Of a stretch of DNA of 64,000 nucleotides, positions 1 to 64,000 are shown piece by piece. A model generated the notes under the pieces. The model was not told where the DNA came from. It searched no databases and saw only the letters and a list, made by a program, of their open reading frames with translations. Each line of letters begins with the position of its first letter. Positions within the stretch are counted from its first letter, which is position 1. Source of the DNA: Culturomica sp. (GTDB lineage Bacteria > Bacteroidota > Bacteroidia > Bacteroidales > Marinifilaceae); contig JAISHE010000065.1 in the NCBI GenBank assembly GCA_031262745.1, positions 1-64,000 on the forward strand, written 5' to 3'. A program made the translations under genes and the position numbers.

Positions 1-656
1 ATTTTATTCCTCGTCCGGATGCTCAGTTCAACATCTGGCAAAGTGTTGTTGTAAATTCAGTTGAAAAGAATGCGGAATTGTGGCTTATCCCCGCAGATGT
101 TGTTACGGATGTGGCAGCACTTCGAGCCAAGTGGGAAGCGGCATATTCTGTGGTAGAGAACCCGACAACGAAGACAAGCGTAGCCGTGCAGGCGAAGAAT
201 TCCGCCCGTAATGAGTATGAGAAGCAATTACGCATTTTGCTAAAATCTTACATCACCTACAATCCCAAAGTGAGCGATGAGGATAAAATGGCTATGGGTT
301 TGCCGCTTCATAAAACTACCCGCACACCGGTTCCCGTGCCGGATACAGTTCCCGACGTAACGGAGATAGACCGCAATATGATACGCTGCATCACGCTTTC
401 TTTCCGTGATTCGGGTAGCGACCACCGCGCCAAACCCGCCGGCGTACAGGGAGCAGTGGTAAAGTGGATAGTTAGCGACACGCCTCCCACAAGTATAAAG
501 GTGTTTACCAACTCACTGTTAGATACCAAGTCGCCCATAACGTTGGAGTTTGAAGAAGAACAGCGCGGTAAGGTTGTCTACTTTGCCCTCGCATGGCAAA
601 ACACCAAAGGCGAGATGGGACATTTCGGCGAGATACAAAGCAGCATAGTGCCGTAG
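1..656 (+). CDS. Conserved Bacteroidales protein of unknown function (5' truncated, paralogue 1)
   Basis: The reading frame is open from base 3 to the TAG at 654-656, so the start lies before the window. I recognise the family as a conserved hypothetical protein of Bacteroidales but know no function for it. Visible marks are a conserved FIPRPDAQF/WQS start, a helical first half (alternating charged and hydrophobic residues to about residue 95), a linker with TTRTPVPVP, then a beta-rich second half with SGSDHRAKPAGVQGA, DTPP and WQNTKGEMG, which looks like a small Ig/fibronectin-type fold. A second copy lies at 38176-38844 and is very similar over its whole length. This copy keeps the TGG tryptophan codon at the position where copy 2 has TGA. 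The stop codon overlaps the first base of a dispersed palindrome. Gene identity is sure; function is unknown. Confidence 0.8.
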   Translation, partial: FIPRPDAQFNIWQSVVVNSVEKNAELWLIPADVVTDVAALRAKWEAAYSVVENPTTKTSVAVQAKNSARNEYEKQLRILLKSYITYNPKVSDEDKMAMGLPLHKTTRTPVPVPDTVPDVTEIDRNMIRCITLSFRDSGSDHRAKPAGVQGAVVKWIVSDTPPTSIKVFTNSLLDTKSPITLEFEEEQRGKVVYFALAWQNTKGEMGHFGEIQSSIVP

Positions 657-733
657 TAGGGGCAACCCTTGTGGTTGCCCAAAATAACAATGGGGTAACA
701 AAACAATAGGGCAACCACGAGGGTTGCCCCTAC
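656..733. repeat. REP-like double palindrome (two inverted copies of a 25-bp unit)
   Basis: Two 25-bp units, 656-680 and 709-733, are inverted copies differing at one base. Each unit is itself a hairpin, GGGCAACC and GGTTGCCC around a 5-base loop, so the region can form one long cruciform or two small ones. A 28-bp AT-rich spacer separates them. The left arm begins on the last base of the upstream gene's TAG. No T-run follows, so it is not a classical terminator, though it may protect the 3' end of the upstream mRNA. GTAGGGGC-type palindromes of this sort are scattered in many genomes. Confidence 0.85.
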
Positions 734-759
734 GATTTTATACAATTTCCCGGGTGTCG

Positions 760-789
760 TTGACAAATAAATAAAAAGCATTATCTTTG
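760..789 (+). promoter_or_regulatory. metK promoter, Bacteroidota type
   Basis: TTG at 760-762 and TATCTTTG at 782-789 are 19 bp apart and match the Bacteroidota -33/-7 consensus. The predicted transcript start, about 6-7 bases past the -7 box, falls at about 796, immediately before the riboswitch stem. Confidence 0.75.
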
Positions 790-799
790 CATCCGACAA

Positions 800-853
800 A
801 TGTGGACAGATTTGGCTGCTTGCAACCACAGAAAAAAATTGCTAAAATGCGTT
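800..853 (+). promoter_or_regulatory. SAM-II-type riboswitch upstream of metK
   Basis: The stem TGTGG (801-805) pairs with CCACA (826-830). The enclosed loop holds GATTTGGC and then GCTTGCAA, and the stem is followed by an A-run and GCTAAAA (841-847). These are, in order, the invariant blocks of the SAM-II aptamer (Rfam RF00521): P1, GAUUUG, UUGCA, A-rich stretch, GCUAAA. SAM-II is an H-type pseudoknot that binds S-adenosylmethionine and shuts off methionine and SAM genes, usually at translation initiation; it is known in Alphaproteobacteria and Bacteroidetes. It sits at the very 5' end of the predicted transcript, about 60 bases before the metK start, which fits feedback by the enzyme's own product. 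The longer than usual distance to the start codon leaves the expression platform unclear. Confidence 0.8.
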
Positions 854-912
854 CCTTTCTCTGAGATTATCAGCCATTTCATTATTTAATTTTAAACTTA
901 TTTTAATTAATT

Positions 913-2190
913 ATGGGATATTTATTTACATCCGAATCCGTTTCGGAAGGGCATCCGGATAAGGTTGCCGACCAAATTTCAGATGCGATCTTAGATAAAA
1001 TTATTGCTTTCGATTCAAATGCGAAAGTTGCATGCGAAACATTGGTAACCACCGGTCAAACCGTGATTGCCGGTGAAATTAAGACCAACACCTACGTAGA
1101 TATGCAGCAAATAGCCAGAGATGTTATCAACCGCATAGGCTACACAAAGAGCGAATACATGTTTGACGGTAATAGCTGCGGAGTGCTCTCGGCAGTTCAC
1201 GAACAATCCGCCGATATAAACAGAGGAGTGGTTAGAGAAAATCCGATGGATCAAGGTGCCGGAGATCAGGGTATAATGTTCGGTTATGCGTGCAACGAAA
1301 CCGACAACTATATGCCGCTTTCATTGGAATTAGCCCACTTGTTGCTTTATGAACTTGCACAGATTAGGAAGGAAGGAAAGCTGATGACTTATTTGCGCCC
1401 CGATTCAAAATCTCAGGTTACCATTGAATACGGCGATAATAATAAACCTTCTCGAATTCACACTATCGTTATTTCCACTCAGCATGATGAATTTATAACT
1501 TCGGCAACCGACCAGTTGAAAGCCGATGCGGAAATGATTAGTGCAATAAAGAAAGATATAATCGAAATACTACTTCCTCGCGTGAAAGCCCAATTGCCTG
1601 AACGTGTTGTTGATTTATTTAATGACGATATTATATATCATATTAACCCCACCGGTAAATTCGTAATCGGAGGTCCTCACGGTGATACGGGTTTAACAGG
1701 TCGCAAGATTATTGTAGACACCTACGGAGGGAAAGGTGCTCACGGGGGCGGCGCATTTTCCGGTAAAGACCCTTCAAAAGTAGACCGTTCTGCAGCTTAT
1801 GCGGCACGCCACATTGCCAAAAATATGGTTGCCGCAGGCATTTCCGACGAAGTGTTGATACAACTTTCTTATGCAATAGGCGTGGCAAAACCGCTCGGCA
1901 TTTTCGTAAACACTTACGGCACTTCAAAGGTGCAATTTTCAGATGCTGAAATCGCCGAGAAATTGGAAACAATCTTTGACCTTCGCCCGAAAGCAATTGA
2001 AGAACGTTTGAAACTCCGTAATCCGATATACTCCGAAACCGCAAGTTACGGGCATTTCGGCAGAACTCCACAAGTAGTTAAAAAGGTATTCTCTTCCAAC
2101 TATTGGGACTCTGTTGAATGCGAAGTGGAACTTTTCACTTGGGAAAAGCTCGACTACGTGGATACACTTAAAAAAGAGTTTGCTATTTAA
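913..2190 (+). CDS. metK: S-adenosylmethionine synthetase MetK
   Basis: Makes S-adenosylmethionine from methionine and ATP in the cytoplasm. The N-terminus shows the SEGHPDK signature with the catalytic His, followed by DQISDAILD. The central part has [10 protein letters not shown] and the C-terminal half [14 protein letters not shown] and the glycine-rich [10 protein letters not shown] phosphate loop. At 425 residues it is slightly longer than the Proteobacterial enzyme and typical of Bacteroidota. The ATG at 913 is the only start giving the canonical N-terminus. The gene stands alone, with its own promoter and a SAM-II-like riboswitch upstream, and converges with the zinc peptidase gene only 18 bp away. 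I see no terminator in that gap. Very confident. Confidence 0.98.
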
Positions 2191-2208
2191 CGGCTCTGTC
2201 TCGTTTCA

Positions 2209-2916
2209 TCAATCTCTACGTCCCATAAAAATCATGATGTAGTAGAGAAGCGTGGCAAGCGATGAGAGTGCGGCAACCACGTAGGTGTATGCAGCCCATT
2301 TCAAAGCATCGAAAGCATAAGGTTGAGTTTGGGAATTTGTTATGCCCGAAGTTTTCAGCCATGCCAAAGCTCTGCGACTTGCATCTATTTCAACCGGCAG
2401 AGTGATGAAAGAGAAAAGAGTCATCAAGGCAAAAAGGATAATTCCGGCTAAAAGTAATTGCGGGAAAGACTGTATCATCAAAATGCCCAAAAGCAAAAGC
2501 CATTGCACCCAACGGGAAGCAAAAGTTACCACCGGTACCAATGCACTGCGCAATTTCAGCATACTATAGGCACGAGCATGCTGCACTGCGTGCCCGCATT
2601 CATGGGCGGCAACGGCAGCTGAAGCGATGCTGTTACCGTAGTAAACTGCCTGACTTAGATTGATTGTTTTGTTTGCAGGATTGTAATGATCCGTCAATTG
2701 ACCGGAAACACTACCTATTTTCACATCGTAGATACCGTTATCTTTTAACATTTTCTCTACGACATCCCTGCCGGTCATGCCGTTGTTGGTCGGTATTTTT
2801 GAATATTTTTGGAAACGTGATTTGAGTTGATGACTTATTAACCAGCTAATTAACATGAAGCCGATAAAAATAATCCATATCAAAGCATTACCTGCAAAAA
2901 ATGTATTTTCTTCCAT
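2209..2916 (-). CDS. Membrane zinc metallopeptidase, YugP-like (Zn_peptidase_2)
   Basis: A 235-residue membrane-anchored protein. An N-terminal hydrophobic segment (about residues 11-28) is followed by a soluble stretch, then the zinc-binding HECGH motif at residues 105-109 inside AAHECGHAVQHA, and two or three further membrane segments (about 125-170 and near the C-terminus). This order matches the YugP/DUF-type neutral zinc metallopeptidases, PF04298. His105 and His109 would bind zinc and Glu106 act as base. The substrate of the family is not established; a membrane-protein quality-control role is only a guess. It is a single gene, divergent from the EF-G2-like gene, with a TAAATTTG box upstream at 2942-2949. 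Confidence 0.9.
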   Translation of the reverse strand: MEENTFFAGNALIWIIFIGFMLISWLISHQLKSRFQKYSKIPTNNGMTGRDVVEKMLKDNGIYDVKIGSVSGQLTDHYNPANKTINLSQAVYYGNSIASAAVAAHECGHAVQHARAYSMLKLRSALVPVVTFASRWVQWLLLLGILMIQSFPQLLLAGIILFALMTLFSFITLPVEIDASRRALAWLKTSGITNSQTQPYAFDALKWAAYTYVVAALSSLATLLYYIMIFMGRRD

Positions 2917-2941
2917 AATTAAAAATTTTTGTTTGAGAATA

Positions 2942-2949
2942 CAAATTTA
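2942..2949 (-). promoter_or_regulatory. -7 box for the zinc peptidase gene
   Basis: On the minus strand this reads TAAATTTG, matching TANNTTTG, 26 bp ahead of the start codon. No convincing -33 box is seen at the expected distance. Confidence 0.5.
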
Positions 2950-3018
2950 GTCATTTTTTCTTGCCCATTCAATACTTTCTTCATAAATTGAAACCCGTAA
3001 ATTTAAACTAAACAAAGT

Positions 3019-5178
3019 ATGAAAACCTATAGTCCTAATGAAATTAAAAACATCGCATTAGTGGGCAGTGCAGGTTCCGGTAAGACCACATTAGCCGAAG
3101 CGATGATGTTTGAGGGCGGGGTCATCCCGCGCAGAGGTACCGTTAATGGAAAGAATACATCTTCCGACTATCGACCTGTGGAACAAGAGTACGGTTCTTC
3201 CGTTTTTCCGGCAGTATTATATGCCGAATGGAAGGATAAGAAATTGAATTTCATCGACACGCCGGGTTCGGACGACTTTGTAGGCGGTGTTGTCTCTGCG
3301 CTTGAGGTGGCTGATACTGCAGTGATGGTGGTGAACACGGTGAAAGGGGTGGAAGTGGGCACGGAAATAATCGGTCGCCATCTTAAAAAGAAGAACAAAC
3401 CCATGATTCTGCTCATGAATCAATTGGATCATGAAAAAGCAAATTTTGAACAGGCATTAGACCAAGCAAAAATGTCGTTTGGCAACAATAAAGTTGTGCT
3501 CGTACAATATCCGGTTAATCCGGGTGCCGGCTTCAACATGGTTGTAGATGTTTTGAAGATGGAAATGTATAAATGGAAGCCGGAAGGAGGTAAACCGGAT
3601 GTGTTGCCGATACCTGAGGAAGAAAAAGAAAAAGCCGAAGAATTACGTAATGCTTTAATCGAAGCGGCAGCAGAGAACGACGAAAATTTGATGGAGCTTT
3701 ATTTTGAAAAAGGTTCGCTTTCGGAAGATGAGATGAGAGCCGGAATACGTGCCGGTTTGGTGAAGAGAGATATGTTTCCTGTTTTCTGTATTTCCGGAGA
3801 AAAAGATATGTGTGTACGCAGATTTATGGAATTTTTGGTGAACGTTGTGCCGAGTGCGGCAGAAATGCCCGGGATGCTAACGGAAGACGGTTCCTTAGTG
3901 AAATATGACGAAAAAGGTCCCGTATCATTATTCGTTTTCAGCACATCCATTGAACCTCATTTGGGCGACATCAATTATTTCAAAGTAATATCGGGAGTTG
4001 TGAAAGAAAGCGACGATTTGGTGAACATGACTTCCTTGAATAAGGAAAGATTAAGTCAACTCTACGCAGTTGCCGGCAAAAACAGGACGAAAGTACCTGA
4101 ATTGAGGGCAGGCGACATAGGTGCTACGGTGAAATTAAAATCAACTCGCAACGGCGACACTTTGAACGGTAAGGACGTAACTTATAAGTTTCCTGCAATA
4201 GTTTATCCTAATCCGCGTTTCCGCACGGCAGTGAAAGCAATTAACAAGAATGATGATGAAAAGGTAGCGGAAATTTTAAATCGCATGCACGAAGAAGATC
4301 CTTCGGTTAACGTGGAATATTCAAAAGAATTGAAGCAATTAATATTCTCCGGTCAGGGCGAATTCCACTTAAACACTATGAAATGGCGTATGGAACACAA
4401 CGACAAAGTCGCTGTTGAATTTGTGGCACCGAAAATACCATATAGAGAAACCATTACAAAGTATGCACAAGCCGATTATCGTCATAAAAAGCAATCGGGC
4501 GGTGCCGGACAGTTCGGCGAAGTCCATTTGGTGATAGAACCTTATAAAGAAGGTATGCCCGATCCCACTACTTACAAGATTAATGGCGTTGATACCAAGA
4601 TAAGCGTAAAGGGTAAAGAAGTTTACGACTTGCCTTGGGGCGGAAAATTGGTTTTCTATAATTGCATCGTAGGAGGTGTGATAGAAGCACGTTTTATGCC
4701 TGCTATATTAAAAGGTATAATGGAGAAGATGGAAGAAGGACCTCTCACCGGTTCGTATGCACGAGACATAAGAGTTTCTGTCTACGACGGTAAGATGCAC
4801 CCTGTTGATTCAAATGAAATATCATTCCGTTTGGCAGGTCGCCACGCATTCAGCGAAGCATTTAAAAAAGCCGACCCGAAAATTTTGGAACCGGTTTATA
4901 ATGTGGAAGTAATAGTACCGGAAGATGCTATGGGAGATGTGATGAGTGATTTGCAAACCAGACGTGCCACAATTATGGGTATGGACACCGATAGCGGTTT
5001 CCAGAAAATTAAAGCGATAGTACCTTTGAAGGAGACGCAACGTTATTCAACGGCATTGAGTTCAATCACCGGCGGCAGAGCAACTTTCACAATGAGTTTT
5101 GCCGACTACGAAAAAGTATCCGGTGAAGTGCAGGAAGAACTGCTCAAGGCTTACCATGAGTCGGAAGATGACGAATAA
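3019..5178 (+). CDS. EF-G paralogue, EF-G2-like translation factor
   Basis: A 719-residue protein with the full EF-G domain order: G domain (about 1-290), beta-barrel domain II, domain III (GQGEFHL), domain IV (GGAGQFGEV) and domain V (SDLQTRRATIMGM). It should bind the ribosome and promote translocation. The GTPase motifs are altered. The P-loop is GSAGSGKTT (16-24), the switch I RGITI block is absent, switch II reads DTPGSDDF so the catalytic His of DTPGHVDF is Ser, and G4 is NQLD rather than NKxD. These fit the Bacteroides EF-G2 group, whose best studied member lacks ribosome-stimulated GTPase activity and supports translation under carbon limitation. Whether this copy behaves the same is inferred. 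The canonical EF-G is not in the window. The 3' end overlaps rsmE. Confidence 0.9.
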   Translation: MKTYSPNEIKNIALVGSAGSGKTTLAEAMMFEGGVIPRRGTVNGKNTSSDYRPVEQEYGSSVFPAVLYAEWKDKKLNFIDTPGSDDFVGGVVSALEVADTAVMVVNTVKGVEVGTEIIGRHLKKKNKPMILLMNQLDHEKANFEQALDQAKMSFGNNKVVLVQYPVNPGAGFNMVVDVLKMEMYKWKPEGGKPDVLPIPEEEKEKAEELRNALIEAAAENDENLMELYFEKGSLSEDEMRAGIRAGLVKRDMFPVFCISGEKDMCVRRFMEFLVNVVPSAAEMPGMLTEDGSLVKYDEKGPVSLFVFSTSIEPHLGDINYFKVISGVVKESDDLVNMTSLNKERLSQLYAVAGKNRTKVPELRAGDIGATVKLKSTRNGDTLNGKDVTYKFPAIVYPNPRFRTAVKAINKNDDEKVAEILNRMHEEDPSVNVEYSKELKQLIFSGQGEFHLNTMKWRMEHNDKVAVEFVAPKIPYRETITKYAQADYRHKKQSGGAGQFGEVHLVIEPYKEGMPDPTTYKINGVDTKISVKGKEVYDLPWGGKLVFYNCIVGGVIEARFMPAILKGIMEKMEEGPLTGSYARDIRVSVYDGKMHPVDSNEISFRLAGRHAFSEAFKKADPKILEPVYNVEVIVPEDAMGDVMSDLQTRRATIMGMDTDSGFQKIKAIVPLKETQRYSTALSSITGGRATFTMSFADYEKVSGEVQEELLKAYHESEDDE

Positions 5179-5893
5179 TTTACACGTATTTTATACTCCT
5201 TCTTTAAATGGAGATGAACATGTGTTATCGCCGGAGGAATCAAAACACTGCATCAGGTCGCTGCGTTTGCAGACGGGTGATGCGGTGGTTTTGACCGACG
5301 GAAACGGTGGTATATATGAAGGTAAAATAAAGTATGCCGACCCTAAAGGGTGTGTAATCAGTGATTTTAAAGTTTGTAAAAAACTTACCTATTTCGGGTG
5401 GCATCCTTTTTATCTTCATTTAGCCGTTGCACCAACCAAAAGTCCTGACAGAATGGAGTGGTTAGCGGAAAAATGCACCGAGATAGGAGTAGATGAAATC
5501 ACGTTTTTCACTTCCGAACACTCCGAAAGGAAACAAATCAAAACCGAACGTTTGCAAAGGATTATGGTGGCTGCAATGAAGCAGTCGCAGAAAGCTTATT
5601 TGCCTACATTGAAAACCGATGTGAGCATTGAAGATATAATTAGAATGCCTTTTGATGGTCGAAAGTTCATTGCCCACTGTCATGAGGGAGAAAAAAAACG
5701 TTTGGATGAAGTTTATACTGAGGGAGAGAATGCGTTGATTTTAATCGGACCGGAAGGCGATTTCTCGGAGAAGGAAGTGGCAACTGCCGTCAGTGCCGGA
5801 TTTATTCCGATAACGCTCGGCAATAGTAGGTTGCGTACCGAAACTGCCGGAATAGTTGCTTGTCATTCGATTAATTTTTTGAATAAATGTTGA
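5168..5893 (+). CDS. rsmE: 16S rRNA m3U1498 methyltransferase RsmE
   Basis: Methylates N3 of U1498 in 16S rRNA using SAM. It has a PUA-like N-terminal domain with PEESKHCIRSLRLQTGD (substrate RNA binding) and a SPOUT methyltransferase domain. That domain shows WLAEKCTEIGVDEI, then the trefoil-knot SAM loop LIGPEGDFSEKE and the C-terminal LGNSRLRTETAG. ATG at 5168 (MTNNLHVF) is chosen because the family begins just before the HVFY strand; an ATG at 5156 is also in frame. Longer starts would lie deep in the upstream gene. The 11-bp overlap with the EF-G2-like gene suggests translational coupling. About 241 residues, normal for the family. Confidence 0.95.
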   Translation: MTNNLHVFYTPSLNGDEHVLSPEESKHCIRSLRLQTGDAVVLTDGNGGIYEGKIKYADPKGCVISDFKVCKKLTYFGWHPFYLHLAVAPTKSPDRMEWLAEKCTEIGVDEITFFTSEHSERKQIKTERLQRIMVAAMKQSQKAYLPTLKTDVSIEDIIRMPFDGRKFIAHCHEGEKKRLDEVYTEGENALILIGPEGDFSEKEVATAVSAGFIPITLGNSRLRTETAGIVACHSINFLNKC

Positions 5894-5896
5894 GAG

Positions 5897-6565
5897 ATGG
5901 GAAATGTTTTAAAAATACTGTTGGTTGTTGCTATTTTTGTAGGGCTACCGTTTTTATTGTGGGGACAGAGCACAAAAGTTCGTATTGCTTTATTGAAGTA
6001 TAAAGGAGGTGGTGATTGGTATGCAAATCCGACGGCTCTACCTAATCTTATCCGCTTTTGCAATGAAAATCTACACACCAATTTGGCGGATGAACCGGCA
6101 ACGGTGGAACCCGGCAGTCGTGAGATATTCAATTATCCGTATGTTCACATGACCGGTCACGGAAATATTTCCTTTTCGCCCGTTGAAGTGCAAAATATGC
6201 GAGAGTACCTACTTTCCGGCGGTTTCCTGCATGCTGATGACAATTACGGTCTTGCCGAATCTTTTCGTAGAGAGATGAAAAAAGTGTTTCCGGATGATGA
6301 GTTAAAAGAATTGTCGTGGGAACATCCTATTTTTAATCAAAAGTACAAATTTAAGTCGGGCTTACCGAAGATACATGAGCATGATGCCAAACGTCCGCAG
6401 GCTTTCGGAATTATAAAAGACGGCAGACTTGTAGTACTTTTTACTTATGAAACGGATCTTGGAGACGGCTGGGAAGATCAGGAAGTTCATAATGATCCTG
6501 AGGAGAAACGTCTGCAAGCCTTGCAGATGGGAGCCAACATAATTTCCTACGTTTTTACGAATTAA
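5897..6565 (+). CDS. DUF4159 domain protein with N-terminal membrane anchor or signal
   Basis: A 222-residue protein starting with a hydrophobic stretch (about residues 5-22, ending LLWGQ), probably a signal peptide or anchor. The rest is the DUF4159 domain: KVRIALLKYKGGGDWY, then PYVHMTGHGNISF, the GGFLHADDNYG block, and a C-terminal GDGWED. The fold is related to class I glutamine amidotransferase-like domains, but I see no Cys nucleophile, so it may bind rather than hydrolyse. In Bacteroidota these genes are often near rsmE or gliding/secretion genes; the function is unknown to me. It follows rsmE by 3 bp and is surely in the same operon. Confidence 0.85.
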   Translation: MGNVLKILLVVAIFVGLPFLLWGQSTKVRIALLKYKGGGDWYANPTALPNLIRFCNENLHTNLADEPATVEPGSREIFNYPYVHMTGHGNISFSPVEVQNMREYLLSGGFLHADDNYGLAESFRREMKKVFPDDELKELSWEHPIFNQKYKFKSGLPKIHEHDAKRPQAFGIIKDGRLVVLFTYETDLGDGWEDQEVHNDPEEKRLQALQMGANIISYVFTN

Positions 6566-6654
6566 TCGCTGTCATTTTGACATTTGTTGTGTCGAAACTT
6601 TTGAAGGTTTTGAACGGTATAATATTTGTCTAATCAAATAGAAAAATTTTGAAT

Positions 6655-9243
6655 ATGAACACTAATAATTATACTATCAAATCGCAAGAGGCATTACAAA
6701 ATGCCGTACAAATGGCTGCCGACAAGGGTCAGCAGGCAATAGAAACCGGTCATCTTTTAAAATCGGTTATAAATATCGGAGAAAACGTTACTCGTTTTAT
6801 TTTCAACAAACTCGGTGTTAATTCCGCTAATCTTAATTCGGCACTGGATAGGATTATTGAAGGCTATCCTAAAGTGTCCGGCGGTGAGCCTTATCTCTCA
6901 TCGCAAGCGAATAAGGCTTTGGAAAAGGCTATCGCTTGGGCTAAGAACATGGGCGACCAATATGTTTCTTTGGAACATGTGTTGCTCGGCTTGCTTGATG
7001 CGGGCGACCAAACCGCTCAATTGTTGAAAGATAGCGGACTAACGGACAAAGATACTCAAAAGGCAATAGAGGAATTGCGTAAGGGTGCAAAGGTTAACTC
7101 ACCTTCAGCAGAAGACAGTTACGACTCTCTCGGCAGGTATGCTATTAATTTGAACGAAATGGCACGCAACGGCAAACTCGACCCCGTGATTGGTCGTGAT
7201 GACGAGATACGCCGTGTTTTGCAAATACTTTCACGCAGGACAAAGAATAACCCCATATTGATCGGTGAACCCGGTGTAGGTAAAACAGCCATTGCCGAAG
7301 GTTTGGCGCAAAGGATTGTGAACGGCGACGTGCCGAGCAATCTTGCATCCAAAAGTATTTACTCTCTTGATATGGGCGCATTGATTGCCGGTGCCAAATA
7401 CAAAGGAGAGTTTGAAGAAAGATTGAAAGCGGTGGTTAACGAAGTGCTGAGTGCCGAAGGAGAAATAATTCTGTTTATTGACGAGATACATACATTGGTT
7501 GGTGCGGGTAAATCCGACGGTGCAATGGATGCGGCAAATATCTTGAAACCCGCATTGGCAAGAGGAGAATTGAGAGCAATCGGTGCCACCACTTTAAACG
7601 AGTATCAAAAGTACTTTGAACAGGATAAGGCTTTGGAAAGGCGTTTCCAGAAGGTGATGATAGACGAACCGGATGTTATGAGTGCCATAAGTATAATGAG
7701 GGGATTGAAAGAAAGATATGAAACTCACCATAAGGTGCGTATCACAGATGATGCCATCATCGCTTCCGTAGAATTGTCTCACCGTTATATTTCCGACCGT
7801 TTTTTGCCTGATAAAGCAATAGACTTGGTTGACGAAGCTGCTGCAAAATTGCGTTTGGAGATGAACTCCGTACCGGAAGAGATTGACGAATTGAACCGTA
7901 AAATTCAACAGTTGGAAATTGAGAAAGCTGCTTTGGTAAGAGAATCGTCAACAAAAAAATTGCAGGAGATTAACGAGGAACTTGCCAACTTGAATGAGGA
8001 AAGAACCAAGTTAAGGGCACGTTGGGAATCGGAAAAATCACTTATTGACGAAATACAGAAGAATAAATCGGCAATAGAAGACTACAAATTTGAAGCGAGC
8101 AAGGCAGAAAGAGAAGGTGATTACGGCAAAGTTGCCGAACTTCGCTACGGCAAAATCAAAGCTGCCGAACAAAATATTGAGAACCTGAAAACGAAGTTGA
8201 GCGAAATGAAAGGTTCGCAGTCGCTTATTCGGGAAGAGATTACTGCCGACGACATTGCTTCGGTTGTGTCCAAATGGACGGGCATACCGGTAAATAAAAT
8301 GATGCAGAGCGAGAGAATGAAATTGCTTTCCTTAGAAAAGGAATTACACAAAAGAGTTGTGGGTCAAGAGGTGGCAATTACAGCACTTGCCGATGCCGTT
8401 AGACGTAATCGTGCAGGATTGCAGGATGCAAAACGCCCTATCGGTTCTTTTATCTTTCTCGGCACCACAGGTGTCGGTAAAACCGAACTGGCTAAGGCGT
8501 TGGCAGAATTTCTGTTTGACGATGAGTCTTTGATGACACGTATTGACATGTCCGAGTATCAGGAGAAACATTCTGTTTCCCGTTTGATAGGAGCACCTCC
8601 GGGGTATGTAGGTTATGACGAGGGCGGTCAACTAACGGAAGCCGTAAGGCGTAAACCTTATTCGGTTGTACTTCTTGACGAAATTGAAAAAGCTCATCCC
8701 GATGTTTTCAACATCCTTCTGCAAGTTTTGGACGATGGACGTTTAACGGATAATAAAGGTAGAACGGTGGATTTCAAAAACACTATAATTATTATGACTT
8801 CCAATATAGGTGCTCATATAATTCAAGATAGATTGAAGGACATCAACGACAACAACCGAGATGAAGTTTTGGAAAAGACAAGCAACGAGGTTTACGAGTT
8901 GTTGAAGCAAACCATTCGTCCTGAGTTTTTGAACCGTGTGGATGAAGTTATAATGTTCACTCCTCTCCGCCGGAGCGAAATCACGGAAATAGTGCGCTTA
9001 CAGATAAATTCGGTGGGCAACATGCTTGCCTCAAACGGTATCACTATCGAAATCACCGACAAAGCCGTTGAATGGATAGCCGAAGAGGGTTACGATCCGC
9101 AATTCGGTGCTCGCCCCGTGAAACGTGTCATACAGCGTTATTTGTTAAACGATCTTTCAAAGCAAATCTTGGCAGACCAAGTTTCCAAAGACAGTAAGAT
9201 CCTAATTGACGTTGATAATGACAAACTGATATTTAAGAATTGA
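6655..9243 (+). CDS. clpB: ATP-dependent disaggregase ClpB
   Basis: A Hsp100 chaperone that, with DnaK, pulls proteins out of aggregates as a cytoplasmic hexamer. Domains in order are: N-terminal Clp repeat domain (about 1-150), AAA-1 with Walker A GEPGVGKT and Walker [11 protein letters not shown], a long coiled-coil middle domain (about 400-530) rich in Glu/Lys that marks ClpB rather than ClpA, AAA-2 with Walker [10 protein letters not shown] and [12 protein letters not shown], and the small C-terminal domain ([12 protein letters not shown]). I use ATG at 6655; a TTG two codons upstream is in frame but less likely. 862 residues, normal length. It has its own strong terminator downstream. 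No CIRCE or sigma-32 type site was recognised upstream. Confidence 0.97.
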
Positions 9244-9303
9244 ATTTGAAGAGAGGCAGTTATCAGTAAGTAAGTTACAAATCGGCATAGCTAATCTCAA
9301 AAA

Positions 9304-9344
9304 AGGGCTGACTTCTGTTTATTTGAAGTCAGCCCTAATTTTTT
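9304..9344 (+). terminator. Intrinsic terminator of clpB
   Basis: A 12-bp perfect stem, AGGGCTGACTTC (9304-9315) with GAAGTCAGCCCT (9325-9336), has a 9-base loop and is followed by AATTTTTT. Confidence 0.92.
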
Positions 9345-9383
9345 GACCTAAATGTTTTTACCGGACAGCAATAAACTATAATA

Positions 9384-10328
9384 TTAAAACAAGATACTTA
9401 GAGTGGCGAACATCGAACTTTTCACAACGGCATCACCGCTTGCAAGTATGTAGGCAAAATCACATGAAATAAAGTTAAATTTAAGTCCGGCACCAACGGT
9501 GGCATAGCTTGGACCCGTTTTTTCTTCCTGTCCGAGATGATAGCCTGCACGCAAGAATAGAGTGTTCCAACCTGCGTATTCAACTCCGGCACCTCCTGCT
9601 ACGCCACTGAAATCCGACGGTTTTAATTGATAATCAAATTCTGCCGCACAGGTTAAAGTGTGAGCGTCGGAAAGGGAGTATTTATAACTGCCGCCCAATT
9701 TTAAACGACTTGGCAGGTCGGTTTTATTATAACCGTAGTCCATTTTGCTACCCAAATTGGTGATACCCAAAGAAAGATTAGCCTTGTCATTAAGTTTATA
9801 GTAAGCGTGAATACCCACAGCAAATCCGTCGGCAGAGCCGTTACCGTCTTTATCTTCCGCAATGTCGGACGAGATGTAGCGGGCAGTTAAGCCGAGACTG
9901 AATTTCTTGGACACGAGGAAAGATGCGCCCAAATCAAAAGCATTTTCTTTTGGGGTGTAGTCTCCAAGCGAATTGCCGTCATTGTCATAAACGGGATACT
10001 TGTCATGACTGTTGTTTTTGTATCCTAAGGCTATACCTACGGACTTACTCAATTTAACGTATCCACCGAAAGACATTTGTGTTATGGCAGCAGCATCCGG
10101 TTGCCAATTAATATAAGTTCCACCGAAAGCAAATTTGTTTTCGGAGAAAGAAAGTGCGGCAGTATTTCCGGAACTTGCAAATGCACTTACCGGCAATGCA
10201 TATCCCGTTTCACCCATTGCAGCCGCACGTGCATCCGATGAAATGTTGAGGAAAGCAGCACTCTGCGAATAAGCGGAAAGCGAGAGTATGCTTAATATAA
10301 ATGTTGTGATTAATGTACTTGTTTTCAT
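9384..10328 (-). CDS. PorV/PorQ-family outer membrane beta-barrel protein
   Basis: A 314-residue protein with a signal peptide (residues 1-21, ending SAYSQ) followed by SSDARAAAMGETGYALP, the hallmark of the PorV/PorQ (UPF0164) family. The rest is alternating amphipathic strands with many Gly and aromatic residues and ends in a beta strand with terminal Phe, as outer membrane barrels do. Family members work in the type IX secretion system (PorV as cargo shuttle, PorQ with PorZ on the attachment complex); this one cannot be assigned between them. Its start overlaps the stop of the upstream subtilase gene by ATGA, so the two are translationally coupled. That suggests a dedicated barrel partner for the secreted protease, which is an inference. 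Confidence 0.85.
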   Translation of the reverse strand: MKTSTLITTFILSILSLSAYSQSAAFLNISSDARAAAMGETGYALPVSAFASSGNTAALSFSENKFAFGGTYINWQPDAAAITQMSFGGYVKLSKSVGIALGYKNNSHDKYPVYDNDGNSLGDYTPKENAFDLGASFLVSKKFSLGLTARYISSDIAEDKDGNGSADGFAVGIHAYYKLNDKANLSLGITNLGSKMDYGYNKTDLPSRLKLGGSYKYSLSDAHTLTCAAEFDYQLKPSDFSGVAGGAGVEYAGWNTLFLRAGYHLGQEEKTGPSYATVGAGLKFNFISCDFAYILASGDAVVKSSMFATLSILF

Positions 10329-13051
10329 AATTTCACGATATTTCTTTTAACTTCTTTTGTAGTATTTCCTGTTTGCAATTTCACCTCAATATTGTAGGTG
10401 CCTGCGGGCAATTTTGATAAATCTGCTCTGCCCGGATTGAACGCCGTAACGTTTATATTACTAACCTCCATTGCTTTTGCTCCGGATGTGCTGTAAACAA
10501 TAACGGTTGCACGACCATCGTCGCCCTGTCCCACACGAATATTAAGGAAATCTCTCACCGGATTGGGATACAGTTCTATTTCCTGACTTCCGTCGCGAGA
10601 ATAAACATCAACGGTAGTGGTGGTGGGATGTGGGCTAAGCATATCGGCAGCAGCCAAGGTCAACTGCAATCGACCTGTTTTTAAAACTTTTACATCAAAT
10701 ACGGAATCATTCTTTTGATTGATGTTAACAAATCCGGTTGCAGAAGGCGTTACGGTGTAATTCAAGTTTTCTCCGTCGGCATCGCTGAAATAATGACCCA
10801 AGTTCAAAGAAAGCGTGCTACCCACCGAATTGAAGAACATATATGTTTCGTTTTCCGACACAGGTTTTGTAACCGGAGAATGGTTAGGCAAAACAGTGAA
10901 ATTTACGTCTAATTTTGTGTAAGCACCTGTTTCATCGGTAACCGTCAAAGTATCTGTATATGTGCCGGCAGCCACATAAGGAGCACGTATTCTCATATAG
11001 AAAACCGTGTCGCTTTCCACTTGCAAAGATATTCCTTCCGATTCGGGGATATTGTTGCTCACATTCCATATTTCATCTTCCGGTTCATCCACCACAAAAC
11101 GGTATGTCTTAGTTTCATGAGCTTTAAGAATCATCTCTGTTTCCGGCGACATTTTAAATGTGGGAGGTTCATTAGTTCCCGTAGAACCGTCAATAAATGC
11201 AGATTTTGAAACGTTACCGAATTTATCTACACAATTGATCGCAATATAATAATGCGTAGCGGGAGTGAGTCCGTTTATTATCCCTTCCATTGCATCGCCT
11301 ACGGATTTATCGCCTACGGGGAAACTTATACTTGAAATCGGTAAATTCTCTTCCGTTAACGGTGATGTAGATGTGTATACATTGTAGTTAACGGGTTTTG
11401 TATTTTGTTGAGCTTTTGTAACCGTCCAAGTTAAAGTAACTTTATTCGCCTTCCAAATTGCTGTGAAGTCATCAACCGGATCAGGAAGAGTGCCATCGTC
11501 TATGATACTACTTATGGCAGCCGATGCATCAATGTACCCACGTCCCATAAGTTGATAATAAGATCTTCCTTCGTGGTATTTATCAATATCCTTACATGAA
11601 TTAATCAACATTTCTTTTAACTTATCGGCAGTGAATCCCGGTCCACCGTTTTCGGAAACAACTAAGGCTGCTACACCTGAAACGTGGGGACATGCCATTG
11701 ATGTTCCTTGCATCCAAGCGTAGCTATTACCCGGCGTAGTACTTAGAACTTGGTAGTTACCACCCATTTGTGCATCACCTCCGGGAGCAGAAAGTGTAAC
11801 CCAAGTTCCGTAGTTTGAATAATAAGCCTTTAAGAAATTCGGAGCAAAAGATGCAACGGAAATAACCTTATCGTAAGCAGCAGGATAAGATTTATAGGAA
11901 GTGGCATCATTCCCTGCAGCGAATATAACTACACCGCCTTTCATGGGACCTACTTGATCACCATTGTGATCAGTGCCTGCATATTCTATAAAGTAGTCAA
12001 TGGCATCCCTCATCACTTGTGACATTGTAGGTGGTTGCGACTGTTGATTTTTATCCCACACATATCCCCAACTGTTTTGAGAAATTACAGCTCCGTTATC
12101 CGCACCGTATTTGACAGCCTGATGCGTGTAGCTTGTACCTAAATCCTTACTCGGATCTTGCGGATTGGCTTTGAAAATTTGACAACTCATCAATCTTATA
12201 CCGGGAGTAGATCCGTTGCCTCCTGCCACTCCGCATACTCCGATATCGTTACCGTTTACTGCGGCAACCGTTCCTGCAACGTGAGTGCCGTGGCTATGAG
12301 GAACGATAGTAGTGCTCATATCAACATAATTAAAACCATATTCACCTTGATTGTTTTGCCACATATTTGCAGCCAAGTCTTCGTGGTCATATTGAATACC
12401 CCCATCAACGATGGCAACAATAACGTCTGAATTTCCGGTAGTTTTTTCCCATGCTGCAGGAAGATTTATATCCGCACCTGCCACAGCACTCTGCAATGCT
12501 CCTGTGTTTGAATAATGCCATTGATATGAATAATAAGGATCAGGATTGGCGAACGGGGCTGCCGAAGGAGTTACATTTTGCATAGAGGTGTTGGGGTTAA
12601 AAGGCACCGGTTTGGAGTCTCCCACTAACTGTATCTTGAAGTCGGGTTCAACCACATCCACCTCTTCAATGTCTTTAAGAGAAATGAAGGCACGCGTTAC
12701 GGGAACGTCGGTGTCAAAACGGATATCATACCATCTGTCCAATCCCATTGCAACGGCTTTCCATTCGTTTGCGCCGGCATCAGGGAATGTGCGCTTGATA
12801 CTCGTAGCATTTAAACCTTTAATGGCTTCATCTACGGTAGCAATGCCGGTAGAAACAGCCCCGCTGCGGGTTTGCACCCGAATCGAATTTTGGGTTTCTT
12901 GATTGAATTTAACTCTGATTAAACCTTGATTAACGAACTTTTCATTGAACGTTGCATCCGGTCTCTCATACGTTGCATCTTGTATTTCATCTTTGTTACA
13001 AGCTGCAAATAAGAATATTAACACCAATAATGTAATCTGTCTAAGTTTCAT
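10325..13051 (-). CDS. S8 (subtilisin-like) serine protease with lipobox and T9SS C-terminal sorting domain
   Basis: A 908-residue exported protease. The signal peptide ends in LFAAC, giving a possible lipidated Cys18. Residues 40-145 look like an inhibitory propeptide. The S8 catalytic triad is visible: Asp216 in AIVDGGIQ, His254 in SHGTHVAG and Ser451 in GTSMACPH; AAGND near 380 is the oxyanion region. After it come a fibronectin-III-like domain (about 535-640), two Ig/cadherin-like modules (to about 820) and a C-terminal type A sorting domain starting ELYPNPV and ending in NIVKL, which targets it through the type IX system. A lipobox plus a T9SS signal is an unusual pair. It heads a two-gene unit with the PorV/PorQ-like gene. 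Confidence 0.93.
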   Translation of the reverse strand: MKLRQITLLVLIFLFAACNKDEIQDATYERPDATFNEKFVNQGLIRVKFNQETQNSIRVQTRSGAVSTGIATVDEAIKGLNATSIKRTFPDAGANEWKAVAMGLDRWYDIRFDTDVPVTRAFISLKDIEEVDVVEPDFKIQLVGDSKPVPFNPNTSMQNVTPSAAPFANPDPYYSYQWHYSNTGALQSAVAGADINLPAAWEKTTGNSDVIVAIVDGGIQYDHEDLAANMWQNNQGEYGFNYVDMSTTIVPHSHGTHVAGTVAAVNGNDIGVCGVAGGNGSTPGIRLMSCQIFKANPQDPSKDLGTSYTHQAVKYGADNGAVISQNSWGYVWDKNQQSQPPTMSQVMRDAIDYFIEYAGTDHNGDQVGPMKGGVVIFAAGNDATSYKSYPAAYDKVISVASFAPNFLKAYYSNYGTWVTLSAPGGDAQMGGNYQVLSTTPGNSYAWMQGTSMACPHVSGVAALVVSENGGPGFTADKLKEMLINSCKDIDKYHEGRSYYQLMGRGYIDASAAISSIIDDGTLPDPVDDFTAIWKANKVTLTWTVTKAQQNTKPVNYNVYTSTSPLTEENLPISSISFPVGDKSVGDAMEGIINGLTPATHYYIAINCVDKFGNVSKSAFIDGSTGTNEPPTFKMSPETEMILKAHETKTYRFVVDEPEDEIWNVSNNIPESEGISLQVESDTVFYMRIRAPYVAAGTYTDTLTVTDETGAYTKLDVNFTVLPNHSPVTKPVSENETYMFFNSVGSTLSLNLGHYFSDADGENLNYTVTPSATGFVNINQKNDSVFDVKVLKTGRLQLTLAAADMLSPHPTTTTVDVYSRDGSQEIELYPNPVRDFLNIRVGQGDDGRATVIVYSTSGAKAMEVSNINVTAFNPGRADLSKLPAGTYNIEVKLQTGNTTKEVKRNIVKL

Positions 13052-13093
13052 AAATTAAAGATTTAAATTTCAACAATAATAGTAATAATTTCT

Positions 13094-13101
13094 TAATTTT
13101 G
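13094..13101 (+). promoter_or_regulatory. -7 box ahead of the nucleotidyltransferase gene
   Basis: TAATTTTG matches TANNTTTG and lies 22 bp before the ATG at 13124. The -33 region is weak. Confidence 0.5.
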
Positions 13102-13123
13102 TGTGTGTCTATATTAAAATCTT

Positions 13124-14014
13124 ATGAAAGTTAAACCTACCTTATTAATAATGGCTGCCGGAATGGGTTCAAGATTTGGAAGTCTGAAACAGATGCAGCC
13201 GCTCGGTCCCCACCAAAAATCATTGCTCCACTACACCGTTTACGATGCCGTTCATGCCGGTTTTGCTAAAATAGTATTTGTCATTAGAGAAAGTTTTGCC
13301 GCAGAATTTAAAGAATTCATAGGCAAATATTCCGAATCATTGGCGGAAACGGTTTATTGCTACCAAGATATTAACAAATTGCCTGCTGGATTGCCTGCCG
13401 TTGAACGCGAAAAACCTTGGGGTACTGCCCATGCCGTTTGGAGTGCCCGCAAAGTAATCAACGAACCTTTTGCAGTGCTTAATGCCGACGATTTTTACGG
13501 TGGCGACGCTTTTCAAAAGGCTTATGATTTCCTTGCGCACAGCGGCGACGACAATGAATACTGTTTGATTGGCTACCGACTTGGTGCCACGCTATCGGAA
13601 AACGGTACGGTTTCACGCGGAGTGTGTCAAGTGGATAACGCCGGATACCTAACGGACGTAAAGGAGTTCACTAAAATAAAGATGCAGGCTGACGCCGAAA
13701 TTATTGATGAAGCCACCGATACTTTATTACATACGGACGATATGGTTTCGATGAATTTTTGGGGATTTAAGTCCGGAATATTTAATGAAATTGAAAAGAG
13801 TTTCGTTGACTTCTATTCTAAGAACAGTAATAATCCCAAGTCGGAATTCTACATACCCACTGTTGTGGACGGAATGATTAAGAAATCAATAGTGAAAGTG
13901 AAAGCCATTCCTACGGCAGCCAAATGGTTTGGCGTAACATATAAGGAAGACACCGAAATTGTCAACAAAGCCTTGACGGAGTTTGAACGCAACGGTTTCT
14001 ACAAAGATTTGTAA
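13124..14014 (+). CDS. Sugar-phosphate nucleotidyltransferase family protein
   Basis: A 296-residue protein of the NTP-transferase superfamily. The signature MAAGMGSRFGSLKQMQPLG (residues 10-28) is the nucleotide-binding G-x-G-x-R loop with the Lys that follows. PWGTAHAVW and NADDFYGG (about 105-130) give the second binding segment and the metal-binding Asp. The expected reaction is NTP plus sugar-1-phosphate to NDP-sugar; the sugar cannot be told from sequence. Homologues in Bacteroides often sit next to, or are fused to, an N-acetylhexosamine kinase-like phosphotransferase, which is absent here. The stop codon overlaps the next start (TAATG), so the two genes form an operon. Confidence 0.85.
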   Translation: MKVKPTLLIMAAGMGSRFGSLKQMQPLGPHQKSLLHYTVYDAVHAGFAKIVFVIRESFAAEFKEFIGKYSESLAETVYCYQDINKLPAGLPAVEREKPWGTAHAVWSARKVINEPFAVLNADDFYGGDAFQKAYDFLAHSGDDNEYCLIGYRLGATLSENGTVSRGVCQVDNAGYLTDVKEFTKIKMQADAEIIDEATDTLLHTDDMVSMNFWGFKSGIFNEIEKSFVDFYSKNSNNPKSEFYIPTVVDGMIKKSIVKVKAIPTAAKWFGVTYKEDTEIVNKALTEFERNGFYKDL

Positions 14015-14601
14015 TGAAATCCGCATTATTCACGTTTGTTCTTTTGCTGTTTATGCTGCAATCTTTTGGGCAGTTAGCAACCAAGCGTGATTATGATCTA
14101 TCTTTAAGTTTGGATGTAGGTGCGAATGTTTGCGTGGCATTACCTTCGGGTTCGCCCGCAATTTCTCCGCAATTGGCACTTGGCATCACGGCACCTTTCA
14201 ATCGTCGCTGGTTTCTTGGTGCCGACATAACGTATTCGTCTCCCACATATAAACTTAAAGACATTACCGTTGATATGAAAACTCTTGCTTTGCCGGTCTA
14301 CATTAAGATGATGTTACCTTCAAACAAAAGCATAATTCTCTTGGGAGGATTTCTTGCGCATAATACGGGCAGCAATGCTAAATCCGACATCAGTGCAACG
14401 GATATAAAAGAATGGAACAGTGGTGCCGTTCTCGGCTTTCGACAGGATTTTACAAAACAATTAAGTGCCTCACTGAAAATGCAAGCGGCTTTTAATACTT
14501 TTTTGAAAGATAGCACTTCCGGTAAGGCTTACCGTCCTTTCGGTCTTGCACTTACTTTAAGTTATACATTTCTGCGGTTGAATGATTGCGGTTGCGATTA
14601 G
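14014..14601 (+). CDS. Small outer membrane beta-barrel protein (PorT-like)
   Basis: A 195-residue protein with a clear signal peptide (residues 1-19, ending SFGQ), followed by eight or so amphipathic strands typical of PF13568-like (outer membrane protein beta-barrel) proteins. Strand-like segments include LSLDVGANVCVALP, RRWFLGADITYSS and ALTLSYTFLRL. The last residues are NDCGCD rather than a terminal Phe. No function can be assigned. It is translationally coupled to the nucleotidyltransferase gene by a one-base overlap and converges with comEC 34 bp away. Confidence 0.75.
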   Translation: MKSALFTFVLLLFMLQSFGQLATKRDYDLSLSLDVGANVCVALPSGSPAISPQLALGITAPFNRRWFLGADITYSSPTYKLKDITVDMKTLALPVYIKMMLPSNKSIILLGGFLAHNTGSNAKSDISATDIKEWNSGAVLGFRQDFTKQLSASLKMQAAFNTFLKDSTSGKAYRPFGLALTLSYTFLRLNDCGCD

Positions 14602-14635
14602 TGTTGTCGTGATGAGCGATTAGCAGTATTCGTCT

Positions 14636-16564
14636 TTACATTTCCACTTTCACCGAACCGTCCTCTGATGTTTGCGTTATGCGAATCTTGTTAGTATCGC
14701 AAAAAGTTTGCCATTTAGTAATGGACGCACGAGAATTGGAACCATCCAAGATAACTTCCTCCGGTAATACAGTGCTTACATTATTCGTAAAAACCTTGTC
14801 GGGAGTGATGTTATCTGTGATAATTAATACATTGTAATCTGTAATGGTATCTGTGTTTATACTTTCATTGAAGATGCGAATTTTCTTACCGCTGCAACTT
14901 ATTATGCCATTTAAAGATTCAAAGTTGCTACCTTTTAAATTATGCTCTGTCGGCAACGGACCAAGGTGATAACCGACAATATACGGCATATATTGAGACC
15001 GGTAACGATCATTCTCCGGTGCCACAATAAATTGGTAAAATCCTTTATAATTAAGAACCACACAACTTTCTCGGTATAAATTAAAAACTATCAACTCACA
15101 TTTGGAATGTAGAGTGTACTGGTGAACGAGCGACACACCAATGAACACCGAAAGCATACAAACGGAAAGTCGAAAATAAAACCGGTTACGCTTCAAAAAC
15201 ATTTGCAATAAAGCAAAACATAGTAAATAACCACAAATGATTTGAGAAACGGTGGGATAAAGATTTGTTAAAACAACATTAATGTTGCGGAATATACTCA
15301 CCAACCAAATGATGCAGTAGTACAGAATTTCGACAGTGAAAACGAAATAGCTCCCCACGATTGTCGGCAAACACAAAATTGTTAAAAAGATGTAGAGAAC
15401 ATAGCTCGTGAGAGGCACAACGGCAATGTTGATAATAAAGGAAGTCAGGCTGAAAAAATGGAAATAATAAACACAAAGCGGCAGAGTCGTGATTTGTGCG
15501 GAAATGCTTATTGCAGCAAGTTCGTAGATGCTTCTTATAATTTTGGACTTACCTTTATATATGTCCTTCAAAAGCGGAAAAATCAGAATTATACCGGTGT
15601 AGGCGGCATAAGACATTTGCATACTCAATGAAAAAATGGCATACTTATCAAGTAACAACGAGAAAAAAGCCGAAGCGGCAAGAGAATTAACCGGAGTGAA
15701 ATCCTTTGTAAAAGCATCACCCAGAAGTATGAAAGATAAAATCTGTGCAGCACGAACAACAGAAGGCGATAATCCGCTAATAAATGCGTAAGCCCATAAA
15801 ACCGGTATCACCAACAATCGGGCTTTCCTGTTTTTTAATCCGAAAAAACTCATCAGGAAATTTATAAAGCAATAAACGGCACTTGTGTGAAGTCCCGACA
15901 CGGCAAGAAGGTGAACCGTACCGGTTTCTTCAAATAAATCTCGCGTTTCGGCTTCCATATCGTTGCGATAACCGAGCACTACCGATTTTAAAAATGCGTT
16001 CACATTCTTATCCCCAACAAGCGTATCGGTTTTGTTTAGTAGCAACTTGCGCAATTGCAGAGCATAGAAAATAAGATTGCGGGATTGACCTATGATTTGA
16101 ATACTGTCGATGGGATAAATGCGATGGTACACTCCCTTTTTCTTAAGATAGTTCCAATAACTGAAAGCATAAATATTGGAAGCATTAGATATCTCCGAAA
16201 TTTTGCCTTTCAAAAGTAGTTTATTGCCATAAAATAAATTGAGATTCGTGTCTGTTTTGAGATAAAACTTGTGATTACCGGATTCTACGATAACATTACC
16301 CTGTGTCATGACTTCCGTGCATACACATTGAATTTCGTATACACCGTTGTCAATTTTTAACTGTGGCATTTTATTGTATGCACTGCTACAAAAGAATACG
16401 GCTAACATAAGACAAATGTCGCTCACAATCTTAAACTTGCGAAAAACCAAAGCAATTAACAGAAAGCCAAAGCAAGCGTAGATGCTGAAATTCAATAGAT
16501 TTGCAAACAGCAAACCTGCTATCCAAAGTATTAAAATATATAGAAAAGGCGTTTTGTGGCTCAT
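14636..16564 (-). CDS. comEC: ComEC/Rec2-family competence channel protein
   Basis: A polytopic inner-membrane protein that carries single-stranded DNA into the cytoplasm during natural transformation. An N-terminal DUF4131-like part has two membrane segments and a beta-rich OB-like loop (about residues 70-170). The competence domain follows (about 190-490) with GTVHLLAVSGLHTSAV, the family signature, and about ten membrane helices. The C-terminal part (about 500-640) is short and keeps no recognisable metallo-beta-lactamase metal site, as often in Bacteroidota. I take ATG at 16564 (MSHKTPF), which gives a normal N-terminal helix; an in-frame ATG at 16627 would add 21 polar residues. Confidence 0.88.
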   Translation of the reverse strand: MSHKTPFLYILILWIAGLLFANLLNFSIYACFGFLLIALVFRKFKIVSDICLMLAVFFCSSAYNKMPQLKIDNGVYEIQCVCTEVMTQGNVIVESGNHKFYLKTDTNLNLFYGNKLLLKGKISEISNASNIYAFSYWNYLKKKGVYHRIYPIDSIQIIGQSRNLIFYALQLRKLLLNKTDTLVGDKNVNAFLKSVVLGYRNDMEAETRDLFEETGTVHLLAVSGLHTSAVYCFINFLMSFFGLKNRKARLLVIPVLWAYAFISGLSPSVVRAAQILSFILLGDAFTKDFTPVNSLAASAFFSLLLDKYAIFSLSMQMSYAAYTGIILIFPLLKDIYKGKSKIIRSIYELAAISISAQITTLPLCVYYFHFFSLTSFIINIAVVPLTSYVLYIFLTILCLPTIVGSYFVFTVEILYYCIIWLVSIFRNINVVLTNLYPTVSQIICGYLLCFALLQMFLKRNRFYFRLSVCMLSVFIGVSLVHQYTLHSKCELIVFNLYRESCVVLNYKGFYQFIVAPENDRYRSQYMPYIVGYHLGPLPTEHNLKGSNFESLNGIISCSGKKIRIFNESINTDTITDYNVLIITDNITPDKVFTNNVSTVLPEEVILDGSNSRASITKWQTFCDTNKIRITQTSEDGSVKVEM

Positions 16565-16654
16565 AGCTTTATATATCCGACTGTAATTTAGGGTAATTTG
16601 AGCACAAAACGAATAAAATTTAAACAACCTTTTAAATCATTTATGGAAAAATTG

Positions 16655-16662
16655 TACTTTTG
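16655..16662 (+). promoter_or_regulatory. -7 box very close to the ftsB/divIC start
   Basis: TACTTTTG matches TANNTTTG. Only five bases separate it from the ATG at 16668, so the predicted transcript would be leaderless or nearly so. Confidence 0.45.
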
Positions 16663-16667
16663 CTGAT

Positions 16668-16979
16668 ATGCTTGGCGATAAAAAATATTCTTATCGGGAC
16701 TTTTTAAAAAAATTCTACAATAAATACTTCCTTGTTGGGTTGATATTCCTTGTATGGTTGGTGTTTCTTGATGAGCAAAGTTTCATCGTTCAGAGACAGT
16801 TGAAAAGAAAAATAACTGCTCTTGAAAAACAGAAAGACTATTACAAGGAGAAAAGTGAAGAAGATAAGAGGAAAATTGACGAGCTGACAAACAATAAAGA
16901 AACTCTTGAAAAATTTGCACGTGAGCAATACCTTATGAAAAATAAAAATGAGGATATTTTTATAATTGTAGACGAATAA
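16668..16979 (+). CDS. Septum formation initiator family protein (FtsB/DivIC-like)
   Basis: A 103-residue single-pass membrane protein. A short basic cytoplasmic tail (1-20) is followed by a membrane helix (about 21-37, FLVGLIFLVWLVFL) and a periplasmic coiled coil (about 42-85) rich in Lys/Glu with heptad hydrophobics. The end, FAREQYLMKNKNEDIFII, is the conserved C-terminal block of the DivIC/FtsB family, which bridges FtsL and FtsQ in the divisome. It is first in a run with ruvX and def, 4 bp from the next start. Confidence 0.9.
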   Translation: MLGDKKYSYRDFLKKFYNKYFLVGLIFLVWLVFLDEQSFIVQRQLKRKITALEKQKDYYKEKSEEDKRKIDELTNNKETLEKFAREQYLMKNKNEDIFIIVDE

Positions 16980-16983
16980 CTAA

Positions 16984-17415
16984 TTGGGAAGAATTTTAGC
17001 CATAGATTACGGTAAAAAACGAGTGGGAATTGCAACAACCGACAATTGTAGGATTATTGCAACGGCTTTGACAACAGTATGTTCGCATGAAGTGTTAGAT
17101 TTTATTGTCGGTTACACTGCCGGAGAAAAGGTTGATTTGATAGTTGTAGGTTACCCTAAGACCATGCAAAACGAAGATTCGGAAAGTATGAAATACATTA
17201 AACCTTTTGTTGTGGGATTGAAACGAAAATTTCCTAATATACCGGTTGAAATGTATGACGAAAGATTCACATCCGTTATGGCTCACAAAGCAATGATCGA
17301 AGGAGGTTTCAAAAAGAAAATACGTGAAGACAAATCGAAGATAGACGCTATGAGTGCCGCAATTATACTTAACTCATTTCTTGACAGTAGAATTTATAAA
17401 GAAAAATATATTTGA
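16984..17415 (+). CDS. ruvX: Putative pre-16S rRNA nuclease / Holliday junction resolvase-like YqgF (RuvX)
   Basis: A 143-residue RNase H-fold protein. GRILAIDYGKKRVGIA at the N-terminus carries the first catalytic Asp, VVGYPK the second strand, YDERFTS the catalytic Glu, and SKIDAMSAAIIL the last acidic residue. The family trims the 5' end of 16S rRNA and is also proposed to resolve Holliday junctions. The start is TTG at 16984. No ATG or GTG in frame would give the conserved N-terminus, since a stop lies just upstream. It is 4 bp after the ftsB/divIC stop, and its own stop falls inside the TTGAATATG at the def start. Confidence 0.93.
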   Translation: MGRILAIDYGKKRVGIATTDNCRIIATALTTVCSHEVLDFIVGYTAGEKVDLIVVGYPKTMQNEDSESMKYIKPFVVGLKRKFPNIPVEMYDERFTSVMAHKAMIEGGFKKKIREDKSKIDAMSAAIILNSFLDSRIYKEKYI

Positions 17416-17417
17416 AT

Positions 17418-17972
17418 ATGCTTTTACCTATATATGTGTACGGACATCCGATCTTGAGAAAAAAATCAGAAGACATACCGGAAGATTATCCGAATTTAGA
17501 CGAATTCTTGAAAAACTTATGGCACACTATGGAAGTTGCCGACGGTGTGGGACTTGCCGCACCGCAAGTGGGACGTAATATTCGCATTTTTGTTGTGGAC
17601 GGTACCGGTTTTTCAGATCAACATCCGGAAGTTGCCGACTTTCGCAAGGTTTTTATAAATGCTCACATCGTGGAACGTTCCGACGAATTGGTCAATCGTA
17701 GCGAAGGTTGTTTAAGTGTACCCGGCATACACGAATATGTGAAACGTCCGGACAAAATACGCATCATCTACGAAGATGAAAACCGTATTAAGCACGATAA
17801 AGAGTTTGACGGAATAAAAGCGTGGATAATCCAGCACGAGTATGACCATTTGGAAGGTATCGTTTTCACCGACCACCTCTCACCTCTCCGTAAACGACTA
17901 CTGCAAAGCAAACTTAATGCAATCAGTCGCGGAAAATTCAAGTCCGAATATAAAGTAGTATTACCCAAATAA
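17418..17972 (+). CDS. def: Peptide deformylase
   Basis: Removes the formyl group from N-terminal formylmethionine of new proteins; a cytoplasmic metalloenzyme (usually Fe2+). All three family motifs are present: GVGLAAPQ (about 48-55), EGCLSVPG with the metal-binding Cys (about 104-111), and QHEYDHLEG with the two metal His and the catalytic Glu (about 148-156). ATG at 17418 is used; the TTG at 17412 lies across the ruvX stop. Third gene of the ftsB/divIC-ruvX-def unit. 184 residues, normal length. Confidence 0.96.
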   Translation: MLLPIYVYGHPILRKKSEDIPEDYPNLDEFLKNLWHTMEVADGVGLAAPQVGRNIRIFVVDGTGFSDQHPEVADFRKVFINAHIVERSDELVNRSEGCLSVPGIHEYVKRPDKIRIIYEDENRIKHDKEFDGIKAWIIQHEYDHLEGIVFTDHLSPLRKRLLQSKLNAISRGKFKSEYKVVLPK

Positions 17973-18012
17973 CTCGTAATTTGTAATTAATAATTCGTAA
18001 TTAATAATACCC

Positions 18013-19014
18013 ATGGCATTCAATCTTAGAAACAGACATTTCCTGAAATTACTTGATTTCACCCCCGAAGAAATAAAATATTTGTTGAACCTTTCTGCCG
18101 ACTTGAAAAAGGCAAAATACGCAGGCACGGAACAAGCCCGCTTGAGAGGTAAAAACATAGCACTTATATTTGAAAAAGATTCCACCCGCACCCGTTGCGC
18201 ATTTGAAACGGCTGCTCATGATCAGGGTGCCAACATAACATATCTCGGTCCCTCAGGTTCTCAAATCGGTAAGAAAGAATCGATGAAAGACACGGCAAGA
18301 GTTTTGGGACGCATGTTTGACGGCATTGAATATCGCGGTTTCGGTCAGTCGATTGTAGAAGAATTGGCACGTTATGCCGGAGTACCGGTGTGGAACGGAT
18401 TGACAAATGAATATCATCCCACTCAGATACTTGCGGATTTTCTCACTATGATGGAACATTCCGACAAACCGTTGAACAAAGTAACATTTGCCTATCTCGG
18501 AGATGCACGCTTCAATATGGGTAACTCGCTTATGGTGGGTGGTGTGAAAATGGGAATGGACGTGCGCATTGTCGCACCTGCAAGTCTACAACCGGACAAG
18601 TCGTTGGTTGACACTTGTCGGGAAATAGCCGCAAAAACGGGTGCCGTGCTTACGATTACCGACAACGTTGCAGCAGGCGTTAAAGGTTGTGATTTCCTGT
18701 ACACCGATGTGTGGGTATCAATGGGAGAACCGCAGGAAGTTTGGAAAGAGCGAATAGAAATACTTTTACCTTATCAAGTGAACAAAAAAACTATGGAACT
18801 CACCGGCAATTCAAAATGCAAATTTATGCACTGTCTACCGGCTTTCCATAACCTTGAAACGGCAGTGGGACGTGATGTTCACAAACAGTTCGGATTGGAT
18901 GCGATTGAGGTAACGGAAGAAGTGTTCGAATCTCCGAACTCTATCGTATTCGATGAAGCGGAAAATCGCCTCCATACAATTAAAGCAGTTATGGTAGCAA
19001 CACTTGGGGATTAA
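18013..19014 (+). CDS. Ornithine carbamoyltransferase (ArgF/ArcB type)
   Basis: Transfers carbamoyl from carbamoyl phosphate to ornithine to give citrulline, or the reverse in arginine breakdown. The carbamoyl phosphate motif STRTRCAFE, the HPTQ block and the ornithine-binding Cys motif HCLPAFHN are all intact over 333 residues. The sequence resembles the classical ornithine enzyme of Proteobacteria and Firmicutes. Many Bacteroidales instead make arginine with an N-succinyl- or N-acetylornithine carbamoyltransferase, which lacks HCLP. A catabolic (ArcB) role is therefore possible, but no arcA or arcC is nearby. Single gene; its TAA stop forms the loop of its own terminator. Confidence 0.93.
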
Positions 19015-19032
19015 ATCTCCAAGTGTATTTTT
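19000..19032 (+). terminator. Intrinsic terminator containing the stop codon of the carbamoyltransferase gene
   Basis: A 12-bp stem (19000-19011 with 19015-19026, one G-T wobble) encloses a 3-base loop that is exactly the TAA stop, followed by ATTTTT. The end of the gene is thus also its terminator. Confidence 0.85.
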
Positions 19033-19366
19033 AAAACTTCTTTAAAGCCTCGTCCAAAGTGGGATAAAGTTCCAGAATTTTATCAAGATGAAGAAGGTCA
19101 AAGATCTTCATATTACTTTTTGATATATTGCATATAGCGATGCGTGAATTATGTTGTGCCGCTGTGTTTTGAAGAGAAATCAGGCAGCCTATACCGCTAC
19201 TGTCAATGAAATCAACATTTTCAAGATTGAATATAAGATTGGTCTTGTCGTCGGACAAAACAGGTTTCAACTCAGCTTTTACGTCTTCGCTTATTAATAA
19301 AGTTAGTCTTGATGGAGTGTCAAACTTACCGATTTTAACATTCCCTTGTTGAGATATTTGGATCAT
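19031..19366 (-). CDS. STAS-domain anti-sigma factor antagonist
   Basis: A 111-residue single-domain STAS protein. The conserved block NVDFIDSSGIGCLISLQ holds the Ser that anti-sigma kinases phosphorylate in SpoIIAA/RsbV proteins, here near residue 57-58. Such proteins free a sigma factor or control a PP2C/HATPase switch. No partner kinase or phosphatase gene is in the window, so its target is unknown. It converges with the carbamoyltransferase gene and ends inside that gene's terminator region. Confidence 0.88.
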   Translation of the reverse strand: MIQISQQGNVKIGKFDTPSRLTLLISEDVKAELKPVLSDDKTNLIFNLENVDFIDSSGIGCLISLQNTAAQHNSRIAICNISKSNMKIFDLLHLDKILELYPTLDEALKKF

Positions 19367-19510
19367 ACGGATTTAAATAAAATTTGCTCTAAAATTAATA
19401 CTTATTTTTAATGTTTAACTAACTTCTACGGATAACTTTTACCAAAGTTAGAGTTTTTACGAAAAATGAAGATTTTTTTTTAAAGCCTAAACTAATTGAG
19501 GTAATATTTC

Positions 19511-19518
19511 TACCTTTG
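19511..19518 (+). promoter_or_regulatory. -7 box upstream of gcvT
   Basis: TACCTTTG matches TANNTTTG. It lies in the 230-bp gap between the divergent STAS and gcvT genes and would give a leader of about 70 bases. I saw no glycine riboswitch fold in that leader. The -33 box is weak. Confidence 0.5.
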
Positions 19519-19596
19519 TCTAAGTATGTCAAGGCATAATTCATGTCTTTATGACGTTAAGTTAAATACAATTATAAAATTAAGTGATCTTACATA

Positions 19597-20694
19597 ATGA
19601 AAACAACGCCTTTTACGCATTTTCATGAAAGTTTAGGAGCCAGAATGGCACCGTTTGCCGGCTACAATATGCCGATAGAATACACAGGAATTAAGGACGA
19701 ACACCTTGTTGTGAGGGAAAAAGTCGGAGTGTTCGACGTTTCTCACATGGGGGAATTCTGGATTAAAGGATCTAAAGCATTTCAACTTGTTCAGCAACTT
19801 ACAAGCAACGACGTGGCAACTTTAACCGACGGTAAAGTTCAATACACCACCTTCACCAACAACGAAGGTGGTGTTGTGGATGATTTGTTGGTGTATCGTT
19901 TCGGAGCGGAGAAATATCTTTTGGTTGTGAATGCCGCCAACATTGAAAAAGACTGGGCTTGGGTTACGGAACACGGGGAAGAATTAGGAATGCAAATCGG
20001 TAGAGACATGGAAAACACTTCCGATGCAATTTGCCAACTTGCCGTGCAGGGACCGCTTGCTCTTAAAGCTATGCAGAAACTAACATCGGCAACTGTTACC
20101 GATATGGAATATTATACCTTTAAAGAAATACCTTTTGCAGGAATTGATAAGGTTATATTCTCAACAACGGGCTATACGGGTTCCGGCGGTTGTGAAATTT
20201 ATGCCTATAATGCCGATGCGGAAAAATTATGGAATGCCGTGTTTGAGGCAGGTAAAGAGTTCGGAATACAACCTATCGGGCTTGGTGCACGCGACACTTT
20301 GCGATTGGAAGCCGGTTTTTGCCTCTACGGTCATGAATTAAATGACACCACTTCGCCGATTGAAGCCGGTTTGGGATGGATTACAAAGTTTGTAGACGGT
20401 AACAACTTTACAAACCGTGCATATCATGAAAAGCTGAAAATCGAAGGTGCGCCGCATTATTTAAAAGGTTTCGTGGTGGAAGATCGAGGAATTGCTCGTC
20501 AAGGTTATCCGATAGAAGATGCTGCCGGCAACGTGATAGGAGAAGTTTGCTCCGGTACGGTTTCGCCTTTAACGGGAAAATCAATCGGTACAGGCTACGT
20601 GAAAACCGGTTACCATAAGTTGGGTACCGAAATATACATACGTGTTCGTAACAAGGCTTTGAAAGCAATCATCACAAAAATGCCGTTTTTTTAG
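19597..20694 (+). CDS. gcvT: Aminomethyltransferase, glycine cleavage system T protein
   Basis: Takes the aminomethyl group from H protein and, with tetrahydrofolate, releases ammonia and makes methylene-THF. Typical blocks are [16 protein letters not shown] at the N-terminus (about 11-26), [15 protein letters not shown] with the catalytic Asp region, the folate-binding middle part ([12 protein letters not shown]), and [20 protein letters not shown] (about 226-245). 365 residues, normal. The serine genes serC and serA follow on the same strand, so this stretch links serine synthesis with one-carbon units. gcvH and gcvP are not in the window. Confidence 0.97.
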
Positions 20695-20724
20695 AATTCA
20701 ACTATCTATAAAATATAACAAGTT

Positions 20725-21798
20725 ATGAGAAAGCATATTTTTAATGCAGGTCCCTGCAAACTACCGGATTCGGTACTTGAAAACACATCAAAAGCATGTT
20801 TGGAGTTAGGTTCCACCGGTCAATCTATTATGGAAGTTTCCCATCGTTCAGCCGATTTTCAAGCCGTTTACGACGAGGCTGTAGCATTGTTTAAAGAAGT
20901 GCTCAACATTCCGGAAGGTTACTCGGTGCTCTTTTTGGGTGGTGGTGCAAGCATGCAGTTTTGCATGATTCCTTACAATTTCTTAAAGAAGAAAGCCGGA
21001 TATGTGAACACCGGCACATGGTCGACTGCTGCTATTAAGGAAGCAAAACTTTGGGGAGAAGTGGAAATTGTGGCATCATCCGAAGCAGACGGTTTCACTC
21101 ATTATCCCAAGTTCATAATTCCGGCAGATTTGGACTATATGCACATCACGTCCAACAACACTATTCGCGGCACCGAGATTTTTGAAGATCTCAATTCGCC
21201 CGTACCTTTGATTGCCGACATGTCTTCCGACATTTGCAGTCGTCCCGTTGATGTTTCAAAATATGCAATGATTTACGGCGGTTGCCAGAAAAATCTCGGA
21301 CCTGCCGGTGTTACTTTCGTCATAATCAAAAACGACCTTTTGGATAAAGTGGTAGCAGATCGTCCGATACCTACAATGTTAAAATATAAAACTCACGTTG
21401 AAAAAGAGTCGATGTACAACACTCCTCCTTGCGTAAACATTTTTGCAGTGAAGGAAACATTAAAATGGGTTAAACAGCTCGGTGGCTTGAAAGTCATGGA
21501 AGCAAGGGCGAAAGAACGTGCCGATGCAATTTACAGTTATTTGGAAACAAGCAAAATGTTCCGTCCCGTTGTGAAAGAAGGTTCACGTTCAAGAATGAAT
21601 ATCCCTTTCCTTTTGAGAGAAGGTTACGAATCTTTGGAGAAAGACTTCATTGATTTTTCCAAGACGAAAAACATCGTTGGCATCAAGGGACATCGTTCTG
21701 TGGGCGGTTTCCGTGCCTCCACCTACAATGCCTGCACAATGGAAGATGTGAATGTTCTTTTGGGTGCAATGAAAGAATTTGAAGCTAAAAACGCATAA
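20725..21798 (+). CDS. serC: Phosphoserine aminotransferase SerC
   Basis: Converts 3-phosphohydroxypyruvate and glutamate to phosphoserine (PLP enzyme, serine pathway step 2; also used for vitamin B6 in some bacteria). The N-terminus [14 protein letters not shown], the LGGGASMQF loop and [12 protein letters not shown] with the PLP-binding Lys (about residue 190) are diagnostic. 357 residues. First of a tight serC-serA-DUF1015 run (gaps of 12 and 11 bp) seen widely in Bacteroidales. Confidence 0.97.
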
Positions 21799-21810
21799 AA
21801 CATCTGAAAT

Positions 21811-22734
21811 ATGTCAACGAAAGTACTAATTGCAACGGATAAACCCTTTGCCTCTTCGGCAGTTCAGGGCATACGTGAAATAGTTGAAAAAGCAGGCTAT
21901 GAATTGGTTTTGCTGGAAAAATACACATCTCAGGATGAATTGATTGCTGCTGTGGCAGATGTGGATGCAATGATTATCCGTTCAGACAAAGCCACAAAAG
22001 AAGTGATTGATGCGGCAAAGAATTTGAAAATAATAGTTAGAGCCGGAGCCGGTTATGACAACATCGACTTACAAGCGTGCACAGACAAAGGCATTGTGGC
22101 AATGAACACGCCGGGGCAAAATTCCAATGCCGTAGCCGAGTTGGTATTCGGGATGATGGTTTATTCCGCTCGCAACTTCTACAACGGTAAGTCGGGTACG
22201 GAATTAAAAGGTAAGCGCATAGGAGTGCATGCCTACGGTAATGTCGGTCAAAACGTCGGACGCATTGCACATGGTTTCGGAATGGAAGTGTATGCCTATG
22301 ATCCTTTCATGACGGCTGAACAGATTAGTGCCGCCGGAGCAATTCAGGTTGAAACGGTTGAACAGCTGTATGAAATGTGCGACTATATTTCGCTACACAT
22401 CCCTGCCACGCCCGAAACAAAGCAGTCAATCAATTATGCTCTTTTGAACCGTATGCCGAAAGGCGGAGTATTGGTAAACACGGCTCGCAAAGAAGTGATA
22501 CACGAAGCAGATTTGTTGAAATTTATGGCAGATCGTGTGGATTTTCGCTATTTGTCGGACATTGCACCCGACAATGCTGCCGAGTTTGCAGCTTTTGAAG
22601 GGCGTTATTTCTTCACTCCGAAGAAAATGGGTGCACAAACGGAAGAAGCAAACGTGAATGCAGGATTGGCTGCCGCACGTCAGATAGTTGATTTCTTAAC
22701 AACAGGTAACAGGAAATTTCAAGTAAACAAATAA
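21811..22734 (+). CDS. serA: 3-phosphoglycerate dehydrogenase SerA, short Lys-type
   Basis: Oxidises 3-phosphoglycerate with NAD to 3-phosphohydroxypyruvate, the first step of serine synthesis. The NAD-binding motif is GVHAYGNVGQNVGRIA (about 137-152), and the catalytic Arg lies in VNTARKEVIHE. The usual catalytic His of the TPHxGAxT block is replaced: the sequence reads TPKKMGAQT. This Lys form, without an ACT domain and about 307 residues long, matches the group described as type IIIK in Entamoeba and Bacteroides. The lack of an ACT domain suggests no serine feedback inhibition. Sits between serC and the DUF1015 gene. Confidence 0.93.
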   Translation: MSTKVLIATDKPFASSAVQGIREIVEKAGYELVLLEKYTSQDELIAAVADVDAMIIRSDKATKEVIDAAKNLKIIVRAGAGYDNIDLQACTDKGIVAMNTPGQNSNAVAELVFGMMVYSARNFYNGKSGTELKGKRIGVHAYGNVGQNVGRIAHGFGMEVYAYDPFMTAEQISAAGAIQVETVEQLYEMCDYISLHIPATPETKQSINYALLNRMPKGGVLVNTARKEVIHEADLLKFMADRVDFRYLSDIAPDNAAEFAAFEGRYFFTPKKMGAQTEEANVNAGLAAARQIVDFLTTGNRKFQVNK

Positions 22735-22745
22735 ACATACCGATT

Positions 22746-23996
22746 ATGGCAATAGTAAAACCATTTAAAGGATTGAGAACTCCAAGCGAGGAAATATGTG
22801 AAGAATTGGCGTGTCTTCCTTACGATGTGATGAACTCGGAGGAAGCGGCGAAAATGGCGGAAGGTAAACCGAAATCACTCCTGCACGTTACTCGTGCCGA
22901 GATAGACTGCCCCAAAGGTACGGATATTCATTCGGAAAAAGTCTACAACAAGAGCGTTGAAAACTTTCGCATGTTTCAAGAAAAAGGTTGGTTGGTGCAG
23001 GATGAAAATGCTAAGTTTTACATTTATGCACAGACGATGGACGGCAGGACACAGTATGGTATTGTGGGTTGTGCTGCTTGCGACGACTATTGGAACGGTG
23101 TGATAAAAAAACATGAACTCACGCGTCCCGACAAGGAAGAAGATCGTATGGTGCTCACCCGTTATGTGAATGCCAACTTGGAGCCGGTGTTTTTTTCATA
23201 TCGTGCGGTGCCTGAAATTGATGAGATTGTTGAAAACATTGTGAGAAATCAGAAAGCCGATTACGATTTCGTTGCGGAAGACGGTTTCGGACATCATTTC
23301 TGGGTGATAAACGACAAGGTTACTAATGCTCGCATTGAAAAATTATTTGCCGACAAAGTACCTGCCACTTACGTTGCCGACGGTCATCATCGCACGGCTG
23401 CTGCCGCACGCATAGGTAAGGAATATCAGGCTAAAAATCCGGCTCACACCGGCGAAGAGGATTACAACTTCTTTATGGCAGTGCATTTTCCGGACAATCA
23501 GTTGAAAATCATCGACTACAACAGAGTAGTTAAGGATTTAAACGGCTTGAGCAAAGAAGAATTTCTTAAAAAATTGGATGATACCTTTAAGGTAGAAGAC
23601 AAAGGAACTGATATTTATCATCCTTCACAGCTGCATGAATTCGGCATGTACATTGACGGTAAGTGGTATAAATTGACGGCAAAAGCCGGTAGTTACGATG
23701 ATAAAGACCCAATAGGTATTTTGGATGTTACGGTGCTTTCCAAACATGTGCTTGCCGACATTTTGGATATTCAAGACCTACGCACCTCCACACGCATTGA
23801 TTTTGTGGGTGGCATAAGAGGTTTGGAAGAATTGAAAAAGCGTGTAGACAGCGGAGAAATGAAAGTAGCATTTGCCTTATATCCTGTGTCTATGCAACAA
23901 CTGCTTGACATTGCCGATAGCGGTAATATTATGCCTCCGAAGACTACTTGGTTTGAACCTAAACTCCGTTCCGGCTTGGTTATTCATAAGATCTGA
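22746..23996 (+). CDS. DUF1015 family protein (serine-operon associated, YbbC-like)
   Basis: A 416-residue cytoplasmic protein of the DUF1015 family. It starts IVKPFKGLRTPSEEICEE with the conserved CLPYDVMNSEEA and has the central ADGHHRTAAAARIG motif (about 214-227), typical of the family. It lies 11 bp after serA. In many bacteria and archaea DUF1015 genes sit with serA/serC; free serine kinase activity is known for an archaeal SerK, whose relation to this family I cannot confirm here. A role in serine metabolism is therefore a contextual inference. A strong terminator follows at 24027-24066. Confidence 0.88.
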   Translation: MAIVKPFKGLRTPSEEICEELACLPYDVMNSEEAAKMAEGKPKSLLHVTRAEIDCPKGTDIHSEKVYNKSVENFRMFQEKGWLVQDENAKFYIYAQTMDGRTQYGIVGCAACDDYWNGVIKKHELTRPDKEEDRMVLTRYVNANLEPVFFSYRAVPEIDEIVENIVRNQKADYDFVAEDGFGHHFWVINDKVTNARIEKLFADKVPATYVADGHHRTAAAARIGKEYQAKNPAHTGEEDYNFFMAVHFPDNQLKIIDYNRVVKDLNGLSKEEFLKKLDDTFKVEDKGTDIYHPSQLHEFGMYIDGKWYKLTAKAGSYDDKDPIGILDVTVLSKHVLADILDIQDLRTSTRIDFVGGIRGLEELKKRVDSGEMKVAFALYPVSMQQLLDIADSGNIMPPKTTWFEPKLRSGLVIHKI

Positions 23997-24026
23997 TTCA
24001 ATAAGATAAATCGTGTGTACTTGTTT

Positions 24027-24066
24027 GTAGGGGGGCGTTACATTCGACGTCCTCCTACTTTTTTTT
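24027..24066 (+). terminator. Intrinsic terminator of the gcvT/serC-serA-DUF1015 genes
   Basis: A 12-bp stem (24027-24038 with 24047-24058, two G-T wobbles) and an 8-base loop are followed by eight T residues. Confidence 0.9.
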
Positions 24067-24116
24067 ACTGACTTCTGAACTCTGACGTTAAAGTTAAAAG
24101 CATGGAGTTCAAAGCT

Positions 24117-24362
24117 CCGAACTCCGAAATTGATGCTCTGAACTCCGAAGTCGATGCTCTGAACTCCGAAGTCGATGCTCTGAACTCCGAAGTCGATGCT
24201 CTGAACTCCGAAATCGAGGTTCCGAACTCCGAAGTCGAGGTTCCGAACTCCAAAATCGAGGTTCCGAACTCCAAAGTCGACGCTCTGAACTCCGAAGTCG
24301 ATGCTCTGAACTCCGAAAATCGATGCTTTGAACTCCGAAGTCGATGCTTTGAACTCCGAATT
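24117..24362. repeat. 21-bp minisatellite, array A (11 units plus a partial)
   Basis: Units of 21 bp start at 24117 and repeat in step (24138, 24159, 24180 and so on), with core CTCCGAAGTCGATGCT. Read on the plus strand in one frame the units encode NSEVDAL, which has a coiled-coil heptad pattern. Unit 10 (24306-24327) has one extra base, which throws the frame off. The array lies between a plus-strand terminator and a minus-strand terminator, with no promoter or RBS-like site. I therefore read it as non-coding DNA rather than a gene, although short open frames exist on both strands. It shares its core with array B at 37822-38094. Confidence 0.9.
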
Positions 24363-24397
24363 AAAAAAAAAGACTCGGAAGCAATCGCTTCCGAGTC
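24363..24397 (-). terminator. Intrinsic terminator of the susCD operon
   Basis: An 11-bp perfect stem, GACTCGGAAGC (24372-24382) with GCTTCCGAGTC (24387-24397), has a 4-base loop. Read on the minus strand it ends in nine U residues (24363-24371). Confidence 0.93.
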
Positions 24398-24479
24398 CCC
24401 GAACTACTCTACCGGTTAATTTACAAGTATGAATCGAATGATTTTTACTAACTCAATAATATAGAGTAATCATTTTTGA

Positions 24480-26411
24480 TTAATAGTTAGGATTCTGATA
24501 AGCTGCCTTTGTGGCATCATCCACAGCCATTGCATCCAACTGACCTTGCGGAATGGGACGCAAATAGTGATAATCTTCAATAGTACGATTAACCGTTTGA
24601 GCGTTATGATCACCCTTGCTTGAACTGCAAATGCGATAAGAGCCTGCAACTTCTGCCCACTTTTGTGTGCGAACCAAGTCATACCAACGATAACCTTCGC
24701 CGAAGAATTCGCGTGAACGTTCTTCCAGAATATAATCAATATCAATTGTAGCAGGCGTAGCAGCAACCATAGCAGCACTATTATCTTCATCCTTTACTAC
24801 GTTACCGTTGTTTGACCAACGCCATTTTCCGGCACGTGCACGAAGTACGTTTACCAATTCTCTTGCACTGTAGCCCGATGTAGTAGTGGCACCCATCACG
24901 GCTGCTTCTGCTGCAATCAAGTACAATTCTGAGAATTTAGCTATGTTCCAAGGACGTGTTAAAGCTCCGTTAGGTTGTCCCAAACCGGCACCGTTATCGG
25001 TACGATATGTACCTATCTTCCAAAGTCCGGGATATACAACACGGCTGATACCGGACGGATTGATAACCCAATCGGCTCTGCCGGGCAATGTTCCCGCACC
25101 GATATTGCTCTTGCCTGCACCTTCTGTGTAAGTTACGGGAGTTGCAGGTTCTTCGTCAAGGAAGGTAAGGATAGCATCACCGTTTGCCACAGGTAGACCG
25201 TTTGCATTATAAACACTACCCGTAATACCGGCTTTTGTCCAGTTGCCACGATAAACCGTAACAAACGTTCCGTCATAGCGGGAGTCGTTAGTTTTATCGG
25301 CAAAAGTTTCGGTAACTGCATCAATAGTCGGTGTCATACGTGTCCAAGGACGTCCGCCCCATTGCACGGCATCACGTTGAACAGAACTAAGATTGTAGTT
25401 CTCTCCGTCTGCAGAACTTCTAATTTCGGTGTAGTTCCAAGTAACAAACCATGAAGCAAAACTTTCGGGAGCACTACCGTTACTATATGAAAGGCTGGCT
25501 TGATTGTATTGTTCACTTTCACAGTGGTCGCTATAGAGCACGATTTCATTGTTACGATCATTGCTGCCCAAGTTTACATCATAGAAAGTAGATTGCAAAC
25601 CGAAAGGTCCGGGATGCGTGATAGCATCCAATGCCACGTTGTAAGCTTCTTGGAAATACCATGATGCATCGTGTCCGTCGGGATCGGTGCGAGGTGTTTC
25701 GGGATAAGTCGGAATATTTCCCGGATTTTGCAACCACCATCCGTAAGTCAAATAAGCTTTTGCCAAATAAAGGCGTGCTGCGGTTTTGGTTACACCACCG
25801 GTAACACGTCCCGTTTCGGGCAACGTCTCAATACAAATTTTCAAATCGGGGAAAATAGCTCTCGTGTACACTTCGGGAACAGTGTTACGAACCGACGTAC
25901 GCGAAGGAGTGATATTGAATTTCAATTCACCCGATCCCAAGTCAAGAGGCACACCACCGAAAGTCTGTACCAACATAAAGTAATCCCAAGCACGGAAGAA
26001 ACGAGCTTCCGAAACCAAAGATTCCGCAAGATTAACAGCTGCGGCATTTTCAATAATACCGTTTGCAGTGTTGATATTAGAGAATGCAGTACCCCACAAA
26101 ACATCGGAACGACTGCTTGATGACGTCAAAGAACCTGCTCCCGACATATCGGTATCCTTAAAGTTATTATCGGCACTTTGTGCATAAGTGTACTCATCCG
26201 TACCGCTCTCGGTGGCTGCATAATAATATTGTCCGAAAATGTAGCGGGTGTGGGAGTAAAGCGAAGTTATCCCTCCCTGAATACCCTCTTCGGTTTGAAA
26301 ATACCCCGGTTCAAAAATGTCTCGTGGTTTTTCTTCGAGAACATCATCACAGGCTGTAGCAAACAGCATGAGGATGGCTGCTCCGGTCATGATTGATTTT
26401 ATATTTTTCAT
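24480..26411 (-). CDS. SusD/RagB-family outer membrane nutrient-binding lipoprotein
   Basis: A 643-residue surface lipoprotein: signal peptide with lipobox ATAC (Cys at about residue 21) followed by DDVLEEKPRDIFEP, a typical SusD start. TPR-like helices follow (FFRAWDYFMLVQTFGGVPL about 135-155 is the conserved first repeat) and the C-terminal block RAREFFGEG-like ERSREFFGEGYRWYDLVR with YHYLRPIPQGQ is intact. SusD caps the SusC channel and holds the oligosaccharide or peptide ligand. The gene follows susC by 27 bp. No glycoside hydrolase, sigma or hybrid sensor gene is next to it, so the substrate cannot be inferred. Confidence 0.96.
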   Translation of the reverse strand: MKNIKSIMTGAAILMLFATACDDVLEEKPRDIFEPGYFQTEEGIQGGITSLYSHTRYIFGQYYYAATESGTDEYTYAQSADNNFKDTDMSGAGSLTSSSSRSDVLWGTAFSNINTANGIIENAAAVNLAESLVSEARFFRAWDYFMLVQTFGGVPLDLGSGELKFNITPSRTSVRNTVPEVYTRAIFPDLKICIETLPETGRVTGGVTKTAARLYLAKAYLTYGWWLQNPGNIPTYPETPRTDPDGHDASWYFQEAYNVALDAITHPGPFGLQSTFYDVNLGSNDRNNEIVLYSDHCESEQYNQASLSYSNGSAPESFASWFVTWNYTEIRSSADGENYNLSSVQRDAVQWGGRPWTRMTPTIDAVTETFADKTNDSRYDGTFVTVYRGNWTKAGITGSVYNANGLPVANGDAILTFLDEEPATPVTYTEGAGKSNIGAGTLPGRADWVINPSGISRVVYPGLWKIGTYRTDNGAGLGQPNGALTRPWNIAKFSELYLIAAEAAVMGATTTSGYSARELVNVLRARAGKWRWSNNGNVVKDEDNSAAMVAATPATIDIDYILEERSREFFGEGYRWYDLVRTQKWAEVAGSYRICSSSKGDHNAQTVNRTIEDYHYLRPIPQGQLDAMAVDDATKAAYQNPNY

Positions 26412-26438
26412 ATTGCTAATATTTTTATTCTTATAAAA

Positions 26439-29400
26439 TTAAAACGACAAACTTAATCCGAAAATAAAGTTGCGCGTAGACGGTACGTTGGTACCTACTG
26501 TCAACATCGTGCTTGCATTATAAGGTAAGCTACCGGTAACAGCTGCATTTTCATTACCGTGAGAGTTGGTTACAGGATCCAAACCTGTTTCCTTATTAAA
26601 CGGTGAGAAAAGTACAAATGCGTTTTGCAACGTAAAATAAAGACGAGCTCTGCTTATGCCGGTGTCTTTCACCCACTTCATATCGTCGAAGTTGTAACCG
26701 AGTGTAATGGAACCTACTTTGAAATATGACGCATCGAAATAACCGAGCGTGCTACCATATTTTGGGTTATCACCGCTCTGGATACCGCCGGGTTTCGGAT
26801 ATTTGGCACCCGTATTTTCCGGTGTCCAATAGTCCACTTTCACATTTCCGCGTCGTCCGGTAAGCATATTTAAGTAACCGTTAGAGGCATGCAATGAGCT
26901 TACTAACAAACCACCGTGCTGGAATGTTCCGATAACATTCAAATCCCAACCTTTGTAGGCAACACGCGTGTTGAAACCGCCTTGCCAATCCGGATCGGCA
27001 TTCAAGATCTGTCTGTCGGCAGCGTCGATTGCTCTTTCAGGTGTGCCGTCGGCATTATATCCTCCGGTATATTTCACTTTTATCATACCGGCGTTACCAC
27101 CCGGTTCAAGCACATTCAAATAAGGATCACCTTCCTGCCAAAGACCGATTTTCTTATAGTCGAAAACAGAGTTAATAGAATGACCTACAAACCAAGCATT
27201 GGCTTCGTCGCGTTCCTGACCGGAAGCAAGTTCGGTGATTTCATTACGGTTTGCATAGAAATTAATACCTGCATCCCATGTCCAACCATTAACATCGTCA
27301 AGAATAGTTCCGTTAAGAGAAACTTCAAGACCTGAGTTTTTCACCTTACCTATATTATCATAGTAACCGCCTACACCTCCCGAACCCGGAAGATTTACGA
27401 ATTGAAGAACATCGTTTGTGATGCCTCTATACCATTCAACGGTTCCCGACAAACGGCGATTTAAAACAGAGAAATCCAAACCGATATTCCATGTTTTTGA
27501 GAATTCCCAACCCAATTCGGGATTAGGCGTTTCCGAAACATAGTAACCGATTGTCATTTGCTCACCGAAGTTGTAGGGACGGGTAGCCAAACGTCCTTGT
27601 GTTGCATACGGACGAACAGCTTGATTGGAAGTAACACCATAACCTACACGTGCTTTCAATTCATCCAACCATTCGTATTTGCTCATAAATGATTCCTTAG
27701 CGATGTTCCAACCGCCTGAGAAAGCAACATAGTCAATCCACTTATGTCCCTTTGCCAAACGTGAAGAACCGTCTCTACGATAAGATGCAAGCAACATATA
27801 ACGGCTGTCGTAATCATACATCAAACGACCCATATATGACTGCAATCCGTATTCTTCGAAATCCTGATTAGCGGGAAGAACGGAAATTTTATCTGCCGGA
27901 GCCTGTCCGAGATTATAGTATTGGAAGTGATCGGAAGGAATATCCGTAGCTGTTACATAAGAACGATCATAATGCGTCTTTTCTGCCGAGTACAGCGCAT
28001 TTGCCGTAACATGATGTTTTTCTGCAAAAATTCTTTCGTAAGTAATGAGGTTTTCAACAGTCCAGTTTGTCAAAACGGATTTATCAAGAGAAGCATTTGA
28101 AGCTGCCGTCGGAGTGTCGCTGAACACACCTTCGCCCTGATAAGTTCCTCTATCTCTTGTACGCACGTTCAAACCAACTGTCATACGATAGGTCAAACCT
28201 TCAACACGTGGGATTTTAACTTCTCCGTAAATAGAGTTGTAGGAACCGATGCCACGTTGTCTGTCGGCATACTTGTCGCCTAATTCATTGATCGCTTTTC
28301 TCGAAAATGCCCAGTAGTTATCGGCAATAGAACTAACCACTCTTTTCCAACTTCTGTCCTCATTATAAGGATCAATAAGTGAAGATAGAGACAAAGAATT
28401 ATACATGATCAAGTTTTGTCCTTTGGTCATGTTGTAATTATTGTTGGTTGTAAGACCGAAACGGAAATAATCACCTATCTGCTGATCTATGCTGGCACGC
28501 AAAGAAATACGGCTGTAGTTCTGACCCGGCAACAATGATTCGTCTTTAATGTAACCTAAACCGATGTTATAGTTACCGGTTGCTGTTCCACCCGTGATAG
28601 CAAGGTTATGATTCATCGTAGAAGCTGTCTTAAACATAAGATCCTGCCAGTCGGTGTTCATACCCAATATTTCGTCTTTACCCATAGTAGGTTTCTTTGA
28701 ACCGTCGCCGAGCACTTCCGAGTAGATACCCGCATCGGCACGCAACTGATAAAGTTCGTCTCCAGACATCATAGGATAACGGTTATAGAGAGTTTTAAAA
28801 CCGTAGTATACATCGTATGTAACCTGAGGTTTCTGATCTCTAAATCCTCTATTGGTGGTTACGATGATAACACCGTTGGCACCACGAGAACCGTAAATTG
28901 AAGTTGCCGAAGCATCCTTCAAAATGTCAATACTCTTGATATCATTAGTGTTGATATCACCGAGAGTACCTGCAAAAGGGATACCGTCCAAAACGATGAG
29001 CGGATTATTATCACCCGACAAAGAGCGAGTACCGCGAATACGAATCTGCATGTCGGCACCCGGTTTGGAATCGGTTTGCGACATTTGCACACCTGCAACA
29101 CGTCCTGCCAAAGCACTGGTGATGTTACCTGTTTGCACTTCCTTCAATTCGTTGCCTTGCATGGAAGCCACCGAACCGGTTACAGATTCACGACGTTGCG
29201 AACCATAACCGATAACCACAACCTCATTAAGAGATTGAGCATCATCCTGCAATATAACATTAAAGTTAGTGTTATCACCTACTAATAAAGTTTGACTTTC
29301 AAACCCTATAAAAGAGATAACAAGTTTGCCTTTTGAAGAAACGTTCAACGAGAAATTACCGTTAGCATCAGTAACCGTACCGTTTTGTGTTCCTTCTTCA

Positions 29401-29540
29401 AGAACAGTAGCACCAATTAATACCTCACCCGTAACATCTTTAACACTACCTGTAACGGTAACGTTCTGAGCATACGTAAATAAAGGGATTAACATAACAC
29501 AAACAAAAAGCCCCAAGGACTTAAAAACAATTTTTTTCAT
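26439..29540 (-). CDS. SusC/RagA-family TonB-dependent transporter
   Basis: A 1033-residue outer membrane transporter. Order: signal peptide (1-24, ending FTYAQ), carboxypeptidase-regulatory-like domain (about 27-105, GSVKDVTGEVLIGATV), TonB box region (EVVVIGYGSQRRE, about 113-126), plug with SIDILKDASATSIYGSRGANGVI, and a 22-strand barrel ending in FGLSLSF with terminal Phe. It imports ligand delivered by the SusD partner using TonB energy. It has no N-terminal extension for an anti-sigma factor, and no ECF sigma/anti-sigma pair is adjacent. Followed by susD and a strong terminator. Confidence 0.97.
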   Translation of the reverse strand: MKKIVFKSLGLFVCVMLIPLFTYAQNVTVTGSVKDVTGEVLIGATVLEEGTQNGTVTDANGNFSLNVSSKGKLVISFIGFESQTLLVGDNTNFNVILQDDAQSLNEVVVIGYGSQRRESVTGSVASMQGNELKEVQTGNITSALAGRVAGVQMSQTDSKPGADMQIRIRGTRSLSGDNNPLIVLDGIPFAGTLGDINTNDIKSIDILKDASATSIYGSRGANGVIIVTTNRGFRDQKPQVTYDVYYGFKTLYNRYPMMSGDELYQLRADAGIYSEVLGDGSKKPTMGKDEILGMNTDWQDLMFKTASTMNHNLAITGGTATGNYNIGLGYIKDESLLPGQNYSRISLRASIDQQIGDYFRFGLTTNNNYNMTKGQNLIMYNSLSLSSLIDPYNEDRSWKRVVSSIADNYWAFSRKAINELGDKYADRQRGIGSYNSIYGEVKIPRVEGLTYRMTVGLNVRTRDRGTYQGEGVFSDTPTAASNASLDKSVLTNWTVENLITYERIFAEKHHVTANALYSAEKTHYDRSYVTATDIPSDHFQYYNLGQAPADKISVLPANQDFEEYGLQSYMGRLMYDYDSRYMLLASYRRDGSSRLAKGHKWIDYVAFSGGWNIAKESFMSKYEWLDELKARVGYGVTSNQAVRPYATQGRLATRPYNFGEQMTIGYYVSETPNPELGWEFSKTWNIGLDFSVLNRRLSGTVEWYRGITNDVLQFVNLPGSGGVGGYYDNIGKVKNSGLEVSLNGTILDDVNGWTWDAGINFYANRNEITELASGQERDEANAWFVGHSINSVFDYKKIGLWQEGDPYLNVLEPGGNAGMIKVKYTGGYNADGTPERAIDAADRQILNADPDWQGGFNTRVAYKGWDLNVIGTFQHGGLLVSSLHASNGYLNMLTGRRGNVKVDYWTPENTGAKYPKPGGIQSGDNPKYGSTLGYFDASYFKVGSITLGYNFDDMKWVKDTGISRARLYFTLQNAFVLFSPFNKETGLDPVTNSHGNENAAVTGSLPYNASTMLTVGTNVPSTRNFIFGLSLSF

Positions 29541-29971
29541 AAAAATTATTCATTTATTAAATTAAAAAAGATTAATCAGTTGATTGATTCTGTTTTTCAC
29601 TCTGCAAGTTTATTCTAATTTTAATGCATACCTAATACGGTTGTATTACATTGGCTTGACTAATCGTAACATTACTATTGTTGTATGTAACAGAAATTAT
29701 TTCAACAGTAATATGAAATCGTTTGCATAACTTATTTAGGCAAATGTTTCATACAGAAGCCATTTTTATGCAAAAAATAGAAACTCTCATTTAAGATTTA
29801 TTTAGCTTCATTTAAAATAATTGTATATCAATCATTTCGGTATGGCTACATATTCCTTTCCGCTTTCTTGTTTTATGGGTAACTATGGTAATAAAAAGAA
29901 TGTTTTTGCATAAATACGACAAAAACGCTCATCAGAGAGCAAAGCGTTATCTATCTATATCGCACGAAGGG
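29541..29971. other. Gene-free region upstream of susC
   Basis: About 430 bp of AT-rich sequence. A possible minus-strand -7 like box (TAAACTTG, plus coordinates 29604-29611) lies about 65 bp ahead of the susC start but departs from consensus at one base. I see no gene, tRNA or repeat in it. Confidence 0.5.
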
Positions 29972-30006
29972 GAGGGTGTCCCAAAAGTATTGACACCCCT
30001 CTTTTT
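29972..30006 (+). terminator. Hairpin with T-run beside the transposase relic
   Basis: GGGTGTC and GACACCC form the core of a stem, extended by GAG/CTC with one bulged base, followed by TTTTT. The TGTCCCAAAAG segment recurs in the hairpin at 37441-37469. No plus-strand gene ends here, so it may be an element end rather than a working terminator. Confidence 0.5.
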
Positions 30007-30231
30007 ATTCGTACCCCTATCCGAGAATGATTTCAAATATTCGATTCTACGGAAGATAGTTGAACTTTTGAGACAGTCTCGGAAAAACACTTCTATATCC
30101 CATCGCCTCTTGTAAGCATCTGCAATTTCTTTTGCTGATAAATCAAAATTGTTGCAGATAAATCGGTATACCCTATTTTTATCTTCTTTACTTTTGGCAA
30201 TAATCAATCGAATTTGAGGTTTATAAAACAA
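29990..30231 (-). pseudogene. IS4-type transposase C-terminal remnant
   Basis: The minus-strand frame carries NRVYRFICNNFDLSAKEIA and then DAYKRRWDIEVFFR (to about 30079). That is the YxxRWxIExFFR region around the catalytic Glu of IS4-type DDE transposases. There is no N-terminal DDE portion, and the sequence after FFR does not look like transposase. No terminal inverted repeats were found. It is a decayed fragment wedged between the susC leader and rmuC. Confidence 0.7.
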
Positions 30232-30252
30232 GAACGAAGTTCATCTGCTTTT

Positions 30253-31605
30253 TTATGACTTTGTCGCTTCTATTTGCTCCTCAGCTATGATATCATCTTC
30301 GGCTGTACTGTCGACAATGAGCTGTTTCTTTGGATTAAGTCCGAGCCGTCTTATGCGTTCCACTCTTGAAATCAGATTACCGCGACCGTCGGAAAGTTGT
30401 TTACTCACATCGTTGTAAGTGTTTTGTACGGTGTTAAGCTGGTTACCGATTTTTGCAAAGTTTTCGGCAAAAGTTACAAACTTGTCATAAAGGTCGCTTC
30501 CCTGACGCACGATTTCCATAACATTTTGCGATTGCCTTTCGCTTTGCCAAAGGTTATAAGCTAATTGTAAAGCCATAATAAGATTTGTGGGACTGATGAG
30601 TATGATGCGCTTTGAATAAGCGTAACTTCCCAAAGATGCGTCGTTTTGCACGGCAAGGATGTAGGACGCTTCGTTAGGAACAAACATCAGGACATATCCT
30701 ATGGAATGTTCGACGTATTGCGAATAATTTTTATTACTTAATTCATCAATATGATCTTTTATTGATTTCAGATGATTCTTCAAATAATGTTTTCTTTCTT
30801 CTTCGGTTTCACTTTCCATGTAGGCAGAATAGGCTTTCAACGAAACTTTGGAGTCTATAATCACCGAGCGTTTTTCCGGAAATCGTACAATAACGTCGGG
30901 GCGCATTCTCTCTCCGTCTACCGTCTTGCTTTCCTGAATAAAGTATTCTTCATCTTTACGAAGTCCCGATTTTTCAAGCATGCTTTCCAAAATCATTTCG
31001 CCCCAATCACCCTGTGTCTTAGTGTTTCCCTTCAATGCCTTTGTGAGATTGACGGCATCGTTACCTATTTCCTGTGTGCGCTTCATAACCTCTTCAATGG
31101 CTTTTTCAAGAGATGCCTTGTTCTCTGCCCCTGCAATGCGACTTTCGTTTACGGCTTTCTCAAAATTTTGAAGTTTATCTTTTAGCGGATTAAGAATAGC
31201 CTCTAATTGTTCCTTATTGGTGCTACGGAGATTGCCCGACTTCTTTTCCAACACTTCATTTGCCACCGCCTGAAATTCACTTTTCATTAATTCCGACTTT
31301 TCTTTCCATTGCTTTTCAAGAAGTTCTTTGGTCTTCTCAAAATTCTCTTCCAACAATTTGATATTGCCGAGCAACGCTTTCTTTTCAATCTCAAAGGCTT
31401 CTTTTGAAGTTTCCAATCGAGTACGTAGTTCTATATTTTCCTCATTTTTGATTTCTGCCTTCCTTAATTCGGTTTTATAGTTTTCGTTTTCGGAAGTCAA
31501 CGAATCAATAATGTAATGCAATTTACCGCTTTTGGCATTTCCCACAAACCACATTATTATTATTCCTGCAAATGCACCACCCAATAAACTTATGATAATT
31601 CCCAT
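30253..31605 (-). CDS. rmuC: DNA recombination protein RmuC
   Basis: A 450-residue protein. An N-terminal membrane helix (about 3-20, ISLLGGAFAGIIIMWFVG) is followed by a long coiled coil (about 25-190, Glu/Lys-rich heptads). The RmuC nuclease-like domain comes next, with TKTQGDWGEMILESML, RPDVIVRFPEKRSVIIDSK (PD-(D/E)xK-like DxK) and VSLKAY. RmuC limits inverted-repeat and microhomology recombination; its biochemical action is not firmly known. Single gene, divergent from the ATPase/DUF4435 pair, with a good TACCTTTG box upstream on the minus strand. Confidence 0.94.
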   Translation of the reverse strand: MGIIISLLGGAFAGIIIMWFVGNAKSGKLHYIIDSLTSENENYKTELRKAEIKNEENIELRTRLETSKEAFEIEKKALLGNIKLLEENFEKTKELLEKQWKEKSELMKSEFQAVANEVLEKKSGNLRSTNKEQLEAILNPLKDKLQNFEKAVNESRIAGAENKASLEKAIEEVMKRTQEIGNDAVNLTKALKGNTKTQGDWGEMILESMLEKSGLRKDEEYFIQESKTVDGERMRPDVIVRFPEKRSVIIDSKVSLKAYSAYMESETEEERKHYLKNHLKSIKDHIDELSNKNYSQYVEHSIGYVLMFVPNEASYILAVQNDASLGSYAYSKRIILISPTNLIMALQLAYNLWQSERQSQNVMEIVRQGSDLYDKFVTFAENFAKIGNQLNTVQNTYNDVSKQLSDGRGNLISRVERIRRLGLNPKKQLIVDSTAEDDIIAEEQIEATKS

Positions 31606-31628
31606 AACTTATTTTTAAATCGTTTTGA

Positions 31629-31636
31629 CAAAGGTA
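31629..31636 (-). promoter_or_regulatory. -7 box for rmuC
   Basis: Reads TACCTTTG on the minus strand, a full match to TANNTTTG, 24 bp before the rmuC start. Confidence 0.6.
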
Positions 31637-31680
31637 ACAGGATTAATACTATTCGAGAAATCAATATGAGAAAAAACAGC

Positions 31681-31688
31681 TATATTTG
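31681..31688 (+). promoter_or_regulatory. -7 box for the ATPase/DUF4435 pair
   Basis: TATATTTG matches TANNTTTG, 16 bp before the ATG at 31705. It supports that start, because the earlier in-frame ATG at 31666 would lie upstream of the transcript. Confidence 0.5.
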
Positions 31689-31704
31689 TGGAAAATGTTT
31701 TGAC

Positions 31705-32556
31705 ATGAAAGCAAATATTATTAAAAGCATACAAATCTACGGCTTGTGGCGTAAATACGATTTCATTTGGGAACACCTCAACGAAGATGTGAATGTGCTT
31801 ATCGGTATCAACGGTAGCGGTAAAACGACCTTGTTTAATATTATCGATGCTCTGCTAACCGCCGATTTGAAACAGATCAAAACTTATAATGTCAAAGTTG
31901 AAATGCAAATCGGAGAACGCCTTTTATCTTACGATTCCAAAACAACTTCTCAACAAATGAAAGCACAATTGGCTGATGTGAATTATGTTAAAATCAGTAC
32001 ATTCGACATCCCTCTAAAAGATAAACCAAAAGCGGGAAAGGAATTTAGCCAACTCTACAATGAACTTTACGACATTGTATATCGAATAGGCGGCGAGGAA
32101 CCTTCTTTTTCGGACTATCGACTGAAAGCCACTAATTTTCCGGAACAGGCTAAACGTGTCAATACACGTATACAAACCTTTTATAAAACAGTAGATGCAC
32201 TTTTTTCAAAGACAGGTAAAATAATAGGTATCGACCCTTACACCAATCATTTGATTTTCAGAAATGGAGATGAAACAATACCTTTGCATAAACTTTCTTC
32301 CGGAGAAAAACAATTATTGATTATCCTTCTAAAAGCATTTCTTATGGAAGAAAAACCCTACATCCTTCTTATGGATGAACCGGAAATCTCTCTTCACATA
32401 GAATGGCAATATAGACTTTTGGAAGAAATCCGCAAACTAAATCCTAATTGCCAAATTATCACATCCACACATTCACCGAGTATATTCGGAGACGGCTGGA
32501 GCGATAAACTCTTCTTTGTAGACGAATTGATATATGCACAACCCTCAAGTAGATAA
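31705..32556 (+). CDS. ABC-type AAA ATPase, AriA-like (PARIS-like pair)
   Basis: A compact 283-residue SMC/ABC-type ATPase. Walker A is GINGSGKT (34-41), the signature is LSSGEKQLL, Walker B is ILLMDEPEISLH and the switch is TSTHSP. The middle is short, with no long coiled-coil arms. ATPases of this kind next to a DUF4435 protein form the PARIS anti-phage system, where AriA senses phage anti-restriction proteins and releases the AriB effector. The family match to AriA rests on architecture and partner only; ordinary OLD/RecF-like chaperone roles are an alternative. It overlaps the DUF4435 gene by 23 bp. Confidence 0.75.
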   Translation: MKANIIKSIQIYGLWRKYDFIWEHLNEDVNVLIGINGSGKTTLFNIIDALLTADLKQIKTYNVKVEMQIGERLLSYDSKTTSQQMKAQLADVNYVKISTFDIPLKDKPKAGKEFSQLYNELYDIVYRIGGEEPSFSDYRLKATNFPEQAKRVNTRIQTFYKTVDALFSKTGKIIGIDPYTNHLIFRNGDETIPLHKLSSGEKQLLIILLKAFLMEEKPYILLMDEPEISLHIEWQYRLLEEIRKLNPNCQIITSTHSPSIFGDGWSDKLFFVDELIYAQPSSR

Positions 32557-33499
32557 AGAAACAAGGGATAGTCATTTCGCAGCTCTTGCAAAACGCTATG
32601 CGTTGGATGCAAAAATGTTGAAATGTCGTGCTGCCGTGCATGTAGAAAATAAGAACGATATAGCTTTCTGGGGCACTGTTTTAAAACATTTCTATCCTAA
32701 TTTGCGCTTCCATTTCATTTCCGCATCTCGCAACGAATATGGTCATGAAACAAGTGGAGTTACTCAGGCTTTGAAGTATTACAACTATCTTAATCCTGAC
32801 TTTTTCATTTGCATTGATAGCGACTATCGTTACTTGATGCGTGAAAAAGGAATAAACCCCGGAAAATTTGTAATACAAACATATACCTACTCTTTTGAAA
32901 ACCATCTTTGTTATGCCGAAGGTTTGAATGAAATCTGCGAAAGAACAATCAAACATCCTAATACAATCTTTTCATTTAGCAAGTTCCTACGGGAATATTC
33001 CAATATACTGTATGATTTGTTTATTTGGCATTTATACTTTCTCCACAACAATCCTATGATGTTCACAAAATTGGACTTTAATCGCTACATCAATCTTCTA
33101 TTTCGCAAAAGGAACTTTTCCATTTATGACAACGGTAAAGCAGCACTGGAAGAATTCCGCATAAGAATAAGCAAAAGAATTGCATACTTCAACCGCAAAT
33201 ATCCCAATGCCAATCTTGATTACGTGCGTAAAAAATATGCTCGTCTGGGACTGATTCCGTCGCAAACTTATCTTTTTGTGCGCGGTCATAACGTCTACGA
33301 CATGGTGAGCCTTATTTGTCGTGAAGTGTGCCGCCATATCTTGAAAAAAGAGGAAAATCAACTAACAAGGTCGGAAATAACATCACTCTATAATTCTCAT
33401 AGATCTATTGATATACAACTATTAAAAAATCTCCACTTCGGAGAATATTTTGCAATCAGGAAAATAGAGTATGATCTTGCCGAAATATTGAATAAATAA
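32534..33499 (+). CDS. DUF4435 TOPRIM-like protein, AriB-like effector
   Basis: A 321-residue protein of the DUF4435 type. The TOPRIM-like acidic residues are visible: Glu38 in HVENKNDIAFW and Asp95/Asp97 in FICIDSDYR, followed by a conserved SFENHLCY. The C-terminal half is helical and Lys/Arg/Tyr rich (about 180-300), plausible for nucleic-acid contact. In PARIS systems AriB is a TOPRIM nuclease that attacks host tRNA once released from AriA. Here that is inferred from domain and synteny. Overlap with the ATPase gene shows coupled translation. It lies 90 bp before ruvB, which has its own promoter. Confidence 0.75.
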   Translation: MHNPQVDKETRDSHFAALAKRYALDAKMLKCRAAVHVENKNDIAFWGTVLKHFYPNLRFHFISASRNEYGHETSGVTQALKYYNYLNPDFFICIDSDYRYLMREKGINPGKFVIQTYTYSFENHLCYAEGLNEICERTIKHPNTIFSFSKFLREYSNILYDLFIWHLYFLHNNPMMFTKLDFNRYINLLFRKRNFSIYDNGKAALEEFRIRISKRIAYFNRKYPNANLDYVRKKYARLGLIPSQTYLFVRGHNVYDMVSLICREVCRHILKKEENQLTRSEITSLYNSHRSIDIQLLKNLHFGEYFAIRKIEYDLAEILNK

Positions 33500-33531
33500 T
33501 ATTTGTTAACACTTTTTTTGTCCTAACTCCA

Positions 33532-33561
33532 TTGAGTTAAGATATTGTTTTAATACCTTTG
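33532..33561 (+). promoter_or_regulatory. ruvB promoter
   Basis: TTG at 33532-33534 and TACCTTTG at 33554-33561 are 19 bp apart, matching the Bacteroidota consensus; the leader would be about 20 bases. Confidence 0.65.
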
Positions 33562-33589
33562 AAACCCTTTGAATTATAACTAAGCAATA

Positions 33590-34621
33590 ATGAGCGATTT
33601 TGACATCAGGGACGGACGTTTAAAAGACACGGAAAAAGAATTTGAAAGAGCTTTAAGACCACTGACTTTCAGCGATTTTCAAGGACAGAAAAAAATCACG
33701 GACAATCTGAAAGTTTTTGTAAGTGCTGCCAAAATGCGCTCGGAATCCTTAGATCATGTGATATTGCATGGTCCTCCCGGATTAGGTAAAACGACTCTTT
33801 CCGTTATAATTGCAAACGAATTGGGGGTTGACATAAAGATTACTTCAGGTCCTGTTTTGGATAAACCCGGAGATTTGGCGGGTTTGCTTACTAATCTTAA
33901 AGAAAACGATGTGCTTTTTATTGATGAGATACATCGCCTAAGTCCGATTGTTGAAGAATATCTCTATTCTGCAATGGAAGATTACCGTATCGATATAATG
34001 CTTGATAAAGGACCGGCAGCTCGCTCGGTGCAAATTCAAATCAGTCCATTCACTTTAATCGGTGCCACCACTCGTAGCGGATTACTCACTGCTCCTTTAC
34101 GTGCACGTTTCGGAATAAACTGCCATTTGGAATATTATGACGCCTCTATTCTAAACGGTATCATCAAACGTTCTGCCGATATTCTCGGAGTAAAAATCAC
34201 GGAACAAGCAACTGTTGAAATGGCTTCTCGAAGTCGTGGCACACCCAGAATTGCCAATTCACTACTTAGGAGAGTACGCGATTTTGCCATGGTAAAAGGT
34301 AACGGAGTTATCGACGAAGAAATAACTCGTTATGCTCTCGAAGCATTGAATATAGATAAATACGGTTTGGACGAAATGGACAACAAGATACTTCTCACGA
34401 TTATAGAGAAATTTAAAGGTGGTCCGGTTGGTCTGACAACTATTGCCACTGCCGTTGGTGAAGACCCCGGTACACTCGAAGAAGTGTATGAACCTTTCCT
34501 GATAAAAGAAGGATTTATAAAAAGAACTCCGCGTGGAAGAGAAGTAACCGAATTGGCATTTAAACATTTGGGTAAGGACTTAAAACAAATTCTTGATTGG
34601 CAAGAACCTACGTTATTTTAA
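33590..34621 (+). CDS. ruvB: Holliday junction branch migration helicase RuvB
   Basis: Hexameric AAA+ motor that drives branch migration with RuvA. Walker A is [10 protein letters not shown] (about 60-69), Walker B is [11 protein letters not shown], sensor 1 is LIGATTRSG, the arginine finger region is APLRARFG, and the C-terminal winged helix has [10 protein letters not shown] and TPRGR. 343 residues, full length. The next gene is the sensor kinase 13 bp after the stop, so the two may be cotranscribed. Confidence 0.97.
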
Positions 34622-34634
34622 TGTAGACAAAAAA

Positions 34635-36110
34635 ATGGACAGAAAAAGGATTATAATACTCGGCACAGTGCTCGGACTTGCTTTGATAGGTTTGATTGTG
34701 ATACAAACTAAGTATTTGCAAACAGCATTCAAATTGCGTAAAGCCCAGTTTGACTTTTCCGTAAACAGAACCTTTTCGGGAATCATAGCCAATTTGGAAG
34801 AAAAGGTGAAGGATGATAAATCGTTGAAATCATTACCTAAATCCTCAGGACATACCGTAGATACGGGAACCAAAAGAATTATCGATCTTATGGATTATGA
34901 CGAAGCGGTAACGGCATCCGATTTAAAACCTTTTAAGGCAAATGAGAATGCCGATTTGAAACAATCTATTGCCCGCTACCGTCAATCACGTAAGAAATTG
35001 GTCGCCTCCGGTTTTTCTCCGTCTGAAAACACTTCACAGGAGATTTCGGTAGAGGAACTTTTAAAAGGTATCGACCTGCAAAAGATTGTGCGTAAGAATT
35101 TAAGGTATAATGCTATTTCCGACAATTTCGAGTACGCAGTGAAGGAGCATGATCGTTTTATAATAATGTCATCGGGATTTTTTAACGGTCAATCCGATTT
35201 TCAATATAGTAAGCATTTCAGTTTCGGTAACGACCTTGTGAATGCCACTTTTTACCTTTTCTTTCCCGATAAGACTCATTCCACTACCGAATCATTGAAA
35301 TTGCTGCTGCCGAATGCAATGATAACTCTTATTCTCATTTGCTGTTTCGTATTTTGTATAATGATGATTATAAGACAGAAGAAACTTTCTGAGATTAAGA
35401 ATGATTTCATCAACAATATGACGCACGAGTTTAAAACTCCTATTGCAACAATATCTTTGGCAGCACAAATGTTAAAAGAACCCGACGTTCAACAAATTCC
35501 TAAGTCTGTAGATCATATTGCAGGAATAGTGCATGATGAAAGTAATCGACTCACATTTCAAGTTGAAAAAGTTTTGCAAACAGCATTGTTCACGGAGTCG
35601 CGTATGAAATTAAAATTAAAGAACCTTCATGTTAATGAGCTTATAGAAGGTCAGATTAACAAATTTCGTTTGCGTCTTGACAATCAAAACGGAGAGATTA
35701 CGTCTCATTTGGAAGCTAAGAATGATGAAATCTATGCAGACGAAGTGCATATCACCAACATAATTTCAAATCTGATAGATAATGCTTTAAAATATTGTAA
35801 AAGAAATCCGGAGATTGCAATCTACACACGCAACCGCGGAGATGAGATTATAATTAGTGTTGTGGACAACGGAATCGGAATTGCTCCAAAGGATCAGAAA
35901 TTGATATTTGAGCGTTTTTATCGTGTTTCCACCGGTAACTTGCATGATGTAAAAGGCTTTGGCTTAGGACTTTCTTATGTAAAGAAAATAGTTGAAGTTC
36001 ATCAGGGGAAAATCGAAGTGGAAAGTACTATTGATAAAGGTAGTCGCTTCGATGTGATATTACCGTTGGCAGGAAGAAAAATAAAAGTAAAGAAAACTTT
36101 ATTTTTTTAA
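34635..36110 (+). CDS. Sensor histidine kinase, RprX-like
   Basis: A 491-residue inner-membrane kinase. One membrane helix lies near the N-terminus (about 5-22) and a second at about 230-252 (NAMITLILICCFVFCIMMII), flanking a periplasmic domain of about 200 residues. Then come the HisKA box NNMTHEFKTPIATIS with the phosphorylated His, and the HATPase_c domain with N box NLIDNALKYC, G1 VVDNGIGIAP and G2 GFGLGLSYV. ATG at 34635 is preferred; an upstream in-frame ATG lies inside ruvB. Length and pairing match RprX of Bacteroides fragilis. The signal is not known. Confidence 0.9.
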   Translation: MDRKRIIILGTVLGLALIGLIVIQTKYLQTAFKLRKAQFDFSVNRTFSGIIANLEEKVKDDKSLKSLPKSSGHTVDTGTKRIIDLMDYDEAVTASDLKPFKANENADLKQSIARYRQSRKKLVASGFSPSENTSQEISVEELLKGIDLQKIVRKNLRYNAISDNFEYAVKEHDRFIIMSSGFFNGQSDFQYSKHFSFGNDLVNATFYLFFPDKTHSTTESLKLLLPNAMITLILICCFVFCIMMIIRQKKLSEIKNDFINNMTHEFKTPIATISLAAQMLKEPDVQQIPKSVDHIAGIVHDESNRLTFQVEKVLQTALFTESRMKLKLKNLHVNELIEGQINKFRLRLDNQNGEITSHLEAKNDEIYADEVHITNIISNLIDNALKYCKRNPEIAIYTRNRGDEIIISVVDNGIGIAPKDQKLIFERFYRVSTGNLHDVKGFGLGLSYVKKIVEVHQGKIEVESTIDKGSRFDVILPLAGRKIKVKKTLFF

Positions 36111-36148
36111 TCACGTAAAACAGTGGAAATTAGTTAAAAGATATAATT

Positions 36149-36838
36149 ATGGAAGATAAAATTAAAATTTTACTTGCGGAAGACGACACCAATCTTGGGA
36201 TGTTGCTTAATGAATATTTGAATGCTAAAGGTTTTCTATCAACTCTTTGTGAAGACGGAGAAATTGCTCTTGAAACTTTTTTAAACAAGCCTTTTGATCT
36301 TTGTATTTTTGATGTAATGATGCCTAAAAAAGATGGCTTCACACTTGCAAAAGATGTACGTAAGATTAACAGTGAAATACCTATTATCTTTCTCACAGCA
36401 AAAAACATGAAAGAAGACGTACTCGCCGGTTTCAAATTGGGTGCCGACGATTATATGACTAAGCCTTTTTCAATGGAAGAATTGATGTTGAGAATTGAAG
36501 CCGTTCTGCGTCGTTCCACAGGATTGAAGCCGGAAGATGAACAGGAAATTTATAAAATAGGTAAGCTCACATTTAATGCTAAGAAGCAAACTTTGTTTGA
36601 CGGTGAGGAAGAAGAAAAATTGACAACTAAGGAATCCGAATTACTGCGTTTATTGTGTATAAACGTAAATAAAGTGCTTGAAAGGAACTATGCTTTGAAA
36701 CATATTTGGTCGGATGATAACTACTTTAATGCAAGAAGCATGGACGTTTACATTACGAAATTGCGTAAGATATTGAAAAAAGATCCGAGCGTGGCAATCA
36801 TTAATATTCACGGTAAGGGTTATAAATTGACACTTTGA
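36149..36838 (+). CDS. OmpR-family response regulator, RprY-like
   Basis: A 229-residue regulator. The receiver domain (1-120) has the acidic pair ED (about 11-12), phospho-acceptor Asp in CIFDVMMPKKDGF (about 54), Thr in FLTAKN and Lys in MTKPFS. The winged-helix Trans_reg_C domain (about 135-229) ends HGKGYKLTL. It follows its kinase by 38 bp and is coupled to rpiB one base after its stop. It is probably the partner of the adjacent kinase. RprY in Bacteroidales controls sodium and stress related genes, but the targets here are unknown. Confidence 0.93.
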   Translation: MEDKIKILLAEDDTNLGMLLNEYLNAKGFLSTLCEDGEIALETFLNKPFDLCIFDVMMPKKDGFTLAKDVRKINSEIPIIFLTAKNMKEDVLAGFKLGADDYMTKPFSMEELMLRIEAVLRRSTGLKPEDEQEIYKIGKLTFNAKKQTLFDGEEEEKLTTKESELLRLLCINVNKVLERNYALKHIWSDDNYFNARSMDVYITKLRKILKKDPSVAIINIHGKGYKLTL

Positions 36839-36839
36839 T

Positions 36840-37271
36840 ATGAGAATAGCAATTGCATGTGATCATGCGGGATTTGAATACAAAGAACGGCTTGTGAAGC
36901 ATCTGCTTGAACTCGGACATGATGTTCAGGATTTCGGCACTCACTCCGTTGCAAGCATGGATTATCCGGATACGGTTCATCCGATGGCTTTTGCCGTTGA
37001 AGCCGGTAAATTTGAAAGGGGTATAGTTGTTTGTGGTTCCGGCAACGGAGTTGCTATCACAGCCAATAAACATCAAGGTATTCGCTGTGCACTTTGTTGG
37101 CAACCGGAAATAGCATCGCTGGCACGTCAGCATAATGATGCTAATGTGTGTTCTATTCCGGCGCGATTTATTGCTTACGAACAAGCTGAATATATAGTAG
37201 ATATATTTCTATCTACATCTTTTGAAGGCGGTAGGCATGCGTTGAGGGTAGAAAAAATAGCCATAGCTTAA
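36840..37271 (+). CDS. rpiB: Ribose-5-phosphate isomerase B
   Basis: Interconverts ribose-5-phosphate and ribulose-5-phosphate (RpiB/LacA/LacB family). The N-terminus MRIAIACDHAGFEYK, the active-site Cys in GIVVCGSGNGVAITANK (about 61-77) and the conserved HNDANV are present. The 143-residue length is normal. It starts one base after the response regulator stop, so it shares the transcript. Confidence 0.96.
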   Translation: MRIAIACDHAGFEYKERLVKHLLELGHDVQDFGTHSVASMDYPDTVHPMAFAVEAGKFERGIVVCGSGNGVAITANKHQGIRCALCWQPEIASLARQHNDANVCSIPARFIAYEQAEYIVDIFLSTSFEGGRHALRVEKIAIA

Positions 37272-37746
37272 AACATAGTCCTCTTCTAATAATTCACATT
37301 TTTTCATTCGAGATGAAATAAGTTGTATCCTTTAAAGATACGACGTGGGGTGTTTATATATCAAAAATGAGATACATACTGACCTCTGCAAAAGTTTTCT
37401 CACTTTATTCAAACTATTGGTCTAATTGTCAAAACATAGGAAGAGTCTGTCCCAAAAGGGCAGACTCTTGTTTGTATGTTTATACAGCGATTTTGCTCGA
37501 AAATTTTTCGACAGACGGATTTTTTGAAAGGAAAAAAGAAAAAAACGTTAAAAAATTAAAGAAAATTCAATCTGAAATTGGGTTTGAAGAAAAAAGGAGG
37601 TAAATTGTACGTATAATATAAGATACTTTTATGACAACATCAAAACAATTCATCACATCATACGCACAAAGTCGTTTATCTTCTGCAATTGCCGGAACAT
37701 CCGATACGGGATTTTATCCTCTTTCAAACATAATTCAACCTTCTAA
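37272..37746. other. Gene-poor region after rpiB with one strong hairpin
   Basis: The notable structure is a hairpin at 37441-37469: AAGAGTCTG pairs with CAGACTCTT, with inner CCC/GGG, a one-base bulge and loop AAAA. It is probably the terminator for the ruvB-kinase-regulator-rpiB genes, though only a broken T-run follows. A 43-codon open frame at 37631-37762 (MTTSKQFITSYAQSRLSSA start) runs into the repeat gene. It has no recognisable homologue and may be chance. Confidence 0.6.
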
Positions 37747-38157
37747 ATGGCGAAAACAATGATTAAAGATAGATTATTATACTTATTAAAATACTCCCAT
37801 TGCTTAGTGAGCGGATGCGATAGCTCTGGAACCGGATTTTTAGGTTCTGAAATTGGATTTAGAAGTTCTGAAATCGGATTTAGAAGCTCCTGCGATGGAT
37901 ATGATTGTTATAAAAATAGGTTTTTAAGCTATAAAACCGTTGGCATGGGTTATAAAATTGAATTTGTGGATTCCTATTCCGGATTTGTGGGTTCTGAAAT
38001 TGGATTTAGAAGCTCCGAAATCGGATTTAGAAGTTCTGAAAATAGATTTAGAAGCTCTGAATCCGGATTTAGGAACTTCGAAAATAGATTTAGGGAATAT
38101 GAAATTGTTTGTTTAACACGCATAAAGAGTGGGCGTTATATAATTATATTTTATTAA
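37747..38157 (+). CDS. Heptapeptide-repeat ORF over 21-bp array B (hypothetical)
   Basis: A 136-codon frame. After a short unique start (MAKTMIKDRLLYLLKYSH) it is made almost wholly of seven-residue units of type SSEIGFR, encoded by the 21-bp array. Thirteen units keep exact 21-bp spacing, including the diverged central ones, so the frame is never broken, unlike array A. That is mild support for coding, but there is no signal peptide, no known domain, and the frame could be open by chance because the unit has no stop. It lies 18 bp before the nonsense-bearing paralogue 2. Confidence 0.35.
   Translation: MAKTMIKDRLLYLLKYSHCLVSGCDSSGTGFLGSEIGFRSSEIGFRSSCDGYDCYKNRFLSYKTVGMGYKIEFVDSYSGFVGSEIGFRSSEIGFRSSENRFRSSESGFRNFENRFREYEIVCLTRIKSGRYIIIFY
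37822..38094. repeat. 21-bp minisatellite, array B (13 units)
   Basis: Thirteen contiguous 21-bp units in perfect phase, starting at 37822. The outer units are nearly identical (core CTGAAATCGGATTTAGA), while units 3-7 after the first pair are strongly diverged yet still 21 bp long. A CTCCGAAATCG core is shared with array A at 24117-24362. Confidence 0.9.
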
Positions 38158-38175
38158 CTATTAAAATCATTTAAT

Positions 38176-38844
38176 ATGACTGGTTATAATTTTATTCCGG
38201 GCGCAGATGCCCAATTCGATCCTTGACAAAGCGTTTTATTAGACGCAGTTCAAAAAAGTGCGGAAATGTGGTCTATCCCGATTGATGCCTTAACGGCAAC
38301 AACGGAACTTCAAACGAAGTGGGAAGCCGCATATTCCATTGTAACAGACCCGGCAACGAAGACATCTTCTGCCGTGCATTTAAAAAATGCTACACGCAAA
38401 GAATATGAAACGCAATTGCGCATGTTTATTAAATCCTACATCACTTACAATCCGAAAGTGAGTGATGAAGATAAGATAAACATGGGTTTGCCGGTTCATA
38501 AGACGACGCGAACTCCTGTGCCCGTGCCTACGACTGTTCCGAATGTATCCGGAATAGACCGTAACGCTATCCGCCGTATCACTATTTCTTTCATCGATTC
38601 GGGCAGCGACCATCGTGCAAAACCCGCCGGTGTGCAAGGAGCAGTGATAAAATGGATCGTTAGCGACACGCCTCCCGTCGGCATTGATGTTTTCACAAAC
38701 TCTTTGCTGGACACGAGGTCGCCTATAACGCTGGAATTCACCGACCAACAGCGTGGCAAAACCGTTTATTTCATACTCGCTTGGCAAAATACCAGAGGCG
38801 AAATGGGAAACTTTGGTGAAATACAAAGCAGTATAGTGCCGTAA
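38176..38844 (+). pseudogene. Conserved Bacteroidales protein of unknown function, paralogue 2, with in-frame TGA
   Basis: Second copy of the gene at the window start. ATG at 38176 begins MTGYNFIPGADAQFDP, and codon 17 (38224-38226) is TGA where paralogue 1 has TGG (WQS). After that the frame is open and closely conserved to the TAA at 38842-38844, with the same TTRTPVPVP, SGSDHRAKPAGVQGA and WQNTRGEMG blocks. Translation could restart at ATG 38266 (MWSIP), giving 192 residues without the conserved N-terminus. A recent nonsense mutation is the simplest reading; a sequencing error or readthrough is possible. Other genes here use TGA as a normal stop. Confidence 0.8.
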
Positions 38845-38874
38845 CATCTCTTGAACTTAATTTATAACTTAAAA

Positions 38875-38920
38875 TCTGTCGCCACCTTTTGGTCTGCCCA
38901 CGCCAAGAAGTGGCGACAGA
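38875..38920 (+). terminator. Long imperfect hairpin after paralogue 2
   Basis: Arms TCTGTCGCCAC (38875-38885) and GTGGCGACAGA (38910-38920) pair perfectly for 11 bp, and the inner CTTTTGG/CCAAGAA pairs partly. It is followed by AAATTT only, so termination is uncertain. The rest of 38845-39141 holds no gene that I can see. Confidence 0.55.
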
Positions 38921-39141
38921 AAATTTATGCTTATCCCTCAATGAACATATATATGGTATGTCCTACATTAAACATGTCCGAATACAAGAGTGTTGTTGTA
39001 AATCATTCCACAACCCATAGCTTGTGATACTGAGCAATCACACAACTGCGCTCGCCGGTGGCAAATAAAAACTTCAAGGTATTGAAGTAACCTGAAAATA
39101 TTTTAGTAACATTGCATTTGTAAATTCAGAAAAACAAAAAA

Positions 39142-39816
39142 ATGAACAAACAACCTCTCAAAATATCAAATCTAATCACCCTTGCCAAGCAATTTTGCGA
39201 GCAGGAATCTCAAACACCCAACAGCGAACTGTTCGGTGTAACGGACGGCAAAGCTGTAGGCACATACATTGAGCATAAGTTTAAGGATTTTGTGCTTGAA
39301 AATTATGATACGGGAATCGGCAGTTCGGCGAGCGGAATTGATTTGCCTGCGCCGGAAATCAATACGGACATAAAAGTTACTTCAATTGATAAACCGCAAT
39401 CTTCGTGCCCGTTCAAAAATGCACAGCAAAAGATTTTCGGTTTGGGTTACAATTTGTTGGTTTTTGTGTATGACAAAAAAGACGATGAAAAAACAAAAAC
39501 GGCGTTGCTCAATTTTGTAAGCTGCTCGTTTATTGAAAAAGAGCGTACTGCCGATTATCAAACAACAACAGCATTGTTGCAAATGATTGAAAATAATGCC
39601 AATGCAGAAGATATTTTTGCCTATTTGAACGACCGCAACATTCCCGCCGATGAAGTTACGCTGATGAATATGGCAGAACAAATTTTGCAAAATCCACCGA
39701 AAATCGGTTATTTGACAATCTCAAATGCTTTGCAATGGCGGTTGCAGTATGGCAGAATTGTTGGGCTGAAAGAGGAAGTTGATGGGATTGAGAGTATTGT
39801 GGATTATGTGAAATAA
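39142..39816 (+). CDS. Type II restriction endonuclease, PD-(D/E)xK type (system 1)
   Basis: A 224-residue protein that I read as a restriction endonuclease. VGTYIEHKFKDFV (39-51) is followed by GSSASGIDLP and EINTDIKVTS, giving Asp67 and Asp76-x-Lys78 of a PD-(D/E)xK active site, preceded by a helix with Glu44. The specificity is unknown. It opens a four-gene run with gaps of 14, 5 and 9 bp. Its base composition is closer to the last gene (methylase at 41825) than to the two very AT-rich genes between. I therefore pair it with that methylase, though this is an inference. Confidence 0.7.
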   Translation: MNKQPLKISNLITLAKQFCEQESQTPNSELFGVTDGKAVGTYIEHKFKDFVLENYDTGIGSSASGIDLPAPEINTDIKVTSIDKPQSSCPFKNAQQKIFGLGYNLLVFVYDKKDDEKTKTALLNFVSCSFIEKERTADYQTTTALLQMIENNANAEDIFAYLNDRNIPADEVTLMNMAEQILQNPPKIGYLTISNALQWRLQYGRIVGLKEEVDGIESIVDYVK

Positions 39817-39830
39817 AAAAATGATATAAT

Positions 39831-40697
39831 ATGGAAAAGTTTGATTATCAAAATCATAAGATATTAAAGGGAGATGCGTTAGAGATTTTATCAACCGAAA
39901 TATTAAACAATTCAGTTGATTTAATTTTTGTTGATCCGCCTTACAATATAGGCAAAAATTTTAACGGACATAAAGATAAATGGGCTACGGATGAAGATTA
40001 TTTGAATTGGTGTTATAAATGGATTGATTTGTGTATCAATAAATTAAAGCCAAATGGGAGCATGTATATTATGACTTCCACACAATTTATGCCATTCTTT
40101 GATATTTTTATTCGTAAAAGAATGTCAATACTTTCTAGATTGGTGTGGTATTATGACAGTTCAGGGGTGCAGGCAAAAAAATATTATGGTTCGATGTATG
40201 AACCTATTTTGTTTTGCGTTAAAAATCCAGATAATTACACCTTTAATGCAGATGATATTTTAGTTGAAGCAAAAACGGGAGCAAAAAGAAAACTGATTGA
40301 TTACAGAAAAAATCCTCCACAAGTTTATAATTCTAAAAAAGTTCCTGGGAATGTATGGGAATTTCCCCGTGTTCGCTATAGAATGGATGAATATGAAAAT
40401 CACCCTACGCAAAAACCAATTGCACTTTTAGAACGCATAATTAAAGCAAGTTCTAATGTTGGTGATATTATATTAGATCCATTTTCAGGTACATTTACAA
40501 CAAGTTATGTCGCCAAACAATTTGGAAGAAAATCTATTGGGATTGAATTACAAGAAGATTATGTAAAAATTGGATTAAGACGCTTACAATTAGCCAAAGA
40601 ATACAAAGGAGAAAAGTTGGAAAAAGAAATCCGCACTTTTGAAACAAATAAAATTCAGTTTCAAAATGCTACATTGTTTAACATATTTGAAATATAA
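39831..40697 (+). CDS. Site-specific DNA N-methyltransferase, beta class (system 2)
   Basis: A 288-residue methyltransferase. Motif IV DPPYN (residues 35-39) comes first and the SAM-binding motif I DPFSGTFTTSYVA near residue 215, the order of beta-class amino-methyltransferases (N6-adenine or N4-cytosine). HPTQKP and FGRKSIGIEL around motif I are typical of the class (HinfI/MboII/YhdJ-like). It should protect the site cut by the next gene's product, 5 bp downstream. Strongly AT-rich codon use compared with neighbours suggests separate arrival. Confidence 0.9.
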   Translation: MEKFDYQNHKILKGDALEILSTEILNNSVDLIFVDPPYNIGKNFNGHKDKWATDEDYLNWCYKWIDLCINKLKPNGSMYIMTSTQFMPFFDIFIRKRMSILSRLVWYYDSSGVQAKKYYGSMYEPILFCVKNPDNYTFNADDILVEAKTGAKRKLIDYRKNPPQVYNSKKVPGNVWEFPRVRYRMDEYENHPTQKPIALLERIIKASSNVGDIILDPFSGTFTTSYVAKQFGRKSIGIELQEDYVKIGLRRLQLAKEYKGEKLEKEIRTFETNKIQFQNATLFNIFEI

Positions 40698-40702
40698 GAC
40701 TA

Positions 40703-41815
40703 ATGAAACATCTGTTTACAAATAATATAGAACAAATTTTGAAACAGAATTTTGGCAAATATTCTGAGAAAATTTTTGAAAAATCTTTACTTATTCAATA
40801 TCTGAATGAAAAAACTCGCTCTGCAAACCAAGGTTCAAAAGCGAGAGGAAGTTTTGCAAATCTATACGCAATTTATGTAATTGTAGAAGATTATATTGTT
40901 AATGGTTACAACAAATATGGCGACTATTCTGCTTATGAAGGTGCTTTGTTCAGTAATCTTTTTTCTCGTCAAAGAGAATTGCCTTTTGGTAGCAAGTTAC
41001 AAAATCACGCTTTGAATAATCGCATGAACTCTGAATTTCAAAAATATTTTCCTAATTCTGAATATATTCCAATTTTGCGTAATCTCGAAACAAACCGTTA
41101 TTGGTTCAATGAAAATTTATTAAAAATAATAATTGGCAAAAAGATATTTAATATCGCAGAAACTGTCATTGCAATAATTGATGAATATATTCATACAAAG
41201 CAAGATGCTTTTCTGCGTTTTGTAAAATCGTGCGAAGAATTGCAGAAAATAGGAACACAAACTCCACGAAAAGTAGAAAAATTTATTGTTGAGTTGCTTG
41301 CGCCAAATGTTGATGCTCGTTTATTTGAGATTGTAAGTTATTCAATCTTAAAATATTATTATCATGATCAACAAATTTATTGGGGATTTGAAATCAACAA
41401 ACTCAACAAAGAAAATTTGACACTTTACAAAACAGGACGAACGAATGCCAATGACGGCGGAATTGATTTTGTAATGAAACCGTTGGGCAGATTTTTTCAA
41501 GTTACCGAAACATTGGATTTTAAAAAGTATTTTCTTGACATTGATAAAATCCAAAAATATCCTATTTCATTCATTATCAAATCTGAAGATTCTGTTGAAA
41601 ATATATTGCAGAAGATTAAAGAGACAGCCTCAAAGAGTTATTCTGTAAAAGCAATAATTGATAAATATATGGCTTGTATTGAAGAAATTATCAATATTCC
41701 AAAGCTAATTTATCGTTTTGAACAAACTGTAAAGATAGGTTATTTGAACAAAATACTTGATGAAATTATTTTGCAGAGTAAGGTTGAATTTAATTATGAA
41801 GAAGAGGAGGATTAA
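40703..41815 (+). CDS. Probable type II restriction endonuclease (system 2)
   Basis: A 370-residue protein placed between two methylases. Near residues 242-270 it reads GRTNANDGGIDFVM and then RFFQVTET, a PD-(D/E)xK-like pattern in which the Lys position is unclear (QVTE), as in some restriction enzymes with altered sites. The N-terminal half is helical and probably gives recognition or dimer contacts. A SxANQGSKARG motif lies near residue 40. AT-rich composition matches the preceding methylase, which I take as its partner. The function is inferred from context more than from motifs. Confidence 0.65.
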   Translation: MKHLFTNNIEQILKQNFGKYSEKIFEKSLLIQYLNEKTRSANQGSKARGSFANLYAIYVIVEDYIVNGYNKYGDYSAYEGALFSNLFSRQRELPFGSKLQNHALNNRMNSEFQKYFPNSEYIPILRNLETNRYWFNENLLKIIIGKKIFNIAETVIAIIDEYIHTKQDAFLRFVKSCEELQKIGTQTPRKVEKFIVELLAPNVDARLFEIVSYSILKYYYHDQQIYWGFEINKLNKENLTLYKTGRTNANDGGIDFVMKPLGRFFQVTETLDFKKYFLDIDKIQKYPISFIIKSEDSVENILQKIKETASKSYSVKAIIDKYMACIEEIINIPKLIYRFEQTVKIGYLNKILDEIILQSKVEFNYEEEED

Positions 41816-41824
41816 AATATAATA

Positions 41825-43450
41825 ATGACTTTCCCCACCACACATACCACTCCAAAAATCTTTTCTTTTTTCAAAAAAGAAAAATTCCTTTCATTCAAAA
41901 CGGCAAACGCTGGTTTGAATGAAAAAACAGGCATTGTAAACTTTTTTGAGAGCGAGGAAGATTTTGTACAATTACAAAATTCGCTAAAAATCAACCAAAA
42001 TATGGTTGCTGAAAGTCCGGCAGAATACGGAGATTATCAAACCAATAAACAACTTGCAAAAGCAGTTTGCGAAAATCTGAAAAAGAAAAATATAAACCCA
42101 AAAATTCTGATTGAGCCGACTTGCGGAAAAGGGAATTTTATTTTGTCGGCTATCGAAACTTTTGAGAATTTGGAACAGATTTTCGGCATTGAAATTCAGG
42201 AAAAATATGTGTGGCAACTAAAATTTTCGCTGCTCGAATATTTTTTGGAAAACCCCGAAGCAAACAAACCCGAAATTCATTTGTACCATTGCAGCGTTTT
42301 TGATTTTGATTTCGAGCACATTACATCGCAAATCGGCGGGCGTGAAATGTTGGTGTTGGGAAATCCGCCTTGGGTAACCAATGCAACGCTTTCAACGCTG
42401 AACTCAAAGAACTTGCCGACAAAACGAAATTTCAAAAACGCCAAAGGAATTGATGCCATTACAGGTAAGGGAAATTTTGATATAGGCGAAAGCATTTCGT
42501 TGAAAATGCTGGATTTATTCTCAAAAGAAAACGGACATTTTGCTTTTTTGATAAAAAATTCCGTGATAAAAAATATCATTTACGAGCAAAAGCGCAACAA
42601 TTATCCGATTGCAAACATTGAAAAACAGACAATTAATGCGCAGAAAGAGTTTAACGCCGCTGTTGATGCAAGTTTGTTTGTTTGCAAATTCAATTCTACG
42701 CCCGAATTTACGGCAAAAGAGATTGATTTTTACACCGCAACGCCGCGTGTAACTTTGGGTTGGGTAAACAATAAATTTGCTTCCGACACCGAGAAATACA
42801 AAAAATATCAGCATTTGGACGGCGTTTGTCCTTACGAGTGGCGGCAGGGGATTAAGCACGATTGCGCCAAAATTATGGAGTTGGAGCGCATTGACGGCGG
42901 TTTTAGAAATGGGCTTGGCGAAGAATTTGAATTGGAAGAAGATTTGGTTTACGGCATTTTGAAAAGTTCCGATTTGAAACAGGAAATGGTTGATACGCCG
43001 CGAAAATACACCATTGTTACGCAAAAACGGATAGGGCAGGAAACTTTGCCTATTTTGGAAAAATTGCCAAAAACAAACGCATATCTACAACAGCATAAAG
43101 AGTATTTTTTGCAAAGAAAATCAAGCATTTACAATGGGAAGCCACTGTATTCGATTTTCGGCGTAGGCGATTATTCGTTTAAACCGTACAAAGTAGCCAT
43201 TTCCGGACTTTACAAGCAAACCCGATTTACGCTTGTAAAACCAAACGGCACGGTTTTATTGCTTGACGATACTTGTTACTTCATAGGATTTGACACACTC
43301 GAAGAAGCAGAATCCATTCAGGCAGAATTGAATAAACCTGAAATGCAGGAATTTATTAATTCATTTATGTTTACCGATGCCAAACGAGCAATCACAAAAG
43401 ATTTGCTGATGAGGGTAGGTATTGGAAAGAATGCACTTGTATTGTTTTAG
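41825..43450 (+). CDS. N6-adenine DNA methyltransferase, TaqI-like (system 1)
   Basis: A 541-residue methyltransferase. Motif I EPTCGKGNFILSAI (about 97-110) precedes motif IV GNPPWVTN (about 178-185), so the order is motif I then IV, and the NPPW box marks N6-adenine methylation. The C-terminal part (about 300-541) would be the target recognition domain, with YSFKPYKVAISGLYK resembling TaqI-like C-terminal domains. The first 50 residues are unlike the family and the true start may be the ATG at 42001 (MVAESPAEYGDYQTN). It is likely the partner of the endonuclease at 39142, separated from it by system 2. A terminator lies at 43676. Confidence 0.88.
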   Translation: MTFPTTHTTPKIFSFFKKEKFLSFKTANAGLNEKTGIVNFFESEEDFVQLQNSLKINQNMVAESPAEYGDYQTNKQLAKAVCENLKKKNINPKILIEPTCGKGNFILSAIETFENLEQIFGIEIQEKYVWQLKFSLLEYFLENPEANKPEIHLYHCSVFDFDFEHITSQIGGREMLVLGNPPWVTNATLSTLNSKNLPTKRNFKNAKGIDAITGKGNFDIGESISLKMLDLFSKENGHFAFLIKNSVIKNIIYEQKRNNYPIANIEKQTINAQKEFNAAVDASLFVCKFNSTPEFTAKEIDFYTATPRVTLGWVNNKFASDTEKYKKYQHLDGVCPYEWRQGIKHDCAKIMELERIDGGFRNGLGEEFELEEDLVYGILKSSDLKQEMVDTPRKYTIVTQKRIGQETLPILEKLPKTNAYLQQHKEYFLQRKSSIYNGKPLYSIFGVGDYSFKPYKVAISGLYKQTRFTLVKPNGTVLLLDDTCYFIGFDTLEEAESIQAELNKPEMQEFINSFMFTDAKRAITKDLLMRVGIGKNALVLF

Positions 43451-43474
43451 TAAATACAGAACTTTATAATGACA

Positions 43475-43489
43475 GCTGCCTACGGCAGC
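43475..43489. repeat. GCTGCCTACGGCAGC hairpin, left flank of the arabinose cluster
   Basis: A 15-base GC-rich hairpin followed 29 bp later by CAAACTTTTC. The same two blocks occur at 53446-53460 and 53478-53487, after the last arabinose gene. The remaining 43490-43675 shows no gene. Confidence 0.7.
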
Positions 43490-43675
43490 CTCCGCGCCAT
43501 TAGAGTGGCAAAGACACACAAACTTTTCAACAAAGTAGACAAATCTGTTTTTTCTCGATAATCTTGCATCATATACTAATGTGGCATTAATTCCCTTATC
43601 TATACAAACTTATCGAAAATGCAGTGCTACAGTGGAAAGAGATTGTGAATCATGCATTATTAGAGTCATCTGCTT

Positions 43676-43709
43676 GGCACATCCGATAATTACGGGATGT
43701 GTCATTTTT
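43676..43709 (+). terminator. Terminator upstream of the arabinose operon
   Basis: GGCACATCC (43676-43684) pairs with GGATGTGTC (43695-43703), one G-T wobble, then ATTTTT. Confidence 0.7.
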
Positions 43710-43766
43710 ACTATGTTTAGTAGTCAACTTTTTTCGGTATAAGACAGATAGAACAAACAAAAATGT

Positions 43767-43774
43767 TATTTTTG
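43767..43774 (+). promoter_or_regulatory. -7 box of the arabinose operon
   Basis: TATTTTTG matches TANNTTTG and gives a leader of about 40 bases before the epimerase gene at 43820. The -33 region is weak. No clear operator palindrome was found next to it. Confidence 0.5.
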
Positions 43775-43819
43775 CACCCGTAAGAAGATAAGTATCTCAT
43801 TTATATTAAAAATAAAGCT

Positions 43820-44959
43820 ATGAAAAAACATTTTATACTTGCAGGAATTGCCGCATTGATGTTAGCATCATGCAACAACAAGCCGGCTTCCGAGCTGACT
43901 TTATCCGGTCTTAATCCGGCGAAATTTCAAACAGAAGTAAATAATGCCAAAACAGCTCTTTATACATTAAAGAACAAAGCAGGCATGGAAGTGTGCATAA
44001 CCAACTTCGGAGGACGTATCGTGTCTGTCATGGTACCCGACAAGGACGGTAAGATGCAGGATGTCGTTTTAGGTTTTGACAGCATTGCCGACTATATTAA
44101 GATACCGAGCGACTTCGGTGCTTCTATCGGTCGTTATGCGAACCGTATCAACAAGGGACGTTTGATTTTAGACGGCGACACCATTCAACTACCGCCAAAC
44201 AACTTCGGGCACACCCTGCACGGAGGACCGAGAGGATGGCAATATCAGGTATATGAAGCAAAACTTATTGATCCGACAACGTTGGAATTAACAAGGATTT
44301 CACCGGATGGAGATCAAAACTTCCCGGGCAATGTAACGGCTAAAGTGATTTACAAATTAACCGAAGACAACGCTATTGACATTAAATATAGTGCTACGAC
44401 CGATAAAAAGACGGTTATCAACATGACCAACCATTCTTATTTCAACTTAGCCGGTGATCCGTCGAAATCATCAACCGACGACATTTTATATGTAAATGCC
44501 GACTACTACACTCCGGTAGACCGTACCTTCATTACAACAGGTGAAATAGTTCCGGTAAAAGGTACTCCAATGGACTTCACTACTCCGAAAGCTGTAGGTA
44601 AAGACATAAACAATTATGACTTCGATCAATTGAAGAACGGAAACGGATATGACCATAATTGGGTGCTAAATACAAAAGGAGACATTGCTCAGCTCGCAGC
44701 TAAATTAACTTCTCCCGAAACCGGAATCACTTTGGAAGTATATACCGATGAACCGGGTATACAGGTTTATTCGGGTAATTTCCTCGATGGAACCGTGAAA
44801 GGTAAAAAAGGAATAGTTTATAAACAACGTGCTGCTGTTTGCTTGGAAACGCAGCACTATCCCGACAGTCCCAACAAATCCGATTGGCCATCTACTATTC
44901 TGGAGCCGGGTCAAACTTACAATAGCGAATGTATTTTCAAATTCGGCGTAGAAAAATAA
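43820..44959 (+). CDS. Aldose 1-epimerase (galactose mutarotase family), lipoprotein
   Basis: A 379-residue protein with a lipoprotein signal (lipobox LASC, Cys19). It interconverts alpha and beta anomers of aldoses, here most likely L-arabinose on its way to the isomerase. Family motifs are ITNFGGRIVSVMVPDKDG, IGRYANRINKGRLILDG, LHGGPRGW with the catalytic-type His (about 135-140), MTNHSYFNLAG (about 195-205) and the Glu in the C-terminal CLETQHYPDSPN. It is the first gene of the arabinose operon, 27 bp before the transporter. Confidence 0.94.
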   Translation: MKKHFILAGIAALMLASCNNKPASELTLSGLNPAKFQTEVNNAKTALYTLKNKAGMEVCITNFGGRIVSVMVPDKDGKMQDVVLGFDSIADYIKIPSDFGASIGRYANRINKGRLILDGDTIQLPPNNFGHTLHGGPRGWQYQVYEAKLIDPTTLELTRISPDGDQNFPGNVTAKVIYKLTEDNAIDIKYSATTDKKTVINMTNHSYFNLAGDPSKSSTDDILYVNADYYTPVDRTFITTGEIVPVKGTPMDFTTPKAVGKDINNYDFDQLKNGNGYDHNWVLNTKGDIAQLAAKLTSPETGITLEVYTDEPGIQVYSGNFLDGTVKGKKGIVYKQRAAVCLETQHYPDSPNKSDWPSTILEPGQTYNSECIFKFGVEK

Positions 44960-44986
44960 TCATATACATTTAATACAGACAAACAA

Positions 44987-46891
44987 ATGAATGGTTCAGG
45001 TTTTCAGACTATAGATTTCATTATCCTTGCAGTATATATTGTTATGCTGATTGGCTTGGGACTCTACTTGTCGCGTAATAAAAAAGGAGAAGAAAAAAAT
45101 GCAAGCGACTACTTCCTTGCAGGTAACAAACTAACTTGGTGGGCAGTTGGTGCATCGCTTATTGCCGCCAATATATCGGCAGAACAGTTTATCGGAATGT
45201 CCGGGTCAGGCTATAAAATTGGTTTATGCGTAGCAGCCTACGAATTAATGGCGGCTGTAACCCTGATTGTCGTAGCCAAGTTCCTGCTTCCTGTCATGAT
45301 CAATCAAAAGATCTTCACAATACCACAATTCCTCAGAGAAAGATATAACAACGGCGTAGGATTGGCATTTTCCATCTTCTGGCTCTTGCTCTACATCTTT
45401 GTGAACCTTACCTCAGTAGCGTGGTTGGGAACGCTTGCCATAGAGCAGATCTTAGGGATCAGTAGTGAATATCGTATTATCATTATTATATGCCTCTTCC
45501 TCATTGCCGGCATCTACTCCATCTATGGTGGCTTGGCTTCTGTGGCTTGGACAGACGTTTTGCAAGTAATCTTCTTAGTAGGAGGTGGATTGATCACGGC
45601 TTATTTTGCATTGGAAGCTGTATCCGGAGAAGGCAGAGGTGCCTGGGACGGATTCATGATCATCTTTGACAAGCTCAAGACACTTCCCGAAGATACTCAC
45701 TTCAATTTGATTGTAGACCGTGCTCTTTCTCCCGATGCCTTTAAAGATCTTCCCGGTATTGCAGCCGTAGTGGGTGGAGTTTGGTTGACCAACATAGGTT
45801 ACTGGGGTTTCAATCAATATATCATCCAAAAGGGATTGGCGGCAAAGAGCTTAGACGAAGCAAAAAAAGGATTGTTGTTTGCCGGTTTCCTAAAAATTTT
45901 GATTCCTTTTATCGTGGTTATACCCGGTATTTGTGCATTTGTCATGTTCAACTATCCCGAAGCTATTCCGGGTTTGCAGCAAGGATACTTTGATGTGCAT
46001 GGCACTATCAATGTTTCCGATGACGCTTATCCATGGTTGATCCACAACTTTGCACCGGTCGGTATTAAGGGATTATCGTTTGCGGCACTCGCTGCGGCTA
46101 TCATCTCTTCTTTGGCATCCATGTTCAATTCCACCTCCACCATCTTTACGATGGATATTTACAAACAGTATATCAACAAGAGGGCAAGTCAAAGGAAATT
46201 AGTAAGCATTGGTCGCTTAACGGCTATTGCATCGTTGGTGATTGCTGCCATTGCCGTAAAACCGTTATTAGGGGGACTCGATCAGGCATTCCAGTACATA
46301 CAAGAGTACTCCGGCTTTATTTATCCGGGTATCATTGTCGTCTTCGGATTAGGCTTGCTCTGGAAGCGAGCATCATCGACAGCTGCTATATGGACATCCA
46401 TCCTTACCGTACCGATGGGTATCTTGTTTAAGATAGCTTTCCCCGATATGCCGTTTCAGTTCCGTATGGGTTACATTTTCATCATTCTGTTGATAATCTT
46501 CGTTGCACTTGCCTTTACGGATAAGAAGCTTGTTAAAATAGAATATCTAATGGAAGAAGATCGCAAAAAGATGTTGAAATGGGGACATATAACCCTCACC
46601 TTTGCAGCCATCTTCTTGTTAGCTGCTTCTATCCAGAAGATCATGTACGTAATGGGAAGTACTAATCCGACCATTATTTATCTGGATAATATCGGATTTG
46701 AAGCACTTTTCTTTTTCAGTGCATTGATCGGTTCGATATCCATATTATTATTCTCTAACGCTAACACAAAGGTACAAGATACTAAAGCACTTAGTATTGA
46801 CCTGAAACTGTTTAAAACAAACACAGGTTTTGCCATAGGCTCATTCTGTATTTGTGCCATTGTTGCCGCCCTTTATGTGATATTCTGGTAA
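44987..46891 (+). CDS. Sodium/solute symporter (SSS family), probable L-arabinose transporter
   Basis: A 634-residue integral inner-membrane protein with about 14 membrane helices, starting IDFIILAVYIVMLIGLGLYLS. The SSS family signature is visible in the first helices (GNKLTWWAVGASLIAANISAEQFIGMSGSGYKIG) and in helix 8 (FAALAAAIISSLASMFNSTSTIFTMDIYK), which carries the sodium-site Ser/Thr. The substrate is inferred from its place between the epimerase and araD. In Bacteroides thetaiotaomicron an SSS transporter holds the same place in the arabinose operon, followed there by araR. Confidence 0.92.
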   Translation: MNGSGFQTIDFIILAVYIVMLIGLGLYLSRNKKGEEKNASDYFLAGNKLTWWAVGASLIAANISAEQFIGMSGSGYKIGLCVAAYELMAAVTLIVVAKFLLPVMINQKIFTIPQFLRERYNNGVGLAFSIFWLLLYIFVNLTSVAWLGTLAIEQILGISSEYRIIIIICLFLIAGIYSIYGGLASVAWTDVLQVIFLVGGGLITAYFALEAVSGEGRGAWDGFMIIFDKLKTLPEDTHFNLIVDRALSPDAFKDLPGIAAVVGGVWLTNIGYWGFNQYIIQKGLAAKSLDEAKKGLLFAGFLKILIPFIVVIPGICAFVMFNYPEAIPGLQQGYFDVHGTINVSDDAYPWLIHNFAPVGIKGLSFAALAAAIISSLASMFNSTSTIFTMDIYKQYINKRASQRKLVSIGRLTAIASLVIAAIAVKPLLGGLDQAFQYIQEYSGFIYPGIIVVFGLGLLWKRASSTAAIWTSILTVPMGILFKIAFPDMPFQFRMGYIFIILLIIFVALAFTDKKLVKIEYLMEEDRKKMLKWGHITLTFAAIFLLAASIQKIMYVMGSTNPTIIYLDNIGFEALFFFSALIGSISILLFSNANTKVQDTKALSIDLKLFKTNTGFAIGSFCICAIVAALYVIFW

Positions 46892-46894
46892 CGG

Positions 46895-47059
46895 ATGAAT
46901 AAAGATTATAGCCATTACCACAAGTTCTATGTTACTGATTGTATTATCTTCGTTGAAACCGGAGATAATACAATCGGTTAATGCTAAATAATAGGAGGTG
47001 CCGCCTTGTATAAGTTTAATAGCAAGGTCTACTCCAAAGACCCGAAATTCAAATTATAA
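46895..47059 (+). pseudogene. araR: araR remnant: N- and C-terminal ends of a Nudix-type arabinose regulator with the middle deleted
   Basis: Between the transporter and araD, where Bacteroides arabinose operons carry araR (NrtR/Nudix family), only 165 bp remain. The first frame, ATG 46895 to TAA 46979-46981, reads MNKDYSHYHKFYVTDCIIFV, like the conserved start of these regulators. The second, 46988-47059, ends [17 protein letters not shown], which looks like the C-terminus and stops 1 bp before the araD ATG. About 200 codons are missing. At the junction is a 13-bp inverted repeat, 46937-46949 and 46963-46975, overlapping the N-terminal coding sequence. Assignment rests on synteny and on the short ends only. 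Confidence 0.6.
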
Positions 47060-47060
47060 T

Positions 47061-47744
47061 ATGTTGGAAGAATTAAAAGAAAAAGTGTTCCATGCCAATC
47101 TGGATTTGGTAAAGCATGGATTAGTCATCTTTACTTGGGGCAATGTTTCCGCTATTGATCGCGAAAGCGGACTGGTGGTAATCAAACCCAGCGGCGTGAG
47201 CTATGATGATATGAAAGCCGAAGATATGGTAGTGGTTGATTTGGACGGCAAGGTGGTGGAAGGACTGTTGAAACCATCTTCGGATACTCCCACCCACATC
47301 GCATTATACAAAGCGTTTCCGGAGATTGGCGGGGTAGTGCATACCCATTCTACTTACGCTACCGCTTGGGCGCAAGCCGGATGTGACATTCCGAATATCG
47401 GAACCACTCATGCGGATTATTTCCATGACGCCATCCCCTGCACGGCAGACATGACAGAAGCGGAAGTGAAAGGCGCATACGAATTGGAAACCGGCAACGT
47501 GATAGTGAAGCGTTTTGAAGGCTTGAATCCCGTGCATACACCGGGGGTATTGGTAAAGAATCACGGTCCTTTTTCTTGGGGAAAAGACGCGCACGACGCT
47601 GTACACAACGCCGTAGTCATGGAACAAGTAGCCAAAATGGCTAGTATCGCTTATGCGGTGAACCCAAATTTAACCATGAACCCGCTGCTGATAGAAAAAC
47701 ACTTCAGCCGCAAACATGGTCCGAATGCTTATTACGGACAATAA
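47061..47744 (+). CDS. araD: L-ribulose-5-phosphate 4-epimerase AraD
   Basis: Third enzyme of arabinose breakdown, making D-xylulose-5-phosphate through a retro-aldol with a bound metal. Class II aldolase-family motifs: WGNVSAIDR (about 27-35), [17 protein letters not shown], the zinc His pair in [13 protein letters not shown] (about 93-105), and the third His in [15 protein letters not shown] 47061 gives a 227-residue protein of normal length; an in-frame upstream ATG at 46998 would read through the araR remnant. Confidence 0.96.
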
Positions 47745-47776
47745 TAGTAACAACTCATAATTAAAACAAAAAAGAT

Positions 47777-49303
47777 ATGAACGCATTTGATCAATATGAA
47801 GTATGGTTCGTAACAGGAGCACAGCTTCTGTACGGAGGTGACGCAGTGATTGCAGTAGACGCACACTCTAATGAAATGGTAAACGGGCTGAACGCATCCG
47901 GAAAACTTCCTGTGAAAGTGGTATATAAAGGTACCGCTAACTCTTCTAAAGAGGTGGAAACCGTTTTCAAAGCTGCCAATAACGATGAAAAATGTATTGG
48001 CGTCATTACTTGGATGCACACCTTCTCTCCTGCCAAGATGTGGATTCACGGTCTGCAACAGTTGAAGAAGCCGTTGATGCACTTGCATACACAGTTCAAC
48101 AAGGAGATTCCTTGGGATACAATGGATATGGACTTTATGAACCTGAACCAGTCTGCTCACGGCGACCGTGAATTCGGGCACATCTGTACCCGGATGCGTA
48201 TCCGTCGTAAAGTGGTGGTAGGCTATTGGAAAGAAGAAGATACTTTGCACAAGATTGCTGTTTGGATGCGTGTATGTGCCGGTTGGGCAGATTCACAAGA
48301 CATGTTGATCATCCGTTTCGGCGACCAGATGAACAATGTAGCTGTAACCGACGGCGATAAAGTGGAAGCTGAACAACGTATGGGTTATCACGTGGACTAC
48401 TGTCCGGTGAGCGAATTGATGGAATATCACAAAGAAATCAAGAGTGGAGATGTAGAAGCATTGGTTGCCACTTATTTCAAGGAATATGACCACGACGCAT
48501 CTTTGGAAGACAAATCGACAGAGGCTTACCAAAAAGTGTGGAATGCCGCCAAAGCGGAACTTGCCCTTCGTGCCATTTTGAAAGAAAAAGGAGCCAAAGG
48601 ATTTACGACCAACTTCGACGATTTAGGTGATATTGAACACGATGGTTTCGATCAGATTCCCGGTCTTGCTTCTCAACGTCTGATGGCAGAAGGTTACGGA
48701 TTTGGAGCCGAAGGCGATTGGAAGTCAGCCGCTCTTTATCGCACGGTATGGGTGATGAATCAGGGACTTCCGAAGGGTTCTTCATTCTTGGAAGATTATA
48801 CATTGAACTTCGACGGTGCAAGAAGTGCTATCTTGCAATCGCACATGTTGGAAATCTGCCCACTTATTGCAGCCGGCAAACCTCGCTTGGAAGTACATTT
48901 CCTCGGTATAGGTATCCGCAAGAGCCAAACTGCAAGACTGGTATTTACATCTAAAACGGGTACAGGCTGCACCGCCACCATCATAGACCTAGGTAATCGT
49001 TTCCGCCTGATTGTGAACGATGTGGAATGCATCGAGCCGAAACCGCTACCTAAGTTGCCGGTTGCTTCCGCTCTTTGGATTCCGATGCCTAACCTCGAAG
49101 TGGGTGCAGGTGCTTGGATTTTGGCAGGCGGAACTCATCACTCCTGCTTCTCTTACGACTTGACGGCAGAATATTGGGAAGATTATGCTGAAATTGCAGG
49201 CATCGAAATGGTACATATCAACAAGGACACTACCATCAGTTGCTTCAAGAAAGAACTGCGCATGAACGAAGTTTATTACATGCTGAACAAGGCACTGAGT
49301 TAA
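47777..49303 (+). CDS. araA: L-arabinose isomerase AraA
   Basis: Converts L-arabinose to L-ribulose (Mn2+ enzyme, cytoplasmic). The N-terminus EVWFVTGAQLLYG, WMHTFSPAKMWI, LHTQFNKEIPW, FGHICTRMRI and the metal-site region TNFDDLGDIEHDGFDQIPG are all typical. At 508 residues it is full length. It lies 32 bp after araD and 32 bp before araB, in the enzyme order araD-araA-araB used by Bacteroides. GC content and codon use in this cluster look higher than in the housekeeping genes around it. Confidence 0.97.
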   Translation: MNAFDQYEVWFVTGAQLLYGGDAVIAVDAHSNEMVNGLNASGKLPVKVVYKGTANSSKEVETVFKAANNDEKCIGVITWMHTFSPAKMWIHGLQQLKKPLMHLHTQFNKEIPWDTMDMDFMNLNQSAHGDREFGHICTRMRIRRKVVVGYWKEEDTLHKIAVWMRVCAGWADSQDMLIIRFGDQMNNVAVTDGDKVEAEQRMGYHVDYCPVSELMEYHKEIKSGDVEALVATYFKEYDHDASLEDKSTEAYQKVWNAAKAELALRAILKEKGAKGFTTNFDDLGDIEHDGFDQIPGLASQRLMAEGYGFGAEGDWKSAALYRTVWVMNQGLPKGSSFLEDYTLNFDGARSAILQSHMLEICPLIAAGKPRLEVHFLGIGIRKSQTARLVFTSKTGTGCTATIIDLGNRFRLIVNDVECIEPKPLPKLPVASALWIPMPNLEVGAGAWILAGGTHHSCFSYDLTAEYWEDYAEIAGIEMVHINKDTTISCFKKELRMNEVYYMLNKALS

Positions 49304-49335
49304 CGATGAACGGAGACCACTAAACATTATTAATC

Positions 49336-50931
49336 ATGAAATTAGATGCAAAATCAACCATAGAGACCGGCAAAGCCATTTTGGGTATAGAACTCGGCTC
49401 AACACGCATCAAGGCTGTCTTGATTGACGAGGCAAACAAGCCCATTGCTCAAGGCAGTCACACGTGGGAGAATCAGTTAGTTGACGGGCTTTGGACATAT
49501 AGCATTGAAGACATTTGGTCGGGATTGCAAGACTGCTATGCCGATCTTCGCTCTAACGTAAAGAAGCTATACGGTATAGAGATTGAGGCTTTGGCAGCAA
49601 TCGGTATCAGTGCCATGATGCATGGTTACATGCCGTTCGATGAGAAAGCGGAAATCCTCGTGCCTTTCCGTACTTGGAGAAACACCCATACGGGCAAAGC
49701 GGCAGCAGCTTTATCAGAGCTGTTTGTCTACAACATTCCCCTACGGTGGAGCATTTCTCACTTGTATCAGGCCATCTTGGACGAAGAAGCTCATGTCAAG
49801 GACATTGATTTCCTGACTACTCTTGCCGGATATGTACATTGGCAGCTCACAGGTGAAAAGGTTCTGGGCGTAGGCGACGCATCGGGTATGCTCCCCATAG
49901 ACTCTACTACGAATAACTATTCTGCTGAAATGGTGGCTAAGTTCGATAAGTTGATTGCTCCCAAAGGATATAGTTGGAAACTGGAGGATATCTTGCCTAA
50001 AGTGTTGCCGGCAGGCGAAAAGGCAGGTGTGCTTACATCGGAGGGAAGCAAGAAATTGGATGCGTCCGGTCATTTGGAAGCCGGAATACCGGTTTGTCCG
50101 CCGGAAGGAGACGCAGGTACCGGAATGGTTGCCACCAATGCCGTTAAGCAGCGCACCGGAAATGTATCGGCAGGCACTTCTTCATTCTCCATGATTGTAT
50201 TGGAGAAAGAATTGTCGAAGCCATGCGAGATGATTGACATGGTAACCACTCCCGACGGAAGTCCCGTAGCCATGGTGCATTGCAACAACTGCACTTCCGA
50301 TCTTAATGAGTGGGTCAACCTATTCAAAGAATATCAAGAACTGTTGGGCATCCCTGTAGATATGGATCAAATCTACAACAAGCTCTATAACATTGCGCTT
50401 ACCGGTGATGCGGATTGCGGAGGACTTCTCTCTTATAATTACGTATCGGGTGAACCTGTTACAGGGTTTGCAGACGGAAGATCACTCTTTGTTCGTTCTG
50501 CAAATGACAAATTCAACTTGGCAAACTTTATGCGGACTCACTTGTATGCTTCAGTCGGAGTTCTCAAGATTGGCAACGATGTCTTGTTCAATGAAGAAAA
50601 AATCAAAGTGGACAGGATTACCGCTCACGGAGGATTGTTCCGGACAAAAGGAGTAGGTCAACGAATACTTGCCGCCGCCCTCAATTCACCTATTTCTGTG
50701 ATGGAGACAGCCGGTGAGGGTGGTGCTTGGGGAATTGCCTTGCTGGGTTCTTACCTCGTGAACAACGAAAAGAAACAATCCCTTGCCGATTTTCTGGATG
50801 AAAAGGTATTTGTCGGAGACGCCGGTATGGAGGTATCACCTACACCCGAAGAGGTAGCCGGCTTTGATACATACATCGAAAGCTACAAAGCAGGATTGCC
50901 TATTGAAGAAGCGGCGGTGAAGTTTAAATAA
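49336..50931 (+). CDS. araB: Ribulokinase / FGGY-family carbohydrate kinase AraB
   Basis: Phosphorylates L-ribulose with ATP. FGGY kinase marks: [16 protein letters not shown] (phosphate 1 loop, about 16-31), [13 protein letters not shown], the catalytic Asp in [16 protein letters not shown] (about 262), [11 protein letters not shown] and the C-terminal [23 protein letters not shown] with [14 protein letters not shown]. Homologues in Bacteroidota are often labelled xylulokinase; araA next door makes L-ribulose the likely substrate. 531 residues. Confidence 0.92.
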
Positions 50932-50985
50932 AAATGTTCCGATAGGGTTTAACAGGCTTGCAAAATCAATTATAAAACTATTATT

Positions 50986-53388
50986 ATGAAAATAGCTTCG
51001 TTTATAGTCGTTTTTCTTATTTCAGTCTCAGCGGGAAAAGCTCAAAACGCTCCACAGGTGTCTTACTTTCCTTTGCAAGACGTGAAATTACTTGAGAGTC
51101 CGTTTCTGCAAGCCCAACAGGCTGATTTGCATTATATACTTGCATTGAACCCTGACCGTCTACTCGCTCCTTTTCTGCGCGAAGCAGGTTTGCAACCTAA
51201 AGCCCCCAGCTACACCAATTGGGAAAACACCGGACTGGATGGACATATCGGCGGGCATTACCTATCCGCACTCGCCATGATGTATGCCGCCACCGGAGAT
51301 ACCGCCGTCTACAATCGCCTCAACTACATGCTGAATGAACTGCATCGTGCGCAACAAGCTGTCGGAACCGGATTTATCGGAGGAACTCCGGGAAGTCTTC
51401 CACTCTGGAAAGACATAAAAGCGGGAAACATCCGTCCGGGAGGTTTCGACCTCAACGGCAAATGGGTACCTCTGTACAACATTCATAAGACTTACGCCGG
51501 ATTGCGGGATGCCTACCTCTATGCCGGAAGCGACCTTGCACGTCAAATGCTGATCGCCTTTACCGACTGGATGATTGATATCACCGCCGGTTTGAGCGAC
51601 GAACAAATACAGAATATGCTTCGCAGCGAACATGGCGGATTGAACGAAACATTCGCCGACGTTGCCGGAATCACAGGCGACAAAAAGTATCTCGAACTGG
51701 CTCGTCGTTTCTCTCAAAAACTGATTCTCGACCCGCTAATCAAAGATGAAGACCGATTGACAGGAATGCACGCCAACACACAGATTCCGAAAGTGATTGG
51801 CTACAAACGAATTGCCGAGCTTTCGCAAAACGACAAAGCTTGGAATCATGCCGCCGAATGGGATCATGCTGCTCGTTTCTTCTGGAATACGGTCGTCGAC
51901 CACCGCTCCGTGTGCATCGGAGGAAACAGCGTTCGTGAGCATTTTCATCCGGCGGATAACTTTTCGTCTATGCTGACAGACGTTCAAGGACCGGAGACCT
52001 GCAACACGTATAATATGCTCCGTCTCACCAAAATGCTTTATCAGAATTCTCAAAATCCGACTAACAAGAATGAACCGGATCCCAACTACGTAGACTATTA
52101 CGAGCGTGCGCTTTACAATCATATTTTATCTTCGGAAGAACCGGACAGAGGTGGATTTGTCTATTTCACTCCCATGCGACCGGGACATTACCGTGTTTAC
52201 TCACAACCGGAAACGTCTATGTGGTGCTGTGTCGGTTCGGGACTGGAGAACCACACGAAATACGGTGAATTCATTTATGCGCATCAGAAAGATACGCTTT
52301 ATGTGAACCTCTTCATTCCTTCACAACTGACATGGAAAGAACAAGGTGTCATTCTGACACAAGAAACTCGTTTCCCGGATGACAGCAAAGTAACCTTACG
52401 AATCGATAAGGCGTCTAAGAAGAAAACGACTATCATGATACGCATTCCGGAATGGACAAATCATTCTGCGGACTATGAAGTCAGCATCAACGGGAAAAAG
52501 GGAAAAAGCGTCATAGGAAAAGGTGATCAGTATCTTCCTCTCTCTCGCAAATGGAAAAAGGGAGATGTCGTTACGTTCAACCTGCCCATGCAAATCAGGA
52601 TGGAGCAAATTCCCGATAAGGAAGATTATTACGCTTTCTTATATGGTCCCATCGTTCTTGCAGCCGCCACCGGCACCGACCATCTCAATGGATTATATGC
52701 CGATGATAGTCGTGGCGGACACATTGCCCACGGCAAACAAATCCCTTTGGAGAAAGTAGCGATGTTGATTGGAAGTCCCGCTTCCATCCGTCAATCTCTG
52801 CATAAAGAAGCGGGAGACCAAATCGCTTTCAGCTATGGCGGAGAAGTCTATCCCGCACAAAGCAAACCGTTAGAGTTCATCCCCTTCTTCCGCCTGCATA
52901 ATGCCCGCTACATCGTTTATTTCCGACAAGCAAGCAAAGAGCAGCTCAAAACCATTCAAGAAGAAATGGCAACAGCGGAACGAAAAGCAACCGAACTGGC
53001 CAATCAAACCGTCGACCTTATTTTCCCCGGCGAACAGCAACCGGAGTCCGACCATGGCATCCAATATGAACAAGCGGAAACGGGAACAATTAGAGATCGA
53101 CACTTCCGCCGCGCCAAGGGTTGGTTTGGCTATCAGCTGAAAGTGAAAGGAGAGGCAACCCGCCTCCTGCTCACCATCCGGAAAAACGATCCGAATAAAA
53201 TGACGATCTGGCTAAACAACGAAAAGTTAACTGTTTCTCCAACTATCAGCGAAGCGGACAAAGACGGGTTCATCACGCTTTCTTATCTCCTGCCTCAGAA
53301 ACTGAATGCAGGAGACTGCCCGATACGTTTTATTCCGGACGGAACAGTTTGGACGCCCGCAATCTACGAAGTACGTTTACTTAAATAG
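50986..53388 (+). CDS. Glycoside hydrolase family 127, probable beta-L-arabinofuranosidase
   Basis: An 800-residue exported enzyme with signal peptide (1-19, ending GKAQ). The GH127 alpha/alpha barrel covers about 25-460 with WENTGLDGHIGGHYLSALA, HGGLNETFADVAGITGDKKYL, the GPETCNTYNMLRLTKMLY block (Glu and zinc Cys) and SMWCCVGSGLENH with the Cys pair, one of which is the nucleophile in the HypBA1 enzyme. Beta domains follow (460-650) with a DUF4986-like block and a C-terminal beta domain. It would free L-arabinose in the periplasm for the operon's transporter. Last gene of the cluster. Confidence 0.93.
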   Translation: MKIASFIVVFLISVSAGKAQNAPQVSYFPLQDVKLLESPFLQAQQADLHYILALNPDRLLAPFLREAGLQPKAPSYTNWENTGLDGHIGGHYLSALAMMYAATGDTAVYNRLNYMLNELHRAQQAVGTGFIGGTPGSLPLWKDIKAGNIRPGGFDLNGKWVPLYNIHKTYAGLRDAYLYAGSDLARQMLIAFTDWMIDITAGLSDEQIQNMLRSEHGGLNETFADVAGITGDKKYLELARRFSQKLILDPLIKDEDRLTGMHANTQIPKVIGYKRIAELSQNDKAWNHAAEWDHAARFFWNTVVDHRSVCIGGNSVREHFHPADNFSSMLTDVQGPETCNTYNMLRLTKMLYQNSQNPTNKNEPDPNYVDYYERALYNHILSSEEPDRGGFVYFTPMRPGHYRVYSQPETSMWCCVGSGLENHTKYGEFIYAHQKDTLYVNLFIPSQLTWKEQGVILTQETRFPDDSKVTLRIDKASKKKTTIMIRIPEWTNHSADYEVSINGKKGKSVIGKGDQYLPLSRKWKKGDVVTFNLPMQIRMEQIPDKEDYYAFLYGPIVLAAATGTDHLNGLYADDSRGGHIAHGKQIPLEKVAMLIGSPASIRQSLHKEAGDQIAFSYGGEVYPAQSKPLEFIPFFRLHNARYIVYFRQASKEQLKTIQEEMATAERKATELANQTVDLIFPGEQQPESDHGIQYEQAETGTIRDRHFRRAKGWFGYQLKVKGEATRLLLTIRKNDPNKMTIWLNNEKLTVSPTISEADKDGFITLSYLLPQKLNAGDCPIRFIPDGTVWTPAIYEVRLLK

Positions 53389-53408
53389 TCGCTCCCGATA
53401 GCTCTGCT

Positions 53409-53434
53409 ACCAGCCAGCCGACAAGCTGGCTGGT
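53409..53434 (+). terminator. Hairpin after the arabinose operon
   Basis: A 10-bp perfect stem, ACCAGCCAGC with GCTGGCTGGT, and a 6-base loop; no T-run follows. The next hairpin at 53446-53460 adds to it. Confidence 0.6.
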
Positions 53435-53445
53435 TACTAAACTGT

Positions 53446-53460
53446 GCTGCTTACGGCAGC
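53446..53460. repeat. GCTGCTTACGGCAGC hairpin, right flank of the arabinose cluster
   Basis: Differs from the left-flank hairpin at 43475-43489 by one base and is also followed by CAAACTTTTC (53478-53487). A 10-base palindrome, GAACATGTTC, lies between. Confidence 0.7.
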
Positions 53461-53501
53461 TCCTCCGAACATGTTCGCAAACTTTTCCCCTCAGCCCTGT
53501 T

Positions 53502-53535
53502 TTTGTAGCATGTTATTCCTATATTTGTACCTTTG
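53502..53535 (+). promoter_or_regulatory. Promoter of the pectinesterase-like gene
   Basis: TTTG (53502-53505) and TACCTTTG (53528-53535) are 22 bp apart; a second box, TATATTTG, overlaps just upstream at 53520-53527. Confidence 0.6.
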
Positions 53536-53579
53536 AATTAAGCTATTGATAAAGCTTGTAGGACAAAATTTACTTAATT

Positions 53580-55079
53580 ATGGGACATTGTATTCATTTA
53601 TTCGTTTTTATCTTTCTGGCTTTGTCGGCGACGGCAAATAATATTAGTCTGTACCCCGCAAATAATGCAAAGGATATTAATCCTGAAGTGTTGCTGAAAA
53701 TCACTTTTAACAAAACTCCGGTAACCACTGATAAGGGTTTTATTAAAATTTTCGATTCTACCGACGGGAAGTTGGTTGATATGATTAATCTTAGTATTCC
53801 CGCAGGACCAAAGGTGCCCGATATGATACGTAAAAAGCAAGCCACATATTCGGATGTTCCTTATGAGTATGAAACCACCAACTACACAAATGCCAACACC
53901 AAAGCCGGTACTCCTTCGGGAACGGCGAAGCGCGACACTTCCCTTTATCAGTTGAATATTATAGGACGATTTACGGACGGTTTCAGGTTTCATCCGGTGA
54001 TTGTGAAAGAAAATACGGCTACGATTTATTTTCACAATAATATGCTGGAATACGGTAAGGAATACTATGTTACTGTGGATAAAGATTGTTTCGCCGGCAT
54101 AGATTTTAAAGGTATCAACGGCAAGACTACATGGAAGTTCTCAACAAAAACGCAGGCACCGAAAGCGTCCGTGAAACGGCTGACGGTGGCTTCCGACGGT
54201 AGCGGAGATTTCAACACCGTTCAAGGCTGTATGGACTTTATTCCCGATTTCAGCAAGGATAAATGGGAAGTTAACATCAAAAACGGCGACTACGAAGAGT
54301 TAGTTTATTTCCGTAATAAGTGCAACGTTACTCTTAAAGGAGAAAGTCGCGACGGTGTTGTTATTCACTATGCAAATAATGAAACATTTAATCCTCATCC
54401 TATTAACGTTAAGACAAACGAAGTGCCCGGTACATTTCCGTCACGTCGTGCCGCATTCACCGCAGACAATTGTTATGATCTTCGTTTTGAAAATCTAACG
54501 ATTATGACCACTCTCAAAGGTCAAGCCGAAGGACTGTTGATTATGGGCGGCAGAAATTATCTTAAAAATGTGCATATAATCGGTTCCGGCGATGCTTTGC
54601 AGGCTAACGGTTCCGTTTATCTTGAAAATTGCATAATTGATGGGGACGGCGACACTGTTCTCGGACGCGGTCCGGCATTTTTCAAGAATTGCACCATCTC
54701 ATCCGCAGGAGCGTTTATGTGGATAAGAAACACTGCTGCCAATCACGGCAATGTTTTTGTCGACTGCACAATGATAGGTAGAGACGAACATTCTATTTTT
54801 GCACGTTCTCCGATAAATCACGGCAAGTCTTATCCTTATGCGGAAGCGGTTTTAATTAATTGCACGCTTGACAACGTGCCTGCCGAAGGCTGGGGAGAAA
54901 TCGAGGGTGATCCCACAAATGTGCACTTTTGGGAGTACAACAGTCGAGATAAAAAGGGTGATGCCGTTGATGTATCAAAGCGTTATCCGCTTTCACGACA
55001 ACTTGATGCCGAGAAAGATGCGGAAATTATTCGCAACTATTCAAATCCCGCCTATGTTCTGGATTGGTATGTGAAGTAA
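53580..55079 (+). CDS. Pectinesterase-like (CE8 fold) exported protein with N-terminal Ig-like domain
   Basis: A 499-residue exported protein: signal peptide (1-20), an Ig-like domain of Big_5 type (about 22-190, YPANNAKDINPEVLLKITF), then a right-handed beta helix starting LTVASDGSGDFNTVQGCMD, the standard pectinesterase opening. The two acidic positions are partly kept, as GSGDALQ and GDGDTVLG where the norm is QDTL and VDFIFG, and the Arg/Trp block reads GWGEIEGDP. The active site is therefore divergent and activity on methylated pectin is uncertain. It fits next to arabinose genes, since arabinan is attached to pectin. It has its own promoter. Confidence 0.8.
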   Translation: MGHCIHLFVFIFLALSATANNISLYPANNAKDINPEVLLKITFNKTPVTTDKGFIKIFDSTDGKLVDMINLSIPAGPKVPDMIRKKQATYSDVPYEYETTNYTNANTKAGTPSGTAKRDTSLYQLNIIGRFTDGFRFHPVIVKENTATIYFHNNMLEYGKEYYVTVDKDCFAGIDFKGINGKTTWKFSTKTQAPKASVKRLTVASDGSGDFNTVQGCMDFIPDFSKDKWEVNIKNGDYEELVYFRNKCNVTLKGESRDGVVIHYANNETFNPHPINVKTNEVPGTFPSRRAAFTADNCYDLRFENLTIMTTLKGQAEGLLIMGGRNYLKNVHIIGSGDALQANGSVYLENCIIDGDGDTVLGRGPAFFKNCTISSAGAFMWIRNTAANHGNVFVDCTMIGRDEHSIFARSPINHGKSYPYAEAVLINCTLDNVPAEGWGEIEGDPTNVHFWEYNSRDKKGDAVDVSKRYPLSRQLDAEKDAEIIRNYSNPAYVLDWYVK

Positions 55080-55303
55080 TATTAAATACCGTGATTTTGG
55101 GGTAAGACTTTTAGCCCTTGCCGCTTTAAAATACCATAACCTTCGACATTCACAAAAGTTTGACAAGCACATCTTTACGCTATCCACAGGTATTGATTAT
55201 CTTTGCATATAGAAAATAAGATTGGGAGCACAGAGTGCCCGATATTCAAAATAGCCGTTATGAGCGTTACAGAACTGTATCTTTCAAAGAGCAACTTCCA
55301 GTC

Positions 55304-55403
55304 AATTTTGCACTTTTGAAAATACATATTATCTTTGTCGAAAACATACGGCTATGGATCAGCTTAAAACAATCTTTCAAATCCTCGTCAATCGAACCGA
55401 GCT
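55304..55403. repeat. 100-bp target-site duplication, left copy
   Basis: Identical over 100 bp to 57087-57186 and directly abutting the IS left end. It holds a complete promoter (TTTG 55307-55310, TATCTTTG 55330-55337, 19 bp apart) and the ATG (55354) with the first 16-17 codons of the ATPase gene at 57137. Here the coding sequence is cut off by the IS and runs into a stop shortly after. The promoter points into the IS, toward the transposase. Confidence 0.95.
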
Positions 55404-55470
55404 CCTGACTTCGACACTTTTAATTTGACTATTTTGTAACATACATAATATTAACTGTATACAAATTTTG

Positions 55471-55494
55471 GGACACCAATTTGGGTGTCCCAAT
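55471..55494 (+). promoter_or_regulatory. Hairpin in the transposase leader
   Basis: TGGGACACC (55471-55479) pairs with GGTGTCCCA (55486-55494), 25 bp before the transposase ATG. Such hairpins near IS ends commonly hide the start from transcripts entering from outside, which would matter here because a host promoter sits just upstream. Confidence 0.55.
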
Positions 55495-55518
55495 GAAAAA
55501 ATGGGCTAAATTTGCCCC

Positions 55519-57063
55519 ATGTTTATACGAAAGAAGAAAAATCCCAGCGGAGTAGTTAGTGTTCAAGTAATCGACAAAAGTCGCAACTCATACAAAGTTT
55601 TCAAAACGATTGGCAGCAGTTCCGATGTGGCAGAGATAGACAAGCTTTTTTCGCAAGGTCAGAAATGGCTTGCTGCCCATTGCGGCAATCGCGATATGTT
55701 TCAAGAAGCCGACCGGCAACGTGAAGAAAAGCAGATTACGGAGTATTTTCTGAACAATGTTGAAAATATACTGCTCAACGGCACACAGCTTATCTTGAAT
55801 GAGGTATTCAAAGTTGTTGGTTTCGATGCCATAGAAGATGATATTTTAAAACATTTGGTTGTAGCCCGTCTGTGTCAACCGAGTAGTAAAGCAGGTACAG
55901 TTGATTACTTGAAGTCCTACTTTGATGAAGATGTAGAACTTCATAAGATTTACCGCTATTTAGACCGTTTACACAACACTTTACAGGATAAGATACAACA
56001 AATCAGCGTAGAGCATACCCGCAAGATTTTAGGCGGACATATCGGGCTTGTTTTTTATGATGTAACCACCCTTTATTTTGAGACTGATCATAGCGATGAG
56101 TTACGCGAAAGAGGGTTTTCTAAAGACGGCAAGCATGCTCAGCCACAAGTGATACTCGGTTTGTTAGTTAGTCGTGATGGCTATCCGTTGTCGTATTCCA
56201 TTTTTAACGGTTCGCAATACGAGGGTAGAACGATGCTACCTATCGTCGAAGATTTTGTCAAGCGTTTCAATTTGGACGATTTTGTCGTTGTAGCCGATTC
56301 GGGACTGATGAACAAAACCAATATCGCCCTTTTAGAATCCTCCAACTACAAATATATTATCGGAGCAAGAATCAAAAACGAAACCCAAGAAATCAAACGG
56401 TGGATACTCTCATTGGATAAGACAGAAGGGAGTTTTTACGAATTGTGTAAACAGCCTGAATCCCGTCTGATTATCGGTTACTCCGAAAAAAGGGCAAAGA
56501 AAGACAAATACAATAGGGAGAAAGGCGTAAGACGCTTACAAACAGCCTACAAGTCAGGAACGATAACTAAAGAGAACGTCAATAAACGTGGATACAACAA
56601 GTTTTTAGAAATATCCGACAATGTAAAGGTTACAATAAACCGACAGAAAATCAGGGAAGATGAACAGTGGGATGGTCTAAAAGGTTACCTGACCAATACC
56701 AAACTGAATGCAAAACAGGTTTGTGAGCAATACAATGGTTTATGGGTTATAGAACGAGCTTACCGAGTTACAAAGGGCACGCTCGAAATGCGACCCATGT
56801 TCCACTTTACACAAAAACGCATTGAAGCGCACGTCTGCATTTGTTTTGTAGCATACAAAGTTTACAAGGAGTTAGAGCGAATTTTGAAACAAAACAATAT
56901 CAACCTGAGTGTGGACAAAGTATTGAATATTGCCAAAACCGTAACCACACTGAAAATCAAACTACCCGAAAGTGGTGAAACCATGACAAAGACGATGCTA
57001 CTGACAGCAAAGCACAAGGATATCGAGCCTCTGTTCGACAAAAATTTTTGGAAAATGTTTTAG
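55519..57063 (+). CDS. IS1634-family DDE transposase
   Basis: A 514-residue transposase with an N-terminal DNA-binding half (about 1-165) and a DDE catalytic core. The first Asp lies in GLVFYDVTTLYFE (about residue 180), the second in FVVVADSGLMNK (about 258) and the Glu in YNGLWVIERAYRVTKGTLEMRPMFH (about 415), the YxxLWxIE motif of the IS1634 group. It ends four codons before the right inverted repeat. Complete and without frameshift, so probably active. Confidence 0.96.
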   Translation: MFIRKKKNPSGVVSVQVIDKSRNSYKVFKTIGSSSDVAEIDKLFSQGQKWLAAHCGNRDMFQEADRQREEKQITEYFLNNVENILLNGTQLILNEVFKVVGFDAIEDDILKHLVVARLCQPSSKAGTVDYLKSYFDEDVELHKIYRYLDRLHNTLQDKIQQISVEHTRKILGGHIGLVFYDVTTLYFETDHSDELRERGFSKDGKHAQPQVILGLLVSRDGYPLSYSIFNGSQYEGRTMLPIVEDFVKRFNLDDFVVVADSGLMNKTNIALLESSNYKYIIGARIKNETQEIKRWILSLDKTEGSFYELCKQPESRLIIGYSEKRAKKDKYNREKGVRRLQTAYKSGTITKENVNKRGYNKFLEISDNVKVTINRQKIREDEQWDGLKGYLTNTKLNAKQVCEQYNGLWVIERAYRVTKGTLEMRPMFHFTQKRIEAHVCICFVAYKVYKELERILKQNNINLSVDKVLNIAKTVTTLKIKLPESGETMTKTMLLTAKHKDIEPLFDKNFWKMF

Positions 57064-57086
57064 GGTGTCCCTGTGTCGAAGTCAGG

Positions 57087-57186
57087 AATTTTGCACTTTT
57101 GAAAATACATATTATCTTTGTCGAAAACATACGGCTATGGATCAGCTTAAAACAATCTTTCAAATCCTCGTCAATCGAACCGAGCT
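57087..57186. repeat. 100-bp target-site duplication, right copy
   Basis: Second copy of 55304-55403. Here the start codon and first codons continue into the full ATPase gene, so the insertion left a complete promoter and gene on this side. Confidence 0.95.
57090..57120 (+). promoter_or_regulatory. Promoter of the DUF4143 ATPase gene, copied by the IS insertion
   Basis: TTTG (57090-57093) and TATCTTTG (57113-57120), 19 bp apart, are a near-perfect Bacteroidota promoter 16 bp before the ATG. It starts only 3 bp inside the duplication. Confidence 0.75.
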
Positions 57187-58333
57187 GGGTTTTGTACGAT
57201 ACCTCTATCGGGATATAAATTGGAACAATCGGTTGATTGCAATCGTAGGGTCGCGCGGTGTGGGCAAAACCACAATGATCCTCCAACACATAAAGCAAAA
57301 TTACGACATACATTCCGATGAAGTATTATACGCCTCGTTGGATAACCTCTATTTCTCGACCCACACAATAATCGACCTTGCCGACACGTTTCGCAAACAC
57401 GGAGGCAAAGTCCTATACCTTGATGAGGTGCATAAATACAACGGTTGGTCACGAGAGATCAAGAATATCTATGACTCGTACCCCGACCTGAAAGTGGTCA
57501 TCACCGGCTCTTCGATGCTGAATATATTTAACTCGGGGCACGATCTGAGTCGCAGGGCGATAAAATACACGCTGGCAGGAATGTCGTTCAGAGAGTTCGT
57601 GGAATACGAGTATGGAGTTAAACTCGAACCCCTATCGCTCGAAAGCATCCTTGAGCGGCATGTTGATATAGCTTCGGAGATAAACCTTAAATTGAAACCC
57701 GTTGCGGCATTCAAAGAGTACCTGAAATATGGTTACTTCCCTTATTACAAGGAGGACAAGGAGGGATACTATCAGCGCGTAGCCGAAACCGTGAATACTA
57801 TTATCGACGTAGACCTTCCGGCTAATATCGAGATTGAGTTTCCGACCATTGCCAAAATACGCAAACTTTTTTCGATTATTGCCGACTCGGTGCCCTTTAC
57901 ACCTAACGTCTCGCAACTTGCCGTACAGGTCGGAACCACACGTCAAAGCCTGCTCAACTATTTGAATGCGCTCGAAAAAGCCCACGCTCTTCTCCTGTTG
58001 GATAAGGAGGCAAAGGGTTTAAAACGGCTTGTGAAACCCGAAAAAATTTATCTCGGCAATACTAATTATGCCTATGCGTTCTCGGATAAGAGTGTTGAAC
58101 AAGGCAATCTGCGTGAAACGTTCTTCTATTCACAACTCTCCGTCAGCCACAAAATCACCTATTCCGACAAAACCGATTTCCTTGTGGACGGCAAATACAG
58201 TTTCGAGGTCGGCGGTCAGGGCAAAGGTGGCAAGCAGATCGAAGGACTCGATAATGCTTTCATAGCTGCCGACAACATAGAATATGGCGCATACAACAAA
58301 ATTCCACTTTGGTTATTCGGGTTGCTTTATTAG
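57137..58333 (+). CDS. AAA_14/DUF4143-type ATPase
   Basis: A 398-residue cytoplasmic ATPase. Walker A is VGSRGVGKTT (37-46), Walker B is VLYLDEVHKY, and sensor 1 is VVITGSSML, followed by SRRAIKYTLAGMSFREFVEYE. That is the AAA_14 domain typical of these proteins. The C-terminal DUF4143 domain (about 220-398) has a winged-helix segment (NVSQLAVQVGTTRQSLLNYLNALE) and a nuclease-like strand (KTDFLVDGKYSFEVGG). These genes are common in Bacteroidales and often behave as mobile or defence-like ATPases; the function is not settled. ATG 57137 follows directly on the promoter. The gene escaped disruption because of the IS's long target duplication. Confidence 0.9.
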   Translation: MDQLKTIFQILVNRTELGFVRYLYRDINWNNRLIAIVGSRGVGKTTMILQHIKQNYDIHSDEVLYASLDNLYFSTHTIIDLADTFRKHGGKVLYLDEVHKYNGWSREIKNIYDSYPDLKVVITGSSMLNIFNSGHDLSRRAIKYTLAGMSFREFVEYEYGVKLEPLSLESILERHVDIASEINLKLKPVAAFKEYLKYGYFPYYKEDKEGYYQRVAETVNTIIDVDLPANIEIEFPTIAKIRKLFSIIADSVPFTPNVSQLAVQVGTTRQSLLNYLNALEKAHALLLLDKEAKGLKRLVKPEKIYLGNTNYAYAFSDKSVEQGNLRETFFYSQLSVSHKITYSDKTDFLVDGKYSFEVGGQGKGGKQIEGLDNAFIAADNIEYGAYNKIPLWLFGLLY

Positions 58334-58344
58334 TTATGCGGCAA

Positions 58345-58440
58345 CTCCGTTTGGACAGTGAACGTTATATTGCTTATTGGACAAATGACCGTAGCACTTC
58401 GGATGCCGATTTCGTGGTTCAGGACATCGGGAAGATTTAT
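58345..58440 (+). pseudogene. C-terminal scrap of a second DUF4143 ATPase
   Basis: The plus frame here reads RYIAYWTNDRSTSDADFVVQ, which looks like the nuclease-like C-terminal strand of another DUF4143 ATPase (YWT...DADFVVQ). It has no N-terminal part and loses its frame near 58440. The fragment lies immediately after the intact ATPase gene, suggesting repeated insertion and decay of such genes here. Confidence 0.5.
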
Positions 58441-58516
58441 TCTTCGATCATTCGATCAATTCATACTCTACACCGAACCATTCGTTCAATGTATCTTCCA
58501 CCTTGGCATTGAAAAA

Positions 58517-58753
58517 ATGCGTAGACCATTAGATTGCGCTGTTATTCAAGCCAATCATGAATTTCTTAGTAAGGATAATTTAGACCCTTATGATTCTGTG
58601 AGAGGAGTTTTTTGGGAAGGAGGCGATTTATATCCGGGCGCAGGAATGAAAGAGAAAAATCACATACAAATATGTATTAGAAATATTAACTGCATAAAAA
58701 GTTTCTTTATACCTCGACAATTAGAAGAAGATGGATTTATGTATATAAAGTAA
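58517..58753 (+). CDS. Short ORF, probably the 3' end of a broken gene; unrecognised
   Basis: A 78-codon frame from ATG 58517. It reads MRRPLDCAVIQANHEFLSKD, then a conserved-looking YDSVRGVFWEGGDLYPGAG and KEKNHIQICIRN. It has the character of a real protein C-terminus and its frame is open further upstream, to about 58440, where it meets the DUF4143 scrap. I do not recognise the family. It is probably a 3' fragment. Nothing else in 58754-58920 was recognised. Confidence 0.4.
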   Translation: MRRPLDCAVIQANHEFLSKDNLDPYDSVRGVFWEGGDLYPGAGMKEKNHIQICIRNINCIKSFFIPRQLEEDGFMYIK

Positions 58754-58920
58754 ATTTGTGAATTGCTTCAAAATTTCATCAGGCTTTATTGTTACAAGTT
58801 ACTTTTCATTTCAGAGACTTCGGTAAAAAGTTGAGAAATTCACATGTCTTTTATCATTGCTTGGGCGTTAACAATGGATATCTCTACACTTCTCTAAATA
58901 GAATATTAACTGATCATATC

Positions 58921-59027
58921 ATTTCCTGACTTCATCAATGCGTCACCCAATTCATTTTTCACTCTCATCAACCGACTTGAACAGAGGTTATATAGCATGG
59001 TGTCTATCGGTGATGAAGTCAGGAAAT
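58921..59027. repeat. Miniature inverted-repeat element related to the IS1634 ends
   Basis: ATTTCCTGACTTCATCA (58921-58937) and its exact inverse (59011-59027) bound a 73-bp centre with no coding capacity. The outer CCTGACTTC equals the first nine bases of the inverted repeats of the IS at 55404-57086. It could be a MITE mobilised by that transposase, or a large regulatory palindrome upstream of the sigma-like gene. Confidence 0.6.
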
Positions 59028-59065
59028 AATTTTGTCGTTTTTCAGAAGATTTTCACAATATTTAA

Positions 59066-59073
59066 TAGCTTTG
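59066..59073 (+). promoter_or_regulatory. -7 box of the sigma/C39/dynamin operon
   Basis: TAGCTTTG matches TANNTTTG, 38 bp before the ATG at 59111. No good -33 box at 17-23 bp, so activation by another factor is possible. Confidence 0.45.
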
Positions 59074-59110
59074 TACGCTGTTAGATATACTAAATGGTGG
59101 TTGCCTAAAA

Positions 59111-59680
59111 ATGAACTACTCCGATAGGGAATTGATCGACGGGATTCTTGCCAATGACGAAGAAATTATTCGGATTTTCTTCTTTGAATGCTGTGCTCCG
59201 ATGTTTCGTTACATCGTTGCCAAAGTATTCAGGAACAGAGAGGAGCAGGATGAGTTGATCAACGAGTTGTATATTTATCTGCACGAAAATGACTGGTACA
59301 AATTGCGGCAGTTCAATTTTCGAAGCAAACTAACCACTTATGTATCTGTGGTTGCAATGCGTTTTTTTATGAGAATGCGGAATCGGATGATAGAATTTGA
59401 CCTCGATTCTGCTCTATATCTTCAAAACGAGGATACAACCTATGATATACAGGATGCAAAGATGGATTTGAATACGATATTGTCGAGCCTGCCGAACGAG
59501 CGTTATCGCAAGGTGATTTATGCGCTTTACATTGAGGATGTCGAGCCGGAAATGTTGGCACAGGAGTTTGATATAACGATTGCAAACCTCTATAACATCA
59601 AGCGACGGGCACTGACACAATTGATAAACCACGGTAAAACAATAGAAAAACTAACTAAAATCGAGCAATATGGCAAATGA
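59111..59680 (+). CDS. Sigma-70-family (ECF-like) protein
   Basis: A 189-residue protein with the layout of a two-domain sigma factor. Region 2 (about 18-95) reads FFFECCAPMFRYIVAKVF, then FNFRSKLTTYVSVVAMRFFMRMRNR, where ECF factors have the FRSWLxxIARN block. Region 4 (about 118-180) is a helix-turn-helix with LSSLPNERYRKVIYALYIED and LAQEFDITIANLYNIKRRALTQL. The linker is long and acidic. No anti-sigma gene is next to it. It heads the operon with the C39-like and dynamin genes, overlapping the next gene by 11 bp, so it probably controls this locus. The target promoter is unknown. Confidence 0.82.
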   Translation: MNYSDRELIDGILANDEEIIRIFFFECCAPMFRYIVAKVFRNREEQDELINELYIYLHENDWYKLRQFNFRSKLTTYVSVVAMRFFMRMRNRMIEFDLDSALYLQNEDTTYDIQDAKMDLNTILSSLPNERYRKVIYALYIEDVEPEMLAQEFDITIANLYNIKRRALTQLINHGKTIEKLTKIEQYGK

Positions 59681-60734
59681 AATCACAGGGGTTATCGGAG
59701 AGAACCCTATTCAGCAACAGTACAGCGACACTTGCGCTATCAAATCGCAACAGTTAATCATGCAGGAGTTTGGAATTGACGTATCGGAGACACAACTTGT
59801 CGAGATTGCAGCCGAAGCTGGAATCTATCAATCCGGAGAGGGAACTCCCATGGGTTATACCGGGGTATTGTTGGATCAAGTCGGAATACCGGTATCCCAA
59901 ATGGAATCGGCCAATATCTTTGACCTTACCAACGAATTAGCGCAAGGCCACAAAGTGATTATCGGCGTGGATTCAGGCGAATTATGGGCAAAAAGCAGCG
60001 GTCTTGGAGAGCAATTCAAGGAGTGGTGGGACGATCTTTGGGGGAACAATGAGGCCGATCATGCTTTGATTGTTTCCAGCATAGACAATCAAAATCCCGA
60101 TGATCCACAGGTGGTACTGACCGATCCCGGTTCAGGTGAAATTCGGCACTATCCGTTGGATGAATTTATGGATGCATGGAAAGATTCAAACTGTTTTATG
60201 GTTTCGACCGATGTTGCTCCAGCTGAATTTACAGCTATGCAGATACAAAACAACCAACCTATTTCGCATTTAGCCGATATCGGCGGGGTTAGCTATAACG
60301 ATTTTCAGTATTTTCATGACATCTCGCAATCCCTACCCCCTATGGATATTTGGGATTATACTGCCAATCCCTTCCATCCGATACATTCGTTGATGGATAC
60401 CTATACCTTGTGTGGAGACAACGTCATCGGGTTTAGCGACTTTGGCGCGTTTGACTTTTATCAACACGTTGATATCATGCAATTATCTAACTATCTGACA
60501 GAAACGTCTTATAATAATTACAACTTTCTGTCTCAATCCTTTCCCGATACCATGTCATCCATGCAGGCCGATTTAGCCGCACTACCTCCCGATGACCCTG
60601 CACTCGTCCATGACTTTTTCGAGCATTATGATGTCGGCGACAACACGGAAATATCCGATTTTACCCAATCACAAGCACACGCCATGGAGCTGTGCGATCT
60701 ATTCGGAATTGAACACGACTTTTTTCTAATCTAA
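59670..60734 (+). CDS. C39-like cysteine-peptidase-fold protein (novel context)
   Basis: A 354-residue protein without signal peptide or membrane helix. Residues 13-155 look like a papain-like C39 peptidase: QQQYSDTCAIKSQQLIMQEFG with Gln16/17 and Cys22, ADHALIVSSID with His131, and VVLTDPGSGE with Asp152, a complete Gln-Cys-His-Asp set. The C-terminal half (about 190-354) is acidic, rich in Asp, Tyr, Phe and Pro, and has no known domain. C39 peptidases normally cut double-Gly leaders inside ABC exporters; no ABC domain is present, so the role must differ. It overlaps the sigma gene and is 7 bp before the first dynamin, so it belongs to the same unit. Confidence 0.75.
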   Translation: MANEITGVIGENPIQQQYSDTCAIKSQQLIMQEFGIDVSETQLVEIAAEAGIYQSGEGTPMGYTGVLLDQVGIPVSQMESANIFDLTNELAQGHKVIIGVDSGELWAKSSGLGEQFKEWWDDLWGNNEADHALIVSSIDNQNPDDPQVVLTDPGSGEIRHYPLDEFMDAWKDSNCFMVSTDVAPAEFTAMQIQNNQPISHLADIGGVSYNDFQYFHDISQSLPPMDIWDYTANPFHPIHSLMDTYTLCGDNVIGFSDFGAFDFYQHVDIMQLSNYLTETSYNNYNFLSQSFPDTMSSMQADLAALPPDDPALVHDFFEHYDVGDNTEISDFTQSQAHAMELCDLFGIEHDFFLI

Positions 60735-60741
60735 TACTACT

Positions 60742-62517
60742 ATGACCCAAAATATGATTTCCATAATGGACAATATCGTCCTTTCTCTCAAGCCTATTTT
60801 GTCTAAAAAGAATCGGGAAAAAGAATTCGCAGCGATCGAAGAACATTTGCAAAGCATCAAAAACCGAGAAACCGGCATACTAATTTGCGGAGAATTTAAA
60901 CGAGGTAAATCATCGTTCATCAACGCATTTTTGGAACAAGAACTTTGTCCGGTCGATACAAATATTGCCACGGCGGCAGTGTCAATAATTCGATATGGCG
61001 AAACCCCCAAAATTGTCCGTTGGTATGGTGATTTCAGTGACCCAAAATCGGAAACATTCAATTCGCTGGAAGAAATATCCCGTTATGTCGAAGCTCAATC
61101 CAAAGATAGCGACAACACGATTTGGCTGGACATCGAAGTTCCCAACGTAAAACTAAAGAATGGCATTGTGCTGATTGATACTCCTGGGGTTGGCGGTCTC
61201 GATCCGCGTCACGCATTTTTGACAAACTATTTTATGCCGAAAGCGGACATCGTACTTTTTGTTACCGACAAAGACTCGCCTCTTTCGGCATCGGAGATTG
61301 ATTTCTATAAAGATAAAATAGCTTCAAAAGCTCGTCAAAATATCATATTGGTCAATAAATCCGACCTGTTTAAATCGGAAGAAGAGCAATCGAAATGGAT
61401 TGTCGATGTACAGGATAAATGTGGAACACCCGAAAAAACGCCAGAAGCAATACCTATTTCTGCCAAATTGAAATCAGAATACCTGAAAAGTAAAGATGCC
61501 GAAGACTTGAATGAATCGAATTTCGAAGCACTCGAAAAAGAGATTGAGAAGTTGACAGAAACTTTCCGAAAGGGGTTATTATTGCAACTGAAAGAGCAGA
61601 TTTTGAGTGTATTGGAAGAAATGCGTGGTTTATTGACAATACAGCTCGAACAGATCAAAGAGCCCGATCCTCAGTTAATCGCGAGACTGGAGGGCGAGAT
61701 GAGATCCATCGAGGAACAAAAGCAAAAATTAGAGAACCCCAATTCGGAATATCGGATCAAAATCAATTCCATCATCACCCAGTCGAGAAATAATGTCGAC
61801 TTGCGTTTGCGGGAAGGGAGTATTATGTTGTCGGCCGATAAATTGAGAGAATTGGCTGATTCTTCTCAGGCACGGGAAAATCCTGACTGGTTGCAGAGGC
61901 AGATGAACAACGCTATCGGTATCTTGGCTTCTGAGTTAGATACAATGATAGATGATGCCTTTGCTCAGGTAATGCTTCTGGTCGGAAGTAATACAAATTC
62001 TCTCTCGACATCTCGTTTCGAGCATACAATCAATGTGAATCTCACGCCAACAGAACGATCATTTGGAACGGTGGCGTGCGACACAGCTCGACATGCACTA
62101 TCCGCATTTGGGCTCGGTATGGCAGTCTCTTTCTTAACAGGCGGAGTAGCATTGCCTCTGTTGGTGGCGGGTGGTTTTTTATTCGGGACTGCTCGAGATG
62201 CTTCAAGAAATAGACGCGCCAATGATATTATCGCTAAACTAAATCCACAAATTCAAATTGCGACCCAGCACTTAAGCAGTTATATTGCCTCTCGTTTTGC
62301 GACATTTAATCAGGAATTGATTCATGTTTTGCAGGAAGGGATGCAAAAAATGATCGAGAATAAAACGACGGTTATCAATTCCCTCACCAAACTGAAAGTT
62401 GAAAGTGCACAACAGAAACAACTCCGCGCCAAATTGCTGAATGAAGAATTAAAGCCGATAGAGAATCTGATGACCACCACTCGGTTGTATCTCAGCAACC
62501 CTCTCGAAAAGTCATAA
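60742..62517 (+). CDS. Dynamin-like GTPase 1
   Basis: A 591-residue bacterial dynamin-like protein. The GTPase motifs are intact: P-loop GEFKRGKS (50-57), G3 DTPGVGG (146-152) and G4 NKSD (205-208). Long helical stretches (about 255-440 and 500-590) form the stalk. Between them is a hydrophobic segment at about 450-485 (SAFGLGMAVSFLTGGVALPLLVAGG), suited to membrane insertion as the paddle. Such proteins bind and reshape membranes; in bacteria some protect from phage (DynA, Eleos/LeoBC). It is 3 bp from a second dynamin gene. Confidence 0.9.
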   Translation: MTQNMISIMDNIVLSLKPILSKKNREKEFAAIEEHLQSIKNRETGILICGEFKRGKSSFINAFLEQELCPVDTNIATAAVSIIRYGETPKIVRWYGDFSDPKSETFNSLEEISRYVEAQSKDSDNTIWLDIEVPNVKLKNGIVLIDTPGVGGLDPRHAFLTNYFMPKADIVLFVTDKDSPLSASEIDFYKDKIASKARQNIILVNKSDLFKSEEEQSKWIVDVQDKCGTPEKTPEAIPISAKLKSEYLKSKDAEDLNESNFEALEKEIEKLTETFRKGLLLQLKEQILSVLEEMRGLLTIQLEQIKEPDPQLIARLEGEMRSIEEQKQKLENPNSEYRIKINSIITQSRNNVDLRLREGSIMLSADKLRELADSSQARENPDWLQRQMNNAIGILASELDTMIDDAFAQVMLLVGSNTNSLSTSRFEHTINVNLTPTERSFGTVACDTARHALSAFGLGMAVSFLTGGVALPLLVAGGFLFGTARDASRNRRANDIIAKLNPQIQIATQHLSSYIASRFATFNQELIHVLQEGMQKMIENKTTVINSLTKLKVESAQQKQLRAKLLNEELKPIENLMTTTRLYLSNPLEKS

Positions 62518-62520
62518 ACT

Positions 62521-64000
62521 ATGCCTGAAGGATTCAACATTACCGACAAAATCGAAGATGCGATTGCCGATATCCGAAAAGAGATTTCCGGATATCCTTC
62601 TTTAATCGCGTTGGATCAACAGTTTGCCACCATTCCCGACAAGCTACACGAGCCGATGCAATTGGCCATTGTTGGGAAGATTAGCTCCTCCAAATCGACG
62701 TTGGTCAATGCAATTTTGGGAGAGGCGGAAGTGGTGCGTACCGGAGCGATGGAAGAGACATGGAATGTCAGTTGGTTGAAATACGGCAGTCCTGATGCGC
62801 CTATTATCGTTCATTATAAAGACGCTGACAGGGCTTCCGAGAAAGTGGATCGCAACGAATGGGCTAATTGGGCTAATCGCCACCGAGATGGTAACGAACA
62901 GTTGAAAAACGCCATCTCATGGATCGAAGTCACCTATCCACATCCGATTCTACAACAGATTAACATCATTGACACCCCTGGGCTGGATTCGTTTGTGGGT
63001 ATCGACTCTCAAAATACCATTGATTTTTTGAGGAAGGTCAGACCGGATGCTATTGTGATGCTTTTTTCCAAAAACATCAATGAAAATACGCTGGATGAAA
63101 TCCGAAATTTCAGACAGGAGGTCGGTGCTGGGTTTTCGCCGATCAATGCCATCGGCGTGCTTTCTAAAATTGATGATTTCTGGAACTCTGATTCCGATCA
63201 AGAACCGATTGACGAGGGAAATCGAATTATCGAAAGCCTGATGTCGCAGGAAATTGTAAAAAACACATTGTTCAAAATTTACCCGCTATCGGCTTGGGTT
63301 GCTCTCTCTGCCTACCGAATAAATGAGGATGACCTATCTACCTTCGATCAGTTGCAGAAACTTCCGCAAGAGGTTTTAAATAGGCTTTTCAAATCGGCGA
63401 AACGATTTGTTACCGACTATCCCGATGTACCTGTTGCGGGTTCGCGAAGGGCGGAACTCTCTGGCATCTATGGTCGCTATGGCATTTGGCTAATTTTGGA
63501 ACATCTAAAAAACGGTGGATCCGCTACAATTCTTGACCTTCATAAGCTGTTATTGCGAAAAAGTGGCTTCGACCGTTTTTTGGAAGTCCTGCAAAATCAC
63601 TTCGTGCAACAGGCTGCTACAATCAAAGTACATAGCCTGATCGTTTGGCTTTCGGCAGAAATACGCAAGACCACTAATGATTACCCCGCTAATGCCGAAG
63701 AGCGATTTGTGCTTGGAAAAATCATTCGGATTATGGATGATTTAGTACGAATGGTTAAATTGCAGTCGAATGTAATAGACTTCGCCAAGGAGTATTACGA
63801 AGGTCGTCTTGATCTCGAACCGGAAGAATTTGAGGAATTGCGGCGGGTGAATGGAGAATTTGGATTTTCCTGTATCGAACGTACTGGTCTGGATGCCAAT
63901 GCTACTCCGGAGGAGATGATCGAGATGTGCTCACAACGGATTCGTTTCTGGCGAATAGAACTCAATACGACAGGGGTTAGTTTCCCGTCGCTTGCACGTT
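62521..64000 (+). CDS. Dynamin-like GTPase 2 (3' end beyond window)
   Basis: The frame is open from ATG 62521 to the end of the window (493 codons). The GTPase motifs are recognisable but altered: P-loop GKISSSKST (52-60), with Ser57 where the second Gly is expected, G3 DTPGLDSF (151-158), and G4 SKID (215-218) in place of NKxD. These changes may lower GTP affinity or specificity. The remainder is helical. It lies 3 bp after dynamin 1, so the two probably act as a heteromeric pair, like other tandem bacterial dynamins. More genes of the unit may follow outside the window. Confidence 0.85.
   Translation, partial: MPEGFNITDKIEDAIADIRKEISGYPSLIALDQQFATIPDKLHEPMQLAIVGKISSSKSTLVNAILGEAEVVRTGAMEETWNVSWLKYGSPDAPIIVHYKDADRASEKVDRNEWANWANRHRDGNEQLKNAISWIEVTYPHPILQQINIIDTPGLDSFVGIDSQNTIDFLRKVRPDAIVMLFSKNINENTLDEIRNFRQEVGAGFSPINAIGVLSKIDDFWNSDSDQEPIDEGNRIIESLMSQEIVKNTLFKIYPLSAWVALSAYRINEDDLSTFDQLQKLPQEVLNRLFKSAKRFVTDYPDVPVAGSRRAELSGIYGRYGIWLILEHLKNGGSATILDLHKLLLRKSGFDRFLEVLQNHFVQQAATIKVHSLIVWLSAEIRKTTNDYPANAEERFVLGKIIRIMDDLVRMVKLQSNVIDFAKEYYEGRLDLEPEEFEELRRVNGEFGFSCIERTGLDANATPEEMIEMCSQRIRFWRIELNTTGVSFPSLAR

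What the first reader, a model, noticed from the sequence alone, without database searches (positions are those of the whole stretch)
59066..64000. Operon of sigma-like factor, C39-like cysteine peptidase and two dynamin-like GTPases
Four genes with overlaps or gaps of only 3-7 bp combine an ECF-like sigma protein, a soluble C39-fold protein with a full Gln-Cys-His-Asp set, and two tandem dynamins of which the second has altered P-loop and G4 motifs. Tandem bacterial dynamins are known in the Eleos (LeoBC) phage defence group, but the peptidase and sigma partners are not part of that description as I know it. The locus sits beside an IS, gene scraps and a small inverted-repeat element, a typical setting for a defence island. 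A membrane-damage sensing system with a protease effector or activator is a reasonable hypothesis.
Basis: partly seen in the sequence, partly recalled or inferred. Interest (0 to 1): 0.85.

Follow-up and report, generated by a model that had tools for sequence, protein, structure and literature searches.

The report
Sigma-controlled protease, dynamin pair, Hsp70 operon
Bacteria of at least six phyla share an apparently undescribed gene set, here under a sigma/anti-sigma switch, that joins a papain-like protease, a pair of membrane-shaping dynamins and an Hsp70-type ATPase; it is probably a transferable system for sensing or repairing membrane damage, perhaps from phages.

Summary
The four genes are real. 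The operon runs on past the window to about 72.6 kb of the same contig: Hsp70-type ATPase with FHA domain, zinc-ribbon membrane proteins, Ser/Thr kinase, PP2C phosphatase, a 119-aa anti-sigma-like protein, an M48 protease. Profile searches found 74 further C39 loci. The recurring core is C39, a long dynamin with a hydrophobic paddle, a short dynamin without one, and an Hsp70 domain, in Bacteroidota, Planctomycetota, Verrucomicrobiota, Pseudomonadota, and on cyanobacterial and Rhodococcus plasmids. In 393 Bacteroidales genomes all three full-length short-dynamin hits lie beside C39. Q16/C22/H131/D152 are conserved in every aligned dynamin-linked C39. The sigma factor is an optional add-on: where it is adjacent, C39 nearly always carries an N-terminal anti-sigma-like extension (28/29 vs 4/40); the window has this as a separate gene. 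A signalling module is exchanged between loci: kinase/PP2C/FHA, DO-GTPase with a GAP1-like gene, or ThiF/JAB. I found no description of the combination in the paper library. Closest: IniA/IniC, CjDLP1/2, Eleos (LeoABC), and the GTPase-centric conflict systems of Kaur 2020. Membrane-damage response or defence is the best reading; anti-phage activity and a defence-island setting are unproven.

The parts
59111..59680 (+). ECF-like sigma factor, 189 aa
   Evidence: ORF; Sigma70_r4_2 15.4 bits, below cut-off, but relatives L018 and L031 exceed it; 36-43% identical to the sigma genes next to C39 in L012-L014
59670..60734 (+). C39/papain-fold cysteine protease-like protein, 354 aa; predicted active site Q16, C22, H131, D152; lacks the N-terminal anti-sigma-like extension that sigma-linked relatives carry
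60742..62517 (+). long dynamin-like GTPase (Dyn1), 591 aa, intact GxxxxGKS, hydrophobic paddle segment near residues 458-476
   Evidence: Dynamin_N 95.6 bits; paddle; best PDB sequence match IniA 6j72, E 4.9e-19
62521..64000 (+). short dynamin-like GTPase (Dyn2), 526 aa, stop at contig position 64101 beyond the window; no paddle; P-loop GKISSSKS. Operon continues past the window on the same contig (window coordinate = contig coordinate): Hsp70-type ATPase + FHA 64112-65524; zinc-ribbon/TM/WG 65539-66192; Ser/Thr kinase + zinc ribbons 66199-67332; zinc-ribbon/TM 67335-67634; zinc-ribbon/TM/BACON repeats 67884-69380; PP2C + zinc ribbon about 69770-70738; anti-sigma-like 119 aa 70748-71107; M48 protease 71091-72560
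   Evidence: AlphaFold model of the in-window part pLDDT 85.5, best PDB match truncated mitofusin-1
58918..59030 (.). small inverted-repeat (MITE-like) element just upstream of the sigma gene; 20-nt arms, tips like those of the neighbouring IS; single copy in the genome; probably not part of the system

Best explanation
It is one example of a transferable membrane-damage response or conflict system whose core is a C39-type protease-like protein, a heterotypic dynamin pair and an Hsp70-type ATPase. Shown: gene content, conserved linkage across phyla, conserved active-site residues, asymmetric dynamin pair, tracking of the anti-sigma-like extension with sigma, exchange of signalling modules. Inferred: the long dynamin binds membrane through its paddle, the short one regulates or bridges the assembly; the Hsp70-type ATPase loads or disassembles it; a kinase/PP2C pair sets the threshold through the FHA domain on the Hsp70 protein; the protease is the output or switch (cleaving a partner, or the anti-sigma protein), and sigma release then raises expression of the operon. 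The likely purpose is to survive or limit membrane damage, whether from phage, antibiotics or competitors.
For: 74 C39 loci and gene maps with the recurring order C39, long dynamin, Hsp70, short dynamin. In 393 Bacteroidales genomes the short-dynamin profile gives three full-length hits (647, 488, 378 bits), all 2-7 kb from a C39 hit, while the remaining hits outside those genomes (87 bits and below) lie in genomes without C39. Trees of the components correlate over 33 loci: long/short r=0.95, Hsp70/dynamin 0.76, C39/dynamin 0.56-0.61, none of 2000 permutations as high. Anabaena plasmid pANA01 carries Hsp70, C39 and two dynamins; Rhodococcus plasmid pRWAY01 carries dynamin, GTPase, Hsp70, C39 and sigma-70. 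Active-site conservation. Paddle in the long dynamin only, for the window cluster and cluster c3. Sigma adjacency and N-terminal extension of C39: 28/29 against 4/40, Fisher p 5.6e-14; extension matches zf-HC2 above cut-off in L031. FHA on Hsp70 present in the four kinase/PP2C loci checked (L006, L015, L021, L024) and absent from the DO-GTPase (L017, L026) and ThiF/JAB (L019) loci. Known dynamins of this type cut membrane (IniA, PMC6715688) or delay phage lysis (DynA, PMC8844932).
Against: No functional data. Tree correlation also reflects shared species history. The extension-versus-sigma table was made after inspecting the maps, with two loci (L070, L071) reassigned by hand to sigma-adjacent. 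C39-fold enzymes need not be proteases (CtaG has the same fold; that it does acyl-transfer-type chemistry is from my own knowledge). In most dynamin-linked loci no sigma gene is adjacent, so a role of C39 in sigma release cannot be its only function. An insertion or empty site was not demonstrated.
Confidence: 0.55

Rival explanations
1. Dedicated anti-phage system: the dynamins sense or seal phage-induced membrane damage and the protease is a suicidal or lysis-delaying effector.
For: Patchy occurrence (strong C39 hits in 6 of 393 Bacteroidales genomes, four of them dynamin-linked); plasmids; tyrosine integrase upstream in L017, L026, L028, L037; some flanks match PARIS (AriA/AriB) and MADS models; TIR and RyR cargo in sister C39-sigma loci; DO-GTPase conflict-system genes in some loci (PMC7159879).
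Against: Flank enrichment has no baseline; no consistent defence island; window setting is housekeeping plus an IS; no member found in phage records or viral contigs, which is neutral; envelope-type accessories (M48, BACON, OMP).
Confidence: 0.4
2. Envelope-stress response of the iniBAC type, not directed at phage: dynamins repair inner membrane under cell-wall stress, with sigma/anti-sigma, kinase/phosphatase and M48 as quality control.
For: Closest PDB sequence for Dyn1 is IniA; IniA/IniC are a tandem dynamin pair induced by cell-wall drugs (PMC6715688); M48 and outer-membrane-type genes in or beside the operon.
Against: Patchy distribution and plasmid carriage; C39, Hsp70 and DO-GTPase are not part of iniBAC as described in that paper.
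Confidence: 0.3
3. The anti-sigma/C39 pair is primarily a transcription switch: C39 cleaves or is held by the anti-sigma protein, and the dynamin cargo is one of several regulons.
For: Overlapping sigma and C39 genes; anti-sigma-like extension fused to C39; direct sigma-C39 fusion in L082; C39-sigma loci with other cargo (M48, TIR, RyR).
Against: Most dynamin-linked loci have no adjacent sigma gene and no long extension, yet keep the C39 active site.
Confidence: 0.25
4. Chance neighbours beside an IS.
For: IS, MITE-like element and a gene fragment lie directly upstream.
Against: Same combination in many genomes and six phyla.
Confidence: 0.02

Closest known systems
iniBAC (IniA/IniC) of mycobacteria
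   Same: tandem bacterial dynamins; Dyn1's best PDB sequence match is IniA; IniA has GTP-dependent membrane fission in vitro (PMC6715688)
   Different: iniBAC as described there has IniB and no C39, Hsp70, sigma or kinase gene
Eleos (LeoA/LeoBC)
   Same: tandem dynamins; weak full-length PADLOC matches
   Different: C39, Hsp70, sigma/anti-sigma, kinase and phosphatase are not in the LeoABC passages read here (PMC4159319); here neither dynamin is split into two genes as LeoBC is
CjDLP1/CjDLP2 and mitofusin-type dynamins
   Same: heterotypic pair; the short-dynamin profile's best PDB sequence match is entry 5owv (CjDLP pair); its model is closest to truncated mitofusin-1
   Different: no C39/Hsp70 partners looked for or known to me there
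GTPase-centric conflict systems (DO-GTPase/GAP1; Kaur et al. 2020, PMC7159879)
   Same: DO-GTPase genes present in some relatives; Hsp70, zinc-ribbon, kinase and PP2C themes recur
   Different: the window locus has no DO-GTPase or GAP1-like gene; that paper's main text has no occurrence of dynamin, C39 or sigma

Membership tests
Eleos (LeoABC) defence system | LeoA and LeoBC dynamins recognised by their own models | tested here: inconclusive
   PADLOC LeoBC 48.5 bits for Dyn1; LeoA 15.6 and LeoBC 15 bits for Dyn2; relatives up to 84 bits; system cut-offs are not given, and unrelated dynamins were not scored as a yardstick
Eleos (LeoABC) defence system | anti-phage activity | not testable with these tools
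   needs phage challenge
GTPase-centric conflict system (Kaur 2020) | DO-GTPase plus GAP1 in the operon | tested here: not met
   absent from the window operon; DO-GTPase present in relatives L034 and L026, with a GAP1-like gene not confirmed by Pfam
iniBAC operon | iniB gene plus tandem iniA and iniC | tested here: not met
   tandem dynamins present, Dyn1 nearest IniA by sequence, but the operon genes are of other families and IniB was not seen
Peptidase C39 fold | papain-like fold with Gln-Cys-His-Asp set | tested here: met
   Pfam scores just below cut-off, above it in L130
Peptidase C39 fold | proteolytic activity | not testable with these tools
   needs an enzyme assay; fold relatives such as CtaG are not all proteases (own knowledge)

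The most novel reading that the evidence does not exclude
A new class of system in which a dynamin pair that reads membrane damage is coupled, through an Hsp70-type ATPase and exchangeable signalling modules, to a papain-fold protease that also works as the release switch of an anti-sigma factor, so that damage is both answered and reported to transcription.
Probability: 0.25. Interest if true: 0.85.

Novelty: new variant of a known kind. Interest (0 to 1): 0.72.

Why it matters
It would add a protease, an Hsp70-type ATPase and sigma/anti-sigma control to bacterial dynamins, whose physiological triggers are largely unknown, and would link paired dynamins to the modular, cross-phylum conflict systems. 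The predicted active sites and the small core make it directly testable in Bacteroides or Rhodococcus laboratory strains.

Tried and rejected
Eleos membership by PADLOC: weak matches only. Phage records and viral contigs: no C39 relative. Empty site by comparing relatives G001, G015, G026: synteny too poor. MITE-like element searched in the own genome: single copy. Literature searches for the combination: nothing found in this library, which does not exclude a description elsewhere. PADLOC/Pfam hits by locus could not be assigned from the pooled output. Bacillota MAG L059 looks like a copy of L045 (same gene sizes), so Bacillota is not counted. The Rhodococcus (Prescottella) equi plasmid hits were not opened.

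Full report
Observation. The four genes exist as described, with an 11-bp overlap and gaps of 7 and 3 bp. The window is positions 1-64000 of an 87.4-kb contig, so the operon could be followed: Hsp70-type ATPase with C-terminal FHA domain (start about 64112), zinc-ribbon membrane proteins, a Ser/Thr kinase with zinc ribbons, a BACON-repeat protein, a PP2C phosphatase, a 119-aa protein and an M48 protease. An OMP-type gene and a WG-repeat protein follow, then a TonB-receptor-like gene with iron-uptake-type genes; I place the operon end near 72560 by spacing, which is a judgement.

C39 protein. Pfam places it just under the C39 cut-off. The AlphaFold model is confident over residues 10-190 for the most part, with blocks of 70-77 around 101-130, and poor beyond; Foldseek's best matches are papain-like cysteine protease toxins, CDI toxins and CtaG. 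Q16, C22, H131 and D152 are conserved in the 44 dynamin-linked relatives (one lacks residues at Q16 and C22), and C, H and D in all 27 others. I infer an active enzyme; protease activity itself is not shown.

Linkage. A scan of 84,980 species genomes with a C39 profile returned 74 loci. Gene maps show C39 followed by a long dynamin, an Hsp70 domain and a short dynamin in Bacteroidota, Planctomycetota (L048, L060), Verrucomicrobiota (L061, L066, L067) and Pseudomonadota (Halochromatium, L044), though the order of Hsp70 and short dynamin varies; some loci have three dynamins (L027, L029, L031, L038, L123). A search independent of C39, with the short-dynamin profile over 393 Bacteroidales genomes, gave three full-length hits, all beside C39; the genomes with only generic dynamins had no C39. 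The tblastn search of plasmids added Anabaena pANA01 and Rhodococcus pRWAY01, the latter with dynamin, GTPase, Hsp70, C39 and sigma-70 in one stretch. Trees of the components correlate strongly, with the caveat that species history contributes.

Dynamins. The long dynamin carries a hydrophobic segment where paddles lie, the short one in the window cluster and cluster c3 does not; in the three-dynamin variant the second dynamin (c24) does have one. Ser replaces the P-loop Gly in all 11 members of the window's short-dynamin cluster but not in cluster c3, so it is a clade feature and not a sign of a dead gene. The short dynamin models well (pLDDT 85.5) and resembles truncated mitofusin-1 and BDLP.

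Sigma and anti-sigma. The count gives a sigma gene upstream in 11 of 41 dynamin-linked loci with room for one, and in 20 of 27 others. Where sigma is adjacent, C39 begins with an extension of 65 residues or more in 28 of 29 loci, against 4 of 40 without; two loci (L070, L071) were moved by hand to the sigma-adjacent group because their called start hides the overlap. The extension matches zf-HC2 above cut-off in L031 and weakly in L018, and most Bacteroidota versions share a LAAYxDG-type motif without the zinc ligands. The one exception is the window itself, whose C39 has no extension but whose operon has the separate 119-aa protein, which matches the extension profile at 4e-11. L024 shows the same gene content rearranged, with sigma and a stand-alone 133-aa protein at the head and C39 last; that protein matches the profile only weakly (E 0.019). 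L082 encodes sigma fused directly to C39.

Exchangeable modules. The FHA domain sits on the Hsp70 protein in the four kinase/PP2C loci checked (L006, L015, L021, L024) and is absent from L017 and L026, which have DO-GTPase-type genes, and from L019 (Bacteroides nordii), which has ThiF and Prok-JAB genes instead. Sister C39-sigma loci without dynamins carry M48, TIR and RyR proteins.

Mobility and setting. Occurrence is patchy: C39 above 200 bits in 6 of 393 Bacteroidales genomes, four with dynamins. Integrases lie upstream in L017, L026, L028 and L037. Flank scans show a few defence-type genes but no baseline was run. The window's own upstream genes look housekeeping or sugar-related from their sequence starts, with an apparent restriction-modification cluster 16 kb away (not scanned with Pfam). 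An empty site could not be shown.

Mechanism and verdict. Shown: the conserved composition and the residues named. Inferred: membrane assembly by the dynamin pair, ATPase control by Hsp70, threshold by phosphorylation, output by the protease, feedback through sigma. I consider a membrane-damage response or conflict system most likely (0.55), with anti-phage defence and drug-type envelope stress as overlapping special cases. I found no paper describing the combination; the library lacks most subscription journals and all preprints.

Noticed in passing
55304-57186: DDE transposase IS with 15-bp perfect terminal inverted repeats (55403-55417/57073-57087) flanked by an exact 100-bp direct repeat, which looks like an unusually long target duplication (from memory, IS1634/IS1549 elements do this); the following AAA_14 gene may keep its start inside the second copy.
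   Followed up: partly
58918-59030: MITE-like inverted-repeat element whose arms resemble the tips of the neighbouring IS; single copy in this genome.
   Followed up: partly
39142-43450: Gene cluster that reads like a restriction-modification system (a DPPYN-type methylase motif in the ORF at 39831), with lower G+C (0.30 at 40-42 kb) than the rest of the window; not scanned with a profile library.
   Followed up: no
78-656 and 38266-38844: Two ORFs of 192 aa with similar N-termini (MW.IP.D...), apparently paralogues.
   Followed up: no
L019:16249-19615: In Bacteroides nordii the C39-dynamin-Hsp70 operon is followed by a Prok-JAB/Big_2 protein and a ThiF protein, suggesting a ubiquitin-like module.
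   Followed up: partly
L082:6464-7483: Single 339-aa ORF joining a sigma factor to a C39 domain.
   Followed up: partly
L079:9731-18291: Anti-sigma-C39 locus with M48, RyR-domain and TIR-domain proteins and no dynamins.
   Followed up: partly
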